Origin: Deltaproteobacteria bacterium RIFOXYD12_FULL_56_24
Lineage (GTDB): Bacteria; Desulfobacterota; Desulfobulbia; Desulfobulbales; Desulfurivibrionaceae
Assembly: GCA_001799285.1 (NCBI GenBank)
Contig: MGTD01000047.1
Span: forward strand, 62,001 to 126,000
Length of the DNA: 64,000 nt
Direction: 5' to 3'
Positions 1 to 64,000 of the stretch are shown piece by piece. The number at the start of each line of letters is the position of its first letter. Position 1 is the first letter of the stretch. Under the pieces are notes generated by a model that was not told the DNA's origin, searched no databases, and saw only the letters and a list, made by a program, of their open reading frames with translations. A program made the position numbers and the translations under genes.

Positions 1-2
1 AA

Positions 3-371
3 TTCGCCTTTTCCCGCACCATCCATCGACGCCAGCTCACTCTAGCCGGGCTCAGTCAGGTACTTGCCGGCCACAACCCGGAACAGCGTCTGGTATATCA
101 ACGGCAAAGGGTTCATGGGCTGGGCAGAAGACTGGGCCAGGCCATGTTTCTCCATCAGGAGCGCAAGCAGACAGCCTTTGAAAAAAACGCCGGCCTCCTG
201 CACGCCATCAGTCCCCTGGCGGTTCTTGGCCGAGGATACAGCATTGTTCAGCAAAAAAATGGAGCTATCATTCGGAGCTGCACCGAAGTACAGCCGGGGG
301 AAAATATCAGCATCACCCTTGCCCTGGGGGGGATTGAATGCGAGGTAAAAAAAACGATCCCGCAAGGGTGA
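3..371 (+). CDS. xseA: Exodeoxyribonuclease VII large subunit, C-terminal part (5' end outside window)
   Basis: The frame is open from the first bases to a TGA at 369-371, so only the last ~122 residues are visible. They end with the typical XseA tail: an Arg/Gln-rich helical stretch, then LLHAISPLAVLGRGYSIV and a small beta-rich end (GENISITLALGGIECEV). XseA with XseB forms exonuclease VII, which degrades single-stranded DNA into oligonucleotides in the cytoplasm. The catalytic core lies upstream of the window. No xseB follows directly; the next gene is ftsB-like. The family call rests on the conserved SPLxVLxRGYS tail. Confidence 0.85.
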   Translation, partial: FAFSRTIHRRQLTLAGLSQVLAGHNPEQRLVYQRQRVHGLGRRLGQAMFLHQERKQTAFEKNAGLLHAISPLAVLGRGYSIVQQKNGAIIRSCTEVQPGENISITLALGGIECEVKKTIPQG

Positions 372-446
372 GCTTGCTTGGCCAGGAGTCATCTCTTAAC
401 CATCTGGAACAATTAAGCAATCGGCGATTGCACGAACTTCACATAT

Positions 447-839
447 ATGCTATCTAACAGGAATAATAAGAAAAAAATCAGCAACATCCCCGGCTCAACC
501 GGGAAAAACCTTTTGCAATGGGCTGCCATGCCGGCGAACCTTTCAGAGACTGACCGCAAGAAAATGCTGCTGTACAGCGTGCTTATTGTCGCAGTTGTCG
601 GCGCCTGGTCTGTTTTTGGGCCATACGGAGCATTAAAATACTTTCGAGTTGCAAGGCAACTCAACGAGATCCTTGCCCGCAACGAGCAGCTGCGCGAAGC
701 CAATACCGCCCTGCGGCAGGAAATCAGCAAACTGAAAAAAGACCCGGTCTATCTGGAGGAAGTGGCGCGGCGGCAATTCGGCCTCATTAAAAAGAATGAG
801 GTTATCTACGAATTTCCGAAGAAAAAGAAACGGCACTAG
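447..839 (+). CDS. ftsB: FtsB/DivIC-family septum formation initiator
   Basis: A small bitopic membrane protein of 130 residues: a basic N-terminus, one membrane helix at about residues 39-61, a coiled coil at about 66-97 rich in Leu/Asn/Glu heptads, then a short tail with the family's DPxYLEExAR sequence followed by FGLIKKNEV. FtsB-type proteins join FtsL and FtsQ in the divisome and help recruit and activate septal peptidoglycan synthesis. The N-terminus is longer than in E. coli FtsB (about 103 aa). A start at the internal ATG at 528 would give a normal-sized protein, and neither start has a strong ribosome binding site. Confidence 0.8.
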   Translation: MLSNRNNKKKISNIPGSTGKNLLQWAAMPANLSETDRKKMLLYSVLIVAVVGAWSVFGPYGALKYFRVARQLNEILARNEQLREANTALRQEISKLKKDPVYLEEVARRQFGLIKKNEVIYEFPKKKKRH

Positions 840-869
840 CAGGCACGTCCCCCTCCCCTCTCCAAGATT

Positions 870-1445
870 TCACCCCACCATATCCTGGACAATCCACTGC
901 ACCGCCGCATAGAGATCATCCGCGACATAACTCGGTTGCACGGACTGAACCGGGCCGATGTACTCGTAATCCCCCCGGCCATAGCCGGTAAGAACCAGAA
1001 TCCCTTTGGCCTGCACCGCCGCCGCCGCCTTGAGATCAGACCAGCGGTCACCCACCACGTAGGAGCGGGCAAGATCAAGGCCGAAATCAGCCGCCGCCTG
1101 GAGAAAAAGCCCCGGCTTTGGTTTCCGACAGTCACAAGCAAGACGGAAGCGCTCCTCCTTGGCCTCGGGGTGATGGGGGCAGACATAAATTCCATCGACA
1201 TGGGCTCCGGCCTCGGCCAGCGCCAAGTTCATCTTGGCGTGTACCTCCGCAAGCAGGCTCTCGGGAAAATAACCTCGGGCCAGACCGGACTGATTACTGA
1301 CCACCACAACAGGAATCACCTGCTCGTTTAACAGCCGGATGGCAGCCGCAGCCTTGGGCAGCATGACAAAACGGGAGATGTGGTTGATATAACCCATCTG
1401 CTCGTTTATGGTTCCATCCCTGTCGAGAAACACGGCCGGTCGCAT
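870..1445 (-). CDS. gmhB: D-glycero-beta-D-manno-heptose-1,7-bisphosphate 7-phosphatase
   Basis: HAD-superfamily phosphatase of the histidinol-phosphatase/GmhB type, 191 residues. The nucleophile motif DRDGT is at residues 8-12, motif II is VVSNQSGLARGYF, and a zinc loop CPHHP...CDCRKPKPG is present, which is diagnostic for GmhB. Motif IV is VVGDRWSDL. It removes the C7 phosphate in the ADP-heptose branch of LPS inner-core synthesis. The start at 1445 was chosen because homology begins at MRPAVFLDRDGT and a GAGGAAAG ribosome site lies just before it, inside the end of waaF. The gap to waaF is 1 bp, so the two are probably translationally coupled. Confidence 0.93.
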   Translation of the reverse strand: MRPAVFLDRDGTINEQMGYINHISRFVMLPKAAAAIRLLNEQVIPVVVVSNQSGLARGYFPESLLAEVHAKMNLALAEAGAHVDGIYVCPHHPEAKEERFRLACDCRKPKPGLFLQAAADFGLDLARSYVVGDRWSDLKAAAAVQAKGILVLTGYGRGDYEYIGPVQSVQPSYVADDLYAAVQWIVQDMVG

Positions 1446-1446
1446 G

Positions 1447-2496
1447 CTATCTTTCCTCACTTTCCAGAAGTCTACAGATTGCCGCGTACACCTCGTCCAC
1501 CCCGATCTCCAGCATGCAGGCAAGATCATTCCGGGGGCAATGAGTTTCCAGGCAAGGGCTGCAGGGCATATTTTTATTCACCACCTCCACCTTGGAAGCA
1601 AACGGCCCGGTGGCCACGGCATCGGTGGAGCCGAAAATCGCGACCAGCGGGGTTTTCTGGGCAGCCGCCACATGCATCAGGCCCGAATCGTTTGTGACAA
1701 AGGCATCACACCGGCCGATCAGGGCCATGGCCTCGGCCAGGGTGGTTTTGCCAGTCAGGTCAAGCACCTGCCCCGGCGCTGCCGCGCCGATCTCCGCCGC
1801 AGCTTCGGTATCGCTCGCCGTGCCGAAAACCAGCAGGGTAGCGCCCTGCTCCTCAGCCAGGCGCTTGGCCAGCCCGGCATATCTCTCTACCGGCCAACAC
1901 TTGGCTGGACCATAGGCCGCGCCGGGATTAAGGCCGACCACCGGCCTTTTTGCATTAGCGGCAAGAAAATCCTCGGCCCAGACAGTGGCGGAATCCGGCA
2001 GGGCAAGAAACAGCTCCTGGGGGCTGCACGCCAAGCCAAGATCCTTGAGCATCTCCTGATAATAATAAACCTGATGCCTCGCTCTTGTGCTTTTTCGGAT
2101 GGTAACGCCATGGCTGAGCAGCAGCCCGCGGCCATCCCGACGGTATCCGGCCCGAACCGGTATTCCGGCAAGCAGGGCGAGCACGGCGGCGGAAAAGGCA
2201 TTCTGCAGAAGGATGGCCAGATCAAAACGTTGGGCGGCAAGCTCGCGCCCCAGACGCCACATCCCGGCCAAGCCCTTGTGCCGGCCCTTCTTCTCATAGA
2301 GCATGACCCTGTCCACCTGGGGGCAGGCGGTAAAGATATCCGCTACCCAAGGGTAGGCCAGGATGGTTATCTCGGCGGCAGGAAAATTCTCCCGGATGGT
2401 CCGCACCGCCGGGGTGGTCATGATGGCGTCGCCGATCCAGTTAGTTGAGCGGATCAGGATCTTTTTAGGCCAAAGCTGGCTGATTGTTTTCGTCAT
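1447..2496 (-). CDS. waaF: Lipopolysaccharide heptosyltransferase II
   Basis: GT9-family glycosyltransferase of 349 residues, the usual size. It adds the second L-glycero-D-manno-heptose from ADP-heptose to the LPS inner core at the cytoplasmic face of the inner membrane. Visible marks are the N-terminal IRSTNWIGDAIMTTPAVR, the middle GLNPGAAYGPAKCWP nucleotide-binding loop, and the C-terminal TNDSGLMHVAAA followed by VAIFGSTD. The gene precedes gmhB in the same direction, forming a small heptose operon. Its upstream side faces repeat-rich DNA before rpsB. Confidence 0.93.
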   Translation of the reverse strand: MTKTISQLWPKKILIRSTNWIGDAIMTTPAVRTIRENFPAAEITILAYPWVADIFTACPQVDRVMLYEKKGRHKGLAGMWRLGRELAAQRFDLAILLQNAFSAAVLALLAGIPVRAGYRRDGRGLLLSHGVTIRKSTRARHQVYYYQEMLKDLGLACSPQELFLALPDSATVWAEDFLAANAKRPVVGLNPGAAYGPAKCWPVERYAGLAKRLAEEQGATLLVFGTASDTEAAAEIGAAAPGQVLDLTGKTTLAEAMALIGRCDAFVTNDSGLMHVAAAQKTPLVAIFGSTDAVATGPFASKVEVVNKNMPCSPCLETHCPRNDLACMLEIGVDEVYAAICRLLESEER

Positions 2497-2592
2497 CCCT
2501 GTTCCCGAGAGCTGTTACCTAAAATGAAGATGAGACGTAATCAATCACGGGGTAAGCCCACAAAGGTCAAATAACCACGGAATTCACCATTC

Positions 2593-2640
2593 GGATATAA
2601 GTTTAGTTTGAGCAGACAAGCTGCTCAACTCAGCTATAAA
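2593..2640. repeat. Short dispersed hairpin repeat, copy 1
   Basis: The sequence ATAAGTTTnGTTTGAGCAG, with a GAGCAG/CTGCTC hairpin (loop of 5), then CAACTCnGCTNTA, recurs at 59717-59768 and, on the opposite strand and more diverged, at 6421-6476. All copies lie in or beside intergenic DNA. This copy lacks the CCCAAAGGGC start seen in the other two. Confidence 0.7.
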
Positions 2641-2641
2641 C

Positions 2642-2739
2642 GGTCACAGGGTGCCGCAGGTTGCGGCAAACGGGACGGCAATGCGTACATCAGGTACGTG
2701 AGCCGGGCCGATGGCCGCAAGATAAGGCGCCCTGTGAAC
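2642..2739. repeat. Inverted-repeat element (MITE/REP-like), ~98 bp
   Basis: The ends GGTCACAGGGTGCCGCAG and (reverse complement) GTTCACAGGGCGCCTTAT form imperfect terminal inverted repeats. The core TGCGTACnnnnnGTACGTGAGC can fold into a hairpin and matches the core of the element at 48575-48681. No coding capacity is seen. It is probably a non-autonomous mobile or structural repeat. Confidence 0.65.
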
Positions 2740-3056
2740 ACTTATGATGAGACCTTTGCGTTTTTTGCCGAAGGCGTCAAGTTTTTTTCTGGCTTGCCGC
2801 CGACCTTATCCCGTCTAGCGCAAAACATTCGCCCCAGGCAGCTTCATTCTGGTCATGCCGGTGCTGAAAAAAAATACCACCCCCGTCTTCTTCCTTGCAA
2901 AAAATCAGTTTGGATGGTAAAAAATTCGGGTTCAAAAATAAGCACACCCCTGCAAATGCTCCTCTGGTGCCCAGATTCGGGTTGGAGCGATGGGGTGGAA
3001 GCCAAGCCGTTGTTCGATAATAAATGTAACGATTGACAGATCGTGACCGGCATAAC

Positions 3057-3105
3057 TAGCCGTAACGAAATGACAAAAAATCTAACAGTTATTTCGTAAC
3101 GGCTA
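3057..3105 (+). promoter_or_regulatory. Inverted repeat in the rpsB leader
   Basis: TAGCCGTAACGAAAT (3057-3071) and ATTTCGTAACGGCTA (3091-3105) can pair at 14 of 15 positions across a 19-nt loop. The structure ends 27 nt before the rpsB start. It could be a leader hairpin for ribosomal-protein feedback or simply part of a dispersed repeat, because its right arm recurs at 40173-40197. Confidence 0.45.
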
Positions 3106-3132
3106 CTAAACCAAAACCAAAGGAGAAGTACC

Positions 3133-3888
3133 ATGTCTAATGTTACCATGAAGGAAATGCTTGAGGCCGGTATGCATTTTGGCCATCAAACCCGCGGCTG
3201 GAATCCGAAAATGAAACCGTATATCTTCGGCGCCCGCAACAAGATATACATCATCAACCTTGACAAGACCCTGCCGCTTTTCAACAAGGCCTACGAATTT
3301 ATCGCCAAGACCGCAGCTAATGGCGGCACCGTACTTTTTGTCGGCACCAAACGCCAGGGCCAGGAGATCATCAAGGAAGAAGCCGAACGTTGCGGCATGT
3401 ACTTCATCAACAACCGCTGGCTGGGCGGCATGCTGACCAACCACCAGACCATCAAGAACAGTGTCGATAAGCTGAAGAAATACGAAACCATGCAGGAAGA
3501 CGGCACCATCCACCATTACCATAAGAAGGAAGCCCTCCAGATCCAGAAAGAAGCGGTCAAGCTGGACCGCAACCTGGGCGGCATCAAGAACATGAAGGGA
3601 CTGCCCGCAGCCATCTTCCTTATTGACCCGAAACGGGAAAAGATCGCCATCGAAGAGGCCAACCGCCTCGGCATTCCGGTGGTCGCCCTGATCGATACCA
3701 ACTGCGATCCCAAGGGCATCGACTATCTGATCCCCGGCAACGACGACGCCATCCGCTCCATCAAGCTGATCGCTTCAAAAATGGCGGATGCCGTACTGAG
3801 CGGCAGAGAAAAACTTGCCGCGGCCCATCAGGCTGCCACTGACAAGGAGATCGAAGCCAAGGCCGTAGCGGCAAAAGGCGACGAATAA
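3133..3888 (+). CDS. rpsB: 30S ribosomal protein S2
   Basis: 251 residues, with the typical [22 protein letters not shown] start, [13 protein letters not shown] in the middle and ALIDTNCDP near the end. S2 is a late-assembling protein of the small subunit that contacts S1 and the platform region. The ribosome site AAAGGAGAAGTACC stands before the ATG. As in most bacteria tsf follows, here after about 100 bp containing a GC-rich hairpin, then pyrH and frr. The alanine- and lysine-rich C-terminus is normal for the family. Confidence 0.98.
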
Positions 3889-3904
3889 CCTGCCTCTCTA
3901 AAAT

Positions 3905-3940
3905 GCGCCCGGCAGGACTCATCTGAGGCAGGCCGGGTGC
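3905..3940 (+). terminator. GC-rich hairpin between rpsB and tsf (possible attenuator)
   Basis: GCGCCCGGC (3905-3913) pairs with GCCGGGTGC (3932-3940), 8 of 9 positions. No strong U-run follows, so it may reduce but not stop transcription into tsf. It could also stabilise the rpsB transcript end. Confidence 0.4.
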
Positions 3941-3989
3941 TTCACTCCAGAGACGCGTCCAGATAACACGAGAACATGAAGGTAGAACC

Positions 3990-4859
3990 GTGAATATTAC
4001 AAGTCAAATGGTAAAAGAACTCCGCGACAAAACCAACGCGGGCATGATGGATTGCAAAAAAGCCCTTACCGATACCAGTGGCGACATGGAAAAGGCCATC
4101 GATCTGCTTCGGCAGAAAGGACTGGCTGTTGCCCAAAAACGGGCAGGCCGGGCCACCAGCGAAGGTTTGATTAAAACATCCATCGAAAACGACGGCAAGC
4201 TGGGCGTCATGGTCGAGGTAAACTGCGAGACCGATTTTGTCGCCAAGAGTGATGCCTTTATCGATTTCGCCAATAATATCGCCATGCAGGTGGCAGAGAC
4301 TGCACCCGCGTCCCCTGCCGATCTCATGGAACAGAAATTCGTTAAAAATCCCGCCCTTTCCATTCAGGATATGCTCAACGAGCTGGTAGCCAAGCTCGGC
4401 GAGAACATCGGCGTCAAGCGTTGCGCCAAATTCAACGAAGGCGTGATGGAAACCTACATCCATGCCGGCGGCAAGCTGGGCGTCATGGTCGAGATGGCCT
4501 GCGAGAACGACGCGTTTGCCAAGAAGCCCGAATTCACCGAGTTCGCCAAGAATATCTGCATGCATATTGCCGCGGCCAATCCTGTTTCCATCAGGCGCGA
4601 AGAGGTTCCAGCGGATCTGGCTGAACGTGAGCGCAACATCTTTATCCAGCAAGCCATCGATTCCGGCAAGCCGGCAAACATCGCGGAGAAGATGGTGGGT
4701 GGCAAGATGGACCGCTTCTTTGCCGAGAGCTGCCTGTTGGAGCAGAAATTCGTCAAGAACCCCGATATCTCGGTGCAGGATTTAATCAAGGAAATGGCAA
4801 CCAAGCTTGGCACAGGCATCAGTATCAAACGCTTTGCCCGTTTTCAGGTTGGCGCATAA
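3990..4859 (+). CDS. tsf: Elongation factor Ts
   Basis: 289 residues. EF-Ts is the nucleotide exchange factor that releases GDP from EF-Tu. The N-terminal UBA-like domain contains LRDKTNAGMMDCKKAL, followed by two related core subdomains, each with a GKLGVMVE signature (about residues 70-77 and 161-168). The start is GTG at 3990, preceded by a GAAGGTAG ribosome site; conservation begins at MNITSQMVKELR. It lies between rpsB and pyrH in the classic order. Confidence 0.97.
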   Translation: MNITSQMVKELRDKTNAGMMDCKKALTDTSGDMEKAIDLLRQKGLAVAQKRAGRATSEGLIKTSIENDGKLGVMVEVNCETDFVAKSDAFIDFANNIAMQVAETAPASPADLMEQKFVKNPALSIQDMLNELVAKLGENIGVKRCAKFNEGVMETYIHAGGKLGVMVEMACENDAFAKKPEFTEFAKNICMHIAAANPVSIRREEVPADLAERERNIFIQQAIDSGKPANIAEKMVGGKMDRFFAESCLLEQKFVKNPDISVQDLIKEMATKLGTGISIKRFARFQVGA

Positions 4860-4967
4860 CGCCTGCCCTCCCAAGGCCTCGGCCGCGCTGAAGCCAGCAA
4901 AGCCAGGCCGTTGCGTGGGGGGAATGACTTGGCCTTCAATATAATAAAACGGCATAAGCGGCCGTAA

Positions 4968-5726
4968 ATGAATGACCCAAAAAACATGGATAATTCCTTA
5001 ACGGCCCCTAAATACCAGAGAGTTCTCCTTAAGCTGAGCGGCGAAGCCTTGATGGGCGACGCCGCTTTCGGCATCAGCACCAAGGTGCTTGATTATCTTG
5101 CGGCGGAGATCCAGACCCTCGTTGATCTCAAGGTGCAAACCAGCCTGGTCATTGGCGCAGGCAACATTTTCCGGGGGATAGCCGGCGCCTCTGCCGGCAT
5201 GAACCGGACCGCCGCCGACAACATGGGCATGCTGGCCACGGTCATCAATGCCCTGGCCCTGCAAGACGCCTTGGAAAGAAACGGCATCGCGGCCAGGGTT
5301 CTTTCCGCCATCCCCATGCTCACGGTCTGCGAACCATATTCCCAGCAAAAAGCTGTCCATCATCTCCGGAAGGGTCGGGTGGTGATCTTTGGGGCAGGCA
5401 CCGCCAACCCATACTTCACCACCGACACGGCTGCCGTGCTTCGCGGCCTGGAAATCAATGCCGATTTGATCTGCAAGGCCACCAGAGTCGATGGTGTCTA
5501 TGACAAGGATCCCCTCAAGCACCCGGAAGCAGTCAAGTTTCCCCAGCTAAGCTTCCGTGAAGTTCTGCAGCTGCGGCTCAAAGTCATGGACTCGGCGGCC
5601 ATCTCCTTGGCCATGGACAATAATACCTCCATCATGGTTTTCGACATGAATATCCCCGGCAACATGCAGAAGGCTATCTGCGGCGAGCAGATCGGCACCT
5701 TGATACAGGGAGAGGACAATGAATGA
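4968..5726 (+). CDS. pyrH: UMP kinase
   Basis: 252 residues of the amino-acid-kinase fold. It phosphorylates UMP to UDP and is usually a hexamer activated by GTP and inhibited by UTP. Marks are YQRVLLKLSGEALMG, VIGAGNIFRG, the AADNMGMLATVINALAL helix, FGAGTANPYFTTD and KATRVDGVYDKDP. Family members normally begin a few residues before the conserved KYQRVLLKLSGEAL. Here about 13 extra residues precede it, and the DNA coding for them overlaps a copy of a dispersed repeat (4993-5012). A second ATG at 4986 is an alternative start. The 3' end overlaps frr by 8 bp. Confidence 0.97.
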   Translation: MNDPKNMDNSLTAPKYQRVLLKLSGEALMGDAAFGISTKVLDYLAAEIQTLVDLKVQTSLVIGAGNIFRGIAGASAGMNRTAADNMGMLATVINALALQDALERNGIAARVLSAIPMLTVCEPYSQQKAVHHLRKGRVVIFGAGTANPYFTTDTAAVLRGLEINADLICKATRVDGVYDKDPLKHPEAVKFPQLSFREVLQLRLKVMDSAAISLAMDNNTSIMVFDMNIPGNMQKAICGEQIGTLIQGEDNE

Positions 5727-6273
5727 AATTATCGACGGTCTGACAGAAAAAATGACGGCCAACATTGAGGCCTTCAGGCGCGATCTTACCAAGATCAGGA
5801 CCGGCCGGGCCACCACTGCCCTGCTCGACGGGGTAAAGGTAATGGCCTACGGCTCACCGCTGCCTCTTAATCAGGTCGGCGCCGTGACCATCCCGGAAAG
5901 CAGGATGCTGGTTATTCAGCCTTGGGACGCCAAGCTCCTCCCCGCCATAGAAAAGGCGATTTTCTCCTCTGACCTGGACCTCAACCCCTCAAACGACGGC
6001 AAGATGATCCGGATCAGTATCCCCCAGCTCACCGAAGAGCGGCGCAAGGACTTGGTGAAAAACGTTAAAAAGATCAGCGAGGAGCACCGGGTCGCCATGC
6101 GCAATCTACGGCGCGAGGCCATCGATACCCTGAAGAAACAGAAAAGTAACAAAGAAATACCGGAAGACGACTTTTTCAGGATGCAGGAAGAGGCCCAACA
6201 CGCCACCGACAAGTTCATCAAGCAGATCGATGAAATCATGGCTGCAAAAGAAAAAGAGGTTATGGCGGTTTGA
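5719..6273 (+). CDS. frr: Ribosome recycling factor
   Basis: 184 residues, the normal size of RRF. With EF-G it splits the post-termination 70S complex. The sequence shows the family pattern: MTANIEAFRRDLTKIRTGRA near the start, LNQVGAVTIPESRMLVIQPWD in the beta domain, and the long helical hairpin with TEERRKDLVKNVKKISEEHRVAMRNLRR. Its ribosome site GGGAGAGG lies inside the end of pyrH, and the two genes overlap, which implies coupled translation. Confidence 0.98.
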   Translation: MNEIIDGLTEKMTANIEAFRRDLTKIRTGRATTALLDGVKVMAYGSPLPLNQVGAVTIPESRMLVIQPWDAKLLPAIEKAIFSSDLDLNPSNDGKMIRISIPQLTEERRKDLVKNVKKISEEHRVAMRNLRREAIDTLKKQKSNKEIPEDDFFRMQEEAQHATDKFIKQIDEIMAAKEKEVMAV

Positions 6274-6336
6274 GCCTTTGCGACCTGCCCCCCTTGCTTC
6301 ATCCGGTTGCCTGCTGTAATCCGCTGATTCAAAAAC

Positions 6337-6497
6337 GTAACTATCCAGCAACACCGCATCTGCGTTGTTATCAGCCTGCTCATGGGTACCAGCACACTTC
6401 GCAGGCTTCTGCCTAGCGGCTATAGCTGAGTTGGGCAGCTTTGTCCGGCCAAACGAAACTTATGCCCTTTGGGTATACGGCACTGCTGGATAGTTAC
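6337..6497. repeat. 161-bp inverted-repeat element between frr and uppS
   Basis: The left end GTAACTATCCAGCAACACCG and the right end, read in reverse as GTAACTATCCAGCAGTGCCG, are near-identical terminal inverted repeats. Internal sequence from the left end (CCGCATCTGCG, GCCTGCTCATG, CAGCACACTTCGCAGGC) is shared with the element at 43771-43904. Positions 6421-6476 carry a reversed, diverged copy of the hairpin repeat found at 2593 and 59717, which suggests nesting. The element sits inside the pyrH-frr-uppS-cdsA block. Confidence 0.75.
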
Positions 6498-6519
6498 TAA
6501 TAATCGAGACATACTACCA

Positions 6520-7266
6520 ATGCCCGAACTCGATACTGCCGCCATGCCCCGTCATATTGCCATCATTATGGACGGCAATGGCCGCTGGGCCGAGAAACAG
6601 GGTAAACCCCGCCTCATGGGCCATCAGGCCGGAGTCAAATCCGTACAGAATATTGTCCGCGCCGCACGGGAACTTGACATCGGCGTGCTTACCCTGTATG
6701 CCTTCTCCACAGAGAACTGGAAACGCCCGCCACTTGAAATCCAGGCCCTCATGGGGTTACTGAAGACCTTTCTCGAAAGCGAGCTGGCCACCATGGTCCG
6801 CAACAACGTGAGTCTGCGCTGTCTGGGCGAGAAAGACCGCCTCCCTACGGAAGTCAGCAAGATTATGGAACGGGCAATCCGGGAAACCGCAGAAAATTCA
6901 GGGCTGATTCTCAATCTGGCTTTGAGCTACGGCGGCAGGAACGAAATTACCCAGGCCGTGCAGGCAATCACCCAAAAATGCCTGACTGGAATCCTGAACC
7001 CCGAGGTGATTGACCAGGCAGTAATTGAACAACACCTCTACACAGCAGGATTGCCGGACCCGGACCTGCTAATCCGCACCGGTGGAGAAACACGCTTGAG
7101 CAACTTTCTCCTGTGGCAAGCATCCTATGCGGAACTCTATTTCACGGAAATCCTCTGGCCGGACTTCCGTAAACAAGATCTGCTGATTGCGATCCTGGAC
7201 TTTCAGAAACGGCAACGGCGTTTTGGCAAAACAAGCGAACAAGCTGAACAGACACACCCCCATTGA
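6520..7266 (+). CDS. uppS: Undecaprenyl diphosphate synthase (isoprenyl transferase)
   Basis: cis-Prenyltransferase of 248 residues. It adds eight isopentenyl units to farnesyl diphosphate to make the C55 lipid carrier for peptidoglycan and O-antigen. The catalytic HIAIIMDGNGRWAEK is at residues ~12-26, followed by GHQAGVKSV, TLYAFSTENWKRP and, near the end, LLIRTGGETRLSNFLLWQ and the conserved YAELYFTEILWPDF. The start at 6520 was chosen because the longer frame begins with a TTG inside the repeat element; MPRH at 6544 is also possible. cdsA and dxr follow, the usual order. Confidence 0.95.
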   Translation: MPELDTAAMPRHIAIIMDGNGRWAEKQGKPRLMGHQAGVKSVQNIVRAARELDIGVLTLYAFSTENWKRPPLEIQALMGLLKTFLESELATMVRNNVSLRCLGEKDRLPTEVSKIMERAIRETAENSGLILNLALSYGGRNEITQAVQAITQKCLTGILNPEVIDQAVIEQHLYTAGLPDPDLLIRTGGETRLSNFLLWQASYAELYFTEILWPDFRKQDLLIAILDFQKRQRRFGKTSEQAEQTHPH

Positions 7267-7303
7267 TCATGCGCCGTTAAAATGGGCTTATGACAGGATC
7301 AGC

Positions 7304-8107
7304 ATGAAACGACTAATTACCGGTGTAATGGCAAGCGCGGCCTGGCTGCTCATCCTCCTCTGGGGGCCACTGCCACTGTTCTGGCTGGTCATCACCGTCC
7401 TGGCCGGGGTGGCTCTGGCCGAATACCTGAGCATTGTCCTGCCCGACCTCGACAAGCGGGTCAGAATACTCCTCATCTTCTTCGGCATGTTGCCATTGGC
7501 CGGCGCTTATTCCGGCGAGCCAACCGGACTTCTCAGCGGCCTGAGCCTTGCTCTGGTCGCCCTTCTGCTCCACACCGTTTCCAGATACGCCAGCCTGGCC
7601 CAGCCTTACGAAGTTATCAGCCGCGCCGGCTTTGCCTACCTCTACCTGAGCCTATGCACCGCCCATCTGATTCTGCTCATAGCCCTGCCGCAGGGCCGCG
7701 CCTGGCTACTGCTCCTAACCGCCATTACCGTAGCCTCCGACACCGCTGCTTTCTATACCGGCAGCAAATTGGGCCGGCACAAACTTTGCCTCGCCATCAG
7801 TCCCGGCAAAACTTGGGAAGGATTTGCCGGTGGTCTGGCCGGCAGTCTGGGTGCGGCACTTCTGGTCCGTCATCTTTTTCTGCCGGAGCAAAATCTGTTT
7901 TGGATAGTCTTTATCGCCCTCCTGCTTGGCAGCCTTGGCGCGGTCGGGGATCTTTCGGAATCAATCATCAAACGTGCCTTCGGCGCAAAGGATTCCGGCA
8001 GTCTTCTGCCGGGACACGGCGGGTTACTGGATCGGATCGATTCCCTGCTGCTCACTGCGCCATTACTCTATTATCTGCTTAACTATTTGGGCAATCCGAG
8101 TAGGTAA
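7304..8107 (+). CDS. cdsA: Phosphatidate cytidylyltransferase
   Basis: Integral membrane enzyme of 267 residues with about eight hydrophobic helices. It makes CDP-diacylglycerol from phosphatidate and CTP, the branch point for all phospholipids. The C-terminal signature SDTAAFYTGSKLGRHKL, then SPGKTWEGFAGG and GDLSESIIKRAFGAKDSG, GHGGLLDRIDSL is the CdsA hallmark. The ATG at 7304 has an AGGA ribosome site; the frame is open further upstream, but that part overlaps uppS and has no homology. dxr begins 7 bp after the stop codon. Confidence 0.95.
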   Translation: MKRLITGVMASAAWLLILLWGPLPLFWLVITVLAGVALAEYLSIVLPDLDKRVRILLIFFGMLPLAGAYSGEPTGLLSGLSLALVALLLHTVSRYASLAQPYEVISRAGFAYLYLSLCTAHLILLIALPQGRAWLLLLTAITVASDTAAFYTGSKLGRHKLCLAISPGKTWEGFAGGLAGSLGAALLVRHLFLPEQNLFWIVFIALLLGSLGAVGDLSESIIKRAFGAKDSGSLLPGHGGLLDRIDSLLLTAPLLYYLLNYLGNPSR

Positions 8108-8114
8108 ATAAACC

Positions 8115-9350
8115 ATGAAAAACATTTCTCTCCTTGGTTCCACAGGCTCGATCGGTCGCAATGTTTTGGAGGTGATCCGCCAGTTCCCAGGACGCTTCCG
8201 CATTGTGGGTCTGGCCGCCGGCACCAATGGCAGACTGTTACGCGAACAGATCGAAGCCTTCAATCCTGAAAAGGTCTCCATAAACGATGCCAAACTGGCC
8301 GGCGAACTGGCCCAGAGCCTGCCTCCAGGCTGGACTGAAAAAATACACACCGGCACTGCGGGCAATGTTGCCGTTGCCACCCTCCCTGGCGCGGATACGG
8401 TTGTTTCCGCCATTGTGGGCGGTGCCGGGCTTACGCCCACCATGGCCGCCATCGAGGCAGGGAAAAACATTGCCCTGGCCAACAAGGAAACCCTGGTCAT
8501 GGCCGGACACCTGATCATGACCGCGGCAAAACGCTGCCAGGTAACCCTACTGCCCATTGACAGCGAGCACAGCGCCATTGCCCAGGCTCTGGAGGCCGGG
8601 AAAAAAGCGGATGTCAGCAAGCTCATCCTCACCGCCTCCGGCGGGCCGTTCCGCAATCTGGCCGAGCGCAAGCTCTGGTCGGTCACCCCGGAGCAGGCCC
8701 TGGCCCACCCCAACTGGGAGATGGGCAAAAAAATCTCCGTCGACTCCGCCACCCTGATGAACAAAGGGTTGGAGGTGATCGAGGCCCGCTGGCTGTTCGA
8801 CATTGGGGTTGAAAACATCGAGGTGCTCATCCACCCGCAGAGCATCGTTCATTCGATGGTGGAATACGTCGACGGCTCGGTGGTCGCCCAGTTGGGAGTG
8901 CCGGACATGCGCATCCCCATTGCCTATGCCCTCTCCTACCCTGAACGGTTACGGATGAATCTGCCGCGTTTGAATCTGGCGCAGTCCTCTGATTTGAGCT
9001 TTTCTCGCCCTGATTTTGAAAAATTCCCCGCCCTGAAACTCGCCTATCAGGTGTGCAAACGGGGCGGCAGCCTGCCGGCCGTACTCAATGCCGCCAACGA
9101 AGTGGCGGTTGAGGCCTTTCTCGTCGGCTCCATCCGTTTTCCGGAAATTGCCCTTGTGGTGGCGGAAACCGTGAACCGGTTGCCAAGAGAAGAAGCCGCC
9201 AGCCTGAACGCGATCCTGGATGCCGATCTGGCCGCCCGGATGCAGGCAGCCTCCATTATCGAAGCCCTGCAAATTCAGACCAGACAGCGCCTCGGCAAAG
9301 ATATTCTTAGTCCTGATCTCCCGCCTGGTCAAACAACCTTAACCATCTGA
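8115..9350 (+). CDS. dxr: 1-deoxy-D-xylulose-5-phosphate reductoisomerase
   Basis: 411 residues. It converts DXP to 2-C-methyl-D-erythritol 4-phosphate with NADPH, the committed step of the non-mevalonate isoprenoid pathway. The NADPH-binding [13 protein letters not shown] is at residues 8-20, then [12 protein letters not shown], the metal-site [39 protein letters not shown] and a [13 protein letters not shown] stretch. It works in the same pathway as ispG (42.7 kb here) and feeds uppS in the same operon. Confidence 0.97.
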
Positions 9351-9357
9351 AGAGACT

Positions 9358-10428
9358 ATGACCTCTATTCTTGCCTTTATCCTTGTCCTTGGCCCCCTTA
9401 TCTTCATCCACGAATTCGGCCATTTTCTCTGTGCCAAGCTGTTCGGCATACGAGTGCTTAAATTCTCCCTGGGGTTCGGGCCCAAGGTCATCGGCCGCAC
9501 TGTGGGCGACACCGAATACCTGCTGAGCGCCTTTCCCCTTGGCGGTTATGTGAAGATGTACGGCGAAAGCCTCACCGATGAGGTGGCCAGCGACCAGGAA
9601 AAGTTTTCTTTTTCGCATAAGGGTGTCTGGCAGCGCTTCCTGGTGGTCTTTGCCGGCCCGCTATTCAATCTCGTTTTCGCGGTCCTGCTCTTTTCCTCCA
9701 TCTTTGCCGTCATGGGCATTTCCCAGCCGGTCAGCGAAGCGAGAATAGGCGGTGTCACCATGGATTCTCCGGCGGCTAAAGCCGGACTAGCGCCAAACGA
9801 TCTAATCTTGAGCATCAACGATGCCCCGGTTAAAGAATGGGTCGATGTCGCGCGCCTCATCCGTCTCAGCGGGGCAAATCCAGTGACCCTTGTGGTCCAG
9901 CGGGGTGATCAGACCCTTACCCTTACCGGACAGCCAAAGATGGAACAGGACAAAAACATCTTCGGGGAAGTGATTGACACCCGCTACATGCTCGGCATCC
10001 GGGTCGCCGACGAACTGGTATCCATTTCTCCTGTTGAAGCAGTGCGGATCGGCACGCTGCATACCTGGACTCTGATCAAGATTACCCTTCTGGGCATTGT
10101 CAAAATCATCCAACAGATAGTCCCGGCCAGCGAACTGGGCGGCCCCATCCGCATCGCCCAGATCGCCGGGCAGCAGATGACGGCAGGCTGGGCCAACCTG
10201 TTGCATTTCGCCGGTCTTCTCAGCGTCAGCCTCGGGGTACTGAATCTTTTCCCCATCCCCATTCTCGATGGCGGGCATCTAGTCTTTTTCGCCGTTGAGG
10301 CCATCCGCCGCAAACCGCTGAGCGTGGAAACCCGGGAACGCCTCCAGATGATCGGCTTGGTTCTGCTTGTTTCCCTGATGCTTTTTGTCTTCTATAACGA
10401 TTTCCGTTTTCTCGGCAATGGGGGCTGA
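9358..10428 (+). CDS. rseP: RIP metalloprotease RseP (site-2 protease family)
   Basis: 356-residue inner-membrane zinc protease. The catalytic HEFGH is at residues 18-22 in the first membrane helix. A single PDZ domain covers about 120-200 (DSPAAKAGLAPNDLILSINDAPV), and the second zinc-ligand motif NLFPIPILDGGHL lies near residue 295. E. coli RseP has two PDZ domains, so this is the shorter form common in other phyla. It cleaves anti-sigma factors and remnant signal peptides within the membrane. Its place after dxr in a uppS-cdsA-dxr-rseP block is widely conserved. Confidence 0.95.
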   Translation: MTSILAFILVLGPLIFIHEFGHFLCAKLFGIRVLKFSLGFGPKVIGRTVGDTEYLLSAFPLGGYVKMYGESLTDEVASDQEKFSFSHKGVWQRFLVVFAGPLFNLVFAVLLFSSIFAVMGISQPVSEARIGGVTMDSPAAKAGLAPNDLILSINDAPVKEWVDVARLIRLSGANPVTLVVQRGDQTLTLTGQPKMEQDKNIFGEVIDTRYMLGIRVADELVSISPVEAVRIGTLHTWTLIKITLLGIVKIIQQIVPASELGGPIRIAQIAGQQMTAGWANLLHFAGLLSVSLGVLNLFPIPILDGGHLVFFAVEAIRRKPLSVETRERLQMIGLVLLVSLMLFVFYNDFRFLGNGG

Positions 10429-10436
10429 GGCTGGCA

Positions 10437-11165
10437 ATGCCGCAAACCTGCAAAACTCCCTCGGTTATCCTCGCCCTGGAAACCGCCACCACCTGCGGTA
10501 GCCTGGCCCTTGTCGCAGAAGACCGCTGTCTTGCCGAGTATTCCCTCAACACCGTCACCAGCCACTCCCGTAGCCTGCTGAGCGGGATACACTGGCTCCT
10601 TGCCCAGTGCCAATTGAGCTGGCCCCAGATTGCCGCCATTGCCGTCAGCATTGGCCCAGGAAGCTTTACGGGGCTGCGCATCGCCTTGAGCACAGCCAAG
10701 GGCCTTTGTATGGCCGCGGAAAAGCCGCTCATCGGGGTGTCAACCATGACCGGGCTCGCCAGCCAGCTTCCCTTTTCCTCTCTGCCCATCTGCCCGGTAA
10801 TTGATGCCAGAAAAAACGAGATCTACACTGCCCTGTACCGTTGCAATCAACAGGGAATCCCGGAAAAAACCACCGAGGCCATAGTGATCAAACCGGAACG
10901 CCTGCAGGAATTCATTACCACCCCCACCCTGCTGGTGGGCGATGCCCTGCCCCTGTATGGAAAAATGCTCAAAGAGCTGCTGGGAGAATCCGCCTGCTTT
11001 GCTCCTTCTGAGATCTGTTTTGCCAGGGCCGCCACCATTGGTTCCGTAGCCTGGCATCTTTTTCGGCAGGGTTCGTTCCTGGACCCGGCCACGGCGGTAC
11101 CCATTTACGTTCGGGCCTCGGACGCGGAGCTGCAGTTTGGCGAAAAAAAGAGGCTAAGAAAGTAA
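10437..11165 (+). CDS. tsaB: tRNA threonylcarbamoyladenosine biosynthesis protein TsaB
   Basis: 242 residues with the ASKHA fold of the TsaB/YeaZ family. It dimerises with TsaD and supports t6A37 formation in ANN-decoding tRNAs. Family marks are ILALETATTCGSLAL at the start, SHSRSLLSGIHWLL, and SIGPGSFTGLRIALSTAKGL around residues 70-90, followed by PVIDARKNEIYTALY. TsaB lacks the metal-binding histidines of TsaD, as here. It starts 8 bp after rseP and is likely the last gene of this operon. Confidence 0.93.
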   Translation: MPQTCKTPSVILALETATTCGSLALVAEDRCLAEYSLNTVTSHSRSLLSGIHWLLAQCQLSWPQIAAIAVSIGPGSFTGLRIALSTAKGLCMAAEKPLIGVSTMTGLASQLPFSSLPICPVIDARKNEIYTALYRCNQQGIPEKTTEAIVIKPERLQEFITTPTLLVGDALPLYGKMLKELLGESACFAPSEICFARAATIGSVAWHLFRQGSFLDPATAVPIYVRASDAELQFGEKKRLRK

Positions 11166-11377
11166 AGCTGGAATGCCGTGTAAGACGGCTACTCATTGTA
11201 TCTGCAATATTTTATAATCGCTGATGTGCCCAAAAAGGCAGGATTGACTTGCCTTTGCCGCCTCCTGGCAACAATTACCCAATATACAACGGCCGCTGGT
11301 CGCGATTAGGGATCCACTATTGCCACCGACCGCAAGTCCGGACAATTTGCCTGCTCCCTGCACTAAGAGCTTTTCCC

Positions 11378-11406
11378 TTGCAGCCCCGAAGAAACCCCTC
11401 TATTAT
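11378..11406 (+). promoter_or_regulatory. Sigma-70-type promoter for the ytxG/ytxH-like pair
   Basis: TTGCAG (11378-11383), a 17-bp spacer and TATTAT (11401-11406). The expected transcript start near 11413 gives a leader of about 44 nt to the TTG start at 11457. Confidence 0.6.
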
Positions 11407-11456
11407 AAAAGATATTGGTTTCCATCTATCCTTGGCTCATAACAGGAGTAACAGAA

Positions 11457-11855
11457 TTGACCTCTTCAGATTTTTTCTCCCTGCTCAGCGCTGGAAGCCT
11501 TTTTGCCATTGCCATTACCCTGGTGCCGACCTTCCTGCAATTCCGACGCACCTTGCAAAAAATCGAGGTTCTCACCGAAGCATTAAGCAAGAATGTGGAC
11601 CCGCTGTGCCAATCCCTGACCGAGGCGGCCAACGAAATCCAGTATCTCTCCACCTCCTTGAACGATAAGCTGGAGAAGACGGCAGCGGTCATTTACACCG
11701 CCCAGAGATCAGCGGACATGCTACTCACCACCACCGCCATGCTCAAGGAAACGGTCCGCCCTTTTATCACTCAGATAGGCGGGTTCAGCGCCGGAGTCAT
11801 AGCCTTTTCACATTTCCTCAACCGATCATGGAAAACACCCAAAAAAGGAGAATGA
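11457..11855 (+). CDS. DUF948-type membrane protein (YtxG-like)
   Basis: A 132-residue protein with one N-terminal membrane helix (about residues 6-23) and a long helical region containing LTEALSKNVDPLCQSLTEAANEI and many Leu/Thr heptads, as in DUF948 general-stress proteins. Its role is unknown; it may be a membrane-anchored structural protein. The TTG at 11457 was chosen as start because an AGGAG site lies 8 nt before it and the promoter at 11378-11406 would start transcription close to the earlier in-frame TTG at 11415. The ytxH-like gene follows after 1 bp, the same pairing as B. subtilis ytxG-ytxH. Confidence 0.65.
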   Translation: MTSSDFFSLLSAGSLFAIAITLVPTFLQFRRTLQKIEVLTEALSKNVDPLCQSLTEAANEIQYLSTSLNDKLEKTAAVIYTAQRSADMLLTTTAMLKETVRPFITQIGGFSAGVIAFSHFLNRSWKTPKKGE

Positions 11856-11856
11856 T

Positions 11857-12246
11857 ATGAGCAGAGAAAATTGCGACAATTCCAGCACCGCAGTATTAGC
11901 CTTTTTGGCCGGCACCGTTGTCGGTGCAGCCATCGCCCTGTTAACCGCCCCTAAAACCGGCCAGGAAACCAGGGAAATGCTGGCCGACTATGGGGCCGAG
12001 CTGAAGGAAAGAACCAGGGCCTTGCCGGATGATTTTCAGGAATACAAAGAAACAGCCCTTGAACGGAGCAAAGAGATGATCGCCAAGGGTAAGGACCTCA
12101 TCAGCCGTGGCACGGACCTGGCCGCGCAAGGCAAGGAATTTCTCGACGAGAAAAAAAGAACCCTCAGCGAAGCCATTGAGGCAGGGAAGATCGCCATGCA
12201 GGAAGAGCGGGAAGCCCTGGCCCACAAACTTGCCGAAAAAGATTAA
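11857..12246 (+). CDS. YtxH-domain protein
   Basis: A 129-residue protein with a short N-terminal hydrophobic helix, FLAGTVVGAAIALLTAPKTG, the classic YtxH motif, and then a long amphipathic helical tail rich in Lys/Glu and repeated KGKDLISRGTDLAAQGKEF turns. YtxH proteins are induced by general stress in Bacillus and are common, with no defined function, in Desulfobacterota. A GGAG ribosome site precedes the ATG, and the gene is directly downstream of the DUF948 gene. Confidence 0.8.
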   Translation: MSRENCDNSSTAVLAFLAGTVVGAAIALLTAPKTGQETREMLADYGAELKERTRALPDDFQEYKETALERSKEMIAKGKDLISRGTDLAAQGKEFLDEKKRTLSEAIEAGKIAMQEEREALAHKLAEKD

Positions 12247-12313
12247 CCTTACCACCATGCCTGGCGTTTAAGTTTTACCTCTCCTCTAGCAGAGGGGCGC
12301 AAAAACTTATTAC

Positions 12314-12356
12314 AAAAAAAGCGGCTGGTTCCGACAAGGAGCCCGCCGCTTTCTTG
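12314..12356. terminator. Bidirectional terminator between ytxH-like gene and nadK
   Basis: AAAGCGGC (12318-12325) and GCCGCTTT (12345-12352) form a stem around a ~19-nt loop. An A-run on the left and T-rich sequence on the right let it act for both converging transcripts. Confidence 0.7.
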
Positions 12357-12375
12357 TTATCGCAAAACACCCCAT

Positions 12376-13215
12376 TCACTGCTTGTTTTTTCCCACTTCG
12401 CCCGCTCGCCCGCCCCAATTCAACTTATTGCGCAAGATTTCAAAATAATCCTTCTGGGGAGAACAAATAAGCCGTAGCTGCCTTTCCGATGCCATCACCT
12501 CCAAGGTGTCGCTGGCCGACATTTCCCAGGCCGGCTGGCCATCGACGATAATCTTCACTCCGTTGGCCTGCCCGGCAAGTCTGGTGGTAAGACAAACCGT
12601 GGCGGGAAGAAGCACCGGACGGCTTTCCAGCATGAAAGGGCAGATCGGCGTAACCAGGATGGATTGCAAAGCCGGACTGACAATGGGCCCGCCGGCGGAA
12701 AGGCTGTAGGCCGTGGAACCGGTGGGGGTGGAAAAGATCAGGCCGTCCGCCCGATAGGTAGTGATGTACTCCTGATCGGCCCAGGTACTCAACTGGGCAA
12801 GGCGGTCAGCACTGCCCTTACTCACCACGACATCGTTCAGGGCGTAGCGCCACTCAGCCGCCTCTTCGCCTTGCTGAAGCCTGGCCTTGAGCATCAACCT
12901 TTCTTCGATCACCATCTCCCCGGCAAGAATCCCTTCCAGAACCTCATAGCGCTCACTGACCGCCACTTCGGTCAGGAAACCGAGATCGCCCAGATTCACC
13001 CCGACCACCGGCACTTGCAGTCGGCTTGCCTGCTCCGCGACATGGAGCAGGGTGCCGTCCCCGCCCAGGATGATAAGCAGATCCATATCATCGGCAATGG
13101 TATCGACTTCGGCGGCAATGCCCTGCTCACCGAACCAAGGGAGCAGTTCCATGCTCATCCCCAGAGCGGCTGACGAATCCTTTTTACAGATGATCCCAAC
13201 CTTGCGGATTTTCAT
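12376..13215 (-). CDS. nadK: NAD kinase
   Basis: About 279 residues. It phosphorylates NAD to NADP with ATP or polyphosphate. The core motif LLIILGGDGTLLHVA lies near residues 45-60, followed by GVNLGDLGFLTEV, the ALNDVVVSKG segment and YRADGLIFSTPTGSTAYSLSAGGPIV, with VDGQPAW near the end. Two ATG codons stand close together (13221 and 13215); the second has better spacing from the AGGG site. The gene follows proC at once and is likely in the same transcript. Confidence 0.95.
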   Translation of the reverse strand: MKIRKVGIICKKDSSAALGMSMELLPWFGEQGIAAEVDTIADDMDLLIILGGDGTLLHVAEQASRLQVPVVGVNLGDLGFLTEVAVSERYEVLEGILAGEMVIEERLMLKARLQQGEEAAEWRYALNDVVVSKGSADRLAQLSTWADQEYITTYRADGLIFSTPTGSTAYSLSAGGPIVSPALQSILVTPICPFMLESRPVLLPATVCLTTRLAGQANGVKIIVDGQPAWEMSASDTLEVMASERQLRLICSPQKDYFEILRNKLNWGGRAGEVGKNKQ

Positions 13216-13227
13216 TATCATCCCTGT

Positions 13228-14067
13228 TTACTTGTCGGCACAGGCGACCATGATCCGGCCGAGTTCGCAGGAACGGTTGGTGGCGGCCTCCACCGCATTG
13301 GTGACCAAGGCCCGGAAAGCCCCCTTTTCAAGCTCATGCAAACCGGCAATGGTTGTACCGCCCGGCGAGGTCACCATGGCCCGCAGCTCGGCGGGATGCT
13401 TGTTCCCGTCCAGCGCCAGGAGAACGGACCCTAGAACCGTTTGCAGGGCCAGGCTCTGGGCCACGGGCCGGGCCAAGCCCACCTTGACCCCGGCGTCGAT
13501 CAAGGCCTCGATAAAGGTAAACACATAGGCCGGGCCGCTACCGCTCAAGCCGGTAACCGCGTCAAGATAACCCTCGTCCAGGACAAAGCTTACCCCAACC
13601 GCATCAAAGATGCTGGCAGCCACGGCCAGATCCTCAGGGCTCACGCCTTTGCCAGGACTCAGGGCGGAAGCGCCCTTGAGCACGATGGCCGGAGTATTGG
13701 GCATCACCCGGATAACCCGGCAGCCCCGCCCGGAAACAGCACCTTCCAGCACGGCCAGCGGAATCCCGGCGGCAATGGAAATAATCAAGTGCTCGGCCTG
13801 GATCTTCTCCCGGGACTCGCCGAGAACCGCACCGATCACCTGCGGCTTTACCGCGAGAATAACGACCTTGCATTCCGCCCAGACGGATGTGGCCTCCGAA
13901 ACCGCGACAACCTTATATTCCTTCTGCAACAAAGCCTGCCGGTCACTGCTGGGATCGGCGACCAGAATTTGTCCCGCCTCGACCAGCCCGGCCCCCGTTA
14001 TGCCCTTGATCAGGGCTTCGGCCATCAGACCTCCGCCGACAAAACCAAGTTTTCCTGAAAAAACCAT
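13228..14067 (-). CDS. proC: Pyrroline-5-carboxylate reductase
   Basis: 279 residues. It reduces 1-pyrroline-5-carboxylate to proline with NAD(P)H, the last step of proline synthesis. The N-terminal Rossmann motif GFVGGGLMAEALIKG, the VILAVKPQVIGAVLGE segment, VIRVMPNTPAIVLKGASAL and the C-terminal signature SGSGPAYVFTFIEALIDAGV...VTSPGGTTIAGL are all present. A strong AAGGAGCAGGAT site stands before the ATG. nadK follows, so the pair links NADP supply with an NADPH-using enzyme. Confidence 0.96.
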   Translation of the reverse strand: MVFSGKLGFVGGGLMAEALIKGITGAGLVEAGQILVADPSSDRQALLQKEYKVVAVSEATSVWAECKVVILAVKPQVIGAVLGESREKIQAEHLIISIAAGIPLAVLEGAVSGRGCRVIRVMPNTPAIVLKGASALSPGKGVSPEDLAVAASIFDAVGVSFVLDEGYLDAVTGLSGSGPAYVFTFIEALIDAGVKVGLARPVAQSLALQTVLGSVLLALDGNKHPAELRAMVTSPGGTTIAGLHELEKGAFRALVTNAVEAATNRSCELGRIMVACADK

Positions 14068-14205
14068 ATCCTGCTCCTTATGCTGATTAGCCAGGCCGAC
14101 TTTAAAATTCCGACCATGTTAAATCTCAATACTGATGCAACATCGTACCAATTTCCTCCGGCATTGCAAGCAGGATTCACCGAAACGCCGCCATCCGCCG
14201 GGCGT

Positions 14206-14240
14206 AAAAAAACCCGCGGATTTTTACAACATCCGCGGGT
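14206..14240 (-). terminator. Rho-independent terminator of lpxC
   Basis: A perfect 10-bp stem, ACCCGCGGAT (14212-14221) with ATCCGCGGGT (14231-14240), is followed on the minus strand by a T-run (TTTTTTTACGCC). It stops transcription from lpxC before proC. Confidence 0.85.
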
Positions 14241-14267
14241 CGTTCCTCTCGGAAGAGGCTGCCTTAT

Positions 14268-15251
14268 TCAGGCAAAGCAGGGTTGTCCGGCAAGGGCGAT
14301 ACTAGGCGGCAGCAGATAGGACAACAGCTTGTCGCCAGCCTCCTTTGTACTCAAGACCACCTTTTCCAGCACTCGGTTGCCACCCTCTTCCTCATAGGCG
14401 ATCAGGTCCCACCGCTCAGGCTGGGCAGCAAGCTGCTTCATTAAGGAAAAATGATGCCCATGCCCTGATTTCCTGGTCACGACATGACCAAGCAGAGGGA
14501 AGCCCAGCAGGGCCAGATCGCCGATCACGTCCAACGCCTTATGTCTGGCGAACTCATCGACAAAACGCAACCCCTCGGCATTGACGATGCAATCATCATC
14601 GATGACCACGGCGTTTTCCAGGGAACCGCCCAAGGCTAGGCCGCTCTGTCTGAGTTTCTCGACCTGATCCAGAAAACCGAAGGTTCTGGCCCTGGCAATC
14701 TCCTGGGCGAACTTCTGGGGAGTAAGATCACTGGAGAAGATCTGCTTCCGGATCAGGTGGTGGTTGAACTCAATCTCGCAGGTGACCTTGAACCCCTCAT
14801 AAGGCAAAATCTTCACAAAGGAATCGCCCTCGGAAAAGGAGATTTCCTTGTTCACCCTGAGCATCCACTTACATGCGTTCTGCCGACGGCGCCCCACCCT
14901 TTTAAGCACATGCACAAAGGGGCCGGCGCTACCATCCATGATGGGCACCTCTGGGCCATCCAGTTCGACCACCGCGTTATCGATGCCCATGCCGAAAAGC
15001 GCGGCCAGCAGATGTTCCGTGGTGGCGATCATCGCCTCATCTTCGGTGGCGATGGTAGTGGCAAGCCGGGTGTCGACGATCCTATCCATGAAGGCCGGAG
15101 TTGGCGCAGCCTGCGGCAGATCACTGCGAACAAAACGAATCCCGCTGTTTTCCTCGCCGGGCAGAATGGAGAGGGTGGCAACCTTGCCGGAATGAAGACC
15201 GATACCTGCGAAGCTTACCGGCCTTTTAATGGTGTGCTGTAATGAATCCAT
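14268..15251 (-). CDS. lpxC: UDP-3-O-acyl-N-acetylglucosamine deacetylase
   Basis: 327 residues. This zinc amidase catalyses the first committed step of lipid A synthesis. The zinc-ligand His of TTEHLLAALFGMGIDNA, the loop ELDGPEVPIMDGSAGPFV, and the second site DEFARHKALDVIGDLALLG (two ligands), then the catalytic His in GHGHHFSLMKQL are visible. The N-terminus (RPVSFAGIGLHSGKVATL) is standard. The gene is monocistronic: a strong terminator follows and about 390 bp of non-coding DNA lies upstream. It fits the LPS theme of waaF/gmhB, lpxK and waaA in this window. Confidence 0.96.
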   Translation of the reverse strand: MDSLQHTIKRPVSFAGIGLHSGKVATLSILPGEENSGIRFVRSDLPQAAPTPAFMDRIVDTRLATTIATEDEAMIATTEHLLAALFGMGIDNAVVELDGPEVPIMDGSAGPFVHVLKRVGRRRQNACKWMLRVNKEISFSEGDSFVKILPYEGFKVTCEIEFNHHLIRKQIFSSDLTPQKFAQEIARARTFGFLDQVEKLRQSGLALGGSLENAVVIDDDCIVNAEGLRFVDEFARHKALDVIGDLALLGFPLLGHVVTRKSGHGHHFSLMKQLAAQPERWDLIAYEEEGGNRVLEKVVLSTKEAGDKLLSYLLPPSIALAGQPCFA

Positions 15252-15641
15252 ATGTTGAACACTCTTTTGGGAGACTGTGTGTATTTCACAACGATAACGA
15301 AAGCAAATAATTTATATGCAAAAATCAGACCAGCCCAAGAATATCGAAACGCGAAACAAAAAAATCATTTAATTTCTGGGGGTTACACGGAATAATCAAA
15401 AACTAAGCGATACGGGCAGCACCCAGACTGTTGCAAAAAAACCACACTAAAATTTTCATTCCGAGAATCATCCCTGAATACCAACGTGGTTCTTGGCTTG
15501 ATAATCACCAGCACACAAAAAATTTAACATAATAGTAACCCGAAATCCTATAATGAAAGGTGTTATGAAACATCTCGGGCTAGTCTCGACGCTAGAGGCG
15601 GCATGGACCGGCCGAAATATCAAGGCAAAAGGAGGAACATT
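15252..15641. other. AT-rich intergenic region upstream of lpxC and a DUF3309 gene
   Basis: 390 bp between divergent genes. It contains a TATAAT box at 15549-15554 directed to the DUF3309 gene, with TTAACA at 15524-15529 as a possible but widely spaced (19 bp) -35. No open frame or clear hairpin was seen. The A-rich stretches on the lpxC side may hold its promoter, but no confident hexamer pair was found. Confidence 0.5.
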
Positions 15642-15797
15642 ATGCTCGGAACAATTTTACTCGTCATCCTGATTTTGATGCTGGTGGGGGCAATCCCTAC
15701 TTGGCCTCACAGCCGGGCATGGGGTTACTACCCGAGTAGCGGGCTGGGCTTGATCCTTCTGATTATCATCATTTTGATGCTGATGGGTCGAATTTAG
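15642..15797 (+). CDS. DUF3309-family small membrane protein
   Basis: 51 residues made of two hydrophobic helices (TILLVILILMLVGAIP and GLGLILLIIIILMLMG) joined by a short WPHSRAWGYYPSSG loop, exactly the DUF3309 pattern. The function is unknown; such genes are usually near stress or envelope genes. The ATG at 15642 has a strong AAAGGAGGAACATT site. A second tiny membrane protein gene follows in the same direction after 155 bp. Confidence 0.85.
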   Translation: MLGTILLVILILMLVGAIPTWPHSRAWGYYPSSGLGLILLIIIILMLMGRI

Positions 15798-15952
15798 ATG
15801 GCAAAAGCACCTCTACACTGTGCAAAAAATGGCTCAAGAGATTTAAAAACAGAGAGGCGAGCGTACACTTAATATCTGTTCCGCCTAACCGAGCATAGCC
15901 TGGAGGACAGATCAGGCCTGTTTTAAAAAAATCCTAGGGAGGTTAACAGCTC

Positions 15953-16150
15953 ATGCCGCTAATTCAAGTGATATTGATCCTGATTACGGTTGGTATTATT
16001 CTCTGGCTCATCAACCGTTTCATTCCGATGGCTAAATCCATAAAATCGATTTTGAATGCCGTTGTGGTCATAGCCGTGGTCTTGTGGCTGCTGAAGGTTT
16101 TTGGCATGCTTAGTTATCTCTACACAATCCGGGTTGGTGTAGGAAAATAA
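15953..16150 (+). CDS. Small two-helix membrane protein (Thivi_2564-type)
   Basis: 65 residues: helix 1 VILILITVGIILWLINRFI, then PMAKSIKSILNA, helix 2 VVVIAVVLWLLKVFGML, and a short tail. The PMxxSIKxILN loop between the helices matches the Thivi_2564 membrane family as remembered; its function is not known. A GGGAGG site precedes the ATG. It is possibly cotranscribed with the DUF3309 gene upstream. Confidence 0.7.
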   Translation: MPLIQVILILITVGIILWLINRFIPMAKSIKSILNAVVVIAVVLWLLKVFGMLSYLYTIRVGVGK

Positions 16151-16176
16151 ACCGTCAAACTTTTAGAGTACGAAGA

Positions 16177-16366
16177 CCTTGGTAAATGATTCCCCGGAAA
16201 AACCAAGGGCTGCCTTATAAAGTTGCACAGGAAATATGGGCAAAACCCATTTTCTTGAAATCTGGTTGGTGAAAAAATCTAAATACCGCAACATATCTGG
16301 CTCCATCGCCTTTTTGCGATGCCGGAGCAATCCAGACGCCCTGGTAAATCTGGGCGTTTTCTTTTC
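16177..16366 (+). ncRNA. Candidate structured RNA ending in a terminator
   Basis: Four consecutive hairpins are visible: CCTTGG/CCAAGG (16177-16208), ATGGG/CCCAT (16236-16250), GCTCCATCGC with GCGATgccGGAGC (16300-16328), and ACGCCC/GGGCGT (16336-16357) followed by TTTTCTTTTCT. The last is a good terminator for the gene upstream. The others could form a 3' UTR or a small RNA. GGA triplets occur in or near loops, but no known RNA family was recognised. Confidence 0.35.
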
Positions 16367-16398
16367 TCCCCCATCCCGCGCATATTTTTCAGACAGCA

Positions 16399-17808
16399 TC
16401 ATTCCTCAGAGCCATGTTCTCCCGGCAATGGTGGCTGTTCCGCCGCAGTCGCCATGCCGGTTGCGACTTCCCGGATGATTCCCATGCGCAGATAGATGGG
16501 CCGCACTTTCTCCCTGATCTGCGGGAGATGCCTCGCAAAAACCGCCGCCCCGACAAGGCAGCCAACGCCGCCAAGTAGCAGGGTATCACGCGGCCCGATA
16601 ATCCCGGCCATTGCGCCGGCGCCGAGACTTCCGAACGGTGCAACCCCGATAAAGGCCATGGTGAAAAAGCTCATTACCCGGCCACGTTTGTCCTCATCCA
16701 AAATCGTTTGCAGAACCGTGTTGCAGGAAGCGACCAAAGTCATGGCCCCAAAGCCTGCCAGGGCCAGGGCGGCCAGCGAAAGAATAAAATTACTGGACAG
16801 AGCAAAGGTGGCGACCCCAATCGCGAAAAGAACAGTCGCCCGCACAATCACCAGACCGAGTCCGCGAACGCTCTGGCGGGAAGCGAGATACAACGTGCCC
16901 ACCAGGGCGCCGCTGCCTGCGGCGGTCATGAGAAAGCCGAAGGTGTGCGCGCCGCCATGCAGGATTTCCTTGGCAAAAACGGGAACCAGCACTGCATAGG
17001 GCATCCCCATGAGGCTGACCAGCGCCAGCAGGAGTAAAATGCTTCTGATCGGACCAAAGTTATAGGCGTAGATAAAGCCTGCATACAGTTCCTGTCGCAG
17101 ATTACGCTTGGGAAGCGGGGCCTGGGGGGAAGCGGCGGGGTGAAGACGCATGGACGCAAGGGCCACAATGACCGCAAAATAGCTGAGGGCATTAAGGATA
17201 AAACAGATCCCTTCTCCCACAGAAACAACAAGCAACCCGGCGATGGCCGGGCCGATAAGCCGGGCGCCATTCACCAGAGAGGAATTTAAGGCAATCGCGT
17301 TTCCGAGGTCTTCGCGCTGTTCTACCATCTCGACAACAAAGGCCTGACGGATCGGGATGTCAAAGGCATTGACGACGCCCAAAATCAGGCTCAGCAAGAT
17401 AATATGCCAGACTTGTACAATCCCGGCTAGAACGACAACGGCAAGAAAAGCTGCTTGCAGCATGGCCAGGGACTGAGTGGCAAGCAGAAGACGCCTCCGA
17501 TCCCAGCGGTCGGCGAACACTCCAGCGACGGGGGAAATTAAGAAGGTCGGGATTTGACTGGTGAAGCCAACAACCCCCAACAGCATAGCCGAATCGGTGA
17601 TGCGGTAAACAAGCCAACTCATGGCAACGTGCTGCATCCAGGTGCCCACGAGGGACACGCCTTGCCCAGCAACAAAAAGGCGATAGTTCCGGGAACGGAG
17701 CGCGCGTAAAAGATGACGGATGGGGGCTCCATTTTTTTTGACCAAAATCAAAGCCTCTTGTTGGACACCACGAAGAAACTGAAGGCTGTCGTCAATAGTG
17801 GCCAGCAA
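16399..17808 (-). CDS. MFS transporter, MFS_3 (EntS-like exporter) type
   Basis: 469 residues with 10-12 membrane helices. The start of the conserved part, LRSRNYRLFVAGQGVSLVGTWMQHVAMSWLVYRIT, and the loop GVFADRWDRRRLLLATQS are typical of PF05977-type exporters related to enterobactin exporter EntS. IRQAFVVEMV and NSSLVNGARLIGPAIAG are further family marks. The substrate cannot be told. The start is uncertain: TTG at 17808 gives ~32 residues before the conserved region; an inner start near the LVKKNGAP stretch is possible. The gene lies 5 bp downstream of lpxK on the same strand. Confidence 0.85.
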   Translation of the reverse strand: MLATIDDSLQFLRGVQQEALILVKKNGAPIRHLLRALRSRNYRLFVAGQGVSLVGTWMQHVAMSWLVYRITDSAMLLGVVGFTSQIPTFLISPVAGVFADRWDRRRLLLATQSLAMLQAAFLAVVVLAGIVQVWHIILLSLILGVVNAFDIPIRQAFVVEMVEQREDLGNAIALNSSLVNGARLIGPAIAGLLVVSVGEGICFILNALSYFAVIVALASMRLHPAASPQAPLPKRNLRQELYAGFIYAYNFGPIRSILLLLALVSLMGMPYAVLVPVFAKEILHGGAHTFGFLMTAAGSGALVGTLYLASRQSVRGLGLVIVRATVLFAIGVATFALSSNFILSLAALALAGFGAMTLVASCNTVLQTILDEDKRGRVMSFFTMAFIGVAPFGSLGAGAMAGIIGPRDTLLLGGVGCLVGAAVFARHLPQIREKVRPIYLRMGIIREVATGMATAAEQPPLPGEHGSEE

Positions 17809-17813
17809 AACAT

Positions 17814-18872
17814 TTATGCCTCTGTCCCGATCCGTTCGGCAATAAATAGATCAAAGCCTTGGTTCATACGCAGTTCGATGGTCAGGGCCAGGATGGGAAA
17901 CTCCTCGAAAAACGGCCGGAGCTTGACAAAATCCTTTTCCGTAGTAAGGAGCGCCTTGGCTCCTTGGGCCAAGGCGGCGGCGACAAGGGCCGCAACATCC
18001 TGCGCCGTATATCCGTAATGATCCTTGAATTCCTTGAATCCAGCAAGAAAAAATCCCTCCTGGCGCAAGGTCTGGCGGAAGGAGTCCGGGTTGGCGATCC
18101 CGGCAAAGGCAAAGACGGGTATTTCCCGGGCTTCGGCAAAAGTACAGGCCTTGCCCTGCCTGCTGTGCCAAATCCCGGCAGGCAGATACTCCCCGGTAAA
18201 AACAGGGGTTTCAGGAAAGGCTTCCTGCAATCGCCGTTGAAAATCCTCCACCTTGGCCCGATTGCCGCGATCAACCCCGGTAATGACAAAGCCATGGGCC
18301 CGCCCCAGGGCGGAAAGCGGCTCCCTCAATTCACCGCCGGGGAAAACCCGGCCATTGCCGAGAAGCGTTCCGGCGCTGAACAAAACCAGATCAAGATCGC
18401 GGCTTACGGCAAGATGCTGAAAACCATCGTCCAAAACGATGCGATTCACCCCGAACTCCCGGATGGCATGCCTGGCGACCCGCGCTCTTTCAGGACCGGT
18501 CAGAACCGGAACCCCGGGCAGCGCCTCGGCCAGCATGAATGGCTCGTCCCCGGCCATCTCCGGCGAGAGCAGGACCTCGTTGCCGGCGGAAACGATATTC
18601 ACCGGGGCGGCGGCCTTTCCGCCATAACCTCGGCTGACAATGGCCGGGCGCAAGCCTCTGAGCAAAAGCAGCTTGGCCACATAGCGCACCATAGGCGTTT
18701 TGCCGGTGCCCCCCAAGGTGAGGTTGCCTACACTGATGACCGGCACTGAAAGCCTTTGGGTTTTGAGCAGAATATTTTTCCTGTAGAGAAAGGCGCGCAG
18801 TAACATAGCCAGACGGTATACCGGCGAAAAAATGCGCCCGACAAGAAACAGGAGAGAAAGCTGCGGCTTCAT
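17814..18872 (-). CDS. lpxK: Tetraacyldisaccharide 4'-kinase
   Basis: 352 residues. It phosphorylates the 4' position of the lipid A precursor at the inner membrane. It has an N-terminal membrane helix, the P-loop VGNLTLGGTGKTPMV (residues ~48-62), SRGYGGK, VLDDGFQHLAVSRDLDLVL and the C-terminal TTEKDFVKL. Its ATG overlaps the stop of waaA (ATGA), so translation is coupled. waaA-lpxK together finish Kdo2-lipid A. The MFS gene that follows is probably in the same transcript, though its link to LPS is not shown. Confidence 0.95.
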   Translation of the reverse strand: MKPQLSLLFLVGRIFSPVYRLAMLLRAFLYRKNILLKTQRLSVPVISVGNLTLGGTGKTPMVRYVAKLLLLRGLRPAIVSRGYGGKAAAPVNIVSAGNEVLLSPEMAGDEPFMLAEALPGVPVLTGPERARVARHAIREFGVNRIVLDDGFQHLAVSRDLDLVLFSAGTLLGNGRVFPGGELREPLSALGRAHGFVITGVDRGNRAKVEDFQRRLQEAFPETPVFTGEYLPAGIWHSRQGKACTFAEAREIPVFAFAGIANPDSFRQTLRQEGFFLAGFKEFKDHYGYTAQDVAALVAAALAQGAKALLTTEKDFVKLRPFFEEFPILALTIELRMNQGFDLFIAERIGTEA

Positions 18873-20176
18873 CCTCTCTTCTCCCGCGCCAGCACCCGGC
18901 GAATCAAGGCGAGATGCGCCTCGGCAACGCCGCGTCTGGCGGCAATCAGCCCCTGCCCCTGCCGCCCTGCCAGCTCCCGCTCCGCCGGCTCTGCCAAGAG
19001 GAGGGAAAGCCCGTCCCGGAGCTCCTCGGCATTGCGAACCTGCCTGGCCCCGCCCACCGCAAGAAGATCGCGGCTGATTTCGGCAAAATCCTCCATAAAC
19101 GGTCCGAACAATACCGGTTTGCCATGCACCGCGGGCTCAAGCGGGTTGTGGCCCCGCTGGGGCACCAGACTGCCGCCGACAAAGGCCACATCGCACAACG
19201 CGTATACCGAGGCCAATTCCCCCAGCGTATCGAGAATCAACACCGAGCCCTCCCCTGCGCTGCCTAAAGAACGGCGGAAGGCCAAAAGGCCAAAGCGGCC
19301 CGCCATGGCTGCCAGCTCACCTCCGCGCTCCACATTCCGCGGCGCCACAACCAGAAAAAGATTGGTAAGGGTTTGGGCAAGATTTTGAAAGGCGGCAAAA
19401 ATAATCTCTTCCTCTCCCCGGTGGGTGCTGCCAGCGACCCATACCAGGGCCTGGGCCGGGATCTGTAATGCAGCCCGGTCATGGTCCTTGCCTTTGCTTT
19501 CGGACAAGGCGGCATCGTATTTAAGATTACCCAAAACCACCAGTCGGGCTGGATCAACCCCGAGCTGCCGCAGGCTGGCGGCGTCCTGCTCCGTCTGCAT
19601 GGCCAGGGCTTGGAAGGAATTAAAAAGCGGCCTGAAGAACCAACGAAACCGGCGGTATCTGACCAGCGAACTTTCCGAGATCCGGCCATTGACCAAAAGG
19701 CAGGGGATATCGCGCCGATTCAGCTCCCCCAGGAAATTCGGCCAAAAATCGGTCTCCACCAGGACAAAGAGATCGGGCCTTGCCCAGGAAATCAGCCGCT
19801 TTACGCTCCAAAGCAGATCAAAGGGAAAGGGGAGGAAACAGTCGACCTGCTCGTCAAGAACAGAACGGGCAAATGACTCCCCAGCCTTGGTGGCCGAGGA
19901 AAAAAGGATGATCCCCAGGGGATAATTCCGCCGCAGCTCATACACCAGATTCCGGGCAGAGGCCACCTCGCCCACGGACAGGGCATGCACCCAGATGCGG
20001 GGCCTATCCGCACCGCCAGCGCCAACGGGACTTTGCCCAAGGGCGAAGCCCAACCGTTTGCCGGCGCGCTTGCGGTACTTGGGCGTCAGTATAACTTTGA
20101 CGAAAAGAAGCGGAGCGAATACAATCACCGCCACCGTCAAGAATAGATTGTAAAAAAAAGCCGGCAGCATATCCAT
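18869..20176 (-). CDS. waaA: 3-deoxy-D-manno-octulosonic acid (Kdo) transferase
   Basis: GT30 glycosyltransferase of 435 residues with an N-terminal membrane anchor. It transfers Kdo from CMP-Kdo to lipid IVA. Seen are the WVHALSVGEVASARNLVYEL region, FVLVETDFWPNFLGEL with the catalytic-type Glu, LLVNGRISESSLVRYRRF, and the C-terminal DVAFVGGSLVPQRGHNPLEP nucleotide-sugar site. The start codon is only 1 bp from the start of the divergent rsmE, so any promoter must lie inside rsmE. MLPAFF two codons later is an alternative start. Confidence 0.95.
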   Translation of the reverse strand: MDMLPAFFYNLFLTVAVIVFAPLLFVKVILTPKYRKRAGKRLGFALGQSPVGAGGADRPRIWVHALSVGEVASARNLVYELRRNYPLGIILFSSATKAGESFARSVLDEQVDCFLPFPFDLLWSVKRLISWARPDLFVLVETDFWPNFLGELNRRDIPCLLVNGRISESSLVRYRRFRWFFRPLFNSFQALAMQTEQDAASLRQLGVDPARLVVLGNLKYDAALSESKGKDHDRAALQIPAQALVWVAGSTHRGEEEIIFAAFQNLAQTLTNLFLVVAPRNVERGGELAAMAGRFGLLAFRRSLGSAGEGSVLILDTLGELASVYALCDVAFVGGSLVPQRGHNPLEPAVHGKPVLFGPFMEDFAEISRDLLAVGGARQVRNAEELRDGLSLLLAEPAERELAGRQGQGLIAARRGVAEAHLALIRRVLAREKRG

Positions 20177-20177
20177 T

Positions 20178-20915
20178 ATGAACCTGATTTTACTTCATCC
20201 AGAGGAACTGAGCGATCATCACGTCACCCTGACCGGACGCCGCGCCGAACACATCCGCAAGATCCTCCGCGGCGCAATCGGGGACAGCGTCCGGGTCGGC
20301 ATGCTGGGCGGCCTGCTCGGCTCCGGCTGCATCCGGGAGATGACCGGCGACCGCATCGTCCTTCAGGTGCAGCTCACCAGCGAGCCGCCACCCTTTCCCC
20401 CCACCGACCTGATCCTGGCCGTGCCCCGGCCGATCATGTTGAAACGGGTTCTGGCCCAAGCGGCCTCCCTGGGGGTGAGCCGGATATTTCTGCTCAACGC
20501 CAACCGGGTGGAAAAAAGTTTTTTCAGCTCCACCCTCATCCAGAACAACGCCTTTACGGAACCGCTGCTCCTTGGCCTTGAACAGGCCATTGACACCAGA
20601 CTGCCGGAGATCTCCGTCCATCCCCGCTTCCGGCCCTTTGTGGAAGACTTTCTCCCCGAGTTGCTGGCCGATTGCCCGATCCGGCTTCTTGCCCATCCGG
20701 AAGGCGAGCGAAGCATGGCTAAGGCCGCTCAAGGCCTGCATAACCAACGAGCCGTCCTGGCCATCGGCCCGGAGGGAGGCTGGGTTGATTTTGAGGTGCA
20801 ACGCTTCAAGGAGCAAGGCTTCACGCCATTCAGTCTCGGCCCCCGTATTCTCCGGGTCGATACTGCGGTTCCGGCTCTGCTGGCGCAACTCAGCTTGCTG
20901 CGGCAGATTACCTAA
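20178..20915 (+). CDS. rsmE: 16S rRNA (uracil(1498)-N(3))-methyltransferase
   Basis: SPOUT-class methyltransferase of 245 residues that methylates U1498 of 16S rRNA. An N-terminal PUA-like domain contains HVTLTGRRAEHIRKILR. The C-terminal knot region has VLAIGPEGGWVDFEV and LGPRILRVDTAVPALLAQL, the RsmE signature. The VPRPIMLKRVLAQAASLGV segment is also typical. It faces away from waaA, with the two start codons 1 bp apart, and converges on murJ with a 12-bp gap. Confidence 0.95.
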   Translation: MNLILLHPEELSDHHVTLTGRRAEHIRKILRGAIGDSVRVGMLGGLLGSGCIREMTGDRIVLQVQLTSEPPPFPPTDLILAVPRPIMLKRVLAQAASLGVSRIFLLNANRVEKSFFSSTLIQNNAFTEPLLLGLEQAIDTRLPEISVHPRFRPFVEDFLPELLADCPIRLLAHPEGERSMAKAAQGLHNQRAVLAIGPEGGWVDFEVQRFKEQGFTPFSLGPRILRVDTAVPALLAQLSLLRQIT

Positions 20916-20927
20916 AGCCCCAAGCCC

Positions 20928-22523
20928 TCATCCTCCCCAGCCAAAACGCTGGCGGACCCGCGCCACCAGCATGGTCAACTCCTTGAACCCCAAGGCATAA
21001 AGCGTAATCCCGTAGACCGCCCCCCCTGTCGCAACAGCCACGGCGAGCGCCACAATGCTTCCCGCAAAACCGGCCTGGGCTGAAGGGGCAAGAGCCTGCA
21101 CTCCGGCCAGCCAGAGGGCCATGGTCAGCGAAGCGCAAAGAACCTTGGCCAACCCGGCAAAAAGATAGCGCAGGGAATACCCGGCGAGTTTGCGATACAA
21201 TACCGTGCTCAGAAAAAGAAAATTCAGGATCATGGCGCAGGAGATGGACAGGGCCAGAGCCTTGTGCTGCAAAAGATCAATGGTGAGCCAGACCAGGAGC
21301 ACGTTGCCCGCCATGGTCAGAAAACTGCCCGCCACCGGATATCTGGTTTCATCCAGGGCGTAAAACACCGGGACCATTATCTTGACCGAGGAATAGGCAA
21401 AAAGCCCCACGGCATAACAGGCCAAAGCCTCAGCGGTTCTCACGGTATCCAGGCTGTCGAAGCTGCCGTGCTGGAAAATGACCCTGGTGATGGGTTCACC
21501 CAGCAGGATCAACCCCAGCGAAGCGGGAATGGTCAGGGAGAAGGCCAGGGTGAGCGAGGAGACATAGGTTTCCCGCAGGCGACCCATATCCTTGAGCGCG
21601 GCATATCTGGCGATCACCGGCAGGGTGGCGGTGGAGAGAGCCACCCCGAAAAGCCCCACCGGCAGCCAGAACAGACGAAAGGCATAACTGAGCCAGGAAA
21701 GGCTGCCTTCGGCCAGGGAGGAGGCAAAATAAGTGTTGATCAGCACATTTATCTGCAGAGGTGCCAGGCCGATCACCGCCGGGGCCATGAGTTTCAGGAT
21801 GCGGCGCAGGCCGGGATGACGGAGGTCAAGCTGGGGCGCAAAAACGAAGCCGGCTCGAAACAGGGCGGGCAATTGGCAGGCAAACTGGAGCATCCCCCCG
21901 ATCAGAGTGCCGATGGCCATGCCCACGATGGGCGGCTGACCAAACCGGGGCATGAGCAGGGCAAACCCTACCCCACCAATGATCGAACCGAGATTAAAAA
22001 AACCCGAAGCCATAGCGGGAACAAAAAAACGGCCCCTGGTGTTCAAAATACCCATCACTACTGCGGACAGGGAAATAAAAATAAGAAAGGGAAACATGAT
22101 CATCGAAAGAAGAGCGGTAAGCGCGACTTTCCCGGAAATCAGCTCAAACTCGGCCTCAACCATAAAAGCAACGATCTGTTCAGAAAAAAACACGCCCAAC
22201 AGGGTAAGGCAACTGAGCAGAATCCCGATGAAAACCAGAACATTGCTCGCCAGAGCCCAGGTCGCTTTTTCTCCCTTGTTCGTTTCATAATCGGAAAAAA
22301 CCGCGACAAAGGCGGCGCTCAAGGCGCCTTCACCAAAAAGATCCCGCAACAGATTGGGGATCCGGAAGGCCACCACAAAGGCGTCGAAGGCAAAGCCTGC
22401 CCCGAAAAACGCGGCAAAAACCTGCTCCCGAACCAGCCCCAAGACACGGCTGCACATCACCGCCACCCCGACCGTTCCGGCGGATCTGGCTATTTTCCCT
22501 GTATCCTGTGCAGGTTTTTCCAT
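20928..22523 (-). CDS. murJ: Lipid II flippase MurJ
   Basis: 531 residues with 14 predicted membrane helices. It moves lipid II across the inner membrane for peptidoglycan synthesis. Family motifs are the N-terminal SRVLGLVREQVFAAFFGAG, DAFVVAFRIPNLLRDLFGEGALSAAFVAVFSDY and the middle NVLINTYFASSLAEGSLSWLSYAFRLFWLPVGLFG. Upstream there is a fragment of a dispersed repeat. The conserved arginines in the first helices and after RIPNLLR are present. Confidence 0.96.
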   Translation of the reverse strand: MEKPAQDTGKIARSAGTVGVAVMCSRVLGLVREQVFAAFFGAGFAFDAFVVAFRIPNLLRDLFGEGALSAAFVAVFSDYETNKGEKATWALASNVLVFIGILLSCLTLLGVFFSEQIVAFMVEAEFELISGKVALTALLSMIMFPFLIFISLSAVVMGILNTRGRFFVPAMASGFFNLGSIIGGVGFALLMPRFGQPPIVGMAIGTLIGGMLQFACQLPALFRAGFVFAPQLDLRHPGLRRILKLMAPAVIGLAPLQINVLINTYFASSLAEGSLSWLSYAFRLFWLPVGLFGVALSTATLPVIARYAALKDMGRLRETYVSSLTLAFSLTIPASLGLILLGEPITRVIFQHGSFDSLDTVRTAEALACYAVGLFAYSSVKIMVPVFYALDETRYPVAGSFLTMAGNVLLVWLTIDLLQHKALALSISCAMILNFLFLSTVLYRKLAGYSLRYLFAGLAKVLCASLTMALWLAGVQALAPSAQAGFAGSIVALAVAVATGGAVYGITLYALGFKELTMLVARVRQRFGWGG

Positions 22524-22545
22524 TAAAAATCACCAGAAAACTAAT

Positions 22546-22569
22546 GATGTGGTGCTGCTGAACAGTTAC
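22546..22569. repeat. Single end of the dispersed inverted-repeat element
   Basis: GATGTGGTGCTGCTGAACAGTTAC is almost identical to the right end of the element at 48658-48681 (one mismatch), but no matching left end is seen nearby. It looks like a truncated copy, or an element whose other end was lost. It lies just upstream of murJ. Confidence 0.6.
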
Positions 22570-22619
22570 CAAAATAGCAGGTTGCCGGACAGAAGACAAC
22601 AAGCATTCCGATTAGCTGC

Positions 22620-22649
22620 TTGACTTCATTGGCTTTTTCTTACTACTAT
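22620..22649 (+). promoter_or_regulatory. Sigma-70-type promoter for the mogA-like gene
   Basis: TTGACT (22620-22625), an 18-bp spacer and TACTAT (22644-22649), five of six consensus bases each. It gives a leader of about 30 nt to the start at 22686, which has an AAGGAGA ribosome site. Confidence 0.6.
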
Positions 22650-22685
22650 GCTGACTGATTTCACTTACCTTTAAGGAGACAGCGC

Positions 22686-23180
22686 ATGACCACATACACC
22701 GGCGGCATACTGACCATCAGCGACAAGGGCTCCCGCGGAGAGCGGGAAGACACTAGTGGCCCGCAATTGCAAGCGATACTCAGCGAACAGGGATTTTCCG
22801 TGGTGGCCTATAAAATAGTCCCGGATGAGATCGCCATAATCCGGGAAACCATTCGGGCTTGGGCGGATGAAGAAAAAATTGATCTGATTCTCAGCACCGG
22901 CGGCACCGGCGTTTCCCCCAGCGATCTGACCCCCGAGGCGACCAGGCCGATTCTTGATCGGGAAATTCCAGGCATCGGCGAAGCCATGCGGCAAGCCAGC
23001 CTGCAAAAAACCCCCAATGCCATTCTTTCCCGAGGCATCGCCGGGATCAGAAAAAACAGCCTGATCATCAACCTTCCGGGCAGCAAAAAGGCGGCCAGGG
23101 AAAACCTGGAGGCCGTGCTCCCCGCCTTAGCGCATGCCATTTACAAGATCAAAGGCGGCAGCAAAGACTGCGGGAGCTGA
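22686..23180 (+). CDS. MogA/MoaB-family molybdenum cofactor biosynthesis protein
   Basis: 164 residues of the MoCF-binding fold. It probably adenylates molybdopterin before metal insertion. Marks are GGILTISDKGSRGEREDTSGPQL at the start, LSTGGTGVSPSDLTPEAT around residues 70-87 and the AILSRGIAGIRKNSLIINLPGSKKA end. The GTGxSPxDxTPEAT motif is shared by MogA and MoaB, and the size fits either. The partner MoeA is not in the window. It is monocistronic, facing the convergent purM. Confidence 0.88.
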   Translation: MTTYTGGILTISDKGSRGEREDTSGPQLQAILSEQGFSVVAYKIVPDEIAIIRETIRAWADEEKIDLILSTGGTGVSPSDLTPEATRPILDREIPGIGEAMRQASLQKTPNAILSRGIAGIRKNSLIINLPGSKKAARENLEAVLPALAHAIYKIKGGSKDCGS

Positions 23181-23189
23181 ATCTGCCGC

Positions 23190-23222
23190 AAAAAAAAGGC
23201 CCACAGGGGAAACCCGTGAGCC
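23190..23222 (-). terminator. Terminator of purM
   Basis: On the minus strand GGCTCACGGG, a short TTTC loop and CCTGTGGGCC form an imperfect stem followed by TTTTTTTT. It lies just after the purM stop and also separates it from the convergent mogA-like gene. Confidence 0.75.
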
Positions 23223-23249
23223 TGGCAACAAAAGCTATAAACAAACGAC

Positions 23250-24308
23250 TCAGCCGCAATCAACCTCGACGGCCATGGTATCACTTTTCTTCATGGCGTC
23301 AATCTCCCCGATCAAATAGGGGGTTTCGCCCAGGGCTATCAGTTGCTGCATGCAGTCATCCACCTGTTTGGCATCGACCACCACAACCATGCCGATTCCG
23401 CAATTGAAGGTACGGCACATCTCAAAGCCGGAGACTTTTCCGTTTTCCTGCAGAAAATCAAAGATCGGAAGAACATCCCAGCCACTCTTGTTAATCACCG
23501 CCTTGCAACCATTGGGCAAAACCCGCGGGATATTGTCAATAATGCCGCCGCCGGTTATGTGAACCAACCCTTTCACCTTAAACTTTTTCACCAGATTCAG
23601 CAAAGGCTCGGTGTAGATTCTGGTCGGCCGCAACAATTCTTCGCCAAGGGTACAGCCGAACTCGTCGATCCGGTCATTAACGCTGAGGCCCATCTCTTCA
23701 AAACAGATTTTGCGCACCAGAGAAAAGCCGTTGCTGTGTACCCCACTTGAGGCAAGGCCGATCAATTTATCACCAACGCTGATCTCGGAGCCGTCAATCA
23801 TCTTATCACGTTCACAGATTCCGACCACGAAGCCGGCAATGTCATAATCCCCGGCCTGATACATTCCGGGCATCTCCGCTGTTTCTCCGCCGATCAGGGA
23901 GCATTTGGCAATCTCGCAGCCCTTGGCAATCCCTTTGACCACATCGGTGGCAACCGCGAGATCGAGGCCGCCGGTGGCGAAATAATCAAGAAAGAAAAGA
24001 GGATGCGCGCCGCAGACAATGATGTCGTTCACGCACATGGCCACCAGATCGATGCCGATAGTATCATGCTTGTTGCACATTTCCGCAATCTTCAGCTTGG
24101 TGCCGACCCCATCGGTTGACGACACCAGAACCGGGTCTTGAAACTTGCCGCTGCCCAAGGCGAAAAGCCCGCCAAACCCCCCGATGCCGGTAAGCACGCC
24201 GGGGCGGAAAGTAGAGGCGACAATCGGCTTGATTGCATCAATAAAGGCATTGCCCTTATCGATATCAACTCCTGCTTGTGCGTAACGAGAACTTTCTTTC
24301 ATAGTCAT
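23250..24308 (-). CDS. purM: Phosphoribosylformylglycinamidine cyclo-ligase (AIR synthetase)
   Basis: About 352 residues. It closes the imidazole ring in purine synthesis using ATP. The N-terminal SSRYAQAGVDIDKGNAFID, then LVSSTDGVGTKLKIA, the ALCVNDIIVCGAxPLFFLDYF-type segment and LIGGETAEMPGMY are all characteristic. The start at 24308 (ATGACTATGAAAGAAAG) was chosen because homology begins there; the frame is open slightly further with a TTG. No other purine gene is adjacent. Confidence 0.96.
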   Translation of the reverse strand: MTMKESSRYAQAGVDIDKGNAFIDAIKPIVASTFRPGVLTGIGGFGGLFALGSGKFQDPVLVSSTDGVGTKLKIAEMCNKHDTIGIDLVAMCVNDIIVCGAHPLFFLDYFATGGLDLAVATDVVKGIAKGCEIAKCSLIGGETAEMPGMYQAGDYDIAGFVVGICERDKMIDGSEISVGDKLIGLASSGVHSNGFSLVRKICFEEMGLSVNDRIDEFGCTLGEELLRPTRIYTEPLLNLVKKFKVKGLVHITGGGIIDNIPRVLPNGCKAVINKSGWDVLPIFDFLQENGKVSGFEMCRTFNCGIGMVVVVDAKQVDDCMQQLIALGETPYLIGEIDAMKKSDTMAVEVDCG

Positions 24309-24868
24309 AATCGCTTTCAATAACCCCAAATTCTTAAACTTTTAAAAATCTTATAAAAAAAAGAAGCATCGGACGAAAACTCCGCATGCTACGTTCGTGT
24401 CCCTGATTTTCATTTTTTTTGCGAGAACATCTTTAATTGCCAGACCCGTAAAAGTCAATCAATTTTCCGGTAACCCGTTGAGAACACGATAATTGCGCAA
24501 GGGTACAAGGATAAGCGTATTCATCCTGGGAACCCCATCGCCCTAGCCCAAAGTGTACTCTGTTCAGCCTGATAAACTCAAGAGCATTTCAACCTTACCA
24601 CACGAATTGCCCGGAACTGCCCAAAGTCAAAGAGCGATTGCCACGATAAATCACTTGCGCGGTTGACCTCCTTCGTATTGTGCATTATTCTCTAAAGCTG
24701 AAGTTTTTAATGAAATACCGCGTTTCCTTGTTGTGTTCCGGCTGCTTCTTGGCGTGTGCTTTTTCATCGTAACATTTAAAAAAACACATCCCCAGATTCA
24801 CGAACCGACAAACCGGAAAATCCCCTCTCTTTGACACCAGAGGCCATGCGCCTACGGAGGATATCACC
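24309..24868. other. Intergenic region between purM and the zinc-ribbon gene
   Basis: 560 bp separate two divergent genes. A small hairpin AGCATcGGA/TCCgcATGCT lies at 24364-24390 and a T-run at 24413-24420. Short open frames here show no homology that I recognise and have no ribosome sites. No clear promoter pair was found. Confidence 0.5.
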
Positions 24869-25522
24869 TTGGATATTGAACGATGCATCAGGCTTGCCAA
24901 CGAAGAACATTACTGCCCCTATTGCAAGGAGAGACTTTCCTGCTGCGAGGCCCCGCCATTTCATATCGGCGATGGTCTGGGATGGGGAACGGATATCCTG
25001 TTCATCTGCCTCAACAACGATTGCTCCCTGTTTGCTAAAAGCTGGGAACAATTCGAGGAACGCTATGGCCACAAGGCTTCCTGCCGCTACATGCTGCTGC
25101 CGGGAGAGGAAAAAGGCATGACCATGATGGTAGGCGGGGCCGATGCCTTTACCGGCTCAGTGATTGATGTTGCGGCCATCAAAAAACAAAACGAACGCCA
25201 CAGTAAAGAAAAAATACACACCCAGGACCTGGAAAAATGTGTGGCGGAGAACAACCTTACCCCGGCTCTCACCCTTGTCCTTGACAACTGTGCGGACCTG
25301 GCTACGCGCAAACGGGCCTGTGAACTCCTGATCGACCTGAACAATCTTGACTGCATAGATCCGATCCGCAACCACAAGTTCATCCACGGCGAGATCGAGA
25401 TGCAGGCCAGCCTGGCCATAAAACAGCTCCTGGAAAAAAACCACCGGATGGAATGCCCCTACTGTATGGAGATCATCAAGTCCCATGCCAAAATGTGCAA
25501 GCATTGCAGCAAAGAGATATAA
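24869..25522 (+). CDS. Zinc-ribbon protein of unknown function
   Basis: 217 residues, cytoplasmic by composition. The N-terminus has YCPYCKERLSCCE (residues ~15-27) with more cysteines downstream (CLNNDC, a two-Cys knuckle). The middle is a helical region with repeat-like helices (CADLATRKRACELLIDL, EMQASLAIKQLLEK). The C-terminus carries a second zinc ribbon, CPYCMEIIKSHAKMCKHC. The start is TTG at 24869, chosen because GGAGG stands 8 nt before it and the zinc site follows closely. I do not recognise a named family. It is next to tRNA-His but shows no functional link. Confidence 0.7.
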   Translation: MDIERCIRLANEEHYCPYCKERLSCCEAPPFHIGDGLGWGTDILFICLNNDCSLFAKSWEQFEERYGHKASCRYMLLPGEEKGMTMMVGGADAFTGSVIDVAAIKKQNERHSKEKIHTQDLEKCVAENNLTPALTLVLDNCADLATRKRACELLIDLNNLDCIDPIRNHKFIHGEIEMQASLAIKQLLEKNHRMECPYCMEIIKSHAKMCKHCSKEI

Positions 25523-25547
25523 GCCTCCTTATTGCCTGAGTTTGCCC

Positions 25548-25576
25548 TTGCGAAACAGCAACCGATTGATTATATA
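25548..25576 (+). promoter_or_regulatory. Sigma-70-type promoter of tRNA-His
   Basis: TTGCGA (25548-25553), a 17-bp spacer and TATATA (25571-25576). Transcription would begin near 25583, about 30 nt before the mature tRNA. Confidence 0.65.
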
Positions 25577-25613
25577 AGGGGGCGTTGGTTTCGGGGATGA
25601 TATCCCCCAATAT

Positions 25614-25691
25614 GGTGAGCGTAGCTCAGCTGGTGGCAGCACCGGGTTGTGGCCTCGGAGGTCGTGGGTTCAAGTCCCATCGCTCACCCCA
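25614..25691 (+). tRNA. tRNA-His (anticodon GTG)
   Basis: A full cloverleaf can be drawn: acceptor GTGAGCG with CGCTCAC, D-arm GCTCAGCTGGTGGCAGC, anticodon arm CCGGG-TTGTGGC-CTCGG with GTG at 25649-25651, and T-arm GTGGG-TTCAAGT-CCCAT. The extra G at position -1 (25614) opposite C73 is the histidine identity element, and CCA is encoded (25689-25691). It is followed by its own terminator. The defence island starts about 250 bp downstream, but no copy of the tRNA 3' end was found at the island's far side. Confidence 0.97.
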
Positions 25692-25722
25692 TTAAGGATT
25701 CCAGCATAGTCCGATAAAGAAC

Positions 25723-25758
25723 AAAAACCCGCTTCCTACTAAGGAAAGCGGGTTTTTT
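25723..25758 (+). terminator. Terminator of tRNA-His
   Basis: AAAACCCGCTTCCT, a 4-nt ACTA loop and AGGAAAGCGGGTTTTTT form a strong stem with a U-run. The A-rich left side could also stop minus-strand transcription coming from the island. Confidence 0.9.
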
Positions 25759-25786
25759 GTTGTCCGGTGGAGGCCGAGGAAATCCG

Positions 25787-25912
25787 TTACAATACGGGTA
25801 GTGCCGATTCGGGCGGCAGACTGAGTGAGGTTCCGCAGGCAAACAGGGGCCGCTTGAGGTCGCTCCGTCGGTCGAAGCCGTAGATGGCGGCGATGGTTGG
25901 GTCTGGTTTCAT
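25787..25912 (-). CDS. Possible 41-residue protein downstream of res (weak)
   Basis: An ATG-to-TAA frame of 42 codons lies 28 bp after the res stop on the same strand; its product starts MKPDPTIAAIYGFDRRSDLK. There is no good ribosome site and no family is recognised. It may be a leftover or chance frame at the edge of the island, and is listed only because it fills the gap in the same direction. Confidence 0.2.
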   Translation of the reverse strand: MKPDPTIAAIYGFDRRSDLKRPLFACGTSLSLPPESALPVL

Positions 25913-25940
25913 TGTCGCCGCAGGAGGGTGAAGGTGTTAA

Positions 25941-28900
25941 TCATCCCACCAAATCCATCAGCTTGGCGTAACTGTCCACCACGTCATATTTCACCTGCTC
26001 CGAGGTGATTTTTGCAAAGAATTTACGGGCGCACTCGATCTTGCATTCCTCGATTTTCCTGAGTTCCATGGAAGACATGGAGCCTTTGGTTTCGGCGACG
26101 AAATAGATGTGCTTGACCTTGCCCTCTTTAAAGGCAATGGCCCAGTCCGGATTGTAATTGCCCACCGGGGTCGGGATGCCGAACCCTCTGGGTAATTTGG
26201 CATAGACCACCACCTCGGCGCTCTTGTCCAACTCGGCTACAAATTCCCGTTCCCGCCCAGAATCGGTGAAGACATAGTCATAGACATGGCGCTCGGTCTT
26301 TACCGCCCGGCTGAAATCCTGCTGTTTGACCACGGTGAAGATTTCGGCCAGTTTGTGGCGATCTTCCACCGGGTCATAGGAGAGGTGTTCCACCACCGCC
26401 GTGGCTTTCTGCTCGTTGATGATCCTGGCGGTCTTCAACATGAAGTCTTCCGGGTTGGTCCGGTATTGGGAGAAAATAACCGAATTGATTCCCTTCAGGA
26501 TTTCGGCAACGGTCTTTCTGGTCAGCTGGGTGTCTTCGGCCAGCTTGCCGATCAGGTCATATTTGACGGCGGAATGGATGGAGTGGTTCAGGTAATCCGA
26601 CTCGTTCTCCGTCACTTTGAAACCCTGGCCGGCGACCATGTCGTCGTAACTGATCTTGTCGCTTTGCTCGCCCCGTTCCACCGTGTAGCGCAGTTTGGTG
26701 ACCACCAGCTCCTTGTCCAGGGCCGCCACACATTTCTTGATCAGCTCGGCGGTATCAAAATGGACGGTGTAGGCCGCCTTGCGGTTGATCTTTTCCCACA
26801 AGGCTTTGAACTCCGCCTTGTCCAGGTTGGCATTGGTGGGATTCGCTTTGCTTTTTCGGCCATCGTCGATTTTCGGCAGGACAGCATTGCTGAAGACGCT
26901 GTCGATTAACTGGATGATTTGCAGGGCGTAAGGCGCAAGTTCCGGGGGCAGTGGGGCCAGGGTTTCGGATTTCTTGGCCTCATGGTAGATGCTGGTGATG
27001 GCGTCCTTGTCGTCGGTGTAGTCATTTTTAAGGAGGTAGCGGTAAATCTGCTTGGCCATTTGCTCCGTAACCGCCACATCTTCTTTCTCGGTTTTTAGAA
27101 TCTTGCCGGTAAAATACTCCACGTCTGCCTTCCGGGGCCGGGCGGAAAGCGATTCGGACATCTCCTTTTGCAGGTCGCCGACAAAGGTCTTGTAGCTTTC
27201 GCTGGCCACTACAGTCAGGAGGTTAATGGCGTGGATGTCCGCACCGCTATCCATCCGGTCGCCTGCCTGATTGACACAAAGGCGCAGGCCCCGACCTACC
27301 TCCTGGCGCTTGCGGATACTGCTGTCGCTGTGTTTCAAGGTACAGATAACAAAGACATTGGGATTGTCCCAGCCCTCACTCAGGGCGGAATGGGAAAAGA
27401 TAAAGCGCACCTCTTTTTTCCGGCGTGTTTCCTCATCATCATTTGGAGATGGGAACGATAACAAAGATTCCTTGTCCTTCAGGATCAGGTCATAGGCATC
27501 CACATCATCGGCTTCCGTACTCCGCGCCCCCATGGCCGGGTCAACCAGGCGGTTGCTTTTCTTGTCGATGGAAAAATAGCCATTGTGGGTTCTCTCCACC
27601 TTGATCCCGTTCAGATATTCGCGGTATGGCACATCAAGCAGCAATGGCAGGTCATTAAGGACGTTTTTGTACTCTTCCTCGAACATTTGCGCGTACTCGC
27701 CGGGCAGTTCACCACCTTCTCCATAACGCCGATATTTGGCAACCTCGTCGATGAAAAAGAGCGACAGCACCTTGATACCCTGAGGGAATAGGGCCTGTTC
27801 CTTCTCCAGGTGGGCCTTGACCGCCTCGCGGATTTGAATCCGGCGCAGGGTGGCTTCGTTGACATCGCCGGTGGCCTCGCCAGCCGTCAGCACCTCGCCA
27901 TTGGTAAAGGTCACGGTGTCCTGGTTCGCGTCGATCTCGCTGATGACAAAGCCCTTGTATTGCGCCAAGTTTCCGGAGAGATCAAAGAGGTTGTCGCCCT
28001 TGCCGAATTTACGGGATTTCCGGACAATGCCGCTCTGCTGTTTCACCTCGTACTCAATACGGGCCACAGGTGGGGCAGAGGGCGAGATATCAATGGATTC
28101 CAGATAGAGATAAGCGTTGGTGCCGGTCAGCCCCCGCACTGTGATCCCGCGCACCGCAATCTTTTTGACCAGCTTCTGGGTGTAGGCGTCCAGGGCGTCC
28201 AGCCGGTAGATTTTGTTGTGTTCGGTCTTGTGGGTGGCGGAATATCGCAGAATGGCCAGCGGGTTGAACTCTTTGAGCGATTCGGCGGTTTTGGCCCCTT
28301 CCAGTTTTTGCGGTTCATCCAGGATCATGATTGGGTGGTTGCTCTTGATCACGTCGATTGGGCGGCGGGACTGGAAATCGTCCAGCTCTTCATAAATACG
28401 GCGGGCATCCTTGCCCCTGGCATTGAAGGCCTGGACATTGATGATCATTACACTGACGCCGCTGTCCGAGGAAAACTGTTCCAGGAGGTGCAAGTCCTTG
28501 GAGTTGTAAATGAAGAAGCGGGCGCGTTTGCCGTACTGTTCAAGGAAATGTTCGGCGGTAATCTCAAGGGACTTGTGAACCCCCTCACGGATCGCCACCG
28601 ATGGCACCACCACGATGAACTTGGACCAACCGAAACGGCGGTTCAGCTCGAACATGGTCTTGATATAGCAATAGGTCTTGCCGGTGCCGGTTTCCATCTC
28701 GATGTCGAGATTGACCTTGCAGGCCTTGCTGGCGACCAGGGTGGTGGATTGAGGAAGATTTTGCCGTTGTTGCACGGCATGGATGTTTTCCAGAAGCTGT
28801 TGGCCGGTCAAGACCAACTCACGGTTTTTGAAGCCGGACTGGGTAAGGTCCGCTGCCGGTTCAGGATAGAGCTTCCGTGGCACCGGGGCGGTTTTGGCAG

Positions 28901-29021
28901 TCCGCACACCGGGGTCAATCCGGTAGCTGACACTCTCGCTCCTGGGCTGATCAGCAAAGCAATCGGCCACGGCGTTAACCGCCTCGGTCTGGAAGAGCTG
29001 CTTTTTGAATTTCAGTTTCAT
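25941..29021 (-). CDS. Type III restriction enzyme, Res subunit
   Basis: 1026 residues, the usual size. Res is an SF2 ATPase joined to a nuclease; with Mod it cuts DNA when two unmethylated sites are in the proper orientation. Walker A METGTGKT is at 109-116 and the Walker B variant DEPQ at 235-238. The motif VI region [13 protein letters not shown]...[12 protein letters not shown] lies in the second half. The C-terminal nuclease has PD at 958-959 and ETK at 977-979 (NPDWAIAF...VAETKG), so it looks active. Its start overlaps the stop of the RhuM gene by ATGA. It is the last gene of the minus-strand island. Confidence 0.95.
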
Positions 29022-30109
29022 GCGTCGCCCGCCTTCTTGTCATCCGAAGATGCGGATGGCTGCCGCCGAGTTTTTTTGCCAGCTTCGATTTGCTTCAGTT
29101 CCTGCTCCGCTTCGACAAAATGCCTTTCCACCTCGCTCGGTTCCTGTAACTGCTTGAACCGGAATTTTTCATACTCTCCGTGGGCCTTTGCCAAGGCCAC
29201 ATCATGGCTGATTGCCCCGGCATGGGTCAGGAGTTCGCGACCGGTCATGGTCAAGAATTGATGCAACCGTTCAAGCCAGTCCTGCATGGTCATGGCCTGC
29301 CGGTTCAGCGCCTGAATTTCCGCCATTTCAAGGTAGGCGGTCACAATCCGGTTAAGGATATTCAGCTCCTCCTCGTTCAGATAATTCTTGGCAATTTCCA
29401 CATCACGCTTGAGCAGGTTGTTGCCCGGATAATTGGTGATGCCCATGTTCGGCTGGGTGGAATCGGCCCGTTGATAGACCAACTCCGCCGCCGTATGACC
29501 GTGCGCCGCCCAGTGCATTTTGTTCTGAACCTGTTTGAAAAACTGTTTTGCGGCGTCTGAGCGCGGGTCATAGTCAAGGCTGGTGGCGTAAATCTCCAGA
29601 ACCTTGCGCCAGAAAACCTTTTCGGAGGAGCGGATATCCCGGATGCGGGCCAGTAGTTCCTCAAAGTATCTTTCGTTTTGTGGTTCCTTCAGCCGTTCAT
29701 CGTCCATGGTGAAGCCCTTGACGATGTATTCCTTTAATCGCTCCGTGGCCCAGATGCGGAAGCGGGTGGCGATGGCGCTTTTTACCCGGTAGCCCACCGA
29801 GATGATCATGTCGAGGTTGTAGTATTCGAGTCCGCGCCGGACATCCCGGCTGCCCTCCCGGCGAACTGTCAAATATTTTTTGACAGTTGCTTCCGGTTGC
29901 AGTTCCCCCTCTTCAAAAATGCCTTGCACATGGTGGCTGATGTTCTGCTTACTGGTTTGGAAAAGCTCCGCCATCAACTGTTGCGTCAGCCAGACCGTTT
30001 CATCCTCCAGCCGCACCTCCAATTTGATTTCACCGCTGTTGCCCTGGTAAACCAGCAATTCACCCTTGGACGGTTCTTGCCCCTGGCCTTCGTCCTTTTT
30101 ACCTTTCAT
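29018..30109 (-). CDS. RhuM-family (virulence RhuM-like) protein
   Basis: 363 residues. The first ~110 residues hold the RhuM/KilA-like start: [40 protein letters not shown] and [17 protein letters not shown]. The core continues with [17 protein letters not shown] and ends in a lysine-rich tail after [17 protein letters not shown]. RhuM proteins are common in genomic islands and defence loci, and their biochemical role is unknown. The gene overlaps both mod (upstream) and res (downstream) by ATGA, so all three are translated together. That makes it a likely functional part of the type III system rather than a passenger. Confidence 0.85.
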
Positions 30110-31977
30110 ATCGCTTTCACCTCGGTATGGGGCGAAAGCAGTTTGAAAATCTGCTCGATGTTGATTTTGACGCTGTCGTTGCCAAAGGCGTCGTCACGGA
30201 AGACTGCCCGCAGGGGCTGGCGTTTGGCCAGCTTCTTGACCAGCTCTTCATTTATCCCTTTGTCAAAACAGGCCAGGAGGGCATTGCTGTCCACGAAGAA
30301 GACCGTTTTGCCATCGATGGTCTCCTTGGCGATGGGCAGGGTCAGGTCCAGGCCCCAGTCGAGAAAAACCTGGAAGAGCAGGTCTTCGGGGCGGCGGTCG
30401 GGTTTGATGTGGTCGGCGAACATATCCAACTGCCCCTGCTTCAGCTCATCCGGGGCGTAATAGACATCCTTCAGGTTGGAGGTGTCCACCTTGAAGACCC
30501 GGAAGCCGGTGTCGAGGCTATTGGCCTTTTCACCCAGCTCTTCCTTGATCTTCTTACCGGCCCGGCGAATGCGTTCTTTGCCGATCTCGGCGATGGTTTT
30601 GTAACCAGCCTTGTAGGCCTCTGATTTTTCTTCATAGGCTTCTGGAAGCTGCACCATGATGAATTGGCGATTGCCACCGTCTTCGGCGTTAATTTGCATG
30701 ACAGCGTGTCCGGTGGTCGCTGAGCCTGAAAAAAAATCAAGAACGATGTCGTCACCCTTAGAATCCGTAGCTAACCGCAACATGCGCTCGATCAATTTTG
30801 TCGGCTTAGGTGTGTCAAATGATTCTTCGTTGGGAAACAATGATCTAATTTCATTTTTCGAGGTGCGATTGCTACCAACTTCTTCTTTTTTCCAAAGTGT
30901 TCTGGGGACAAGATTTCCGACTTCAGATAGATATCGTTTGATGCTGGGCCGGGCATTGCCGGTGGGTCCCCACCAAATTCGATTTTGTGAATCAAGCTCA
31001 CGAAGTTTCTCCTCAGAGATTCGCCAAAACCTTCCAGGAGGTGGAGAAAATGTTCGTCCCGTAGGACCAGTAATGCTGTACAACCCTTTTGTATATGGTT
31101 TGTTCGCGTACGGGTCACCTGGGAGCCATTCGCCCATGGGATCTTTATCTGGGTTTGAATATATCGAGTTAGCTTCTTCCGTTCTTGGAAGCCGGTTGGG
31201 AATCCATTCTGCATTCTTCCCATAAACAAGAATAAAATCATGGTCTTCTGAAAACTGTTTTGCTGAGTTTCTTGGTGAGTCTGCTTTTTCCCAGATCATA
31301 GTAGAAACATAATTTTGCTCTCCAAAAATTTGGTCGCAGAGTTTCCGTAGATTTGCAACTTCAACTTCGCCGATGGAAACAAATATTGCCCCATCCTCCC
31401 GTAGGAGGTTACGAGCCAGCTTCAGTCTGGGATAAATCATGGTCAGCCAATCGGAATGAAAGCGTCCATTGGCTTCGGTATTGGCCACCAAACGATTCCC
31501 AGTCTCATCCTTTTGGTTGGAGCGTCGGAGGAAGGTTTCGGTATCCTCGGAAAAGTCATCCTCATAGATAAAGTCATTGCCGGTGTTATACGGCGGGTCG
31601 ATGTAGATCAACTTGACCTTGCCCAGATAGGTCTCCTGGAGGAGCTTGAGCACCTCCAGGTTATCGCCTTCGATAAAGAGGTTCCTGGTCGTGGCAAAGT
31701 CAACGCTCTCCTCCTCGCAGGGCCGGAGCGTCTTGGCAATGGGGGCATTGGCGGTCAAGATTGCCTCGTTCTTGCCGGGCCAGGTCAGGGTGTAGCGCTC
31801 ACGCGGGCCTTCCACCAGACTGGCGGAAAGTTCCTGGCGCAGAAGATCGAAATCCACCACCCGGCGCAGGACGCCGTTATCGTCCCGGTCTTCGGTGATG
31901 CAGTTGGGAAAGAGTTCGGCTATTTTGTCGATATTGGCATCCACCAGATTTGGCGATTGCATTTTCAGCTTGTCCAT
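30106..31977 (-). CDS. Type III restriction-modification methyltransferase, Mod subunit
   Basis: 623-residue N6-adenine DNA methyltransferase of the beta class. Motif IV DPPYNTGNDF begins at 127, and the SAM-binding motif I DFFSGSATTGHA follows at 414-425, the order typical of Mod. Residues about 220-400 between them should be the target-recognition domain; the DNA for this part (about 30.78-31.35 kb) looks AT-richer than the flanks. The ATG has an AAGGATTACC site. A palindrome lies just upstream, and rhuM overlaps its end. Mod recognises the site and protects host DNA, and also guides Res. Confidence 0.95.
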   Translation of the reverse strand: MDKLKMQSPNLVDANIDKIAELFPNCITEDRDDNGVLRRVVDFDLLRQELSASLVEGPRERYTLTWPGKNEAILTANAPIAKTLRPCEEESVDFATTRNLFIEGDNLEVLKLLQETYLGKVKLIYIDPPYNTGNDFIYEDDFSEDTETFLRRSNQKDETGNRLVANTEANGRFHSDWLTMIYPRLKLARNLLREDGAIFVSIGEVEVANLRKLCDQIFGEQNYVSTMIWEKADSPRNSAKQFSEDHDFILVYGKNAEWIPNRLPRTEEANSIYSNPDKDPMGEWLPGDPYANKPYTKGLYSITGPTGRTFSPPPGRFWRISEEKLRELDSQNRIWWGPTGNARPSIKRYLSEVGNLVPRTLWKKEEVGSNRTSKNEIRSLFPNEESFDTPKPTKLIERMLRLATDSKGDDIVLDFFSGSATTGHAVMQINAEDGGNRQFIMVQLPEAYEEKSEAYKAGYKTIAEIGKERIRRAGKKIKEELGEKANSLDTGFRVFKVDTSNLKDVYYAPDELKQGQLDMFADHIKPDRRPEDLLFQVFLDWGLDLTLPIAKETIDGKTVFFVDSNALLACFDKGINEELVKKLAKRQPLRAVFRDDAFGNDSVKINIEQIFKLLSPHTEVKAI

Positions 31978-32051
31978 CGGTAATCCTTTTCCCTTTTTCG
32001 CTGGCTGTTTCCCGTTTTTCCCGCTCTCGTGGTCACTGGCTTTTACACAAG

Positions 32052-32103
32052 TTACTCAATTTTTACTCAACTGCCGTTTCAAGCCTTACTCAATATTGAG
32101 TAA
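32052..32103 (-). promoter_or_regulatory. Operator-like palindrome and half-sites upstream of mod
   Basis: TTACTCAATATTGAGTAA (32086-32103) is a perfect 18-bp palindrome. Two further half-sites in direct orientation, TTACTCAAT (32052-32060) and TTTACTCAA (32062-32070), lie about one helical turn apart. The cluster is between the end of the AlbA_2 gene and the mod start, the right place for a repressor or C-protein-like regulator of the mod-rhuM-res operon. Confidence 0.65.
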
Positions 32104-32108
32104 AATAC

Positions 32109-33824
32109 TTAACTCATCCCGTTCCGGAGACGATATCGTCTGCTTTTGGGACTGGTGCCATAAGCTTCCAAAAAATCCAGGCCGGCCAACAGTTTGGATA
32201 CGGTGCTCTGCGCCGAACGGCTATTGCCGAGGAGGAACAGATCGCGGCACTCGCTATTATTTATTGAACCATTCTGCTCGACATACTGACGGATCAAAGC
32301 AGGCCACTGCACCTTGTCAATCGCCTTGGAGCGGCTGTATACGCCTTTCCCCACAAGTTCCGCCGCCACCGACGCGGAAAGATGATAGGTGACCCCGCTC
32401 TTCTTTCCCCGTCTTTCCAACCAGGGGGTTGTACGATGGCAGAATTGATCAAGGCGGTCCTTCACCCGCGTTTCGCTTAGCTGGCTGATCTTGGCGGCAG
32501 TTGTCACGTCAATATCAGCATGCTCGCGGAGATAAGACAAAAGCAGCAGCTCGACAACGTCGAATGTCTCCCCTTTTCGTTCCCTGGTGGCTATATAGGT
32601 CGCCAGTTCCCGGTCAAAGATACCGTCAAAGAGGGTCAGTTTGACGGTATGGGCGTCAGCCTCGTAGAGCGGTGCTCTTTTGCCATACGCAAGCGGCGGG
32701 ATAAATATTCGCCGTCTGCCGATTCCGGCCCGTTCCACCAAGCCAAGCTTCTGAAACATTTCGGCAAGCAGCCGATTGCGGGCCTTGGGCTCGGCGTGCA
32801 GGACGTTTTCCGCCGTAATCCCGCCGATAAACCCTCCCGGGCTACTGATGGTCATCTCTCGGTCCGTATGGCGGATATAGACACTACCAGACTCCAGGTA
32901 ATCACGATGGATAAGCGCATTCAGGATGGCCTCTCGAAATGTCGGCTCCGGGAAGGCGGGAATATCGACATGGAAAAGCCCGGTTTTCAGGGTTTTGAAG
33001 GGGTTCCTGATGTTGATGGCATCCGTCAGTTTTTCCAGGATTTGCAGCAAGGGGCCTTTTTGATCCAGGCGAAAATCAAGGTCGATTGGGGAGATGTGAT
33101 GCAGGTAAATTACTTCATGACCGGTGATATTCCGGCGGACGACATCCTCTCTTCCTGCAATCAGGAGCCCGGCCCTGGTGACCCGGCCATTGCGGGTCAC
33201 CCCCAGCGCGGCCAATAACTCTCTATCATCAAGTGCCAGAAGAGAAGATTCGGCGCGATTGGCGCGCAATACATTGCGCAGCCGGGCAAACTCAGTGGGG
33301 TCCAAGTCTTCAATGCCAACGCCGTCAGCCAGTGCAGCGCTCCAGTCCAGCGCCCCCATGCCGATCTGCTTGCGTTGAAAATCCTCAGGCGAATACGGCA
33401 TACAGTTTTTGCCAACCCTGACCTGATAAAGGCCAGCCGAAGTCCCATAGGGCGGGGTCGGTCCCTTGGGGATCCGGACGAGAATGAGATTGCCTTCGGG
33501 AACGGACAGCTCTGAAACATCCACGGTCAGATTGGGCATTGTTCTTTCATAAATACCACGCCGCCAGACATCCAGATCGTATCGCTCACAGCCGCTTATT
33601 GCCTTGGATCGGCCCCGGATGTCATCCTTGACCCCGAACACCACCACTCCGCCATTGGCGTTGGCAAAGCAAACAGCCATCTGGACAGCTTCATGCAAGG
33701 ATTTCTTGGCATCGACCCACCGTTTGAAATCGAGAACTTCTGATTCAAGCTGGTCGGCAGTGGCCTCATTAATCATGTACAGCAGACTAAGGATTGTTTC
33801 TGGCGATGGGATGATTGGGGGCAT
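32109..33824 (-). CDS. AlbA_2 and HATPase_c_4 domain protein (COG2865-type regulator-like)
   Basis: 571 residues. The N-terminal ~130 residues are a Schlafen-type AlbA_2 domain (ESEVLDFKRWVDAKKSLHEAV, ANANGGVVVFGVKDD, a GLYQVRVGKNCMPYS turn). Around 270-380 is an HATPase_c_4 region: FREAILNALIHRDYLESGSVYI, ISSPGGF and GLVERAGIGRRRIF. The C-terminal ~170 residues contain winged-helix-like segments (TTAAKISQLSETRVKDRLDQF). Such proteins are often called predicted transcriptional regulators or helicase-like ATPases, but few are characterised. It lies between the DUF4391 gene and the mod operator, so it may regulate the operon; direct antiviral action is also possible. Confidence 0.8.
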   Translation of the reverse strand: MPPIIPSPETILSLLYMINEATADQLESEVLDFKRWVDAKKSLHEAVQMAVCFANANGGVVVFGVKDDIRGRSKAISGCERYDLDVWRRGIYERTMPNLTVDVSELSVPEGNLILVRIPKGPTPPYGTSAGLYQVRVGKNCMPYSPEDFQRKQIGMGALDWSAALADGVGIEDLDPTEFARLRNVLRANRAESSLLALDDRELLAALGVTRNGRVTRAGLLIAGREDVVRRNITGHEVIYLHHISPIDLDFRLDQKGPLLQILEKLTDAINIRNPFKTLKTGLFHVDIPAFPEPTFREAILNALIHRDYLESGSVYIRHTDREMTISSPGGFIGGITAENVLHAEPKARNRLLAEMFQKLGLVERAGIGRRRIFIPPLAYGKRAPLYEADAHTVKLTLFDGIFDRELATYIATRERKGETFDVVELLLLSYLREHADIDVTTAAKISQLSETRVKDRLDQFCHRTTPWLERRGKKSGVTYHLSASVAAELVGKGVYSRSKAIDKVQWPALIRQYVEQNGSINNSECRDLFLLGNSRSAQSTVSKLLAGLDFLEAYGTSPKSRRYRLRNGMS

Positions 33825-33904
33825 TACATTTTATCTCCAAAACACGGGTCGTTATCGGCCTAAGCCTTTGCAGGTTGCGGAGCAACGGTAACCCGGCAAC
33901 GAAT

Positions 33905-34555
33905 TCATCGCAACTCCATTAACCTCGCCTGGATGACGCGCATCTGGGCATTGATTTCCACCTTGCGGTTGAACTGTTTTTCCTTGTGCATCTTGGACTC
34001 CAGGACTTGCCGCTCACGGTTGAGCTTACGGATTGCCCACACCCGTTCCACCAAGGCCTGCAAGGTTTCGCCATTACGGGGCGGTAAATCAATCAAGGCA
34101 AGAAGCATCTGTTCGTAAAGGGCCTTGATGTCCAGCGCCACCGGCAAGGACAAGAGGGGGGCGGAGGCTGGCGTCCAGCCGGTCTCGAAATAGCAGGCCG
34201 TTACCCAATTGCCCGAGCCATCTACCGCCGGTCGCTTGTAAGCCGCGACCTGTTTGGCCATCTCGCCGTGCCATAATCGAAAGAACAAAGGGTATGGGAT
34301 AACGCCGTCAATCAGTTCCAGAACCTCCGTCGCCAGTTCCGGCCCTTTTAAGCTAATGTCGAAGACCTGAATTTCCTGGTAGCCGTCCCGTTGGGCCAGA
34401 TTGACAGTGCCTTCGGCCAGTTTGTACTTCCAAACAATCTCATTGATTTGCGATATAACCATGGCCTTGACCTTTTGGGAAGGCTTGGCGTTGGCGTAGA
34501 TTTTAGTCTTGGGCACCACCCGGTTGAACAGGGCCTTGTCTGGATAGGCGAACAT
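33905..34555 (-). CDS. DUF4391-domain protein
   Basis: 216 residues. The DUF4391 pattern as remembered is visible: an N-terminal NRVVPKTKIYANA, then VISQINEIVWKYKLAEGTVNL, the GVIPYPLFFRLWHG segment in the middle and a charged helical C-terminus with LNRERQVLESKMHKEKQFN. The function is unknown, but the family co-occurs with SNF2/PLD-type helicases. Here it starts 3 bp after the helicase stop, so the two are coupled. No catalytic motif is evident; it may be an adaptor to the helicase. Confidence 0.8.
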   Translation of the reverse strand: MFAYPDKALFNRVVPKTKIYANAKPSQKVKAMVISQINEIVWKYKLAEGTVNLAQRDGYQEIQVFDISLKGPELATEVLELIDGVIPYPLFFRLWHGEMAKQVAAYKRPAVDGSGNWVTACYFETGWTPASAPLLSLPVALDIKALYEQMLLALIDLPPRNGETLQALVERVWAIRKLNRERQVLESKMHKEKQFNRKVEINAQMRVIQARLMELR

Positions 34556-34558
34556 GGT

Positions 34559-37500
34559 TTAGGCCCCAGCCCGGACCACCAGAAAGGCGATAAGCTCGAA
34601 ATCATCCAGGCCGGTAATGGTGTTCTGCAAAGCCGTGGTGCCGCCGCTGGAAAAGAGGCTGTCGATGTCTTTGTCTTCCTTCAGGTTGATCATCGAGTGA
34701 ATGGCCTGTTCCAACAGCTTTGAATATGCCTCCATCTTGCGCCCATCGCGGGTTTCCAGGTTGAATGGTTCGTAGAGTTGAGAAATTGGTGCCGAGCGAT
34801 CCTTGCAGGCGGCGCGCAAGAGATCGAGGATTCTTTTGACCTCCAGGTGGTTAATGCGGACCGCGCCGTTCAGATCGATGTAAATCAGATAATAGGGATG
34901 CAATCGGTTCTGCTGGTTGACGTTTACCCCCTGATCGGTGTTGCGCAAAATAAAAATCACCCCCGGTTCCAGCCCTTTTTCCGGGTCGGCACCGATTACC
35001 GCATGCATGCCTTTCGGCACCCCGGCGAGTCCGCCGTTGACTTTAACGTAATTGACCAGGTCCATGCGAAAGTCATTCAGACCGAGATCGGTTATGGATA
35101 CGCCGGTCTTGACGTCTTCCAGATCAATGACCTCATCCTGGAGGCGTTGGAGCTGGGCCTTACGGAAAGCCAGATCGTTGGCCTCGGCGCTGAGGACATT
35201 GTCGTCGCCGGTGGCGGTTACGTCGGCGATGACCATCCGGCTTTCGACCCGGTCCTTGAGATTGATATAGTCATCAAGGCTGATATCCGGCCAGAAGTTG
35301 ACCAGCTGAATGCGTTCGTTCCGTGAGCCGATCCGGTCGATTCGGCCGAAACGTTGAATGATCCGGACCGGATTCCAGTGAATATCATAGTTGACCAGAA
35401 AGTCGCAGTCCTGGAGGTTTTGGCCCTCGGAAATACAATCGGTGCCGATCAGGATATCGAGCTCGACCGGTTCATTGGGCATGACAACGGCCTTTTCCTT
35501 GGATATCGGGGAGAACAAGGTAAGGATCGACTGGAAATCGTAATGCCTTGATAAGGTTGTTTTGCAGCTGTCGGAGCCGGTGACCTTGGCGGTTTGGAGC
35601 CCGAATTGCTTATTAAACCAGGGAGCAAGATTGTCGAAGAGATAGCCGGCGGTGTCGGAAAAGGCAGTGAAGATCAAGACCTTCCGGTTGCCGGGATTGA
35701 TCGGGGTTTGCAGCTTGCGGGTAATAACCTCTTTGAGGCATGACAATTTTGCATCGTCCGGCGGGGTAATCTTGCGCATCTCCGCCAGTAGTTCAGCGAA
35801 AATCTCCAGGTCATCGCGAAGATCGTTCTCCCACGATTCCAGATCCATATCGGCCAAATTTATCTTAACCCGCCCACCGATGGATGAATCGTCGTCGGGA
35901 ATTTCCATGTCGTCTTCATCGGCATTTTCAAAGCCAAGGGAAATATCCTCGAAGCTTTCTGACTCACCGGTTTCATTGAAATTGATGATCTTGGCCAAGG
36001 TGTTTTCATGCTTGGCCTGCAAAGTCTGTAAGGTCCGGCGAAAGGCCTCGACCGAGCTTTCCAGGCGCTTGAGCAGGTTGACCGTCATCAAGGCCTGGAG
36101 GCTGCGCTCACGATCCGCCTGTTTTAAGCGGGAAAGGCCGCCCTGCACCTCCGTGTCGTAGAGAGCTTCGTATTTGCCGAGGCGGCTGGCCAGGATATAG
36201 CGGAAAGGCGCATAGACCGACATCTTCAGGACAATCAGGCGATTAAAAATGTCGTTGAAGTTGATGACGTCGCCCCGATTGGTCAGGGGGCAATGGTAGG
36301 AAAGGGGCTTGAGCCGCTGCGGGAAAGGGCCGATGTCCTTGGTGTCGTAAAATTTCTGGATATGCTTGCGAGAGCGGGCAATGGTCACGCTATCGAGCAA
36401 CTCGAAGAAATCGAAATCAAGTGCGTTGAGGATAGCCCCCGGAGTCCGATCCTCGGGCGCCAACTTGGCCCAGACATTGAAGACGCCTTGTGCCCGGCGG
36501 AAGACCTCGTTGATATCCTTCTCGGTTCGCAATCTATGGTCCAGCTTGTCCGGATCGCCTTCGTAGGCCAGGGCCAACTGGTTGCGCAGGTCGGTAAAGC
36601 GGTTGTTAACCGGCGTGGCGGAGAGCATCAAAACCTTGGTTCGCACCCCGGCTTTGATCACCTTGTTCATCAGTTTCTGGTAACGAGTTTCCCGGTCCTT
36701 GAAAGCCTCGTTATTGCGGAAGTTATGGGACTCGTCGATGACAACTAAGTCGAAGTTTCCCCAGTTGATCCGGTTGAGCGGGATGCCCAGGGAGTAGCCC
36801 CGGTCCCGTTGCAGGTCGGTATGGCAGAGAACGGTATAGCTGAAGCGATCCTTGGCGAAGATGTTGGTGACCAGGTTCTGGTTGTAGTTCTGCCAGTTGT
36901 CGGAAAGCTTTTTGGGGCAGAGAACCAGGACCGACTTGTTGCGAAGCTCGTAATATTTTACCACGGCCAAAGCGGTGAAGGTTTTACCAAGGCCGACGCT
37001 ATCGGCCAGGATACAACCGTTGAAGCTTTCCAGCTTGTTGATGATGCCGATGGCTGCGTCTCGCTGGAAGTTGAAGAGTTTCTGCCAGATAAGGGTGTCC
37101 TGGTAACCGGTGCGGTCATTGGGCATCACGTCTTCGGTGATGTCTTCGAGAAATTCGTTGAAGATGTTGTAGAGGACCAGAAAATAGATGGACTCCGGGG
37201 AGTTTTCGTTATAGACGGCGGCAATATGATCACAAACCTGGGCGGTAATATCTTCGAGTTTTTCGGAATCATGCCAAATTTGATCGAACAACTTCAAATA
37301 GGTGGTCGTGGAGGTGTCGGTGAGCTTGTTGACGTAGTTGGAAACTGCGTTGCCTCGCTGATATCCAAGATCGACCGCCGTGAAGCCATTTAAGGGGAGA
37401 TATACCGCTCTGTCCGAATCGTTATCGATGCAGGCGAATTGCTGCATCGGGGCATTGGTGCGGTTTGAGCGGAACTGGACTTTTCGCTGAATCCATTCCG

Positions 37501-37828
37501 CGCATTCTTTGGCAATGGCACGCTGGGTAAGTTCGTTTTTTAGACGAATCTCAAACTCGGTACCATAAATGCTGTTTTCCCGTTGGAGTTTCGGGATATG
37601 AAACTCCCGCTTTTCCCGGTTGAACTTATCGGCGATCTGGCTCTGAATGAAGGCCGGGGAGGTGAAGATGAACTGAAGTGATTCAATTTTTTCGAGTTCG
37701 GCTTTCAATGCTTCGTAAGCGTAAATGGAGAAACAAGAGGCGGCTATGCGGATTTTCGCGTTTGGCGAGCGAAGCACCATCTTGAGGTTGTCGCCGAACA
37801 ACCGGCTGACATTGTCAATTATCTCCAT
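34559..37828 (-). CDS. Helicase of SNF2 type with N-terminal PLD-like region
   Basis: 1089 residues. The first ~150 residues resemble the phospholipase-D-like module found on defence helicases, but no HKD motif is seen. The SNF2 core follows: Walker A DSVGLGKT at 276-283, DESH at 365-368, SATPVNNR, and the C-terminal helicase lobe with IGTDCISEGQNLQDCDFLVNYD and WNPVRIIQRFGRIDRIGS. It is first in the island's transcription order. DISARM helicases are similar in outline, but no DUF1998 (DrmB) gene is present, so DISARM is not supported. It may translocate on or remodel invading DNA with the DUF4391 partner. Confidence 0.9.
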   Translation of the reverse strand: MEIIDNVSRLFGDNLKMVLRSPNAKIRIAASCFSIYAYEALKAELEKIESLQFIFTSPAFIQSQIADKFNREKREFHIPKLQRENSIYGTEFEIRLKNELTQRAIAKECAEWIQRKVQFRSNRTNAPMQQFACIDNDSDRAVYLPLNGFTAVDLGYQRGNAVSNYVNKLTDTSTTTYLKLFDQIWHDSEKLEDITAQVCDHIAAVYNENSPESIYFLVLYNIFNEFLEDITEDVMPNDRTGYQDTLIWQKLFNFQRDAAIGIINKLESFNGCILADSVGLGKTFTALAVVKYYELRNKSVLVLCPKKLSDNWQNYNQNLVTNIFAKDRFSYTVLCHTDLQRDRGYSLGIPLNRINWGNFDLVVIDESHNFRNNEAFKDRETRYQKLMNKVIKAGVRTKVLMLSATPVNNRFTDLRNQLALAYEGDPDKLDHRLRTEKDINEVFRRAQGVFNVWAKLAPEDRTPGAILNALDFDFFELLDSVTIARSRKHIQKFYDTKDIGPFPQRLKPLSYHCPLTNRGDVINFNDIFNRLIVLKMSVYAPFRYILASRLGKYEALYDTEVQGGLSRLKQADRERSLQALMTVNLLKRLESSVEAFRRTLQTLQAKHENTLAKIINFNETGESESFEDISLGFENADEDDMEIPDDDSSIGGRVKINLADMDLESWENDLRDDLEIFAELLAEMRKITPPDDAKLSCLKEVITRKLQTPINPGNRKVLIFTAFSDTAGYLFDNLAPWFNKQFGLQTAKVTGSDSCKTTLSRHYDFQSILTLFSPISKEKAVVMPNEPVELDILIGTDCISEGQNLQDCDFLVNYDIHWNPVRIIQRFGRIDRIGSRNERIQLVNFWPDISLDDYINLKDRVESRMVIADVTATGDDNVLSAEANDLAFRKAQLQRLQDEVIDLEDVKTGVSITDLGLNDFRMDLVNYVKVNGGLAGVPKGMHAVIGADPEKGLEPGVIFILRNTDQGVNVNQQNRLHPYYLIYIDLNGAVRINHLEVKRILDLLRAACKDRSAPISQLYEPFNLETRDGRKMEAYSKLLEQAIHSMINLKEDKDIDSLFSSGGTTALQNTITGLDDFELIAFLVVRAGA

Positions 37829-37894
37829 GAATAGCCTTGCCGTGACGGTTCTTTTCTTTTTGTAAATTTTTATCGTTGAATTACAGTAATGTAC

Positions 37895-37938
37895 CGTAAC
37901 GTCCGGTATAATCCAAACAAATTGGAGACGTAACGTCC
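37895..37938 (-). promoter_or_regulatory. Direct repeats upstream of the helicase gene
   Basis: CGTAACGTCC occurs twice (37895-37904 and 37929-37938), 34 bp apart start to start, 67-110 bp before the helicase start. It could be a regulator binding site for the first gene of the island. No convincing -35/-10 pair was found in this AT-rich leader. Confidence 0.4.
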
Positions 37939-38007
37939 AGATGGTGGGGAAATCTGGCCCGGCGTCGGCCTATCGTGAATTTTCTCGGGGCACTTTAGAA
38001 GTGATGA

Positions 38008-38250
38008 GATCATGGGCAACGAAGAGAAGCCTTCAAGACAAATGCTGGGCAAAAGCAAGCTGCTCAAATTAAAAAATGGCTGACCGTCCGGCAGGCGGCG
38101 CGGCAACTATCCAACTTGTTTGAGGAGGAGGTCAATGGGGGCTGAGGTGTTGCGGCTGGCCTTGGATCGCCATCTGAAGCTGTCCGTCTATTTCGTGAAC
38201 CATACTTACGCTGGGGTGTTTTGCCGTGGCAAAGGTAAACTGTCAATTTT
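38008..38250 (+). pseudogene. Frameshifted remnant of a small, possibly phage-associated protein
   Basis: Two adjacent frames read as one protein if a single G is removed from the run GGGGG at 38137-38141. Frame one gives KKWLTVRQAARQLSNLFEEE and stops at TGA 38143; frame two continues GAEVLRLALDRHLKLSVYFV then NHTYAG. That pattern (an RQAARxLS-type start, then LRLALDxHLxLSVxFVN) is one I recall from small conserved proteins beside integrases and phage genes; this is memory, not a search. The intact N-terminus is also missing. It marks the far edge of the defence island. Confidence 0.5.
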
Positions 38251-38299
38251 GTGTCCGGTGAGTCCCGCCACCTTGCCGCATCCGGCAGACCGACAGCTA

Positions 38300-39226
38300 T
38301 TAATCCCGCCGGTCAACCAGATAATTGCTGCCCTCAAGTTTTTTCACACAATGCTTGAGCTGGGAAGCAACGGAAGAAACCTCGCCATAATGGGTGTACC
38401 TGCCGCCACCGGTAGTCACCGCCGCGATGGACAGGCTCAATAGCCCGAAACGGGTCTCGCGGTCTTGACGATCGCGACCGACAAACTCGCCAACAGCGAT
38501 GTCTTCCGCACTCAAGAACATGTTCCGCACCAGTTCGAAATTGGCCAAAATCTTTTTACAGACCGACTCCACCATCTCTTCCCGAACGATGAACACAAAA
38601 TCATCCCCGCCAATATGCCCGACAAAACTGCCTTTCCCGGCAAGCTCCTCCACAACATTAACCATGACCCTGGCCACCATGAGGATTACTTCATCGCCAC
38701 GGGAGAAACCATACCGGTCATTATAGGGCTTGAAATTATCAATATCCACATAACAGACCGCATAGCCGTCCGATTCCCCAAGCACCCGCTGAATGGCGCG
38801 GATGATCGAGGTGTTGCCTGGAAGCCTGCTGAGGGGGTTGTTATCAAAGGCCCTAATCATGCGGGCTTCGGCCAGGTGGATTCTGGCAAGCAGAATCTCG
38901 GGGGCAAAAGGCTTGGTGAGGATATCATCCACGGGATAATTGTCCCAGTCCAGCTCAACCTGAAGCTGGTTCTCGTCCACGACCAGAAAAATGGGGATAT
39001 TAGCCTTATGCAGACATGCCTTCACGGCCCGGATCAAGGCAACATCACCATTGTTGCCGGAAAAACCCTTTTCCGTCACCAGCAGATCCGGGGGATCTTC
39101 CAGCACCTGGGCCAATGCCGCCTGCAAATTGCGGCAATGCTTCAACGTATACCCCTTGGCCTCAAGAAAAAACCGACATTCCGGCATGAGCAAAGAGTCA
39201 CTGCCGGCGATCAGGATTCGGGACAT
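38300..39226 (-). CDS. Response-regulator-like GGDEF protein (diguanylate cyclase candidate)
   Basis: 308 residues. Residues 1-120 form a receiver fold, but the usual phospho-acceptor Asp position reads PDLLVTEKG, so Glu replaces Asp; the C-terminal Lys of TKPF is kept. The GGDEF domain covers ~140-300 with YVDIDNFKPYNDRYGFSRGDEV and the active-site HIGGDDF. It could make cyclic di-GMP independently of phosphorylation. No RxxD inhibitory site is obvious just before GGDDF. The HDOD gene is next upstream on the same strand, so the two may act together. Confidence 0.85.
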   Translation of the reverse strand: MSRILIAGSDSLLMPECRFFLEAKGYTLKHCRNLQAALAQVLEDPPDLLVTEKGFSGNNGDVALIRAVKACLHKANIPIFLVVDENQLQVELDWDNYPVDDILTKPFAPEILLARIHLAEARMIRAFDNNPLSRLPGNTSIIRAIQRVLGESDGYAVCYVDIDNFKPYNDRYGFSRGDEVILMVARVMVNVVEELAGKGSFVGHIGGDDFVFIVREEMVESVCKKILANFELVRNMFLSAEDIAVGEFVGRDRQDRETRFGLLSLSIAAVTTGGGRYTHYGEVSSVASQLKHCVKKLEGSNYLVDRRD

Positions 39227-39269
39227 TTTCGCGGCATCTTAAAGAAGAATGAAACAACCGGTGAATTTA

Positions 39270-40139
39270 TCATGCAGCACTCTCCGGCTCGGTCTGAATA
39301 TCAAGGCTGAAGCCTTTAACCTCCCAAAGCTTTTCCTCGATCTCCTGCAACAGCGGATCGATATCAATGGGGGCAAGATCCAGCACTTTCCAGGCCTTGT
39401 TATTAAGCGGCGGCACCCAGATATCTCCGGCATGACCATAACCAAGACCCCGAATCATGATGTTGCCGAAATGGACAATGGCGCTGGCCATCTGTTCTTC
39501 CCTGGCAAGCTGCGGATCATGATGGCAGGCAATGGGCTCGACCAGCTTGTTGGGCAGGTTCCAGCTTTTAGCAAGCCAGCTTCCCACCTCAGCATGATCA
39601 AGGCCCAGAATTTCCCGTTCCGCCTCAAGCCTGGAAATTTTTTTCTCCTGGGACAAATCGGTGATCATTTCGTACTCTCTGGGCAACTCCATTTTTATGG
39701 CAACCTTGCCTATATCATGGATAAGCCCGGCGGTGCTGATCTCCTCAGGATCCTTAACTCCCAGATGCCTGGCCAGCACATTGCAGACCACGGCACAACC
39801 CAGGGAATGCTCCCACAGTTCCACATCCTGTGCCTCCATGACCTCAAAGATGGAGGCACTGATGATGAGACTCTTGATAACATTAAACCCCAACAAAATA
39901 ATGGCGCTGTTCAGGGAACTGATCCGCTGCGGAAAACCATAAAACGCCGAATTCACCAACCTGAGCAGCTTGGTAGCCAAAATATGATCCTTGCTGATCA
40001 CCCGGCCCATCTGCTCCGTGGTCGTATCCGGATCCTCAGCCATCTTGCCCAGCTTGGCAACAATTCCGGGCAAGGTCGGCAGATTTTTTATCTCCCGCAA
40101 CATCTTTTTAAACTGGGCACGTTTTTGTTCATCCATCAT
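39270..40139 (-). CDS. HDOD-domain signal transduction protein
   Basis: About 289 residues. The HDOD core starts at LPTLPGIVAKLGKMAEDPDTT, continues with LLRLVNSAFYGFPQRISSLNSAIILLGFN and keeps a full HD-type motif, TAGLIHDIGKVAI, plus a downstream HAEVGSWLAKSW. Most HDOD proteins lack the HD residues, so this one may retain hydrolase activity or metal binding. Such proteins take part in c-di-GMP or chemotaxis-type signalling. The start is at MMDEQ (40139, or 40136), as the longer frame is not conserved. Neighbours are the GGDEF gene downstream and a small protein gene upstream. Confidence 0.88.
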   Translation of the reverse strand: MMDEQKRAQFKKMLREIKNLPTLPGIVAKLGKMAEDPDTTTEQMGRVISKDHILATKLLRLVNSAFYGFPQRISSLNSAIILLGFNVIKSLIISASIFEVMEAQDVELWEHSLGCAVVCNVLARHLGVKDPEEISTAGLIHDIGKVAIKMELPREYEMITDLSQEKKISRLEAEREILGLDHAEVGSWLAKSWNLPNKLVEPIACHHDPQLAREEQMASAIVHFGNIMIRGLGYGHAGDIWVPPLNNKAWKVLDLAPIDIDPLLQEIEEKLWEVKGFSLDIQTEPESAA

Positions 40140-40172
40140 AAGCCGCCATTTAAAAAACACTGACCTGTGTCG

Positions 40173-40197
40173 GTTATTTCGTAACGGCCCCTAAACC
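40173..40197. repeat. Copy of the rpsB-leader repeat
   Basis: This 25-bp segment (GTTATTTCGTAACGGC...CTAAACC) matches 3088-3112 at 23 of 25 positions and forms the last codons of the gene at 40174-40497. A shorter diverged copy lies at 4993-5012 in the start of pyrH. Confidence 0.65.
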
Positions 40198-40497
40198 CCG
40201 CGAGGCCACCAGCTGTGCTTGAATCCGTTTCTTGAGATACATTAACGGGGCGATGTCTTCGACCCGCTGAAAGCGTAAATCGATCTCCCGCAGTTCCTCC
40301 TGCAGGGTTTTTTCCCCCTCGATAATTACGGGATGCCCTTCCACTGTCACGTCAACGACATCCATGCTGGTCAGGCGCTCGATCAGGCTCTGAGTCAACG
40401 TCGTACCGGCTCCGCAAAGCACCATCCCGTCGGAATTAAGAATTTCCTTGGCCAGGATCATTTCCGGAGCAGTCTGGGCTAACAGTATTCTCTGCAC
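40174..40497 (-). CDS. Small protein of unknown function upstream of the HDOD gene
   Basis: 107 residues, no membrane segment. The middle (AKEILNSDGMVLCGAGTTLTQSLIERLTSMDVVDVTVEG) looks like the short N-terminal module found in HD-GYP-type phosphohydrolases, where a Gly-Met-x-Leu and a Leu-Thr helix recur. It lies 34 bp upstream of the HDOD gene in the same direction. The C-terminus is read through a dispersed repeat, so its last residues may not be original. It may be a partner domain split from an HDOD/HD protein. Confidence 0.6.
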   Translation of the reverse strand: MQRILLAQTAPEMILAKEILNSDGMVLCGAGTTLTQSLIERLTSMDVVDVTVEGHPVIIEGEKTLQEELREIDLRFQRVEDIAPLMYLKKRIQAQLVASRGLGAVTK

Positions 40498-40738
40498 GTC
40501 TGTTCCTCATTAGCTTTTTTCTGGAAGCAGCCCGCCCACTGCCTCAAGCAGGGGAATCCATCGCGGGAGACATTGACAGATCGGGCAATCGGCATTAAAT
40601 TATAACCCACTTTCAAGTATGGACATACCGTAAAATACGCCAAGTTCGCAGATGTTTCGCTGGGAACAGTAAAGTCCACTGTTTCCGGCGCTTTTTTTCA
40701 CTTATCACCGTACTGGACTCAAGATGGAGGGACCAGAA
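40498..40738. promoter_or_regulatory. Promoter region between the small protein gene and fmdB-like gene
   Basis: TTGACA (40573-40578) and TAAATT (40596-40601) with a 17-bp spacer form a plausible promoter on the plus strand, giving a long leader to the fmdB-like gene at 40739. The sequence around TTGACA resembles that at 3031-3053 before rpsB. Confidence 0.4.
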
Positions 40739-41008
40739 ATGCCTGTTTATGAATACCAGTGTGAGGCCTGTCAGGATATTATTGAAGCGCAGCAGAGCCT
40801 TTCAGACAAACCACTGACCACCTGTCCCGCCTGCGCGGGCAGCCTCAAGAAGCTTATCTCCCGGAGTTCCTTTCAGCTGAAAGGCGGTGGCTGGTACGCC
40901 GATGGCTACAGCAACTCCGGCGGCGCGACCTCCTCCTGCCAGGCAGCGAGCCCGGACCCAGCCTCGGCCTGCCCGGCCAAGGCAGGCTGCGCCTGCAAGT
41001 GCGACTGA
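40739..41008 (+). CDS. FmdB-family zinc-ribbon protein
   Basis: 89 residues. MPVYEYQCEACQ...TTCPACAGSLKKLISRSSFQLKGGGWYADGY is the FmdB/CxxC_CxxC_SSSS pattern, with a CxxC...CxxC zinc ribbon in residues 8-35. The C-terminal half is Cys/Ala-rich (CPAKAGCACKC), more so than usual. Members are regulators or assembly factors of uncertain role. The start at 40739 has a GGAGGG site; an in-frame upstream ATG at 40724 is not conserved. It converges on queA, whose stop is directly adjacent. Confidence 0.85.
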   Translation: MPVYEYQCEACQDIIEAQQSLSDKPLTTCPACAGSLKKLISRSSFQLKGGGWYADGYSNSGGATSSCQAASPDPASACPAKAGCACKCD

Positions 41009-41009
41009 A

Positions 41010-42137
41010 CTAAGCAACCCTATCGCGAGGATGTCTGGCAATCAAGACCATGGCGTCCCCGTAACTGAAAAACCTGTATCCCTTTTCAACCGCCTCCCTG
41101 TACGTCGCCAGAATCCGTTCCCGTCCCGCCAGGGCGCTGACCAGAAAAAGCAAGGAAGACTGCGGCAGATGGAAATTGGTAATCAGGTTGTCCACCACCC
41201 TGAACTGGTAGCCCGGATAGATATACAGATCGCAGAATCCACTGCGGGCTGAGACCTGCCCGGTATCCTGGGCGGCAAACTCCAAAGCCCGCACCGAGGT
41301 GGTGCCCACCGCCCAGACCCTCCCCCCTGCTCCCCGCGTTTCGTTAACCAGAGCAGCAGTCTCTTCGGAGACCATGAGATATTCGGCGTGGATCGCATGC
41401 TCCCTTATATCCTCGACCCGCACCGGGGCAAAGGTTCCATAGCCGACATGCAGCGTAACCTGGGCTATCCGGACTCCGCACCCCTGAATTCTTGTCAAAA
41501 GCTCTGGGGTAAAATGAAGCCCGGCAGTAGGTGCGGCCACCGCACCGGGGTGTTCGGCATAAACCGTCTGATAGCGCTGCCGGTCTTCCTCTGTCTGTCC
41601 TTCTTCCCGATGGATATAGGGAGGCAGGGGCATCTGCCCGTGCTCATCAAGAAGCCGGGCCAGATCTCCCCGATACCGTAAGACAACCCGCACCTTGCCG
41701 CCGGGGAGCAATTCCCGCACCGTGCCCACCAAGTTTTCCGAAAAAAGCAGCTTTCCTCCCGGCTGCGGCCGCTTGGCGCTTTTCACCAGTCCGACCACCT
41801 CGGTCTGCTGCCAGCCAGCCATATCCCCGTTGCCTGGATCTGCCTGATGTACTGGGTACTCCAAAATCAGCAGCTCCACCTTGCCGCCGCTTTCCTTCCT
41901 GCCAAGCAAACGGGCCGGGAAAACCCGGGTGTTGTTGACCACCAGAAGATCCCCTGGCGCAAGATAATCGCAGATGTCGGCAAATTGTCGATCCATGGTC
42001 TCCATGGCAAGACAATCCACCACCAGCAGCCGCGAGGAATCACGCCTGGCCAGAGGATGCTGGGCGATATTTTCCTCGGGTAGCGCGAAATTGTAGGAGG
42101 CAAGAAAAAAATCAGCGTTGCTGGTCATGGATTCCAT
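41010..42137 (-). CDS. queA: S-adenosylmethionine:tRNA ribosyltransferase-isomerase
   Basis: 375 residues. QueA moves the ribosyl moiety of SAM to preQ1 in tRNA, making epoxyqueuosine. Marks are YNFALPEENIAQHPLARRDSSRLLV, the LLVVNNTRVFPARLLG segment, AAPTAGLHFTPELL and HLPQSSLLFLVSALAGRERIL. The ATG at 42137 gives three residues before a second ATG (42128). A DUF2065 gene lies just upstream on the same strand. It acts with tgt, which is not in the window. Confidence 0.96.
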   Translation of the reverse strand: MESMTSNADFFLASYNFALPEENIAQHPLARRDSSRLLVVDCLAMETMDRQFADICDYLAPGDLLVVNNTRVFPARLLGRKESGGKVELLILEYPVHQADPGNGDMAGWQQTEVVGLVKSAKRPQPGGKLLFSENLVGTVRELLPGGKVRVVLRYRGDLARLLDEHGQMPLPPYIHREEGQTEEDRQRYQTVYAEHPGAVAAPTAGLHFTPELLTRIQGCGVRIAQVTLHVGYGTFAPVRVEDIREHAIHAEYLMVSEETAALVNETRGAGGRVWAVGTTSVRALEFAAQDTGQVSARSGFCDLYIYPGYQFRVVDNLITNFHLPQSSLLFLVSALAGRERILATYREAVEKGYRFFSYGDAMVLIARHPRDRVA

Positions 42138-42201
42138 TTACGTTTACAAAGCTGGGGAACGATAAGAAAAAAATCGAGAACCCGGCCTCTAAGATCTGGG
42201 G

Positions 42202-42402
42202 TCAGGGAAACAATCCGGTTCGCTGGGTGAGATAGCAGAGCAGCAACCCGACCCCCAGGGCAAAAAGTCCCGTACCCCGCAAGGCCCCGGCGGGCATCTG
42301 GCCAATGCGCGCCAGCCACCGCTGCATGGCCTCGGGAAAAAGGACATAGGGAATCGCTTCAAGAATAAAGGCCAGGCCAAGTGCGGTGACAAGGAGTTTC
42401 AT
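42202..42402 (-). CDS. DUF2065-family small membrane protein
   Basis: 66 residues with two membrane helices: LLVTALGLAFILEAIPYVLF and GTGLFALGVGLLLCYL, linked by the loop PEAMQRWLARIGQMPAGALR, which is the DUF2065 signature. These proteins are found in many Proteobacteria, often near hflC or purA; their role is unknown. Here it precedes queA by 64 bp and may share its transcript. Confidence 0.85.
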   Translation of the reverse strand: MKLLVTALGLAFILEAIPYVLFPEAMQRWLARIGQMPAGALRGTGLFALGVGLLLCYLTQRTGLFP

Positions 42403-42688
42403 GGCCGCATCCTACCAGCTGGCCGCACGCATTTCAAGACCGGAACCAGCATCGGATTGCGGGAACCAATGGGTCCCAGGAGCGGTTTAAATTGTTTGCC
42501 AAAGGCTTTTTGTTAGGCGAAAAAAAAACAGAGGTGTTCCCTTCTCACGTCGAAGCAAATTCCCACAAACCGAGTTTCAGGCGCTGACATGCGGTGCGGC
42601 CTGGGCCTGCATAATGTATCCGGGGGGAGCTACCTCCCCGACAAAAGATGGATGCAGGAAGAAAAGCAACCGTGTATAATCCCGCACC

Positions 42689-43768
42689 ATGATAACCCGT
42701 AAAAAAACCCGACAAATCAAGGTGGGCAACGTAGCGGTGGGCGGGGATGCCCCTATCGCCGTGCAGTCCATGACCAACACCGACACCAGGGACTTGGCGG
42801 CCACCGTGGCCCAGATCCACCGGCTCACCGAGGCGGGCTGCGAGATCATCCGTGTGGCGGTTCTGGACCTGGAGGCGGCTGCGGCCATCACCGAGATCCG
42901 GGAGCAGATCAGCATCCCCCTTATCGCTGATATTCATTTTGACTCCCGGTTAGCCGTGGCCAGCATGGAACATGGCGCCCAAGGCATCCGGATCAATCCC
43001 GGCAACCTCGGCGGCCCGGACAAACTGGCCAGGGTGGTGGCGGCAGCCAAACAGCATGGGGTGCCCATCCGGGTCGGGGTTAACTCCGGCTCGGTGGAAA
43101 AGGATATCCTGGCGAAGCACGGCCACCCCACCCCGGCAGCCCTGGCGGAAAGCGCCCTGCGCAACGTGCGGCTGCTGGAGGCGCTTGATTTTGACCAGAT
43201 CAAGATCTCCCTTAAGTCCTCGGACGCCCTCACCACCCTGGAGGCGTACCGGCTTTTGTCCGGCCAATGCGATTACCCCCTGCATCTCGGGGTCACCGAG
43301 GCGGGCGGCCTTATTGCCGGCACGGTCAAATCCAGCGTGGCCTTGGGAATTTTGCTCTACGAAGGTATCGGCGACACCTTCCGCATTTCGCTCACCCGCG
43401 ATCCGGTGGAGGAGATTCGGGTCGGCTACGAACTGCTGCGAAGCCTGCACATCCGCGAACGCGGACCGGAGCTGATCTCCTGCCCCACCTGCGGGCGCTG
43501 CCAGATGAACCTCTTCTCCCTGGCCGAGCAGGTGGAACGCCATATCCAGAACATCGAAACCCCCCTGAAAATCGCGGTCATGGGCTGCGTGGTCAATGGT
43601 CCGGGCGAGGCGAAAGAAGCTGATATCGGAATGGCGGGCGGCCACGGGGTGGGGATTATTTTCAAGAAGGGCCAGCTGTACAAGAAGGTGGCCGAGGACA
43701 AGCTCCTGGCCGTTTTCCTGGCCGAGATCGACACCATGATCGAAGAAGCGCGCCAGAACGGCGCATAA
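42689..43768 (+). CDS. ispG: (E)-4-hydroxy-3-methylbut-2-enyl-diphosphate synthase
   Basis: 359 residues. IspG (GcpE) reductively opens MEcPP to HMBPP using a 4Fe-4S cluster. The N-terminal TIM barrel starts VGNVAVGGDAPIAVQSMTNTDTRD, with PLIADIHFDSRLA, and the C-terminal cluster site uses SCPTCGRCQMNLF and MGCVVNGPGEAKEADIG. The size is the short (two-domain) form normal in most bacteria. There is no clear ribosome site, and a TATAAT stands 8 bp before the ATG. It works in the same pathway as dxr at 8.1 kb. Confidence 0.96.
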   Translation: MITRKKTRQIKVGNVAVGGDAPIAVQSMTNTDTRDLAATVAQIHRLTEAGCEIIRVAVLDLEAAAAITEIREQISIPLIADIHFDSRLAVASMEHGAQGIRINPGNLGGPDKLARVVAAAKQHGVPIRVGVNSGSVEKDILAKHGHPTPAALAESALRNVRLLEALDFDQIKISLKSSDALTTLEAYRLLSGQCDYPLHLGVTEAGGLIAGTVKSSVALGILLYEGIGDTFRISLTRDPVEEIRVGYELLRSLHIRERGPELISCPTCGRCQMNLFSLAEQVERHIQNIETPLKIAVMGCVVNGPGEAKEADIGMAGGHGVGIIFKKGQLYKKVAEDKLLAVFLAEIDTMIEEARQNGA

Positions 43769-43770
43769 TT

Positions 43771-43904
43771 TGTAAATGTCCAGCTGCACCGCATCTGCTT
43801 TGTCATCGGCCTGCTCATGTGCAACAGCACACTTCGCAGGCCTCTTTGTCGGCACTTCTGCCGACAATTGACACGCGCATCTGCGGCACTGCTGAACATT
43901 TACA
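43771..43904. repeat. 134-bp inverted-repeat element after ispG
   Basis: TGTAAATGTCCAGCTGCACC at the left and, in reverse, TGTAAATGTTCAGCAGTGCC at the right form terminal inverted repeats. Its interior shares GCCTGCTCATG, CAGCACACTTCGCAGGC and CCGCATCTGC with the element at 6337-6497. An inner TGTCGGCActtcTGCCGACA palindrome is also present. It starts 3 bp after the ispG stop. Confidence 0.75.
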
Positions 43905-43980
43905 TCTCAAAAATTGAGTCATATTTTTTCGTTCCCAATGAACGAATCACCATAATCCATTACTGCTTACCAGGTGCCCC

Positions 43981-45705
43981 ATGCGTTTTTCCCAACTGCT
44001 CATCCCCACCCTGAAAGAAACCCCCTCTGAAGCCGAGGTGGTCAGCCACCAGCTGCTGCTCCGCGCCGGATTCATCCGCAAACTCTCCTCCGGTATTTAC
44101 TCTTACCTGCCCCTGGGCCTTGCCTCCATCCGCAAGGTCGAGCGCATCGTCCGCGAGGAGATGAACCGGGCCGGGGCTCAGGAGCTGCTCCTGCCCATGG
44201 TCCAGCCGGGGGATCTCTGGCAGGAATCGGGCCGCTGGGAAAAGTATGGCCCGGAATTGCTGCGCTTTACCGACCGGCACGGCCGGGAAAGCTGCCTCGG
44301 ACCGACGCACGAAGAGGTGATCACCGACCTGATCCGCTTTAATGTCCACTCCTACAAGGAACTCCCCCTGAATCTCTACCAGATCCAGACCAAGTTTAGG
44401 GATGAGATCCGGCCCCGCTTCGGCCTGATGCGCGGCCGCGAATTCATCATGAAGGACGGTTACAGCTTTGACGCCACCGAGGACGGGGCCGACGCGACCT
44501 ACAAAAAAATGCACGAGGCCTACCACCGGATCTTCAGCCGCTGCGGCCTGGCCTTCCGGGCGGTGGAAGCGGACACCGGCACCATCGGCGGCAGCTTTTC
44601 CCATGAGTTCATGGTCCTGGCCGACACCGGCGAAGATACCATCGTGATCTGCAAGGGGTGCGAATACGCGGCCAACATGGAAAAGGCCCGCTGTCAGACC
44701 CCGGACATTCCGGTCGCGCCCCCCCTGCTCACCCTTACCAGGATCGAAACCCCGGGCAAAAAAAAGGTGGCGGCAGTCACGGAATTTTTAGGCATTTCTG
44801 CCAGGGAGCTGGTCAAGACTCTGGTCTACATGGCCGAGGACAAGCCGGTGGCGGTGCTGCTCCGCGGCGACCACGAGGTGCAGACGGTCAAGCTGGCCAA
44901 TGCCCTGGGGGTGAACACCGACAATCTGCGGCTGGCCGAAGACAAAGAGATCTTCGACGCCACCGGCGTGCCCAGCGGCTACCTCGGCCCCATCGGCCTG
45001 ACCATCCCGCTGCTGGCGGACAGTGAACTCCCCCGGATGCACAACTTCGCCATCGGGGCCAACGAGAAGAATTTCCATCTGCTCAATGCCAATCTCAACC
45101 GCGACTTCACAGTGCCGACCATCGCCGACCTGCGCCAGGTCACCAGCGAGGATAAGTGCCCGGCCTGCGGCGGGAGCCTGGATCTGACCCGCGGCATCGA
45201 GGTGGGCCACATCTTCAAGCTGGGGACCAAATACAGCGAGGCGCTCAAGGCAACATTTTTGGACAACCAGGGTGCGGAACAACCATTCATCATGGGCTGC
45301 TACGGCATCGGGGTCAGCCGGACCGTGGCCGCGGCCATCGAGCAGAACCACGACAAGGACGGGATTATTTTCCCCCTGCCCATCGCGCCATTTCAAGTCA
45401 TCCTCCTGAATCTCTCCCCCAAGGACGAGGCGATCACCGGGGCGGCCAGCGAGTTGTATGGCCAGTTGGGCAAGGCCGGGATTGAGGTACTCCTGGATGA
45501 TCGGGACGAGCGGCCGGGCAGCAAGTTCAAGGACGCCGACCTCCTGGGCATCCCCTACCGGGTCATGGTCGGCAAGGGCTTTACTGAAAAGGGCGAGGTG
45601 GAGATCCGCGACCGGGCCACCGGCACCACCCTGTCCCTACCCCTGGCCGAAGCCGGAGCAAAGCTGGTCGAGCTGGTCCGCAACGCCCTGGCCACGCCTC
45701 AGTGA
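43981..45705 (+). CDS. proS: Prolyl-tRNA synthetase
   Basis: 574 residues, the bacterial class II type. Motif 1 contains [29 protein letters not shown], motif 2 is [26 protein letters not shown], and motif 3 is [21 protein letters not shown]. The YbaK-like editing insertion lies in the middle (about residues 230-390), and the C-terminus has the anticodon-binding domain. It charges tRNA-Pro. It overlaps or abuts the following Rel gene. Confidence 0.97.
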
Positions 45706-45740
45706 CCGGGCCGGAACAAAATATAGCCGCCGCCGGCCGC

Positions 45741-47897
45741 ATGGTTACCATCGAGTCGATAATCGAGCGGGCCAAGGGCTATATGCCCGACGAAGATCTT
45801 ACCATGCTCACCAAGGCCTATGCCTTTGCCGAGGAATTTTACTCGGGCAAACATCGGCTTTCCGGCCTCCCTTATCTGTCCCACGCCCTGATGGTCACCG
45901 ACATCCTGGCGACCATGCGCCTGGACGTCCCCACCCTCTGCGCGGGTCTCTTGCACGGGGTACTCAAGAAAGCCGCCGACCTCAAGGAGACGGAAAAAAC
46001 CCTCCGCGAGGCCTTTGGCGACGATGTCACCAACATCGTCAAGGGCGCCACCAAGATCACCGAGGTCCAGTTCAACAGCCACCTCGCCTACCAGGCGGAA
46101 AATATCCGCAAGCTGCTCCTGGCCATGTCTTCCGATATCCGGGTTCTGCTGGTCAAGCTGGCCGACCGACTGCACGACATGCAGTCTTTGCAGCATGTGG
46201 CGCGCGAACAGCAACTGGAATTTGCCCAGGATACCATGGACCTCTATGCCCCCCTGGCCAGCCGTTTGGGGATAGACTGGCTCAAGCGCGAACTGGAAGA
46301 CCTTTCCTTCTCCTATCTCCACCCTGAGGAATACCAGAATCTCGCCGCCAAAATCCACACCTCCCTCGCGGACAGAGAAGCTTATGTGGAGGAGGTCAAG
46401 GCGCTGCTCAACCAGAAACTGAACGAACATGGCCTGAAGCACTTCCAGGTGTTGGGACGCCCCAAGCATATCTACAGCATCCACCGAAAATTGGTGGCCC
46501 AGAATATCCCCTTTGAGAAGGTCTACGACAAGGTCGCCTTCCGGATCATCGTCTCTTCGGTCAAGGAATGCTACGAGGCTTTAGGCATCATCCATTCGCT
46601 GTGGCAGCCGGTGGACGGGCGTTTCAAGGATTTCATCAGCACCCCGAAAGGTAATATGTATCAATCGCTGCATACCTCGGTAGTCGGTCTGCTCGGGGAG
46701 TTTATGGAGGTCCAGATCCGCACCGAGGAGATGGACCAGATCGCCAAGGAAGGCATTGCCGCGCACTGGGCTTACAAGGAAGGCAAGGCCATCACCACCA
46801 AGGACGCCAGGCTTTTCAAGTGGCTCAAGCAGCTGGTGCACACCCTTCAGGAGTTGGAAGACCCCAAGGAATTTCTGGATGCGGTCAAGGGGGAGCTCTA
46901 CGCAGAGGAAATTTTCGTTCTTACTCCCACCGGCGAGGTAAAGGAGTTTCCCAAGGGCAGCACCCCCATTGACTTTGCCTACAGCATCCACACCGAGGTG
47001 GGCAATCACTGCACCGGCGCCAAGATCAACGGACTCATTGCCCAGCTCAAAACCAAGCTTAAAAACGGCGATCTGGTGGAGATTATCACCTCTCCCAAAC
47101 AAAAGCCGAACCGCTCCTGGCTCAGCCTGGTCAAAACCGCGCGGGCCAAGAGCCGGATCCGCCAGTGGCTCAACCAGGAAGAACGGGAAAAGGCCTTGCA
47201 GGTCGGCAGGGAAATCTGTGAACGCGAGCTGAAACGAAACAACCTCAGCCTGAAAAAGCTGATCAAAACCGGCCATCTCAAGGAACTCCTCAAGACCATA
47301 GCCTGCAACTCCCTTGACGACCTCATGCGGAGAGTCGGCTCGGGCAAAATGATGGTGCAAGCCATTATAAAAGAGTTGCAGCCCCCGGAAATCAGGGACC
47401 TCCTGCCGGAGACTGCTGTTCCGGAAACAGTCCCGCTCAAGGCGGGGAAAAAGCCGGACCGGGACAATATCATCCTGGTGAGCGGCGCGGATAATGTCCT
47501 CACCAAGATCAGCCATTGCTGCATGCCGGTGCCGGGAGACGAGATAGCAGGCTTCATCACCTCGGGCCGGGGCATTTCCGTGCACAAGGCATCCTGCCCC
47601 AACCTCAAGGCCGCTGACCCGCAGCGTCTTATCTCCGTCAGCTGGGCGGAAAACATCAAAGCCAACCACCGAGCCCAGATTCAGGTTGTCGCCCGGGACC
47701 AGAAAGGATTGCTGGCCACACTCAGCAACGCGATCAGCCATGACGACGCCAACATCCTTGGCCTTGAGGCCACCACCTCAAGCGGCGGGATCGCCAGGAT
47801 CTCTATAATTGTTGAGATAAACAGCAGGGAACATCTTTTGCGCCTGCTGCAGCATGTGCAGCAGCTTGACGGCGTTCTGGAGGCCAAGAGAACCTGA
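45741..47897 (+). CDS. RelA/SpoT-family (p)ppGpp synthetase with degenerate hydrolase site
   Basis: About 718 residues with the full Rel layout: N-terminal HD-type domain (~1-170), synthetase (~220-350), TGS (EIFVLTPTGEVKEFPKGSTPIDFAY), a CCMPVPGDEI zinc-finger-like region and a C-terminal ACT domain. The synthetase looks intact (DKVAFRIIV, FKDFISTPKGNMYQSLHT, MEVQIRT). In the HD domain the usual HDxxED reads HGVLKK (His72, Gly73, Lys76, Lys77), so two or three metal or catalytic residues are lost, while His48 and the Asp of LADRLHDM remain. It is probably a synthetase only, like RelA. The ATG at 45741 fits homology; a GTG at 45702 overlaps the proS stop. Confidence 0.9.
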   Translation: MVTIESIIERAKGYMPDEDLTMLTKAYAFAEEFYSGKHRLSGLPYLSHALMVTDILATMRLDVPTLCAGLLHGVLKKAADLKETEKTLREAFGDDVTNIVKGATKITEVQFNSHLAYQAENIRKLLLAMSSDIRVLLVKLADRLHDMQSLQHVAREQQLEFAQDTMDLYAPLASRLGIDWLKRELEDLSFSYLHPEEYQNLAAKIHTSLADREAYVEEVKALLNQKLNEHGLKHFQVLGRPKHIYSIHRKLVAQNIPFEKVYDKVAFRIIVSSVKECYEALGIIHSLWQPVDGRFKDFISTPKGNMYQSLHTSVVGLLGEFMEVQIRTEEMDQIAKEGIAAHWAYKEGKAITTKDARLFKWLKQLVHTLQELEDPKEFLDAVKGELYAEEIFVLTPTGEVKEFPKGSTPIDFAYSIHTEVGNHCTGAKINGLIAQLKTKLKNGDLVEIITSPKQKPNRSWLSLVKTARAKSRIRQWLNQEEREKALQVGREICERELKRNNLSLKKLIKTGHLKELLKTIACNSLDDLMRRVGSGKMMVQAIIKELQPPEIRDLLPETAVPETVPLKAGKKPDRDNIILVSGADNVLTKISHCCMPVPGDEIAGFITSGRGISVHKASCPNLKAADPQRLISVSWAENIKANHRAQIQVVARDQKGLLATLSNAISHDDANILGLEATTSSGGIARISIIVEINSREHLLRLLQHVQQLDGVLEAKRT

Positions 47898-47939
47898 ATC
47901 GGCGAGGAAAGCGACCGCAGGGTGCTTTTTAAAAGTTCC

Positions 47940-47968
47940 GAGTGCTGAGTTCCAAGTACTCAGCACTC
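47940..47968. repeat. Perfect 11-bp hairpin after the Rel gene
   Basis: GAGTGCTGAGT (47940-47950) and ACTCAGCACTC (47958-47968) pair fully around a 7-nt loop. No U-run follows. It may stabilise the 3' end or be a dispersed repeat; no second copy lies in this window. Confidence 0.5.
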
Positions 47969-47990
47969 AGCTTTATGCCCTGTGACCGCT

Positions 47991-48037
47991 TACAAATAAA
48001 ACAGCCCTTGCTTCTTGAAAAGAAGCAAGGGCTGTCA
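47991..48037 (-). terminator. Terminator of rpmB
   Basis: AGCCCTTGCTTCT and AGAAGCAAGGGCT form a 13-bp stem with a short loop. On the minus strand it is followed by GTTTTATTT. It lies 27 bp after the rpmB stop. Confidence 0.9.
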
Positions 48038-48063
48038 ATAACAATAACAATCCTGGAAAATGT

Positions 48064-48258
48064 TCAGGCAGGTTTTGGCACTGAACCGGAACGGATACAA
48101 CGGGTACAAACACGAACATGTATGCCGTTGCCACCGGAAGTAGCCATTCTTACCCGCTGCAGATTCGGCAGCCAGCGCCTTCTGTTCTTATTATTGGCAT
48201 GGCTCACATTGTTGCCGGTGGTAGGTCCCTTTCCACAAATCGCACATTTTTTTGACAT
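48064..48258 (-). CDS. rpmB: 50S ribosomal protein L28
   Basis: 64 residues of the zinc-binding (C+) form: [21 protein letters not shown] at the N-terminus and [11 protein letters not shown] near the C-terminus supply two CxxC pairs. L28 sits at the base of the large subunit near the L1 stalk. A good AAGGAG site precedes the ATG, a sigma-70 promoter lies about 100 bp upstream and a terminator follows, so it is a single-gene unit. The C+ form may be accompanied elsewhere by a zinc-free copy. Confidence 0.97.
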
Positions 48259-48359
48259 GACAAAACTCCTTTAACAACCCGCACCAGGGGGGCATCTTTT
48301 AAATCATTATCCGGAGACAGCCTGATTTTTCCCGGTCTGGCCCCTTGCAAAGAGGAAAA

Positions 48360-48388
48360 TATATACATCTTCTCCCTGCGCTTGACAA
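48360..48388 (-). promoter_or_regulatory. Sigma-70-type promoter of rpmB
   Basis: On the minus strand TTGTCA, a 17-bp spacer and TATATA, leaving a leader of about 95 nt before rpmB. Confidence 0.7.
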
Positions 48389-48574
48389 GTATTTTGTTCC
48401 CTTTTCTTCTCCGGGCCGTAAAAATGCGATTAAGCAGAAAAAAGCCCGAACAAATTCGAGAAACAACTGTCTTGATCAAAACAGACCCCGCTCGGTTAAC
48501 GAAAAAACTCATCGCCACATCGGAATTTTTACCGTTCACCGGGCCGGTCGTCAAAGTACCAAAATCGCCGGACT

Positions 48575-48681
48575 GTAACCATTTATCAGTGCCGCAGATT
48601 TGGACAAGCGGACCGGCGCTGCGTACTTTTGTACGTAAGCCGGGTTAATCGTCCGAAGATGTGGTGCTGCTGAACGGTTAC
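48575..48681. repeat. 107-bp inverted-repeat element upstream of resB
   Basis: The ends GTAACCATTTATCAGTGCCG and, in reverse, GTAACCGTTCAGCAGCACCA are imperfect terminal inverted repeats. The interior folds further: GGAC...GTCC, CCGGC...GCCGG and GCGTAC-TTTT-GTACGT, so the whole element can form one long hairpin. The core matches 2642-2739; the ends match 6337, 43771 and 22546. Confidence 0.75.
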
Positions 48682-48835
48682 GAATTTTTTATTGACAGCC
48701 AAAGGCAAACACGGGTAGAGATCACAGACAATTATCTTGGCTGGAAGATATTGCCACCAAGACTAAACCGGCTGTTTTTCCTCCTAAAACATTAATCTTA
48801 AAACCGATGCAATTACTTCGGTTAACAAGGCTCAT

Positions 48836-50188
48836 ATGAAAAACACAGAAAGCACGGCGTGGCGTTTCTTCGCCTCCGTCAAGCTTGCCCTATTCACCCT
48901 GCTGATCCTGGCCACGACCTCAATCATCGGCACGCTTATCCCTCAGGGTAAACCGCCGGAATTCTACATCGAGGCCTTTGGCCCGCGCACGGCAATGATC
49001 TTCCAGATGCTTGACGTGCCGAACATGTACAGCTCATGGTGGTTTATCGCTCTTCTTCTTTTGTTCAGCAACAACCTTATCGTTTGCACCATCGATCGCT
49101 TGCCCAACGTCTGGCAGATGGTGGTGCTGAACAACCTGGACACCGACCCGGAACGGCTGGAAAAAATGCCGCACCGCCAAGTACTCCACGCCCGGGGTGA
49201 TACCGCCGCCCTTGCGGAGATCGCCGGCGGGCTAATGGCAAAAAACGGCTGGAAGCCGCAGTCGGAGAACAACCCTGCAGGCTCACTGCTCTTTTCCCAG
49301 AAAAACGCCTGGAGCCGCCTGGGCGTTTATGCGGTCCACCTGAGCATCCTCATCATTTTCGTCGGGGCCATCATCGGTCTGGCCTTGGGTTTTAAAGCCT
49401 TTGTCATGATCCCCGAGGGAGAGGCAACAGACACCGTCTATGAATCCGGCAGCAGCAAACCAATTCCTCTGGGCTTTACCGTGCATTGCGACGAGTTCAA
49501 CGTCTCCTATTACGATAACGGTTCCCCAAAGGAATACCTCTCGGTACTCACGGTAAAAGACCCCCCTTCGAACAAGACTTTTACCCGCACCATCGTGGTC
49601 AACGACCCTCTCAACTTCAAAGGGATCACCTTTTATCAATCCAGCTATGAGCCCATGCGGGGTTTTCACATCAGCATCACCAACAAAGCCGACAATACCC
49701 GACAGAATTTCAGGATTCCCTTTGGTGAAAAAATCCCCTGGCCCGGAACCGGGATTGAGTTTGGCGTCATCAATCAGCAGACACGCAGTCGCATGGGAGA
49801 TGTAGCCAAGATTAAGGTCTGGTTTTCCGACGGACAGGGCGAACCAAGTATATTCTGGCTGGACAATAACGCAACCGAGACCATTACAAGCCCGGCAGGA
49901 TCATATGAATTTAAGGCTCGCCAGGTATATGCTACCGGCCTGCAGGTGGCAAAGGATCCCGGCGTCTGGACAGTATATGCAGGATGCACCCTCATGCTGA
50001 TAGGCCTTTACGTCGCTTTCTTTCTTTCCCACCGGAGGGTTTGGGTATATATTTCCAAGGAAGAAAATACTGACCGCTGCCGAATCCTGATTTGCGGCAC
50101 CAGCAACAAAAACAAGATTGCCTTTGAAAAAGAATTCGCCGCCCTTGTCGAGTGCTTGACACACGACTCCACGTTTCAAAACGCGTAA
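48836..50188 (+). CDS. resB: Cytochrome c biogenesis protein ResB (System II)
   Basis: 450 residues. Membrane helices lie near residues 12-30, 63-85, 160-185 and 385-405, with a large periplasmic loop between the last two (about 190-380). The start FFASVKLALFTLLILATTSIIGTLIPQG, then the WWFIALLLLFSNNLIVCTIDRLP segment, are ResB/Ccs1 hallmarks. With the CcsA-type partner encoded 9 bp downstream, it carries haem across the membrane and ligates it to CxxCH sites. This fits the many c-type cytochromes encoded in the following 11 kb. Confidence 0.95.
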   Translation: MKNTESTAWRFFASVKLALFTLLILATTSIIGTLIPQGKPPEFYIEAFGPRTAMIFQMLDVPNMYSSWWFIALLLLFSNNLIVCTIDRLPNVWQMVVLNNLDTDPERLEKMPHRQVLHARGDTAALAEIAGGLMAKNGWKPQSENNPAGSLLFSQKNAWSRLGVYAVHLSILIIFVGAIIGLALGFKAFVMIPEGEATDTVYESGSSKPIPLGFTVHCDEFNVSYYDNGSPKEYLSVLTVKDPPSNKTFTRTIVVNDPLNFKGITFYQSSYEPMRGFHISITNKADNTRQNFRIPFGEKIPWPGTGIEFGVINQQTRSRMGDVAKIKVWFSDGQGEPSIFWLDNNATETITSPAGSYEFKARQVYATGLQVAKDPGVWTVYAGCTLMLIGLYVAFFLSHRRVWVYISKEENTDRCRILICGTSNKNKIAFEKEFAALVECLTHDSTFQNA

Positions 50189-50197
50189 GGATCTGCC

Positions 50198-51043
50198 ATG
50201 AATAGCTCTCAACTTCTGGGCATTACAACGTTTGCCTATCTTCTCTCAGCCATCCTCTACATCGCCATCTTTGTCTTTCGGGCAAACCGACTCGGGCTGT
50301 TTGCCACCCTGACCACCGTTGGCGCCTTTCTGGTCAACACTGTCGGCATTGGCCTGCGCTGGCAGGAATCTTATCAGGCGGGAATCGGCTACGCTCCCCT
50401 TTCCAACATGTACGAATCCCTGGTGTTTTTTGCCTGGGCCATTGCTATTTTCTACCTCGGCCTTGAATGGAAATACAAAAACAGAATTTTAGGCGCTTTT
50501 TCCATGCCCTTTGCCTATCTGAGCATGGCCTACGCCTCATTTTCCTCCCAGTTCGGCAAGGAAATAAAGCCGTTGGTTCCGGCCCTGCAAAGCAACTGGC
50601 TCATCGCCCATGTCATCACCTGTTTTGTCGGCTATGCTGCTTTCGCGGTGGCGTGCGGCCTGGGATTCATGTATCTGCTCAAGGACAGGAAGACCAAGCA
50701 GGCATCCGGCTCCCTCATTGCCTCGCTGCCCGAGCTCAAGGTGATCGACGATATCATTCACAAGACCCTGGTTTTCGGATTTTTATGGCTCACCGCCGGC
50801 ATCATCACCGGGGCGGTCTGGGCCAACTCCGCATGGGGCACCTATTGGAGCTGGGATCCCAAGGAGACCTGGTCGCTGATCACCTGGTTTGTCTATGCGG
50901 CAACCCTGCATGCCAGATTTACCAGGGGATGGGGCGGACGGCGCATTGCCTGGCTCTCCATCATCGGCTTTTTTTCGGTAATCTTCACCTACTATGGGGT
51001 TAATTTTCTGCTTTCCGGCCTGCACAGTTATGGCGGAGGTTGA
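50198..51043 (+). CDS. ccsB: Cytochrome c biogenesis protein CcsB/ResC (CcsA family)
   Basis: 281 residues with about eight membrane helices. The haem-handling WWD-type signature WANSAWGTYWSWDPKETWSLITW lies near residue 210, and GIGYAPLSNMYESLVFFAW and the conserved histidines before and after are present (AHVITCFVGYAAF; HARFTRGW). It is the haem channel partner of ResB, forming System II synthetase. The coupling distance of 9 bp suggests cotranslation. Confidence 0.95.
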   Translation: MNSSQLLGITTFAYLLSAILYIAIFVFRANRLGLFATLTTVGAFLVNTVGIGLRWQESYQAGIGYAPLSNMYESLVFFAWAIAIFYLGLEWKYKNRILGAFSMPFAYLSMAYASFSSQFGKEIKPLVPALQSNWLIAHVITCFVGYAAFAVACGLGFMYLLKDRKTKQASGSLIASLPELKVIDDIIHKTLVFGFLWLTAGIITGAVWANSAWGTYWSWDPKETWSLITWFVYAATLHARFTRGWGGRRIAWLSIIGFFSVIFTYYGVNFLLSGLHSYGGG

Positions 51044-51115
51044 TCATTAAGCCACAGACGCAAGAGACAATGACAACGGGGCGGAAACAAAAAATCCCCC
51101 CCATATTCTTCCAGC

Positions 51116-51145
51116 TTGACAAGGGTTGACAAGTTTGCTTATTAA
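51116..51145 (+). promoter_or_regulatory. Sigma-70-type promoter of the trihaem cytochrome gene
   Basis: TTGACA (51116-51121), an 18-bp spacer and TATTAA (51140-51145). A second TTGACA follows at 51125. The expected leader is about 65 nt to the start at 51218. Confidence 0.55.
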
Positions 51146-51217
51146 GGTTGCGCTAGAAAGTTATTTGGGGGACATCACCCCTGTTTCACAAACCAACTGA
51201 TTTAAGGGAGAAGAATC

Positions 51218-51523
51218 ATGAAGAAAACCGTTATCTGTTCCGCCGCTTTTGCACTTGTCTTCGGTTTTGCTGTTGCCAGCAATGCTCTTGCCGCCGCCGA
51301 CAAGGGTCCGGCCGAGATCACCATGAAGACCGAAGCCGGCAAGAAGCCGGCATCATTTCCCCATGCCAAGCATCAGGCGAAAAATGAGTGTGATACCTGC
51401 CACAAGGACGCCAATTTCCCGGCGGACAAGAAGTGGAGCATGAAAAACGGTCACGCCCTCTGCCAGGGCTGCCATAAGGCAAAGGGCACCCCAACCACCT
51501 GCGTTACCTGCCATAAAAAATAA
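51218..51523 (+). CDS. Small periplasmic trihaem cytochrome c (class III/c7-like)
   Basis: 101 residues. A signal peptide runs through about residue 25 (VFGFAVASNALA). Three CxxCH sites follow: CDTCH, CQGCH and CVTCH, with distal His candidates in FPHAKHQ and NGHAL. This pattern and size resemble c7-type cytochromes (three of the four haems of c3), which shuttle electrons in the periplasm of Desulfobacterota. It has its own promoter and terminator and stands between the ccs genes and the NrfD module, so it may be the soluble partner of those membrane complexes. Confidence 0.9.
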   Translation: MKKTVICSAAFALVFGFAVASNALAAADKGPAEITMKTEAGKKPASFPHAKHQAKNECDTCHKDANFPADKKWSMKNGHALCQGCHKAKGTPTTCVTCHKK

Positions 51524-51545
51524 GCTGTCTGATTCCAGTCACCCC

Positions 51546-51585
51546 AAAAAGCCTGCCCCCCTAATGGGGGACAGGCTTTTTTATT
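51546..51585 (+). terminator. Terminator of the trihaem cytochrome gene
   Basis: AAAAAGCCTG, C5, a TAAT loop, G5 and ACAGGCTTTTTT form a strong stem with U-run. It can also act for the convergent nrfD-like gene. Confidence 0.9.
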
Positions 51586-51610
51586 TCTTCCACCCTACCG
51601 CTATAAGAAT

Positions 51611-52864
51611 TCAACCTTCTCTTTGCCCTCCAAGAGAAGGCGTAAATTTATTAATAAAATAGAAAAGAATATAAGGCGTACTGAGAACCAGCAAAACCCC
51701 TCCAAGACCCTCTTTGAAAGTCTCCAAACTATGAGGGATAATAGGCAAATGGTAATGCATGAACCCAGAGAACGACAGGGAAAATGCCTGCCCGCCGATG
51801 ACCACGTTCCAACGCATCATAAAGACCCCGAAGAGAATCAGCACCGTGGCCAAAGTCACGCGCCGCAGAGTTCTGCCCGGCAGCACCAGAATGATGAAGG
51901 GGACAAGATTACCCAGACCGTACTGCAGGATAAAAATGTTGACAAAGTCCTTGCCATACATGACTGAGCGCAGGATATCCCACGATTTCATCGCCGTGTA
52001 GCCGCGAAAGATCAGATCAAGAATTTCCAGGGAAATAGCCGCCACCAAAAAGGACATTAGATAACGACTTGACTTGGAGATAACCTCCATCTCAGCGCCC
52101 CTGATCACCTGGACGCTTTCATCTCCCATACCCTTGGCCATAACGGCCTTGAGCTTCTTGTACTCCATAATAATGATATAAGTAAGCATACAGAGGGCTA
52201 TACCGGAGACCACGGCGCTCATGATGAAGATCACCGGCATCAAAGGGCTCATCCACAGGGCGTTGGCCTTGACCGACCCGAAAATGAAACCAGCATAGCC
52301 GTGCAGAAAACAAGCCACCGGTATGCCTATGCCGGCCAAAATACGTACCGCCTTCTTGTCCTTTGCCAAAAATTCCGGCTCGATGTCCATGGCACCCAAA
52401 GTAAGGATCTGAAAAATATTTCTTTTCATCCGAAGACCAAACCCCTTTTCTCCGGCAAGCTCCTTCACCTGCTCAACAAAATGACGGCGATAGACAAACC
52501 AGACTTCGCTGATGACGATCAGGGCATAGGTAAGGAACACTATACCAAAAGCGCTGATGGCGGAGGTGAAATGCGGGGTCATAAGCGGATGCATGGCACG
52601 CAGCGGCTGCTGCAGGTGCAACAGAAGCGGCATGGCAGCCACCGGCAATAGAGCCAGAGAGAAGACCAGGGAAAAACGGGCGATCTCTTTCAAGTCCTTT
52701 TGATCAAAGACATGATATAAGGAAGAAAGCACAAAGGCTCCGGCTACCAGTCCGGTCATGTAAGGATACATGACAATCTGGATGCTCCAGTAGATAAACT
52801 CGTTGGGATAGGTGAACAGATCCTTGCTGGTCCATTCAAGACCGTGAACTATGATATCATTCAT
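51611..52864 (-). CDS. NrfD/PsrC-family quinone-interacting membrane subunit
   Basis: 417 residues with about 10 membrane helices. NrfD/PsrC proteins hold the quinone site of FeS-flavin-free complexes and pass electrons to or from a periplasmic FeS subunit. The N-terminal YWSIQIVMYPYMTGLVAGAFVLSSLYHVF and the FGSVKANALWMSPLMPVIFIMSA segment fit the long type seen in DsrP and QrcD. It lies 4 bp after the FeS gene, which lies 3 bp after the cytochrome gene, so all three form one operon in J-O-P-like order. Confidence 0.88.
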   Translation of the reverse strand: MNDIIVHGLEWTSKDLFTYPNEFIYWSIQIVMYPYMTGLVAGAFVLSSLYHVFDQKDLKEIARFSLVFSLALLPVAAMPLLLHLQQPLRAMHPLMTPHFTSAISAFGIVFLTYALIVISEVWFVYRRHFVEQVKELAGEKGFGLRMKRNIFQILTLGAMDIEPEFLAKDKKAVRILAGIGIPVACFLHGYAGFIFGSVKANALWMSPLMPVIFIMSAVVSGIALCMLTYIIIMEYKKLKAVMAKGMGDESVQVIRGAEMEVISKSSRYLMSFLVAAISLEILDLIFRGYTAMKSWDILRSVMYGKDFVNIFILQYGLGNLVPFIILVLPGRTLRRVTLATVLILFGVFMMRWNVVIGGQAFSLSFSGFMHYHLPIIPHSLETFKEGLGGVLLVLSTPYILFYFINKFTPSLGGQREG

Positions 52865-52868
52865 TTTC

Positions 52869-53639
52869 TCACCTCACTCTCTCGTCCAAACCAAGATAAA
52901 AGACATGCGGTTTAGTACCGTATTCGTCTTTCAGAACCCCTACCCTTTCAGACATGATAATTTTAGTCACCGGATCATCCGGGTCCTTGATGTTGCCCAT
53001 CTGCCTGACTCCGAAGGGACAAGCCTGCACACAGGCAGCCTGCATGCCCTTGCTGATCCGGTGGTAGCAGAAGGTACATTTCTCGGCCACCTTGTGGACC
53101 GGATGAAAAAATCTTACCCCGTAAGGACAAGCCATGATGCAATAACCGCAGCCGATGCACCAGGTTCTGTCCACTAAAACGGCGCCGTCCGGCGCCTGGT
53201 AGGTTGCCCCCACCGGACACACCTGCACGCAGGCGGGGGTGGCGCAATGATTGCACAGTTTGGGAACAAAAAAAGCCTTGGTGATCTCTTTTTCGTCAAT
53301 CTTTTCGCCAAGCATCTCAGGTGAGGTAAAACCGTCCCTGGCTCCGTTGGGAGAGTCGATGCGGGTCTTGCCGTCCCTGGTGACCACATATCTTTCCACC
53401 CAAGTTCTGGTTACCGGAGTATCATAAGGGATCTCGTTTTCATTTTTACAGGCCTTGACACAGAGGCCGCAGCCCACGCATTTTCTGGTATCCACCAGAA
53501 AAGCCCACCTGAGGTTACTTTCCTTAAGCGCTGCCGCAGCCTCACCGGGAGAAAGAATTTTGAAGGCCGTCAGGGGCAAGGTGACTGCCAGCGCCCCGTA
53601 AATACTCTTTTGCAGGAAATTTCGACGGGAACATTTCAT
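52869..53639 (-). CDS. Tat-exported ferredoxin-like subunit with four [4Fe-4S] clusters
   Basis: 256 residues. The N-terminus has a Tat-type start, SRRNFLQKS, then a hydrophobic stretch. Four cluster motifs follow: CVGCGLCVKACKNE, CNHCATPACVQVCP, CIGCGYCIMACP and the split CTFCYHR...CVQACP, 16 cysteines in all, as in DsrO, NrfC and HybA-like subunits. It should sit at the periplasmic face between the cytochrome and the NrfD subunit. DsrO-type order and size fit, but DsrMK genes are absent here. Confidence 0.9.
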   Translation of the reverse strand: MKCSRRNFLQKSIYGALAVTLPLTAFKILSPGEAAAALKESNLRWAFLVDTRKCVGCGLCVKACKNENEIPYDTPVTRTWVERYVVTRDGKTRIDSPNGARDGFTSPEMLGEKIDEKEITKAFFVPKLCNHCATPACVQVCPVGATYQAPDGAVLVDRTWCIGCGYCIMACPYGVRFFHPVHKVAEKCTFCYHRISKGMQAACVQACPFGVRQMGNIKDPDDPVTKIIMSERVGVLKDEYGTKPHVFYLGLDERVR

Positions 53640-53642
53640 GGT

Positions 53643-54110
53643 TCAAACCTCCAAATCCGGGTTATGAGGCTGGTGACAATCAACACAGACCGAATCAGGA
53701 TTGTGTTTCTGTGGATCAATACCGGGCAGTTTGGAACGCAGGGCATCAGGATAGTTAAGCCTGGCGTGACAGCGAAGACAGAGCTCGCGCGAGCGGTCTA
53801 TTACCAGCTTGGTCGGATTTTCAGGGTGATCGCCTGCCGGGCCGTGGCAGTTCTCGCACTGGATTATGCGATGTTTGAACAGCTCGTTTTTCTTAAAATT
53901 CTCTTCGTGGCAATCCTTGCAGTACTCGCGACCGTTATATTTGACTTTGATCGATTTCCAGTCGTCAAGGTTTGCCTTACGGTAGAAACCGAAGGTATAG
54001 TTTTGTCCGTTAATCCCGAAATCTTTAGGGACGTAAATCTTTCTGGCAACTAGAATGACGAGTACCAGAAGGATCGCCACCCATAATGGCCGCAATACAT
54101 GATTTTTCAT
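53643..54110 (-). CDS. Membrane-anchored tetrahaem cytochrome c
   Basis: 155 residues. An uncleaved-looking N-terminal helix (LWVAILLVLVILVARKI) anchors it, and four CxxCH sites follow: CKDCH, CENCH, CLRCH and CVDCH. It is first in the operon with the FeS and NrfD genes. DsrJ is similar in size and anchoring but binds three haems, one with a Cys ligand; this protein has four CxxCH motifs and so may be a distinct relative. It probably passes electrons between the membrane complex and periplasmic cytochromes. Confidence 0.88.
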   Translation of the reverse strand: MKNHVLRPLWVAILLVLVILVARKIYVPKDFGINGQNYTFGFYRKANLDDWKSIKVKYNGREYCKDCHEENFKKNELFKHRIIQCENCHGPAGDHPENPTKLVIDRSRELCLRCHARLNYPDALRSKLPGIDPQKHNPDSVCVDCHQPHNPDLEV

Positions 54111-54261
54111 TCATACCCCCCGCGTCTTTGTGTCCTGTTCATCTTCTTCATTAAAGGCGGACCAGATAGATAGAGGCTTCCAGGCCCTGCCCTGATCGAC
54201 AACTTGCCTCTCAACAAAATCTCCACCTGCATCATGGGCAGCAAAAAAGAGGATAAACAGA

Positions 54262-54290
54262 TTGACACATAATTTTACTCTTGATAGATT
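54262..54290 (+). promoter_or_regulatory. Sigma-70-type promoter upstream of the DUF2339-like gene
   Basis: TTGACA (54262-54267), a 17-bp spacer and TAGATT (54285-54290). The rest of the 310-bp gap (54111-54420) to the cytochrome operon holds nothing else I can identify. Confidence 0.55.
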
Positions 54291-54420
54291 TATACCACAA
54301 AGTGACACATGCTTGCTTACAAGTACTTATGTTTCTTCACGAATGCAAGAAATTATTCCGATATTTTTTGCCTGAAAGCGCCATAAGGCAAAAATAATTA
54401 TCCACGCCGGGGAGCAGGGC

Positions 54421-56247
54421 ATGACGAAAAATGAGGGGCAAAACGCCGATCATAATCTCAACCTGGAAATCACCAGGCTCGGAGCCAGAATGGACGATCT
54501 GGCAAAAAGGCTGGCCACTCTGGAGGCTGCGGCAAGATTGCCGGGCGTACATGACAGCGGGGTGAACGCCTTGCCTGCCACCGAGGTTCAGACTCTACTG
54601 CCAAGCGAAGAAGGGCTCTGGGCCTGGCTGGGGAAAAACGCTGTTCTTCCCCGCATGGCCGCTATCTGTTTCATGCTGGTGGTGGCCTTGCTGCTGAGGA
54701 CTGTCACGGATACTGGTTTGGTAGGCCCGAATCTGGGCACGGTCCTTGGCTTGAGCTATGTAGCGATTCTTCTCTGCTGCGGCTGGTGGCAATATGCCTC
54801 GTCTCGCAGTCTTGCTCCGGTCTTCAGCGTCTGCGGCCTGCTGCTCCTTTTTTCCCTAATCGCCGAAAGCCGCTTTCATTTCAGCGTCCTGCCGATCTGG
54901 CTGGGCTCAAGCTTGCTCATCGCCGCATCCGCCGCAGCGATTTCTGTTTCGATACGCTACCGGGCGGTGGTACTCCTCTGGCTGGCGGTTATGGGCGCGG
55001 TTCTGGTCATTTTTATCCTGGATTTCCCAAATATCGCCTTTCCAGCCGCGGCGATAATTCTTCTGATAGGCGCCATTGCCGCCATCAGAGCTGCCGACCG
55101 TGCTCTCAGCAAAAGCCTGCGCTGGCCGGTGTTATTCACGATATTTTTTCTTTTTTCCATCTGGGGATTCAAACTCAATCACGCCCTCAAGAATACCGAG
55201 GCCGGCAACGTTGTTGCATCCCTCCCCCCGGCGGTTTTCGCCTATTGGTTTCTGCCGCTGTTGCTCTGTTTTGCCTTTCTTTTCGCAGGAATCGCCAGCC
55301 ACAGAATTATCAAAAATACCTCTCTGAACGCCTTCGACCACATTTTGCCGCTGGCCGGAGCCTTGCTCTTTCTTCTAGGCGGGAATGTGGTGCTTGTGAC
55401 CTGGTGGGAGCAACCTGTTTTCATGGGAGTCACCGCTTTGGTCTCCGCTTCTCTCTTCCTTGGCGTCATCTGGCATAAAAGGAAAAAACAGGGACCGGAA
55501 AAAGGCTTGAGCGGGCTTGTTTCCTTAGCTGTGGCGGCAGCGCTGTTGTTCTTCTTTGCCGTTCCCCTGCTGGTCGGCGGCCTTCCCAAGGCGCAGATCT
55601 TTCTGCCGCTGATCTTTATCGCCTTCCTGGCCTTAGGCCAACGTCTTGGTATCGGCAACATGAGACTACTTGCCGTCTTTCTCGCCTTTCCCCCCATGCT
55701 GACTGGCGTTTATACGGGAGCATCGGCCATCGGTCCACTCAACTGGCTTGCCGCCCTGAGCGCAAGCTTCGCCGGTCTGGGCGCCTATTTCTGGTGTCGT
55801 CAAACGCCCCCGCCCCGAAACGGCTTTTTCCTCCATCTCGACCCCGCTGATTATGCGGCTTCTACCTTTCTGGCCTTCGGCCTCCTGTCCCTCTATTTTT
55901 TCGCTTCACTCGCACTAACCAGCCTCTCCGCCCGCTTTGGCTTTGAACCGTCGAGCCTTGCCTGCAGCAAGTCCATCCTTATCAATCTCGGCGCGGCAAT
56001 CCTTATTGTCTGGGGGGCCATGATCCGCAAATCAAAAGAGATAGCGGCAACCGGCATCATTGTTGCCTTTATCGGCGGCGGCAAGGTTTTCTTTTCCGAC
56101 CTGTTGCATACCCAAGGCCTGCCCCTTATTCTAAGTGTTTCCTCCTTTGGCGCCCTGACCGCTTTATGTTCGCTGGTCTTGAGCAACTGGCAAAAAATGG
56201 ATGGTAGCAGCGATAAACCGGTCGAATCATCCCCACCGTTCTTTTGA
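54421..56247 (+). CDS. DUF2339-like polytopic membrane protein
   Basis: 608 residues. An N-terminal coiled coil (LEITRLGARMDDLAKRLATLEAA) is followed by at least 16 hydrophobic helices through the whole protein. This layout, a heptad start then a long row of helices, is that of DUF2339 proteins, whose role is unknown. No catalytic motif or haem site is seen. It stands between two cytochrome loci without overlap, so a respiratory role is only a guess. Confidence 0.6.
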   Translation: MTKNEGQNADHNLNLEITRLGARMDDLAKRLATLEAAARLPGVHDSGVNALPATEVQTLLPSEEGLWAWLGKNAVLPRMAAICFMLVVALLLRTVTDTGLVGPNLGTVLGLSYVAILLCCGWWQYASSRSLAPVFSVCGLLLLFSLIAESRFHFSVLPIWLGSSLLIAASAAAISVSIRYRAVVLLWLAVMGAVLVIFILDFPNIAFPAAAIILLIGAIAAIRAADRALSKSLRWPVLFTIFFLFSIWGFKLNHALKNTEAGNVVASLPPAVFAYWFLPLLLCFAFLFAGIASHRIIKNTSLNAFDHILPLAGALLFLLGGNVVLVTWWEQPVFMGVTALVSASLFLGVIWHKRKKQGPEKGLSGLVSLAVAAALLFFFAVPLLVGGLPKAQIFLPLIFIAFLALGQRLGIGNMRLLAVFLAFPPMLTGVYTGASAIGPLNWLAALSASFAGLGAYFWCRQTPPPRNGFFLHLDPADYAASTFLAFGLLSLYFFASLALTSLSARFGFEPSSLACSKSILINLGAAILIVWGAMIRKSKEIAATGIIVAFIGGGKVFFSDLLHTQGLPLILSVSSFGALTALCSLVLSNWQKMDGSSDKPVESSPPFF

Positions 56248-56515
56248 TTTTTTCCTTCACCACGGCCTGAAAAGGATAAATGCACCACCCCAGTCAATCC
56301 CCAACATTTTTCCATGACGGCAGACAAATGCAACTGCCACATGTCGTATTATCACGACATTACCTGTCTATAAATTTATTGCAAAGGCTGCCGATTGCCG
56401 CTAAGAAGGCATATTCAAAAAATTGTTTACTGCATTATGCCATCCTCGGCTCATGCTGGCGGTGGGAACTATCTTCAAATCGTCTCAAAGTTATAAAGGA
56501 TAAGGAGAAAATGTA

Positions 56516-57967
56516 ATGGCCGACAACGAGAACAACGGAAATAACGAAGAACAAAACCAGGGACCGTGGCAATATATAATTGGTGGACTGTGGCGCTCCC
56601 CGCTTGGCGTTTTCGGTGTCATTCTTACCACCATCAGCATCACCCTGATGGTGGTTGGGCTTGCTCTTGACCTTCTTGGCTTTATTGAAAATACCTATGC
56701 CAATCTTTTCACCTATCTGGTGCTGCCGGGCGGCATGCTCACCGGCCTGGCCATCATTCCGGTGGCTGCCTGGCTCAGACGCCGCCAGTGGAACAATTTC
56801 GGCATCAGCCGTGATCATCTCCACATCAACCTGAGCGACAAGCGGCATCGCAAGGGCGTAATCATCTTCACCGTCCTGACCGTGGTCAACCTGACCGTGC
56901 TCAGCCTCATCGCCTATGAGGGCTATCACTACACCGAATCACCGGCTTTCTGCGGCAAGGTATGCCATCAGGTAATGGAGCCGGAATTCGTCGCTTATTC
57001 CCGTTCCGCTCATTCCAAGGTTGTCTGTGTCGAGTGTCACATCGGCTCCGGCGCCGAATGGTTTGTGAAGGCCAAGATCTCCGGCCTGCGTCAGGTTCTG
57101 GCCGTGTTTACCGACAGCTACAGCAGACCGATTCCTTCTCCGGTTGAGCATCTTCGTCCCTCCAGGGACACCTGCGAAGAATGCCACTGGACCGACAAGT
57201 TCCACGGCAAGAAGGTGAAGAGCATCAAACATTTCACCAACGAGGACCAGACAAACCCCACCGTAACAGACATCGCCCTGCACATCGGCGGCCGCAACCC
57301 GGAAAACGATGCCTTTGAGGGAATCCACTGGCATGTAAGTAATGGGATAGAAATAAAATATCTGGCGGCGGATGAGAAACGCACTCAGATTGCCAAGGTC
57401 AGCATCAAAAAAGCGGATGGCAGCACCGATGAATTCGTCAAGGCCGATCTGGCCATTCCGGCCGAAAGGGCCGATAAATGGCGGGTCATGGATTGCACCG
57501 ACTGCCATAGCCGCCCAACACACATCTATGACATGCCCGAAGATGTTGTGGACTTCGGGCTGGGCAGCAAGAAAATCAACGGTGCCATCCCCGGCATTCG
57601 CGAAGACAGCTTCAAGGTGCTGACTGCTGAATACAAATCCCGCGATGAAGCCAAAAAGAATATAGGCCCCGCTCTTCTCGCTCTTCAGAGCAACAGGAAC
57701 CCGCAGCTTGCGGCTACGCACAAAAACGACATTGAAAAGGCCGGCGCATTTCTTGTGGAAGGATATCTTAATAATATCTGGCCCAGCATGAAAGTTACCT
57801 GGGGCACCTATCAGTCCCATATCGGACATCGCTCTGAAGACTTCGGCAATTACAAATACGCAGACACCAAATATGGTTGTTTCCGTTGCCACGATGAAGA
57901 ACACAGCAACAAAGATGGCAAGACCATTACCCAGAATTGCGGGAACTGCCATGATGAGCCAAAATGA
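56516..57967 (+). CDS. NapC/NirT-family multihaem membrane cytochrome c (ImcH-like)
   Basis: 483 residues. Membrane helices lie at about 29-52, 66-87 and 113-137, and the periplasmic domain follows. The first haem site is unusual in spacing, CGKVCHQVM at 146-154 (C-x3-C-H with a nearby Met), which is typical of this subfamily. Then come CVECH (171-175), CEECH, CTDCH, CFRCH and CGNCH: six sites in all. The HSKVVCVECHIGSGAEWFV and RPIPSPVEHLRPSRDTCEECHW blocks resemble Geobacter ImcH as remembered. It should oxidise menaquinol and pass electrons to periplasmic cytochromes. A terminator follows directly. Confidence 0.88.
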   Translation: MADNENNGNNEEQNQGPWQYIIGGLWRSPLGVFGVILTTISITLMVVGLALDLLGFIENTYANLFTYLVLPGGMLTGLAIIPVAAWLRRRQWNNFGISRDHLHINLSDKRHRKGVIIFTVLTVVNLTVLSLIAYEGYHYTESPAFCGKVCHQVMEPEFVAYSRSAHSKVVCVECHIGSGAEWFVKAKISGLRQVLAVFTDSYSRPIPSPVEHLRPSRDTCEECHWTDKFHGKKVKSIKHFTNEDQTNPTVTDIALHIGGRNPENDAFEGIHWHVSNGIEIKYLAADEKRTQIAKVSIKKADGSTDEFVKADLAIPAERADKWRVMDCTDCHSRPTHIYDMPEDVVDFGLGSKKINGAIPGIREDSFKVLTAEYKSRDEAKKNIGPALLALQSNRNPQLAATHKNDIEKAGAFLVEGYLNNIWPSMKVTWGTYQSHIGHRSEDFGNYKYADTKYGCFRCHDEEHSNKDGKTITQNCGNCHDEPK

Positions 57968-58002
57968 TTAAGGGTTTGCCCTGAACTAAGTTGACTGAAA
58001 TT

Positions 58003-58044
58003 AAAAAGGCCGTGGGACGATAAAATCGTCCCACGGCCTTTTTT
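58003..58044. terminator. Bidirectional terminator after the NapC-type gene
   Basis: AAAAAGGCCGTGGGACGAT, an AAAA loop and TCGTCCCACGGCCTTTTTTT form a long stem with A- and T-runs on the two sides. It serves both the NapC-type gene and the convergent mutS-like gene. Confidence 0.93.
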
Positions 58045-58087
58045 TATAAGCTGCCCCAAAAAGCCCAGAAAATCAAAAAATCGCGCT

Positions 58088-59716
58088 TTACTGCGCCTCG
58101 ACGATATACCCCTTCTCGCGCAGATGTCTTTTGATGTCTTCCGGCGAAAAACCGATTTTGGCCGCCACGCGATACGCATGACTATCCCGGGAAATACCGG
58201 AAATTATCTTATGGGTGGGCAAGTCATTGTCAAACTCCATCTGCAAACACTGCCCCTTGCTTTTGCCCATAAAATAATCAACCAGCTCAAAACTGTGGGT
58301 CACCAGCAGGGTATTGTTGCCGATAATAAAAAAACCGTTGATGATGTCCACGGAAAAATTCACCTTTTCGTGGCTGGTAGTGCCTTCCGCTATTTCATCG
58401 AGGATAACCAGACTCTGTGGGGTTACCGAATAAAAGATATCCCTGGTAACCTTGAGTTCCGTACCAAAACGCCCCTCCATGTCTGAAAGGCTGTCAAACG
58501 AGGGCGCCTGATATGTGATGCGATCGGCCATGTTGATCATGGCGGCCGAGGCCACAACCGGCGCCCCGATCTGAGCCAGAATCTGGTTCTGGACAATACT
58601 TTTACAGTAGGTGGTCTTGCCGCCGCTGTTGGGTCCGGTAATAAAACTGACCCTGGCTCCCGCCAGATTAACATCGTTTCCCACATACCCTTTATCACGC
58701 ATGGCGAGAATGGGATTGCGCAGATCACGGGCAACAAAAAAATGCGTCTCCTCATTGGTCAACTCCGGCATCACGGTGGGATGCGGCATTGCCCTGCTGA
58801 ACAAGACAAAGGACATCAGTTCATCAATCGCCGCAACCGCTTCGATGGCCGACACAAAACGATCCGATTCTATCAGCCTTTTTCTAATCGGCAGAATCGC
58901 CGTCTCATAATCAACCGTAGGCTTAAGCACCGCCCCATAAACAAAACCAAGCACGCTGAGCCAACTGGTGCTTAAAAACATGGTTTTGGCCAGATAAGGA
59001 TCCAGGAAGCCAAAAAGCCAAGCCGACCCGAAAAGAATGCCGGGCAGGGTCGGCCACAAAGCGCCAAAACCCAAGCGTTGCGGTCGAAAACGCAAGGTTG
59101 GCGTATACAGGCAGACCTCCTCGCCGGACTTGATGCCGGAAAAGGTTCTAAATGCCGAACCTGCCAGGATATCTCGGACAGGAGAGCCCTTGAGGCTCAA
59201 GATACTTTTGATGAGAGAATCGAGATAAACTGTTTCTGTCAGCGGTAATTTTTCTGTAGCGGCAAGCAGTTTATCAACGGCCCGGGCAGCACTCTGGTAA
59301 TCGCCATAAGCCGTCATCGGATGAAGATGAGCATTCAAAAATCTGAACAGATCAACTTCCATCCGGGAAAACTCGATCAAAAAATCATGAATCGCCGCCT
59401 GTAACCGTTCGTTGTTTTCCAGCTCTGCATAAGCATCCTGTTTGGCATAAAGCAACTCAATTGACTGGGATGGATTCATCAACGAATGAAAAAGCCGCGC
59501 CGAGCCTATCATGGTCGAGGTATGGTCAACCGTCTTGAACAGATCGTGAATCTCCACTACCCGCAGGGTTCTTTTATCCGCGATAGTAGCCGGCAGGAGA
59601 TCGAACATTCGACGAACGTTGAATTCCTTGCCCTGCAGCCGCTCATCAACGATGATATTCTTATAGTTAAGTTCTACGATCAGCTCTTCGCTGTCCATTT
59701 CAACCATGGCTTTCAC
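58088..59716 (-). CDS. MutS-like ATPase with a hydrophobic middle segment
   Basis: 542 residues. The C-terminal ~190 residues form a MutS-type ABC ATPase: Walker A GPNSGGKTTY at 361-370, a SDMEGRFGTE signature region, and Walker B SLVILDEIAEGTTSHE with Asp440-Glu441. The N-terminal half is helical, but the mismatch-recognition domain and its FxE motif are missing. Residues ~215-262 (WPTLPGILFGSAWLFGFLDP, then a second stretch) look like one or two membrane helices. It is thus a MutS relative of the membrane type, not a normal repair protein. The gene stands alone with a terminator downstream and a hairpin repeat before the start. Confidence 0.8.
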   Translation of the reverse strand: MKAMVEMDSEELIVELNYKNIIVDERLQGKEFNVRRMFDLLPATIADKRTLRVVEIHDLFKTVDHTSTMIGSARLFHSLMNPSQSIELLYAKQDAYAELENNERLQAAIHDFLIEFSRMEVDLFRFLNAHLHPMTAYGDYQSAARAVDKLLAATEKLPLTETVYLDSLIKSILSLKGSPVRDILAGSAFRTFSGIKSGEEVCLYTPTLRFRPQRLGFGALWPTLPGILFGSAWLFGFLDPYLAKTMFLSTSWLSVLGFVYGAVLKPTVDYETAILPIRKRLIESDRFVSAIEAVAAIDELMSFVLFSRAMPHPTVMPELTNEETHFFVARDLRNPILAMRDKGYVGNDVNLAGARVSFITGPNSGGKTTYCKSIVQNQILAQIGAPVVASAAMINMADRITYQAPSFDSLSDMEGRFGTELKVTRDIFYSVTPQSLVILDEIAEGTTSHEKVNFSVDIINGFFIIGNNTLLVTHSFELVDYFMGKSKGQCLQMEFDNDLPTHKIISGISRDSHAYRVAAKIGFSPEDIKRHLREKGYIVEAQ

Positions 59717-59768
59717 CCAAAGGGCATAAGTTTCGTTTGAGCAGGCAAGCTGCTCAACTCTGCTTTAT
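59717..59768. repeat. Short dispersed hairpin repeat, copy 2
   Basis: CCCAAAGGGCATAAGTTTCG, then a GAGCAG-GCAAG-CTGCTC hairpin and CAACTCTGCTTTA. The first 20 bases match the reversed copy in 6421-6476 exactly, and the hairpin part matches 2593-2640. It sits directly upstream of the mutS-like start. Confidence 0.75.
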
Positions 59769-59815
59769 CCTTACGCCTGATTCACCCAAAATGATAACCG
59801 TTTCTGGTTAATGAT

Positions 59816-60115
59816 TTATTGTTCCTTCTGGTCAATTCCTTGCCGATAGCCTTTGCTGTATGCCTTACGCAGCACAGGATTCTCCTTTGCCTCGTCCGGC
59901 ATGGCGTTGGGCCTCCCTTCGCGGCCGGCCACAATTCCCTGCTGATAATAGAATTCTATCCTTTGCGGATCGGTTTTCTTGCCATAAATGACCGAGGTGG
60001 CACAATTGCGGGAAATCATGGCCAGCATGAGCATAATTACCAGCCAGGCTACTACCCAACCGATCTTTGCATACAGGGGGACAGTAGCGGAGGCTACGGA
60101 CGGGGAAGGGGGCAT
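59816..60115 (-). CDS. Small single-helix membrane protein of unknown function
   Basis: 99 residues: a short N-terminus, one membrane helix (IGWVVAWLVIMLMLAMIS), then a cytoplasmic or periplasmic tail with two Tyr/Gly motifs (FYYQQGIVAGREGR and YSKGYRQGIDQKEQ). The start at 60115 was chosen for its AAGGAGAGG site and because the upstream extension is low-complexity. No family is recognised. It lies upstream of the mutS-like gene in the same direction. Confidence 0.6.
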   Translation of the reverse strand: MPPSPSVASATVPLYAKIGWVVAWLVIMLMLAMISRNCATSVIYGKKTDPQRIEFYYQQGIVAGREGRPNAMPDEAKENPVLRKAYSKGYRQGIDQKEQ

Positions 60116-60449
60116 GGGGATGAATCCTCTCCTTGACGGTAGAAAATGAAATATATTTTGGGAAGGAATTCCCTTGTCTGCTCGATGTCTAAAGGATTTG
60201 CCGTTCGTGCGCAATAAAAAAATAAAACAACAAAATGAATGACCATTCGTTTTTTTCTTGATCTTTACCCACAATCAATGCTTAATTATATAATGTATTA
60301 CTTTAATCATGTGCCTCTTTGCCTTGCCTGAAAAATCAGGGGGTGTGATTCAGCTTCGGACGTTGGCCAAAACAAGATAGCAGATTGCAGATTGCCAATA
60401 TATTTTTTAACCCGTTTTTTCCTAAGAAAATACAAGGAGGACATCATTG
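60116..60449. other. AT-rich region upstream of the 11-haem cytochrome gene
   Basis: 334 bp between divergent genes. A TATAAT box is at 60289-60294, but the matching -35 (TTTACC, 19 bp away) is weak, so an activator or another sigma factor may be needed. Otherwise only AT-rich spacer is seen. Confidence 0.45.
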
Positions 60450-61670
60450 ATGAAACAGCGTGTACCAGGATTTTCAAGAATCAGGACATCTTTCCTGTTC
60501 ACTGCCATTCTGCTATCCCTTGGTCTTACCGCGGGCAACACCTTCGCCCTGACCAACGACGACTGCCTGGGCTGCCACGGAGACATTATTGACGTCACCA
60601 TTTTCAGCGCCACGGTGCATGGCGGCAATGGCTGCGTTTCCTGCCATAGAGAGGCGGCTGCGGCAACGGATGAGCACCCCTTGCCCATGCCTCCGGTAAA
60701 CTGCGGCACCTGCCACCAGAAGATCGCCGAAGTTCACGCCAAAAGCGAACACGGCAAGGCGATCAAAGGGGGCGACAAACAGGCGCCCCGCTGCTACGAC
60801 TGTCATTCCAAACACGAAATCTTTCGACCCACCGATCCTCGTTCCACCACCTACCCTCTCAATATTCCAGGCACCTGTGGCCGCTGTCACCAAGACGGCT
60901 CGCCGATGACCACCAGCCACAAACTAAAGAAAAAGCATATTACTGACAACTATACCATGTCCGTTCACGGCAAGGGGTTGTACAAGGACGGACTCATCGT
61001 CACCGCGACCTGCAGCAGCTGCCACACCAACCACGATGTTCAGAAGGCCAGCTCTCCCAATTCCAGCGTAAACCGCAATAACATCATCGCCACCTGCACC
61101 CAGTGCCATGTGGGAATAGGTAACCAGTTCCTGAAGTCGGTTCACAGCCCGCTGATCACCAAAACAGACAAAAAACTGCCGGTCTGCATTGACTGTCACT
61201 CCGATCACACCATCTCCATGGTGGACAACAAAGACTTCCGCCTGACCATTGCCCAGCAATGCGGCAACTGCCACGGGCGTTATTCCGAGACCTACCTGGA
61301 AACCTACCACGGCCGTGCCTCCATGCTTAAAGGCGGGGAAAAACTCGCCAAGTGCTCAGACTGCCATGGCGCCCATGACATCATGCCATCGACCTCTCCG
61401 GAGTCCAGAATAAACAAGGCCAAAATCGTCGAGACCTGTTCCGCCTGCCATCCCAAGGCCAACGCCAGCTTTACCACCTACCTGACCCATGCCACCCATT
61501 CCAAAGAGGACAAGGCCAGATATCCGTATCTCTTTTACACCTTCTGGGCCATGACCGGCCTGCTGGTGGGCACTTTCGCCTTTTTCGGCATGCACACCCT
61601 TCTCTGGATTCCCCGCTCCTACATGGAGAGAGTAAAGGCTGCAAAAGCGAAAAGGGAAGAGCAGGACTGA
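60450..61670 (+). CDS. Membrane-anchored undecahaem cytochrome c
   Basis: 406 residues. A signal peptide is at ~1-35 (LFTAILLSLGLTAGNTFA). Eleven CxxCH sites are visible: CLGCH, CVSCH, CGTCH, CYDCH, CGRCH, CSSCH, CTQCH, CIDCH, CGNCH, CSDCH and CSACH. A C-terminal helix (LFYTFWAMTGLLVGTFAFFGMHTLLW) anchors it. A cytochrome b gene follows after 96 bp in the same direction. Together they look like a quinol-cytochrome c oxidoreductase pair of the Cbc type known from Geobacter. A strong AAGGAGG site supports ATG 60450. Confidence 0.9.
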   Translation: MKQRVPGFSRIRTSFLFTAILLSLGLTAGNTFALTNDDCLGCHGDIIDVTIFSATVHGGNGCVSCHREAAAATDEHPLPMPPVNCGTCHQKIAEVHAKSEHGKAIKGGDKQAPRCYDCHSKHEIFRPTDPRSTTYPLNIPGTCGRCHQDGSPMTTSHKLKKKHITDNYTMSVHGKGLYKDGLIVTATCSSCHTNHDVQKASSPNSSVNRNNIIATCTQCHVGIGNQFLKSVHSPLITKTDKKLPVCIDCHSDHTISMVDNKDFRLTIAQQCGNCHGRYSETYLETYHGRASMLKGGEKLAKCSDCHGAHDIMPSTSPESRINKAKIVETCSACHPKANASFTTYLTHATHSKEDKARYPYLFYTFWAMTGLLVGTFAFFGMHTLLWIPRSYMERVKAAKAKREEQD

Positions 61671-61766
61671 GTTGCACCGGCCCAGTTTGATTCGCGCGAA
61701 TCAAACCGGGCCGGAAAAAGATACTTCAAGGAAGTCAACACATAACCAGGAAAAGGACCACAGGAC

Positions 61767-62612
61767 ATGAGCAAAACGCCAACACTTTACGTGGAACGAT
61801 TCACTCCCTGCCAAAGAATCATTCACCTGATGATCATTGTCAGCTTTCTGACCCTTGCGGTTACCGGCATGACCCTCAAATTCGCCATGGAAGGGTGGGC
61901 TCAGCAGGTTGCCGATCTTGCCGGCGGGTTTGCGATACTTGGGGCGCTGCACCGTTTCTTCGCCGCCATAACCTTTTTGTACTTTATTTTAACCCTGGGC
62001 ATGCTTTTCAGGTTTTGGAAAAATTCGGGCAAAACCATGGGTGGCTTCATATTTGACCCGGAGGGTCTGGTTCCAAACCTCAACGATGTAAAGGAAATGG
62101 TTGCCACCTTAAAGTGGTTTTTCGGCGGGCCACGGCCCCAATACGGCCGCTGGACCTACTGGGAAAAATTCGATTTCATGGCTGTTTTCTGGGGTGTCGC
62201 GGTCATCGGCTCCACCGGCCTCGCCCTCTGGTTTCCAGAGCAGGCCTCCGTACTTTTCCCCGGCTACTGGCTCAACATTGCCACCATCATCCACAGCGAC
62301 GAGGCGTTGCTCGCCTCCGGTTTTATCTTCACCATCCATTTTTACAACACCCACCTGCGCCCGGAAAAATTTCCCCTGGATCCGGTGATTTTTGTCGGTT
62401 CCATCACCGTGGATGAAATGAAGCACGAGCGCCCAAGGGAGTATGCGCAATTGGTCGCCTCCGGGGAACTGGAGAACCTGACCAGCAAGAGAGGGCCAAC
62501 AGCCTGGCACCTTCGGGTAGCCACCGTTTTTGGCCTCTTTGTGGTCTCCACCGGCTCTCTTTTGATTATTGCCATTATCACCAGCATGATTCGCTACCTC
62601 ATGCGGCATTAG
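61767..62612 (+). CDS. b-type cytochrome, di-haem (cytochrome b561/Cbc-like) membrane subunit
   Basis: 281 residues with four main membrane helices. Histidines suited to bind two b haems occur in IIHLMIIVSFL, ALHRFFAAITF, IIHSDEALLASGFIFTIHFYNTHL and WHLRVATVF. RFTPCQRIIHLMIIVSFLTL at the start is typical of NiFe-hydrogenase or thiosulfate-reductase cytochrome b subunits. It should take electrons from menaquinol and give them to the 11-haem cytochrome encoded upstream. A clear terminator follows. Confidence 0.88.
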   Translation: MSKTPTLYVERFTPCQRIIHLMIIVSFLTLAVTGMTLKFAMEGWAQQVADLAGGFAILGALHRFFAAITFLYFILTLGMLFRFWKNSGKTMGGFIFDPEGLVPNLNDVKEMVATLKWFFGGPRPQYGRWTYWEKFDFMAVFWGVAVIGSTGLALWFPEQASVLFPGYWLNIATIIHSDEALLASGFIFTIHFYNTHLRPEKFPLDPVIFVGSITVDEMKHERPREYAQLVASGELENLTSKRGPTAWHLRVATVFGLFVVSTGSLLIIAIITSMIRYLMRH

Positions 62613-62663
62613 TCATTGCGGCAACACCGGCAATCGCCTGAGCAATAATCAATCTATCTCTGG

Positions 62664-62706
62664 CAAATGATCCTCGACAACAGCCGAGGATCATTTGCTT
62701 TTTTTA
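62664..62706 (+). terminator. Terminator of the cytochrome c/b operon
   Basis: AAATGATCCTCG, an ACAACAGC loop and CGAGGATCATTT pair over 12 bp, followed by GCTTTTTTT. Confidence 0.9.
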
Positions 62707-62865
62707 TCATGGTTCTTGCTCTTCCCAATAAGACAAGGGCCTCATCGTCAATAAATATCGTGACCTCGCCAGGCTAACCCTGTATTATCCTTTGCTGACC
62801 ATCTGGCCGAAACAAACATCTTTTTGCGCCTTTTTATAAATAAATACTATTGTTCAGTGTCTGCC

Positions 62866-64000
62866 GTGCATAACAAAACCAAAACCACAATCAGAACCTG
62901 GACCCATATCCAGCTTACCCTTTTCCTGCTCACCATAGGCCTCGCCCTGACCATCGGTCTGGGCGGCGCTTTCTACCTCTTTGTCTCCCTTGATCTTCCG
63001 GCAATAGGCTCCCTCAAACACTACCAGCCGGCCACGGCCTCTATCATCTACGACTCGGCAAAACAACCGATCACTTATGTGTCACGGGAAAACAGAACGC
63101 TCGTCCCGCTCTCCGCTATGCCGGAGTTGCTCCCCCAAGCCTTTGTGGCCGCCGAAGACTCCCGGTTCTATCAACACAGCGGTGTTGACGCCTGGTCGAT
63201 CATCCGGGCGTTTCTCCACAATATTCGAGCCGGAGAACGAGGCCAGGGAGGCAGCACCATAACCCAGCAGGTCGCCAGGGCGCTCCTGCTCACCCCGGAA
63301 AAAACCTACACCCGCAAAATCAAGGAAGCAATCCTCGCCTACCGCATCGACACCGCCCTAAGCAAGGGAGAAATCCTCCATATCTATCTCAACCAGATCT
63401 ATCTCGGCAGCAGCGCCTATGGAGTCGAGGCCGCTGCCCAGATCTATTTCGCCAAGCGCGTTCAGGACCTCGAACTTGCGGAAATGGCTCTTCTTGCCGG
63501 ACTGCCCCAGGCGCCGAGCCGCTATTCACCGTTTCGCAACTTTAAACTCGCCAAGAACAGGCAGCTATATGTCCTGAACCGCATGGCCGAGGAAGGCTAT
63601 ATATCCCAGGCCGCCGCACAGAAAGCCTATGAAAAGACCCTGCTCTGGAATCAGGGCAAGGAAAATCCTACGGAAAACAATTATTTTATCGAACATGTCA
63701 AGGCCTACGTGCAAAACAAATACGGCAACGAAGCCCTCTTAAGCGGCGGACTTCGCATCTACACCACCCTTGACCAGAACATGCAGCAAGCCGCCAACAT
63801 GGCCATAAAACGTGGCACCGCAAAATGGGTAATCCGCCAAGGAGAAAACGCCGCCACCTTGCCCCAGGCCGCTCTGATCTCAATGGAGGTCAAAACCGGC
63901 TATGTCCGGACCATGGTGGGGGGCACGGATTTTGACAAAAGCCAGTTCAACCGGGCTACCCAGGCCCGCCGTCAGCCTGGTTCAGCCTTCAAGCCCTTTA
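62866..64000 (+). CDS. Penicillin-binding protein 1A (class A), N-terminal part
   Basis: The frame begins with GTG at 62866 and is open to the window end (about 378 codons). An N-terminal membrane helix is followed by the GT51 glycosyltransferase with AAEDSRFYQHSGVD and GGSTITQQVARALLL, then a linker and the start of the transpeptidase, ending in RRQPGSAFKPF, where the Ser and Lys are the SxxK catalytic pair. It polymerises and cross-links peptidoglycan. The 3' part with SxN and KTG motifs lies outside the window. No strong ribosome site is seen. Confidence 0.93.
   Translation, partial: MHNKTKTTIRTWTHIQLTLFLLTIGLALTIGLGGAFYLFVSLDLPAIGSLKHYQPATASIIYDSAKQPITYVSRENRTLVPLSAMPELLPQAFVAAEDSRFYQHSGVDAWSIIRAFLHNIRAGERGQGGSTITQQVARALLLTPEKTYTRKIKEAILAYRIDTALSKGEILHIYLNQIYLGSSAYGVEAAAQIYFAKRVQDLELAEMALLAGLPQAPSRYSPFRNFKLAKNRQLYVLNRMAEEGYISQAAAQKAYEKTLLWNQGKENPTENNYFIEHVKAYVQNKYGNEALLSGGLRIYTTLDQNMQQAANMAIKRGTAKWVIRQGENAATLPQAALISMEVKTGYVRTMVGGTDFDKSQFNRATQARRQPGSAFKPF

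Follow-up and report, generated by a model that had tools for sequence, protein, structure and literature searches.

The gap behind the AlbA_2 gene in the window (that is, the whole 64,000-nucleotide stretch of DNA analyzed here) contains an array of six TTnnnTAA half-sites, which runs from the AlbA_2 stop codon to about 66 bp before the start of mod (position 31977). Judging from its sequence and from its counterparts elsewhere, the array probably serves as a DNA operator private to the AlbA_2 protein, whose gene immediately precedes it, and would, in that capacity, control mod-rhuM-res.

The surrounding region (25941-37828) is a composite defense locus, in which a type III R-M module is combined with an HKD/SNF2 helicase-DUF4391 module. 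On the minus strand, the order is HKD/SNF2 helicase, DUF4391, AlbA_2, array, mod, rhuM, and res, with the following features:

34559..37828, minus strand: HKD/SNF2-type helicase, first gene of the upstream half (PADLOC C3a139 HKD+Snf2)
33905..34555, minus strand: DUF4391 gene, upstream of AlbA_2
32109..33824, minus strand: AlbA_2 gene, encoding SLFN_AlbA_2 (residues 27-143), HATPase_c_4 (315-398), and, at the C-terminus, two segments that resemble winged helices; product proposed to bind the array
about 32043..32111, minus strand: operator-like array of six half-sites, layout > 9 < 10 > 23 > 11 > 9 >, kept in five relatives
about 32105..32111, minus strand: degenerate half-site TTAAGTA (plus strand TACTTAA) over the AlbA_2 stop codon, placed by sequence and alignment
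32086..32103, no strand assigned: perfect palindrome TTACTCAATATTGAGTAA, formed by two half-sites at a spacing of 10 bp; no second genomic copy with up to 3 mismatches
32063..32070, minus strand: direct half-site TTGAGTAA (plus strand TTACTCAA)
32052..32059, minus strand: direct half-site TTGAGTAA (plus strand TTACTCAA)
32043..32050, minus strand: direct half-site with one mismatch, TTGTGTAA (plus strand TTACACAA)
30106..31977, minus strand: mod, type III N6/N4 methyltransferase, first gene past the array
29018..30109, minus strand: rhuM (Virulence_RhuM; PADLOC PDC-S05), overlapping mod
25941..29021, minus strand: res, type III restriction subunit, overlapping rhuM

Both type III R-M genes, mod and res, are present (MTase_III, E 1.4e-244; REase_III, E 0), with rhuM between them, and the three genes overlap by a few bases (30106/30109 and 29018/29021). 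Since they overlap and all lie downstream of the array, one switch would govern methylase and nuclease together, and the earlier idea that the array serves to time the methylase relative to the nuclease is not supported.

The minus-strand sequence of the array reads TTAAGTA tt TTACTCAA ta TTGAGTAA ggcttgaaacggcag TTGAGTAA aaa TTGAGTAA c TTGTGTAA. Inspection of the sequence confirmed that the 18-bp palindrome at 32086-32103 is fully symmetric, as originally predicted, and the two direct half-sites proposed alongside it were also recovered, at 32052-32059 and 32063-32070. The cluster as first delimited (32052-32103) was positioned correctly but was slightly narrow; its four half-sites were right, but TTACACAA at 32043-32050 and TACTTAA at about 32105-32111 had been missed, and the array spans about 32043-32111. 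In an alignment, the position of the outermost, degenerate half-site (TTAAGTA) matches that of TTGTATA(C) in three relatives described below (G609, G431, and G581). With up to 3 mismatches allowed, TTACTCAATATTGAGTAA occurs once in the window, for which shuffling gave an expectation of 0.03, and has no further copy in the 3.04-Mb genome, so the palindrome is not the common genomic element that would have spoken against the original prediction. Pairs of half-sites at most 30 bp apart, whether direct or inverted, were found in the 3.04-Mb genome in this array only, and in view of the lack of any further half-site cluster there, we ruled out a genome-wide operator. An intrinsic terminator was ruled out as well, as the array contains no G+C-rich stem followed by a T run.

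Close relatives were collected from the same phylum with the AlbA_2 C-terminus (178 aa) as the query, a class-level search returning the same set as an order-level search. Five relatives, with AlbA_2 C-termini that are 50 to 79% identical, keep the array layout directly past the stop codon, and the half-site words (TTGAGTAA, TTAAGTAA, TTGTATAA, and TTAAATAA) differ in concert among the loci:

G609 and G431: word TTGTATAA; AlbA_2 between pglX and pglZ in a BREX locus
G581: word TTGTATAA; decayed gene
G195: word TTAAGTAA; decayed gene, mod not seen
G045: words TTAAATAA/ATAAATAA and a perfect palindrome of its own, GTTAAATAATTATTTAAC; ResIII gene next

The outer TT..TA of the half-site is constant in all close-relative arrays, and the central three bases, in a half-site register chosen by hand from the alignment, are 87% identical within an array but 38% identical when equivalent positions of different loci are compared (p 5e-5 by permutation). 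This concerted change of the word looks like the pattern expected of a specificity change followed by all sites. The absence of the palindrome from orthologous loci, originally put forward as grounds for refutation, would therefore be a misleading test: these loci carry another half-site word but retain the layout of the array. The genes past the array vary (BREX pglZ, a ResIII gene, a WYL-type gene after a decayed copy, and a decayed locus), and AlbA_2 is the sole gene common to these loci, be they type III R-M, BREX, or decayed. Because no other gene accompanies the array through these settings, AlbA_2 is the best candidate binder, and the variation of the word with the protein lends further support to the original suggestion that the protein, with its winged-helix-like C-terminus, may bind here.

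The AlbA_2 protein of the window contains, according to Pfam, an AlbA_2 domain (E 2.5e-19) followed by HATPase_c_4 (E 1.6e-13). Its putative C-terminal winged helix has no Pfam HTH match in the window protein itself and aligns with members of the family that do have HTH_24, IclR, MarR_2, or TrmB. The family profile matches an uncharacterized protein of known structure, 3LMM, over its full length (E 7.5e-58), making 3LMM a full-length homologue, and the Pfam C-terminal domain "Transcriptional regulator DIP2311-like" was matched in two of nine family members; we know of no function or operator of 3LMM. An AlphaFold model made without an alignment (pLDDT 35) was discarded. Plasmids hold distant homologues of the AlbA_2 protein and no close ones; for its C-terminal part, no match was found in plasmids or phages, and for the full protein, none was found in viral contigs.

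Motif similarity was found to track protein similarity (Mantel rho 0.26, p 0.0004). After controlling for N-terminal identity, the correlation with the motif was stronger for the first winged helix (partial r 0.19, p 0.005) than for the last (partial r 0.11, p 0.06), and given how weak the latter value is, a sharp recognition-helix code is not proven. Among individual pairs, L141 and L149 belong to different subfamilies and share DRNQ-Y-RL helices and TATGCTC words, and FQA[ST]RLL helices pair with TATGAGCG in L015, L019, and L166, though not in L156.

The association was then assessed for the family of AlbA_2/HATPase_c_4/winged-helix genes (COG2865-like) as a whole, represented by 38 loci of the same phylum. 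Within 140 bp past the stop codon, the 8-mer with the most copies, counted on both strands with one mismatch allowed, was compared with 150 dinucleotide shuffles, which yielded a significant array (p<=0.02) in 19 of the 38 family loci versus 1 of 187 control windows from the same loci; the other half of the family loci had no significant array by this test. Because the 140-bp window had been chosen after a first look, the test was repeated unchanged on a second phylum, giving 10/25 loci versus 8/120 controls at p<=0.05 and a weaker 5/25 versus 6/120 at p<=0.02; three of the 25 loci are identical copies. As the loci are homologous, the counts in these tests are not fully independent. When AlbA_2 genes were compared with other gap-followed genes of the same loci, the ratio was 10/19 versus 9/188 (p 2e-7); four of these nine are in fact AlbA_2 genes that the filter failed to catch, while a sequencing gap produced one of the ten as an artefact, without which p is 1e-6. 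A count of 14/23 AlbA_2 genes versus 5/184 others was set aside as biased, since AlbA_2 genes had been moved after looking.

Across arrays, the first half-site lies near the stop codon, adjacent half-sites are mostly 8 to 13 bp apart (with a second group at 20 to 24 bp), and both orientations are present in 33 of 35 arrays; word density is 37/kb inside the array versus 0.7/kb outside. The genes that follow are mostly defense genes; among them are pglX, pglZ, N6/N4 methylases, DUF1156 methylases, DUF499, hsdS, hsdR, ResIII, AAA_21, and a nucleotidyltransferase.

Several individual loci deserve mention. In L038 (7381-8500) and L068 (430-690), the AlbA_2 genes are broken by deletion or stop codons and the arrays behind them are still clear, meaning either that these genes decayed recently or that the array serves some other purpose. 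L139, L140, and L148, from three different species in the second phylum, have identical AlbA_2 C-termini and identical seven-site arrays, suggesting that the cassette was recently transferred horizontally. In L067 (7506-18003), an AlbA_2/wHTH gene adjoins type III CRISPR-like genes (Cas10- and Cmr-like by reading) and a gene for an adenosine deaminase domain protein. Finally, six copies of GTAAATAG are located behind a ParB_N/HTH_ParB gene in a defense-rich locus (L085, after 13554), possibly as parS-like sites of its own.

The exact 18-mer TTACTCAATATTGAGTAA was found six times, in unrelated organisms, in a scan of a 257-Gb contig collection. As four of the six matches resemble terminators or plain hairpins, we rejected the exact palindrome as a family marker. 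One match lies in an operator-like cluster that belongs to a different wHTH gene: in L034 (7045-7147; Aminicenantes contig JAUWVG010000083.1), the identical palindrome and further TTGAGTAA-type half-sites lie directly before an HTH-nucleotidyltransferase (MNT-like) gene, so that a second regulator has apparently converged on this word. A second small gene beside the MNT-like gene may be a HEPN partner.

Repeated operator half-sites governing R-M genes also occur with R-M controller (C) proteins, small HTH proteins whose C-boxes lie upstream of their own gene. The present locus differs in that no such protein is found there, no small HTH controller gene having been recognized beside the R-M genes among the main open reading frames of the locus. 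Closest in function are BrxR (PMC9122601) and, likewise, CapW (PMC9122588), WYL-domain winged-helix regulators beside BREX or other defense genes, which bind inverted repeats and repress; the common element would be a winged-helix regulator with repeated sites by defense genes. However, BrxR boxes are single pairs of 10- to 11-bp inverted repeats upstream of brxR, whereas AlbA_2 arrays contain up to eight half-sites, in both orientations, just past the regulator's gene and inside the operon, and a Pfam scan of all proteins of the present locus revealed no WYL domain.

We propose that dimers or oligomers of AlbA_2 would bind the half-sites through their predicted C-terminal winged helices, with bound half-sites one or two helical turns apart, and that this binding would control transcription of mod-rhuM-res as one unit. 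Most likely, these genes would be repressed until the N-terminal AlbA_2/HATPase part senses something, repression seeming likelier than activation by analogy with BrxR and CapW. Regulator gene and array together would then form a portable cassette inside many defense operons.

The main rival to this proposal owes its place to a consensus scan, weak evidence in this organism, that found no sigma-70-like promoter at the array: AlbA_2 on the array might instead serve as a roadblock or processivity switch that halts readthrough from the helicase-DUF4391-AlbA_2 promoter into mod-rhuM-res. That the array begins at its own gene's stop codon, with genes of the same strand on either side, would fit such a device, but the intergenic gaps that follow, at 100 to 150 bp, leave enough room for a promoter, and we consider a roadblock unlikely. 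We give still less credence to the array acting as RNA, with AlbA_2, a Schlafen RNase relative, binding or cutting the repeats in a polycistronic transcript. Schlafen AlbA_2 domains are generally known to be RNA-active (SLFN13, PMC5862951), and some arrays that contain half-sites in inverted orientation form good RNA folds (z -7.4, -5.6, and -2.4); the array in the window, however, folds no better than shuffles (z -0.29), the mixed orientations in 33/35 arrays suit double-stranded DNA, the unpaired direct repeats share the same word, which pairing would not require, and the winged helix predicted at the C-terminus is a DNA-binding fold.

It is very unlikely, furthermore, that the array belongs to another protein, such as RhuM, DUF4391, or a regulator encoded elsewhere. 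RhuM may, by reading, have an N-terminal HTH-like segment, and the L034 palindrome before an unrelated gene implies that the word is not AlbA_2 specific; nevertheless, the genome contains no second cluster, and the BREX relatives (G431 and G609) keep the array past AlbA_2 with mod, rhuM, res, and DUF4391 absent from the DNA seen. That the repeats are functionless products of chance or neutral processes is scarcely credible: although six exact 18-mers in 257 Gb is about the chance expectation, and most of those matches look like terminators or hairpins, the uniqueness in the genome, the conserved layout with a concerted word change, and the family-wide enrichment all argue against it.

In the accessible text of a 2026 survey (PMC12839542), AlbA_2/HATPase/wHTH proteins are reported from BREX loci of at least 1017 taxa and classed as Schlafen-family (backup) RNase effectors; these Schlafen proteins, with a minimal histidine kinase and a wHTH, have the same domain order and the same genomic setting as ours, and that text, which takes the RNase-effector view, mentions neither arrays nor a regulatory role. 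Our search of the open-access literature (subscription papers and preprints being outside its scope) found no report of operator arrays for AlbA_2/Schlafen-type proteins. The sequences presented here suggest that proteins catalogued as RNA-cutting effectors may also, or instead, be gene switches. With somewhat less assurance than for the single locus, we favor the view that AlbA_2/HATPase/winged-helix proteins constitute a large family of plug-in switches, each with its own array behind its gene and a word coevolving with it, that have been inserted before unrelated defense genes (BREX, type I/III R-M, and DUF499/DUF1156). If this is true, the present "RNase effectors" would be sensors that switch defense genes, a matter of some relevance given that the silencing of toxic defense systems is understood for few regulators, e.g., BrxR and CapW. 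If each protein indeed has a readable array beside its gene, its target DNA would be predictable from sequence alone, and the many natural protein-word pairs would form a data set on how the DNA specificity of winged helices changes.
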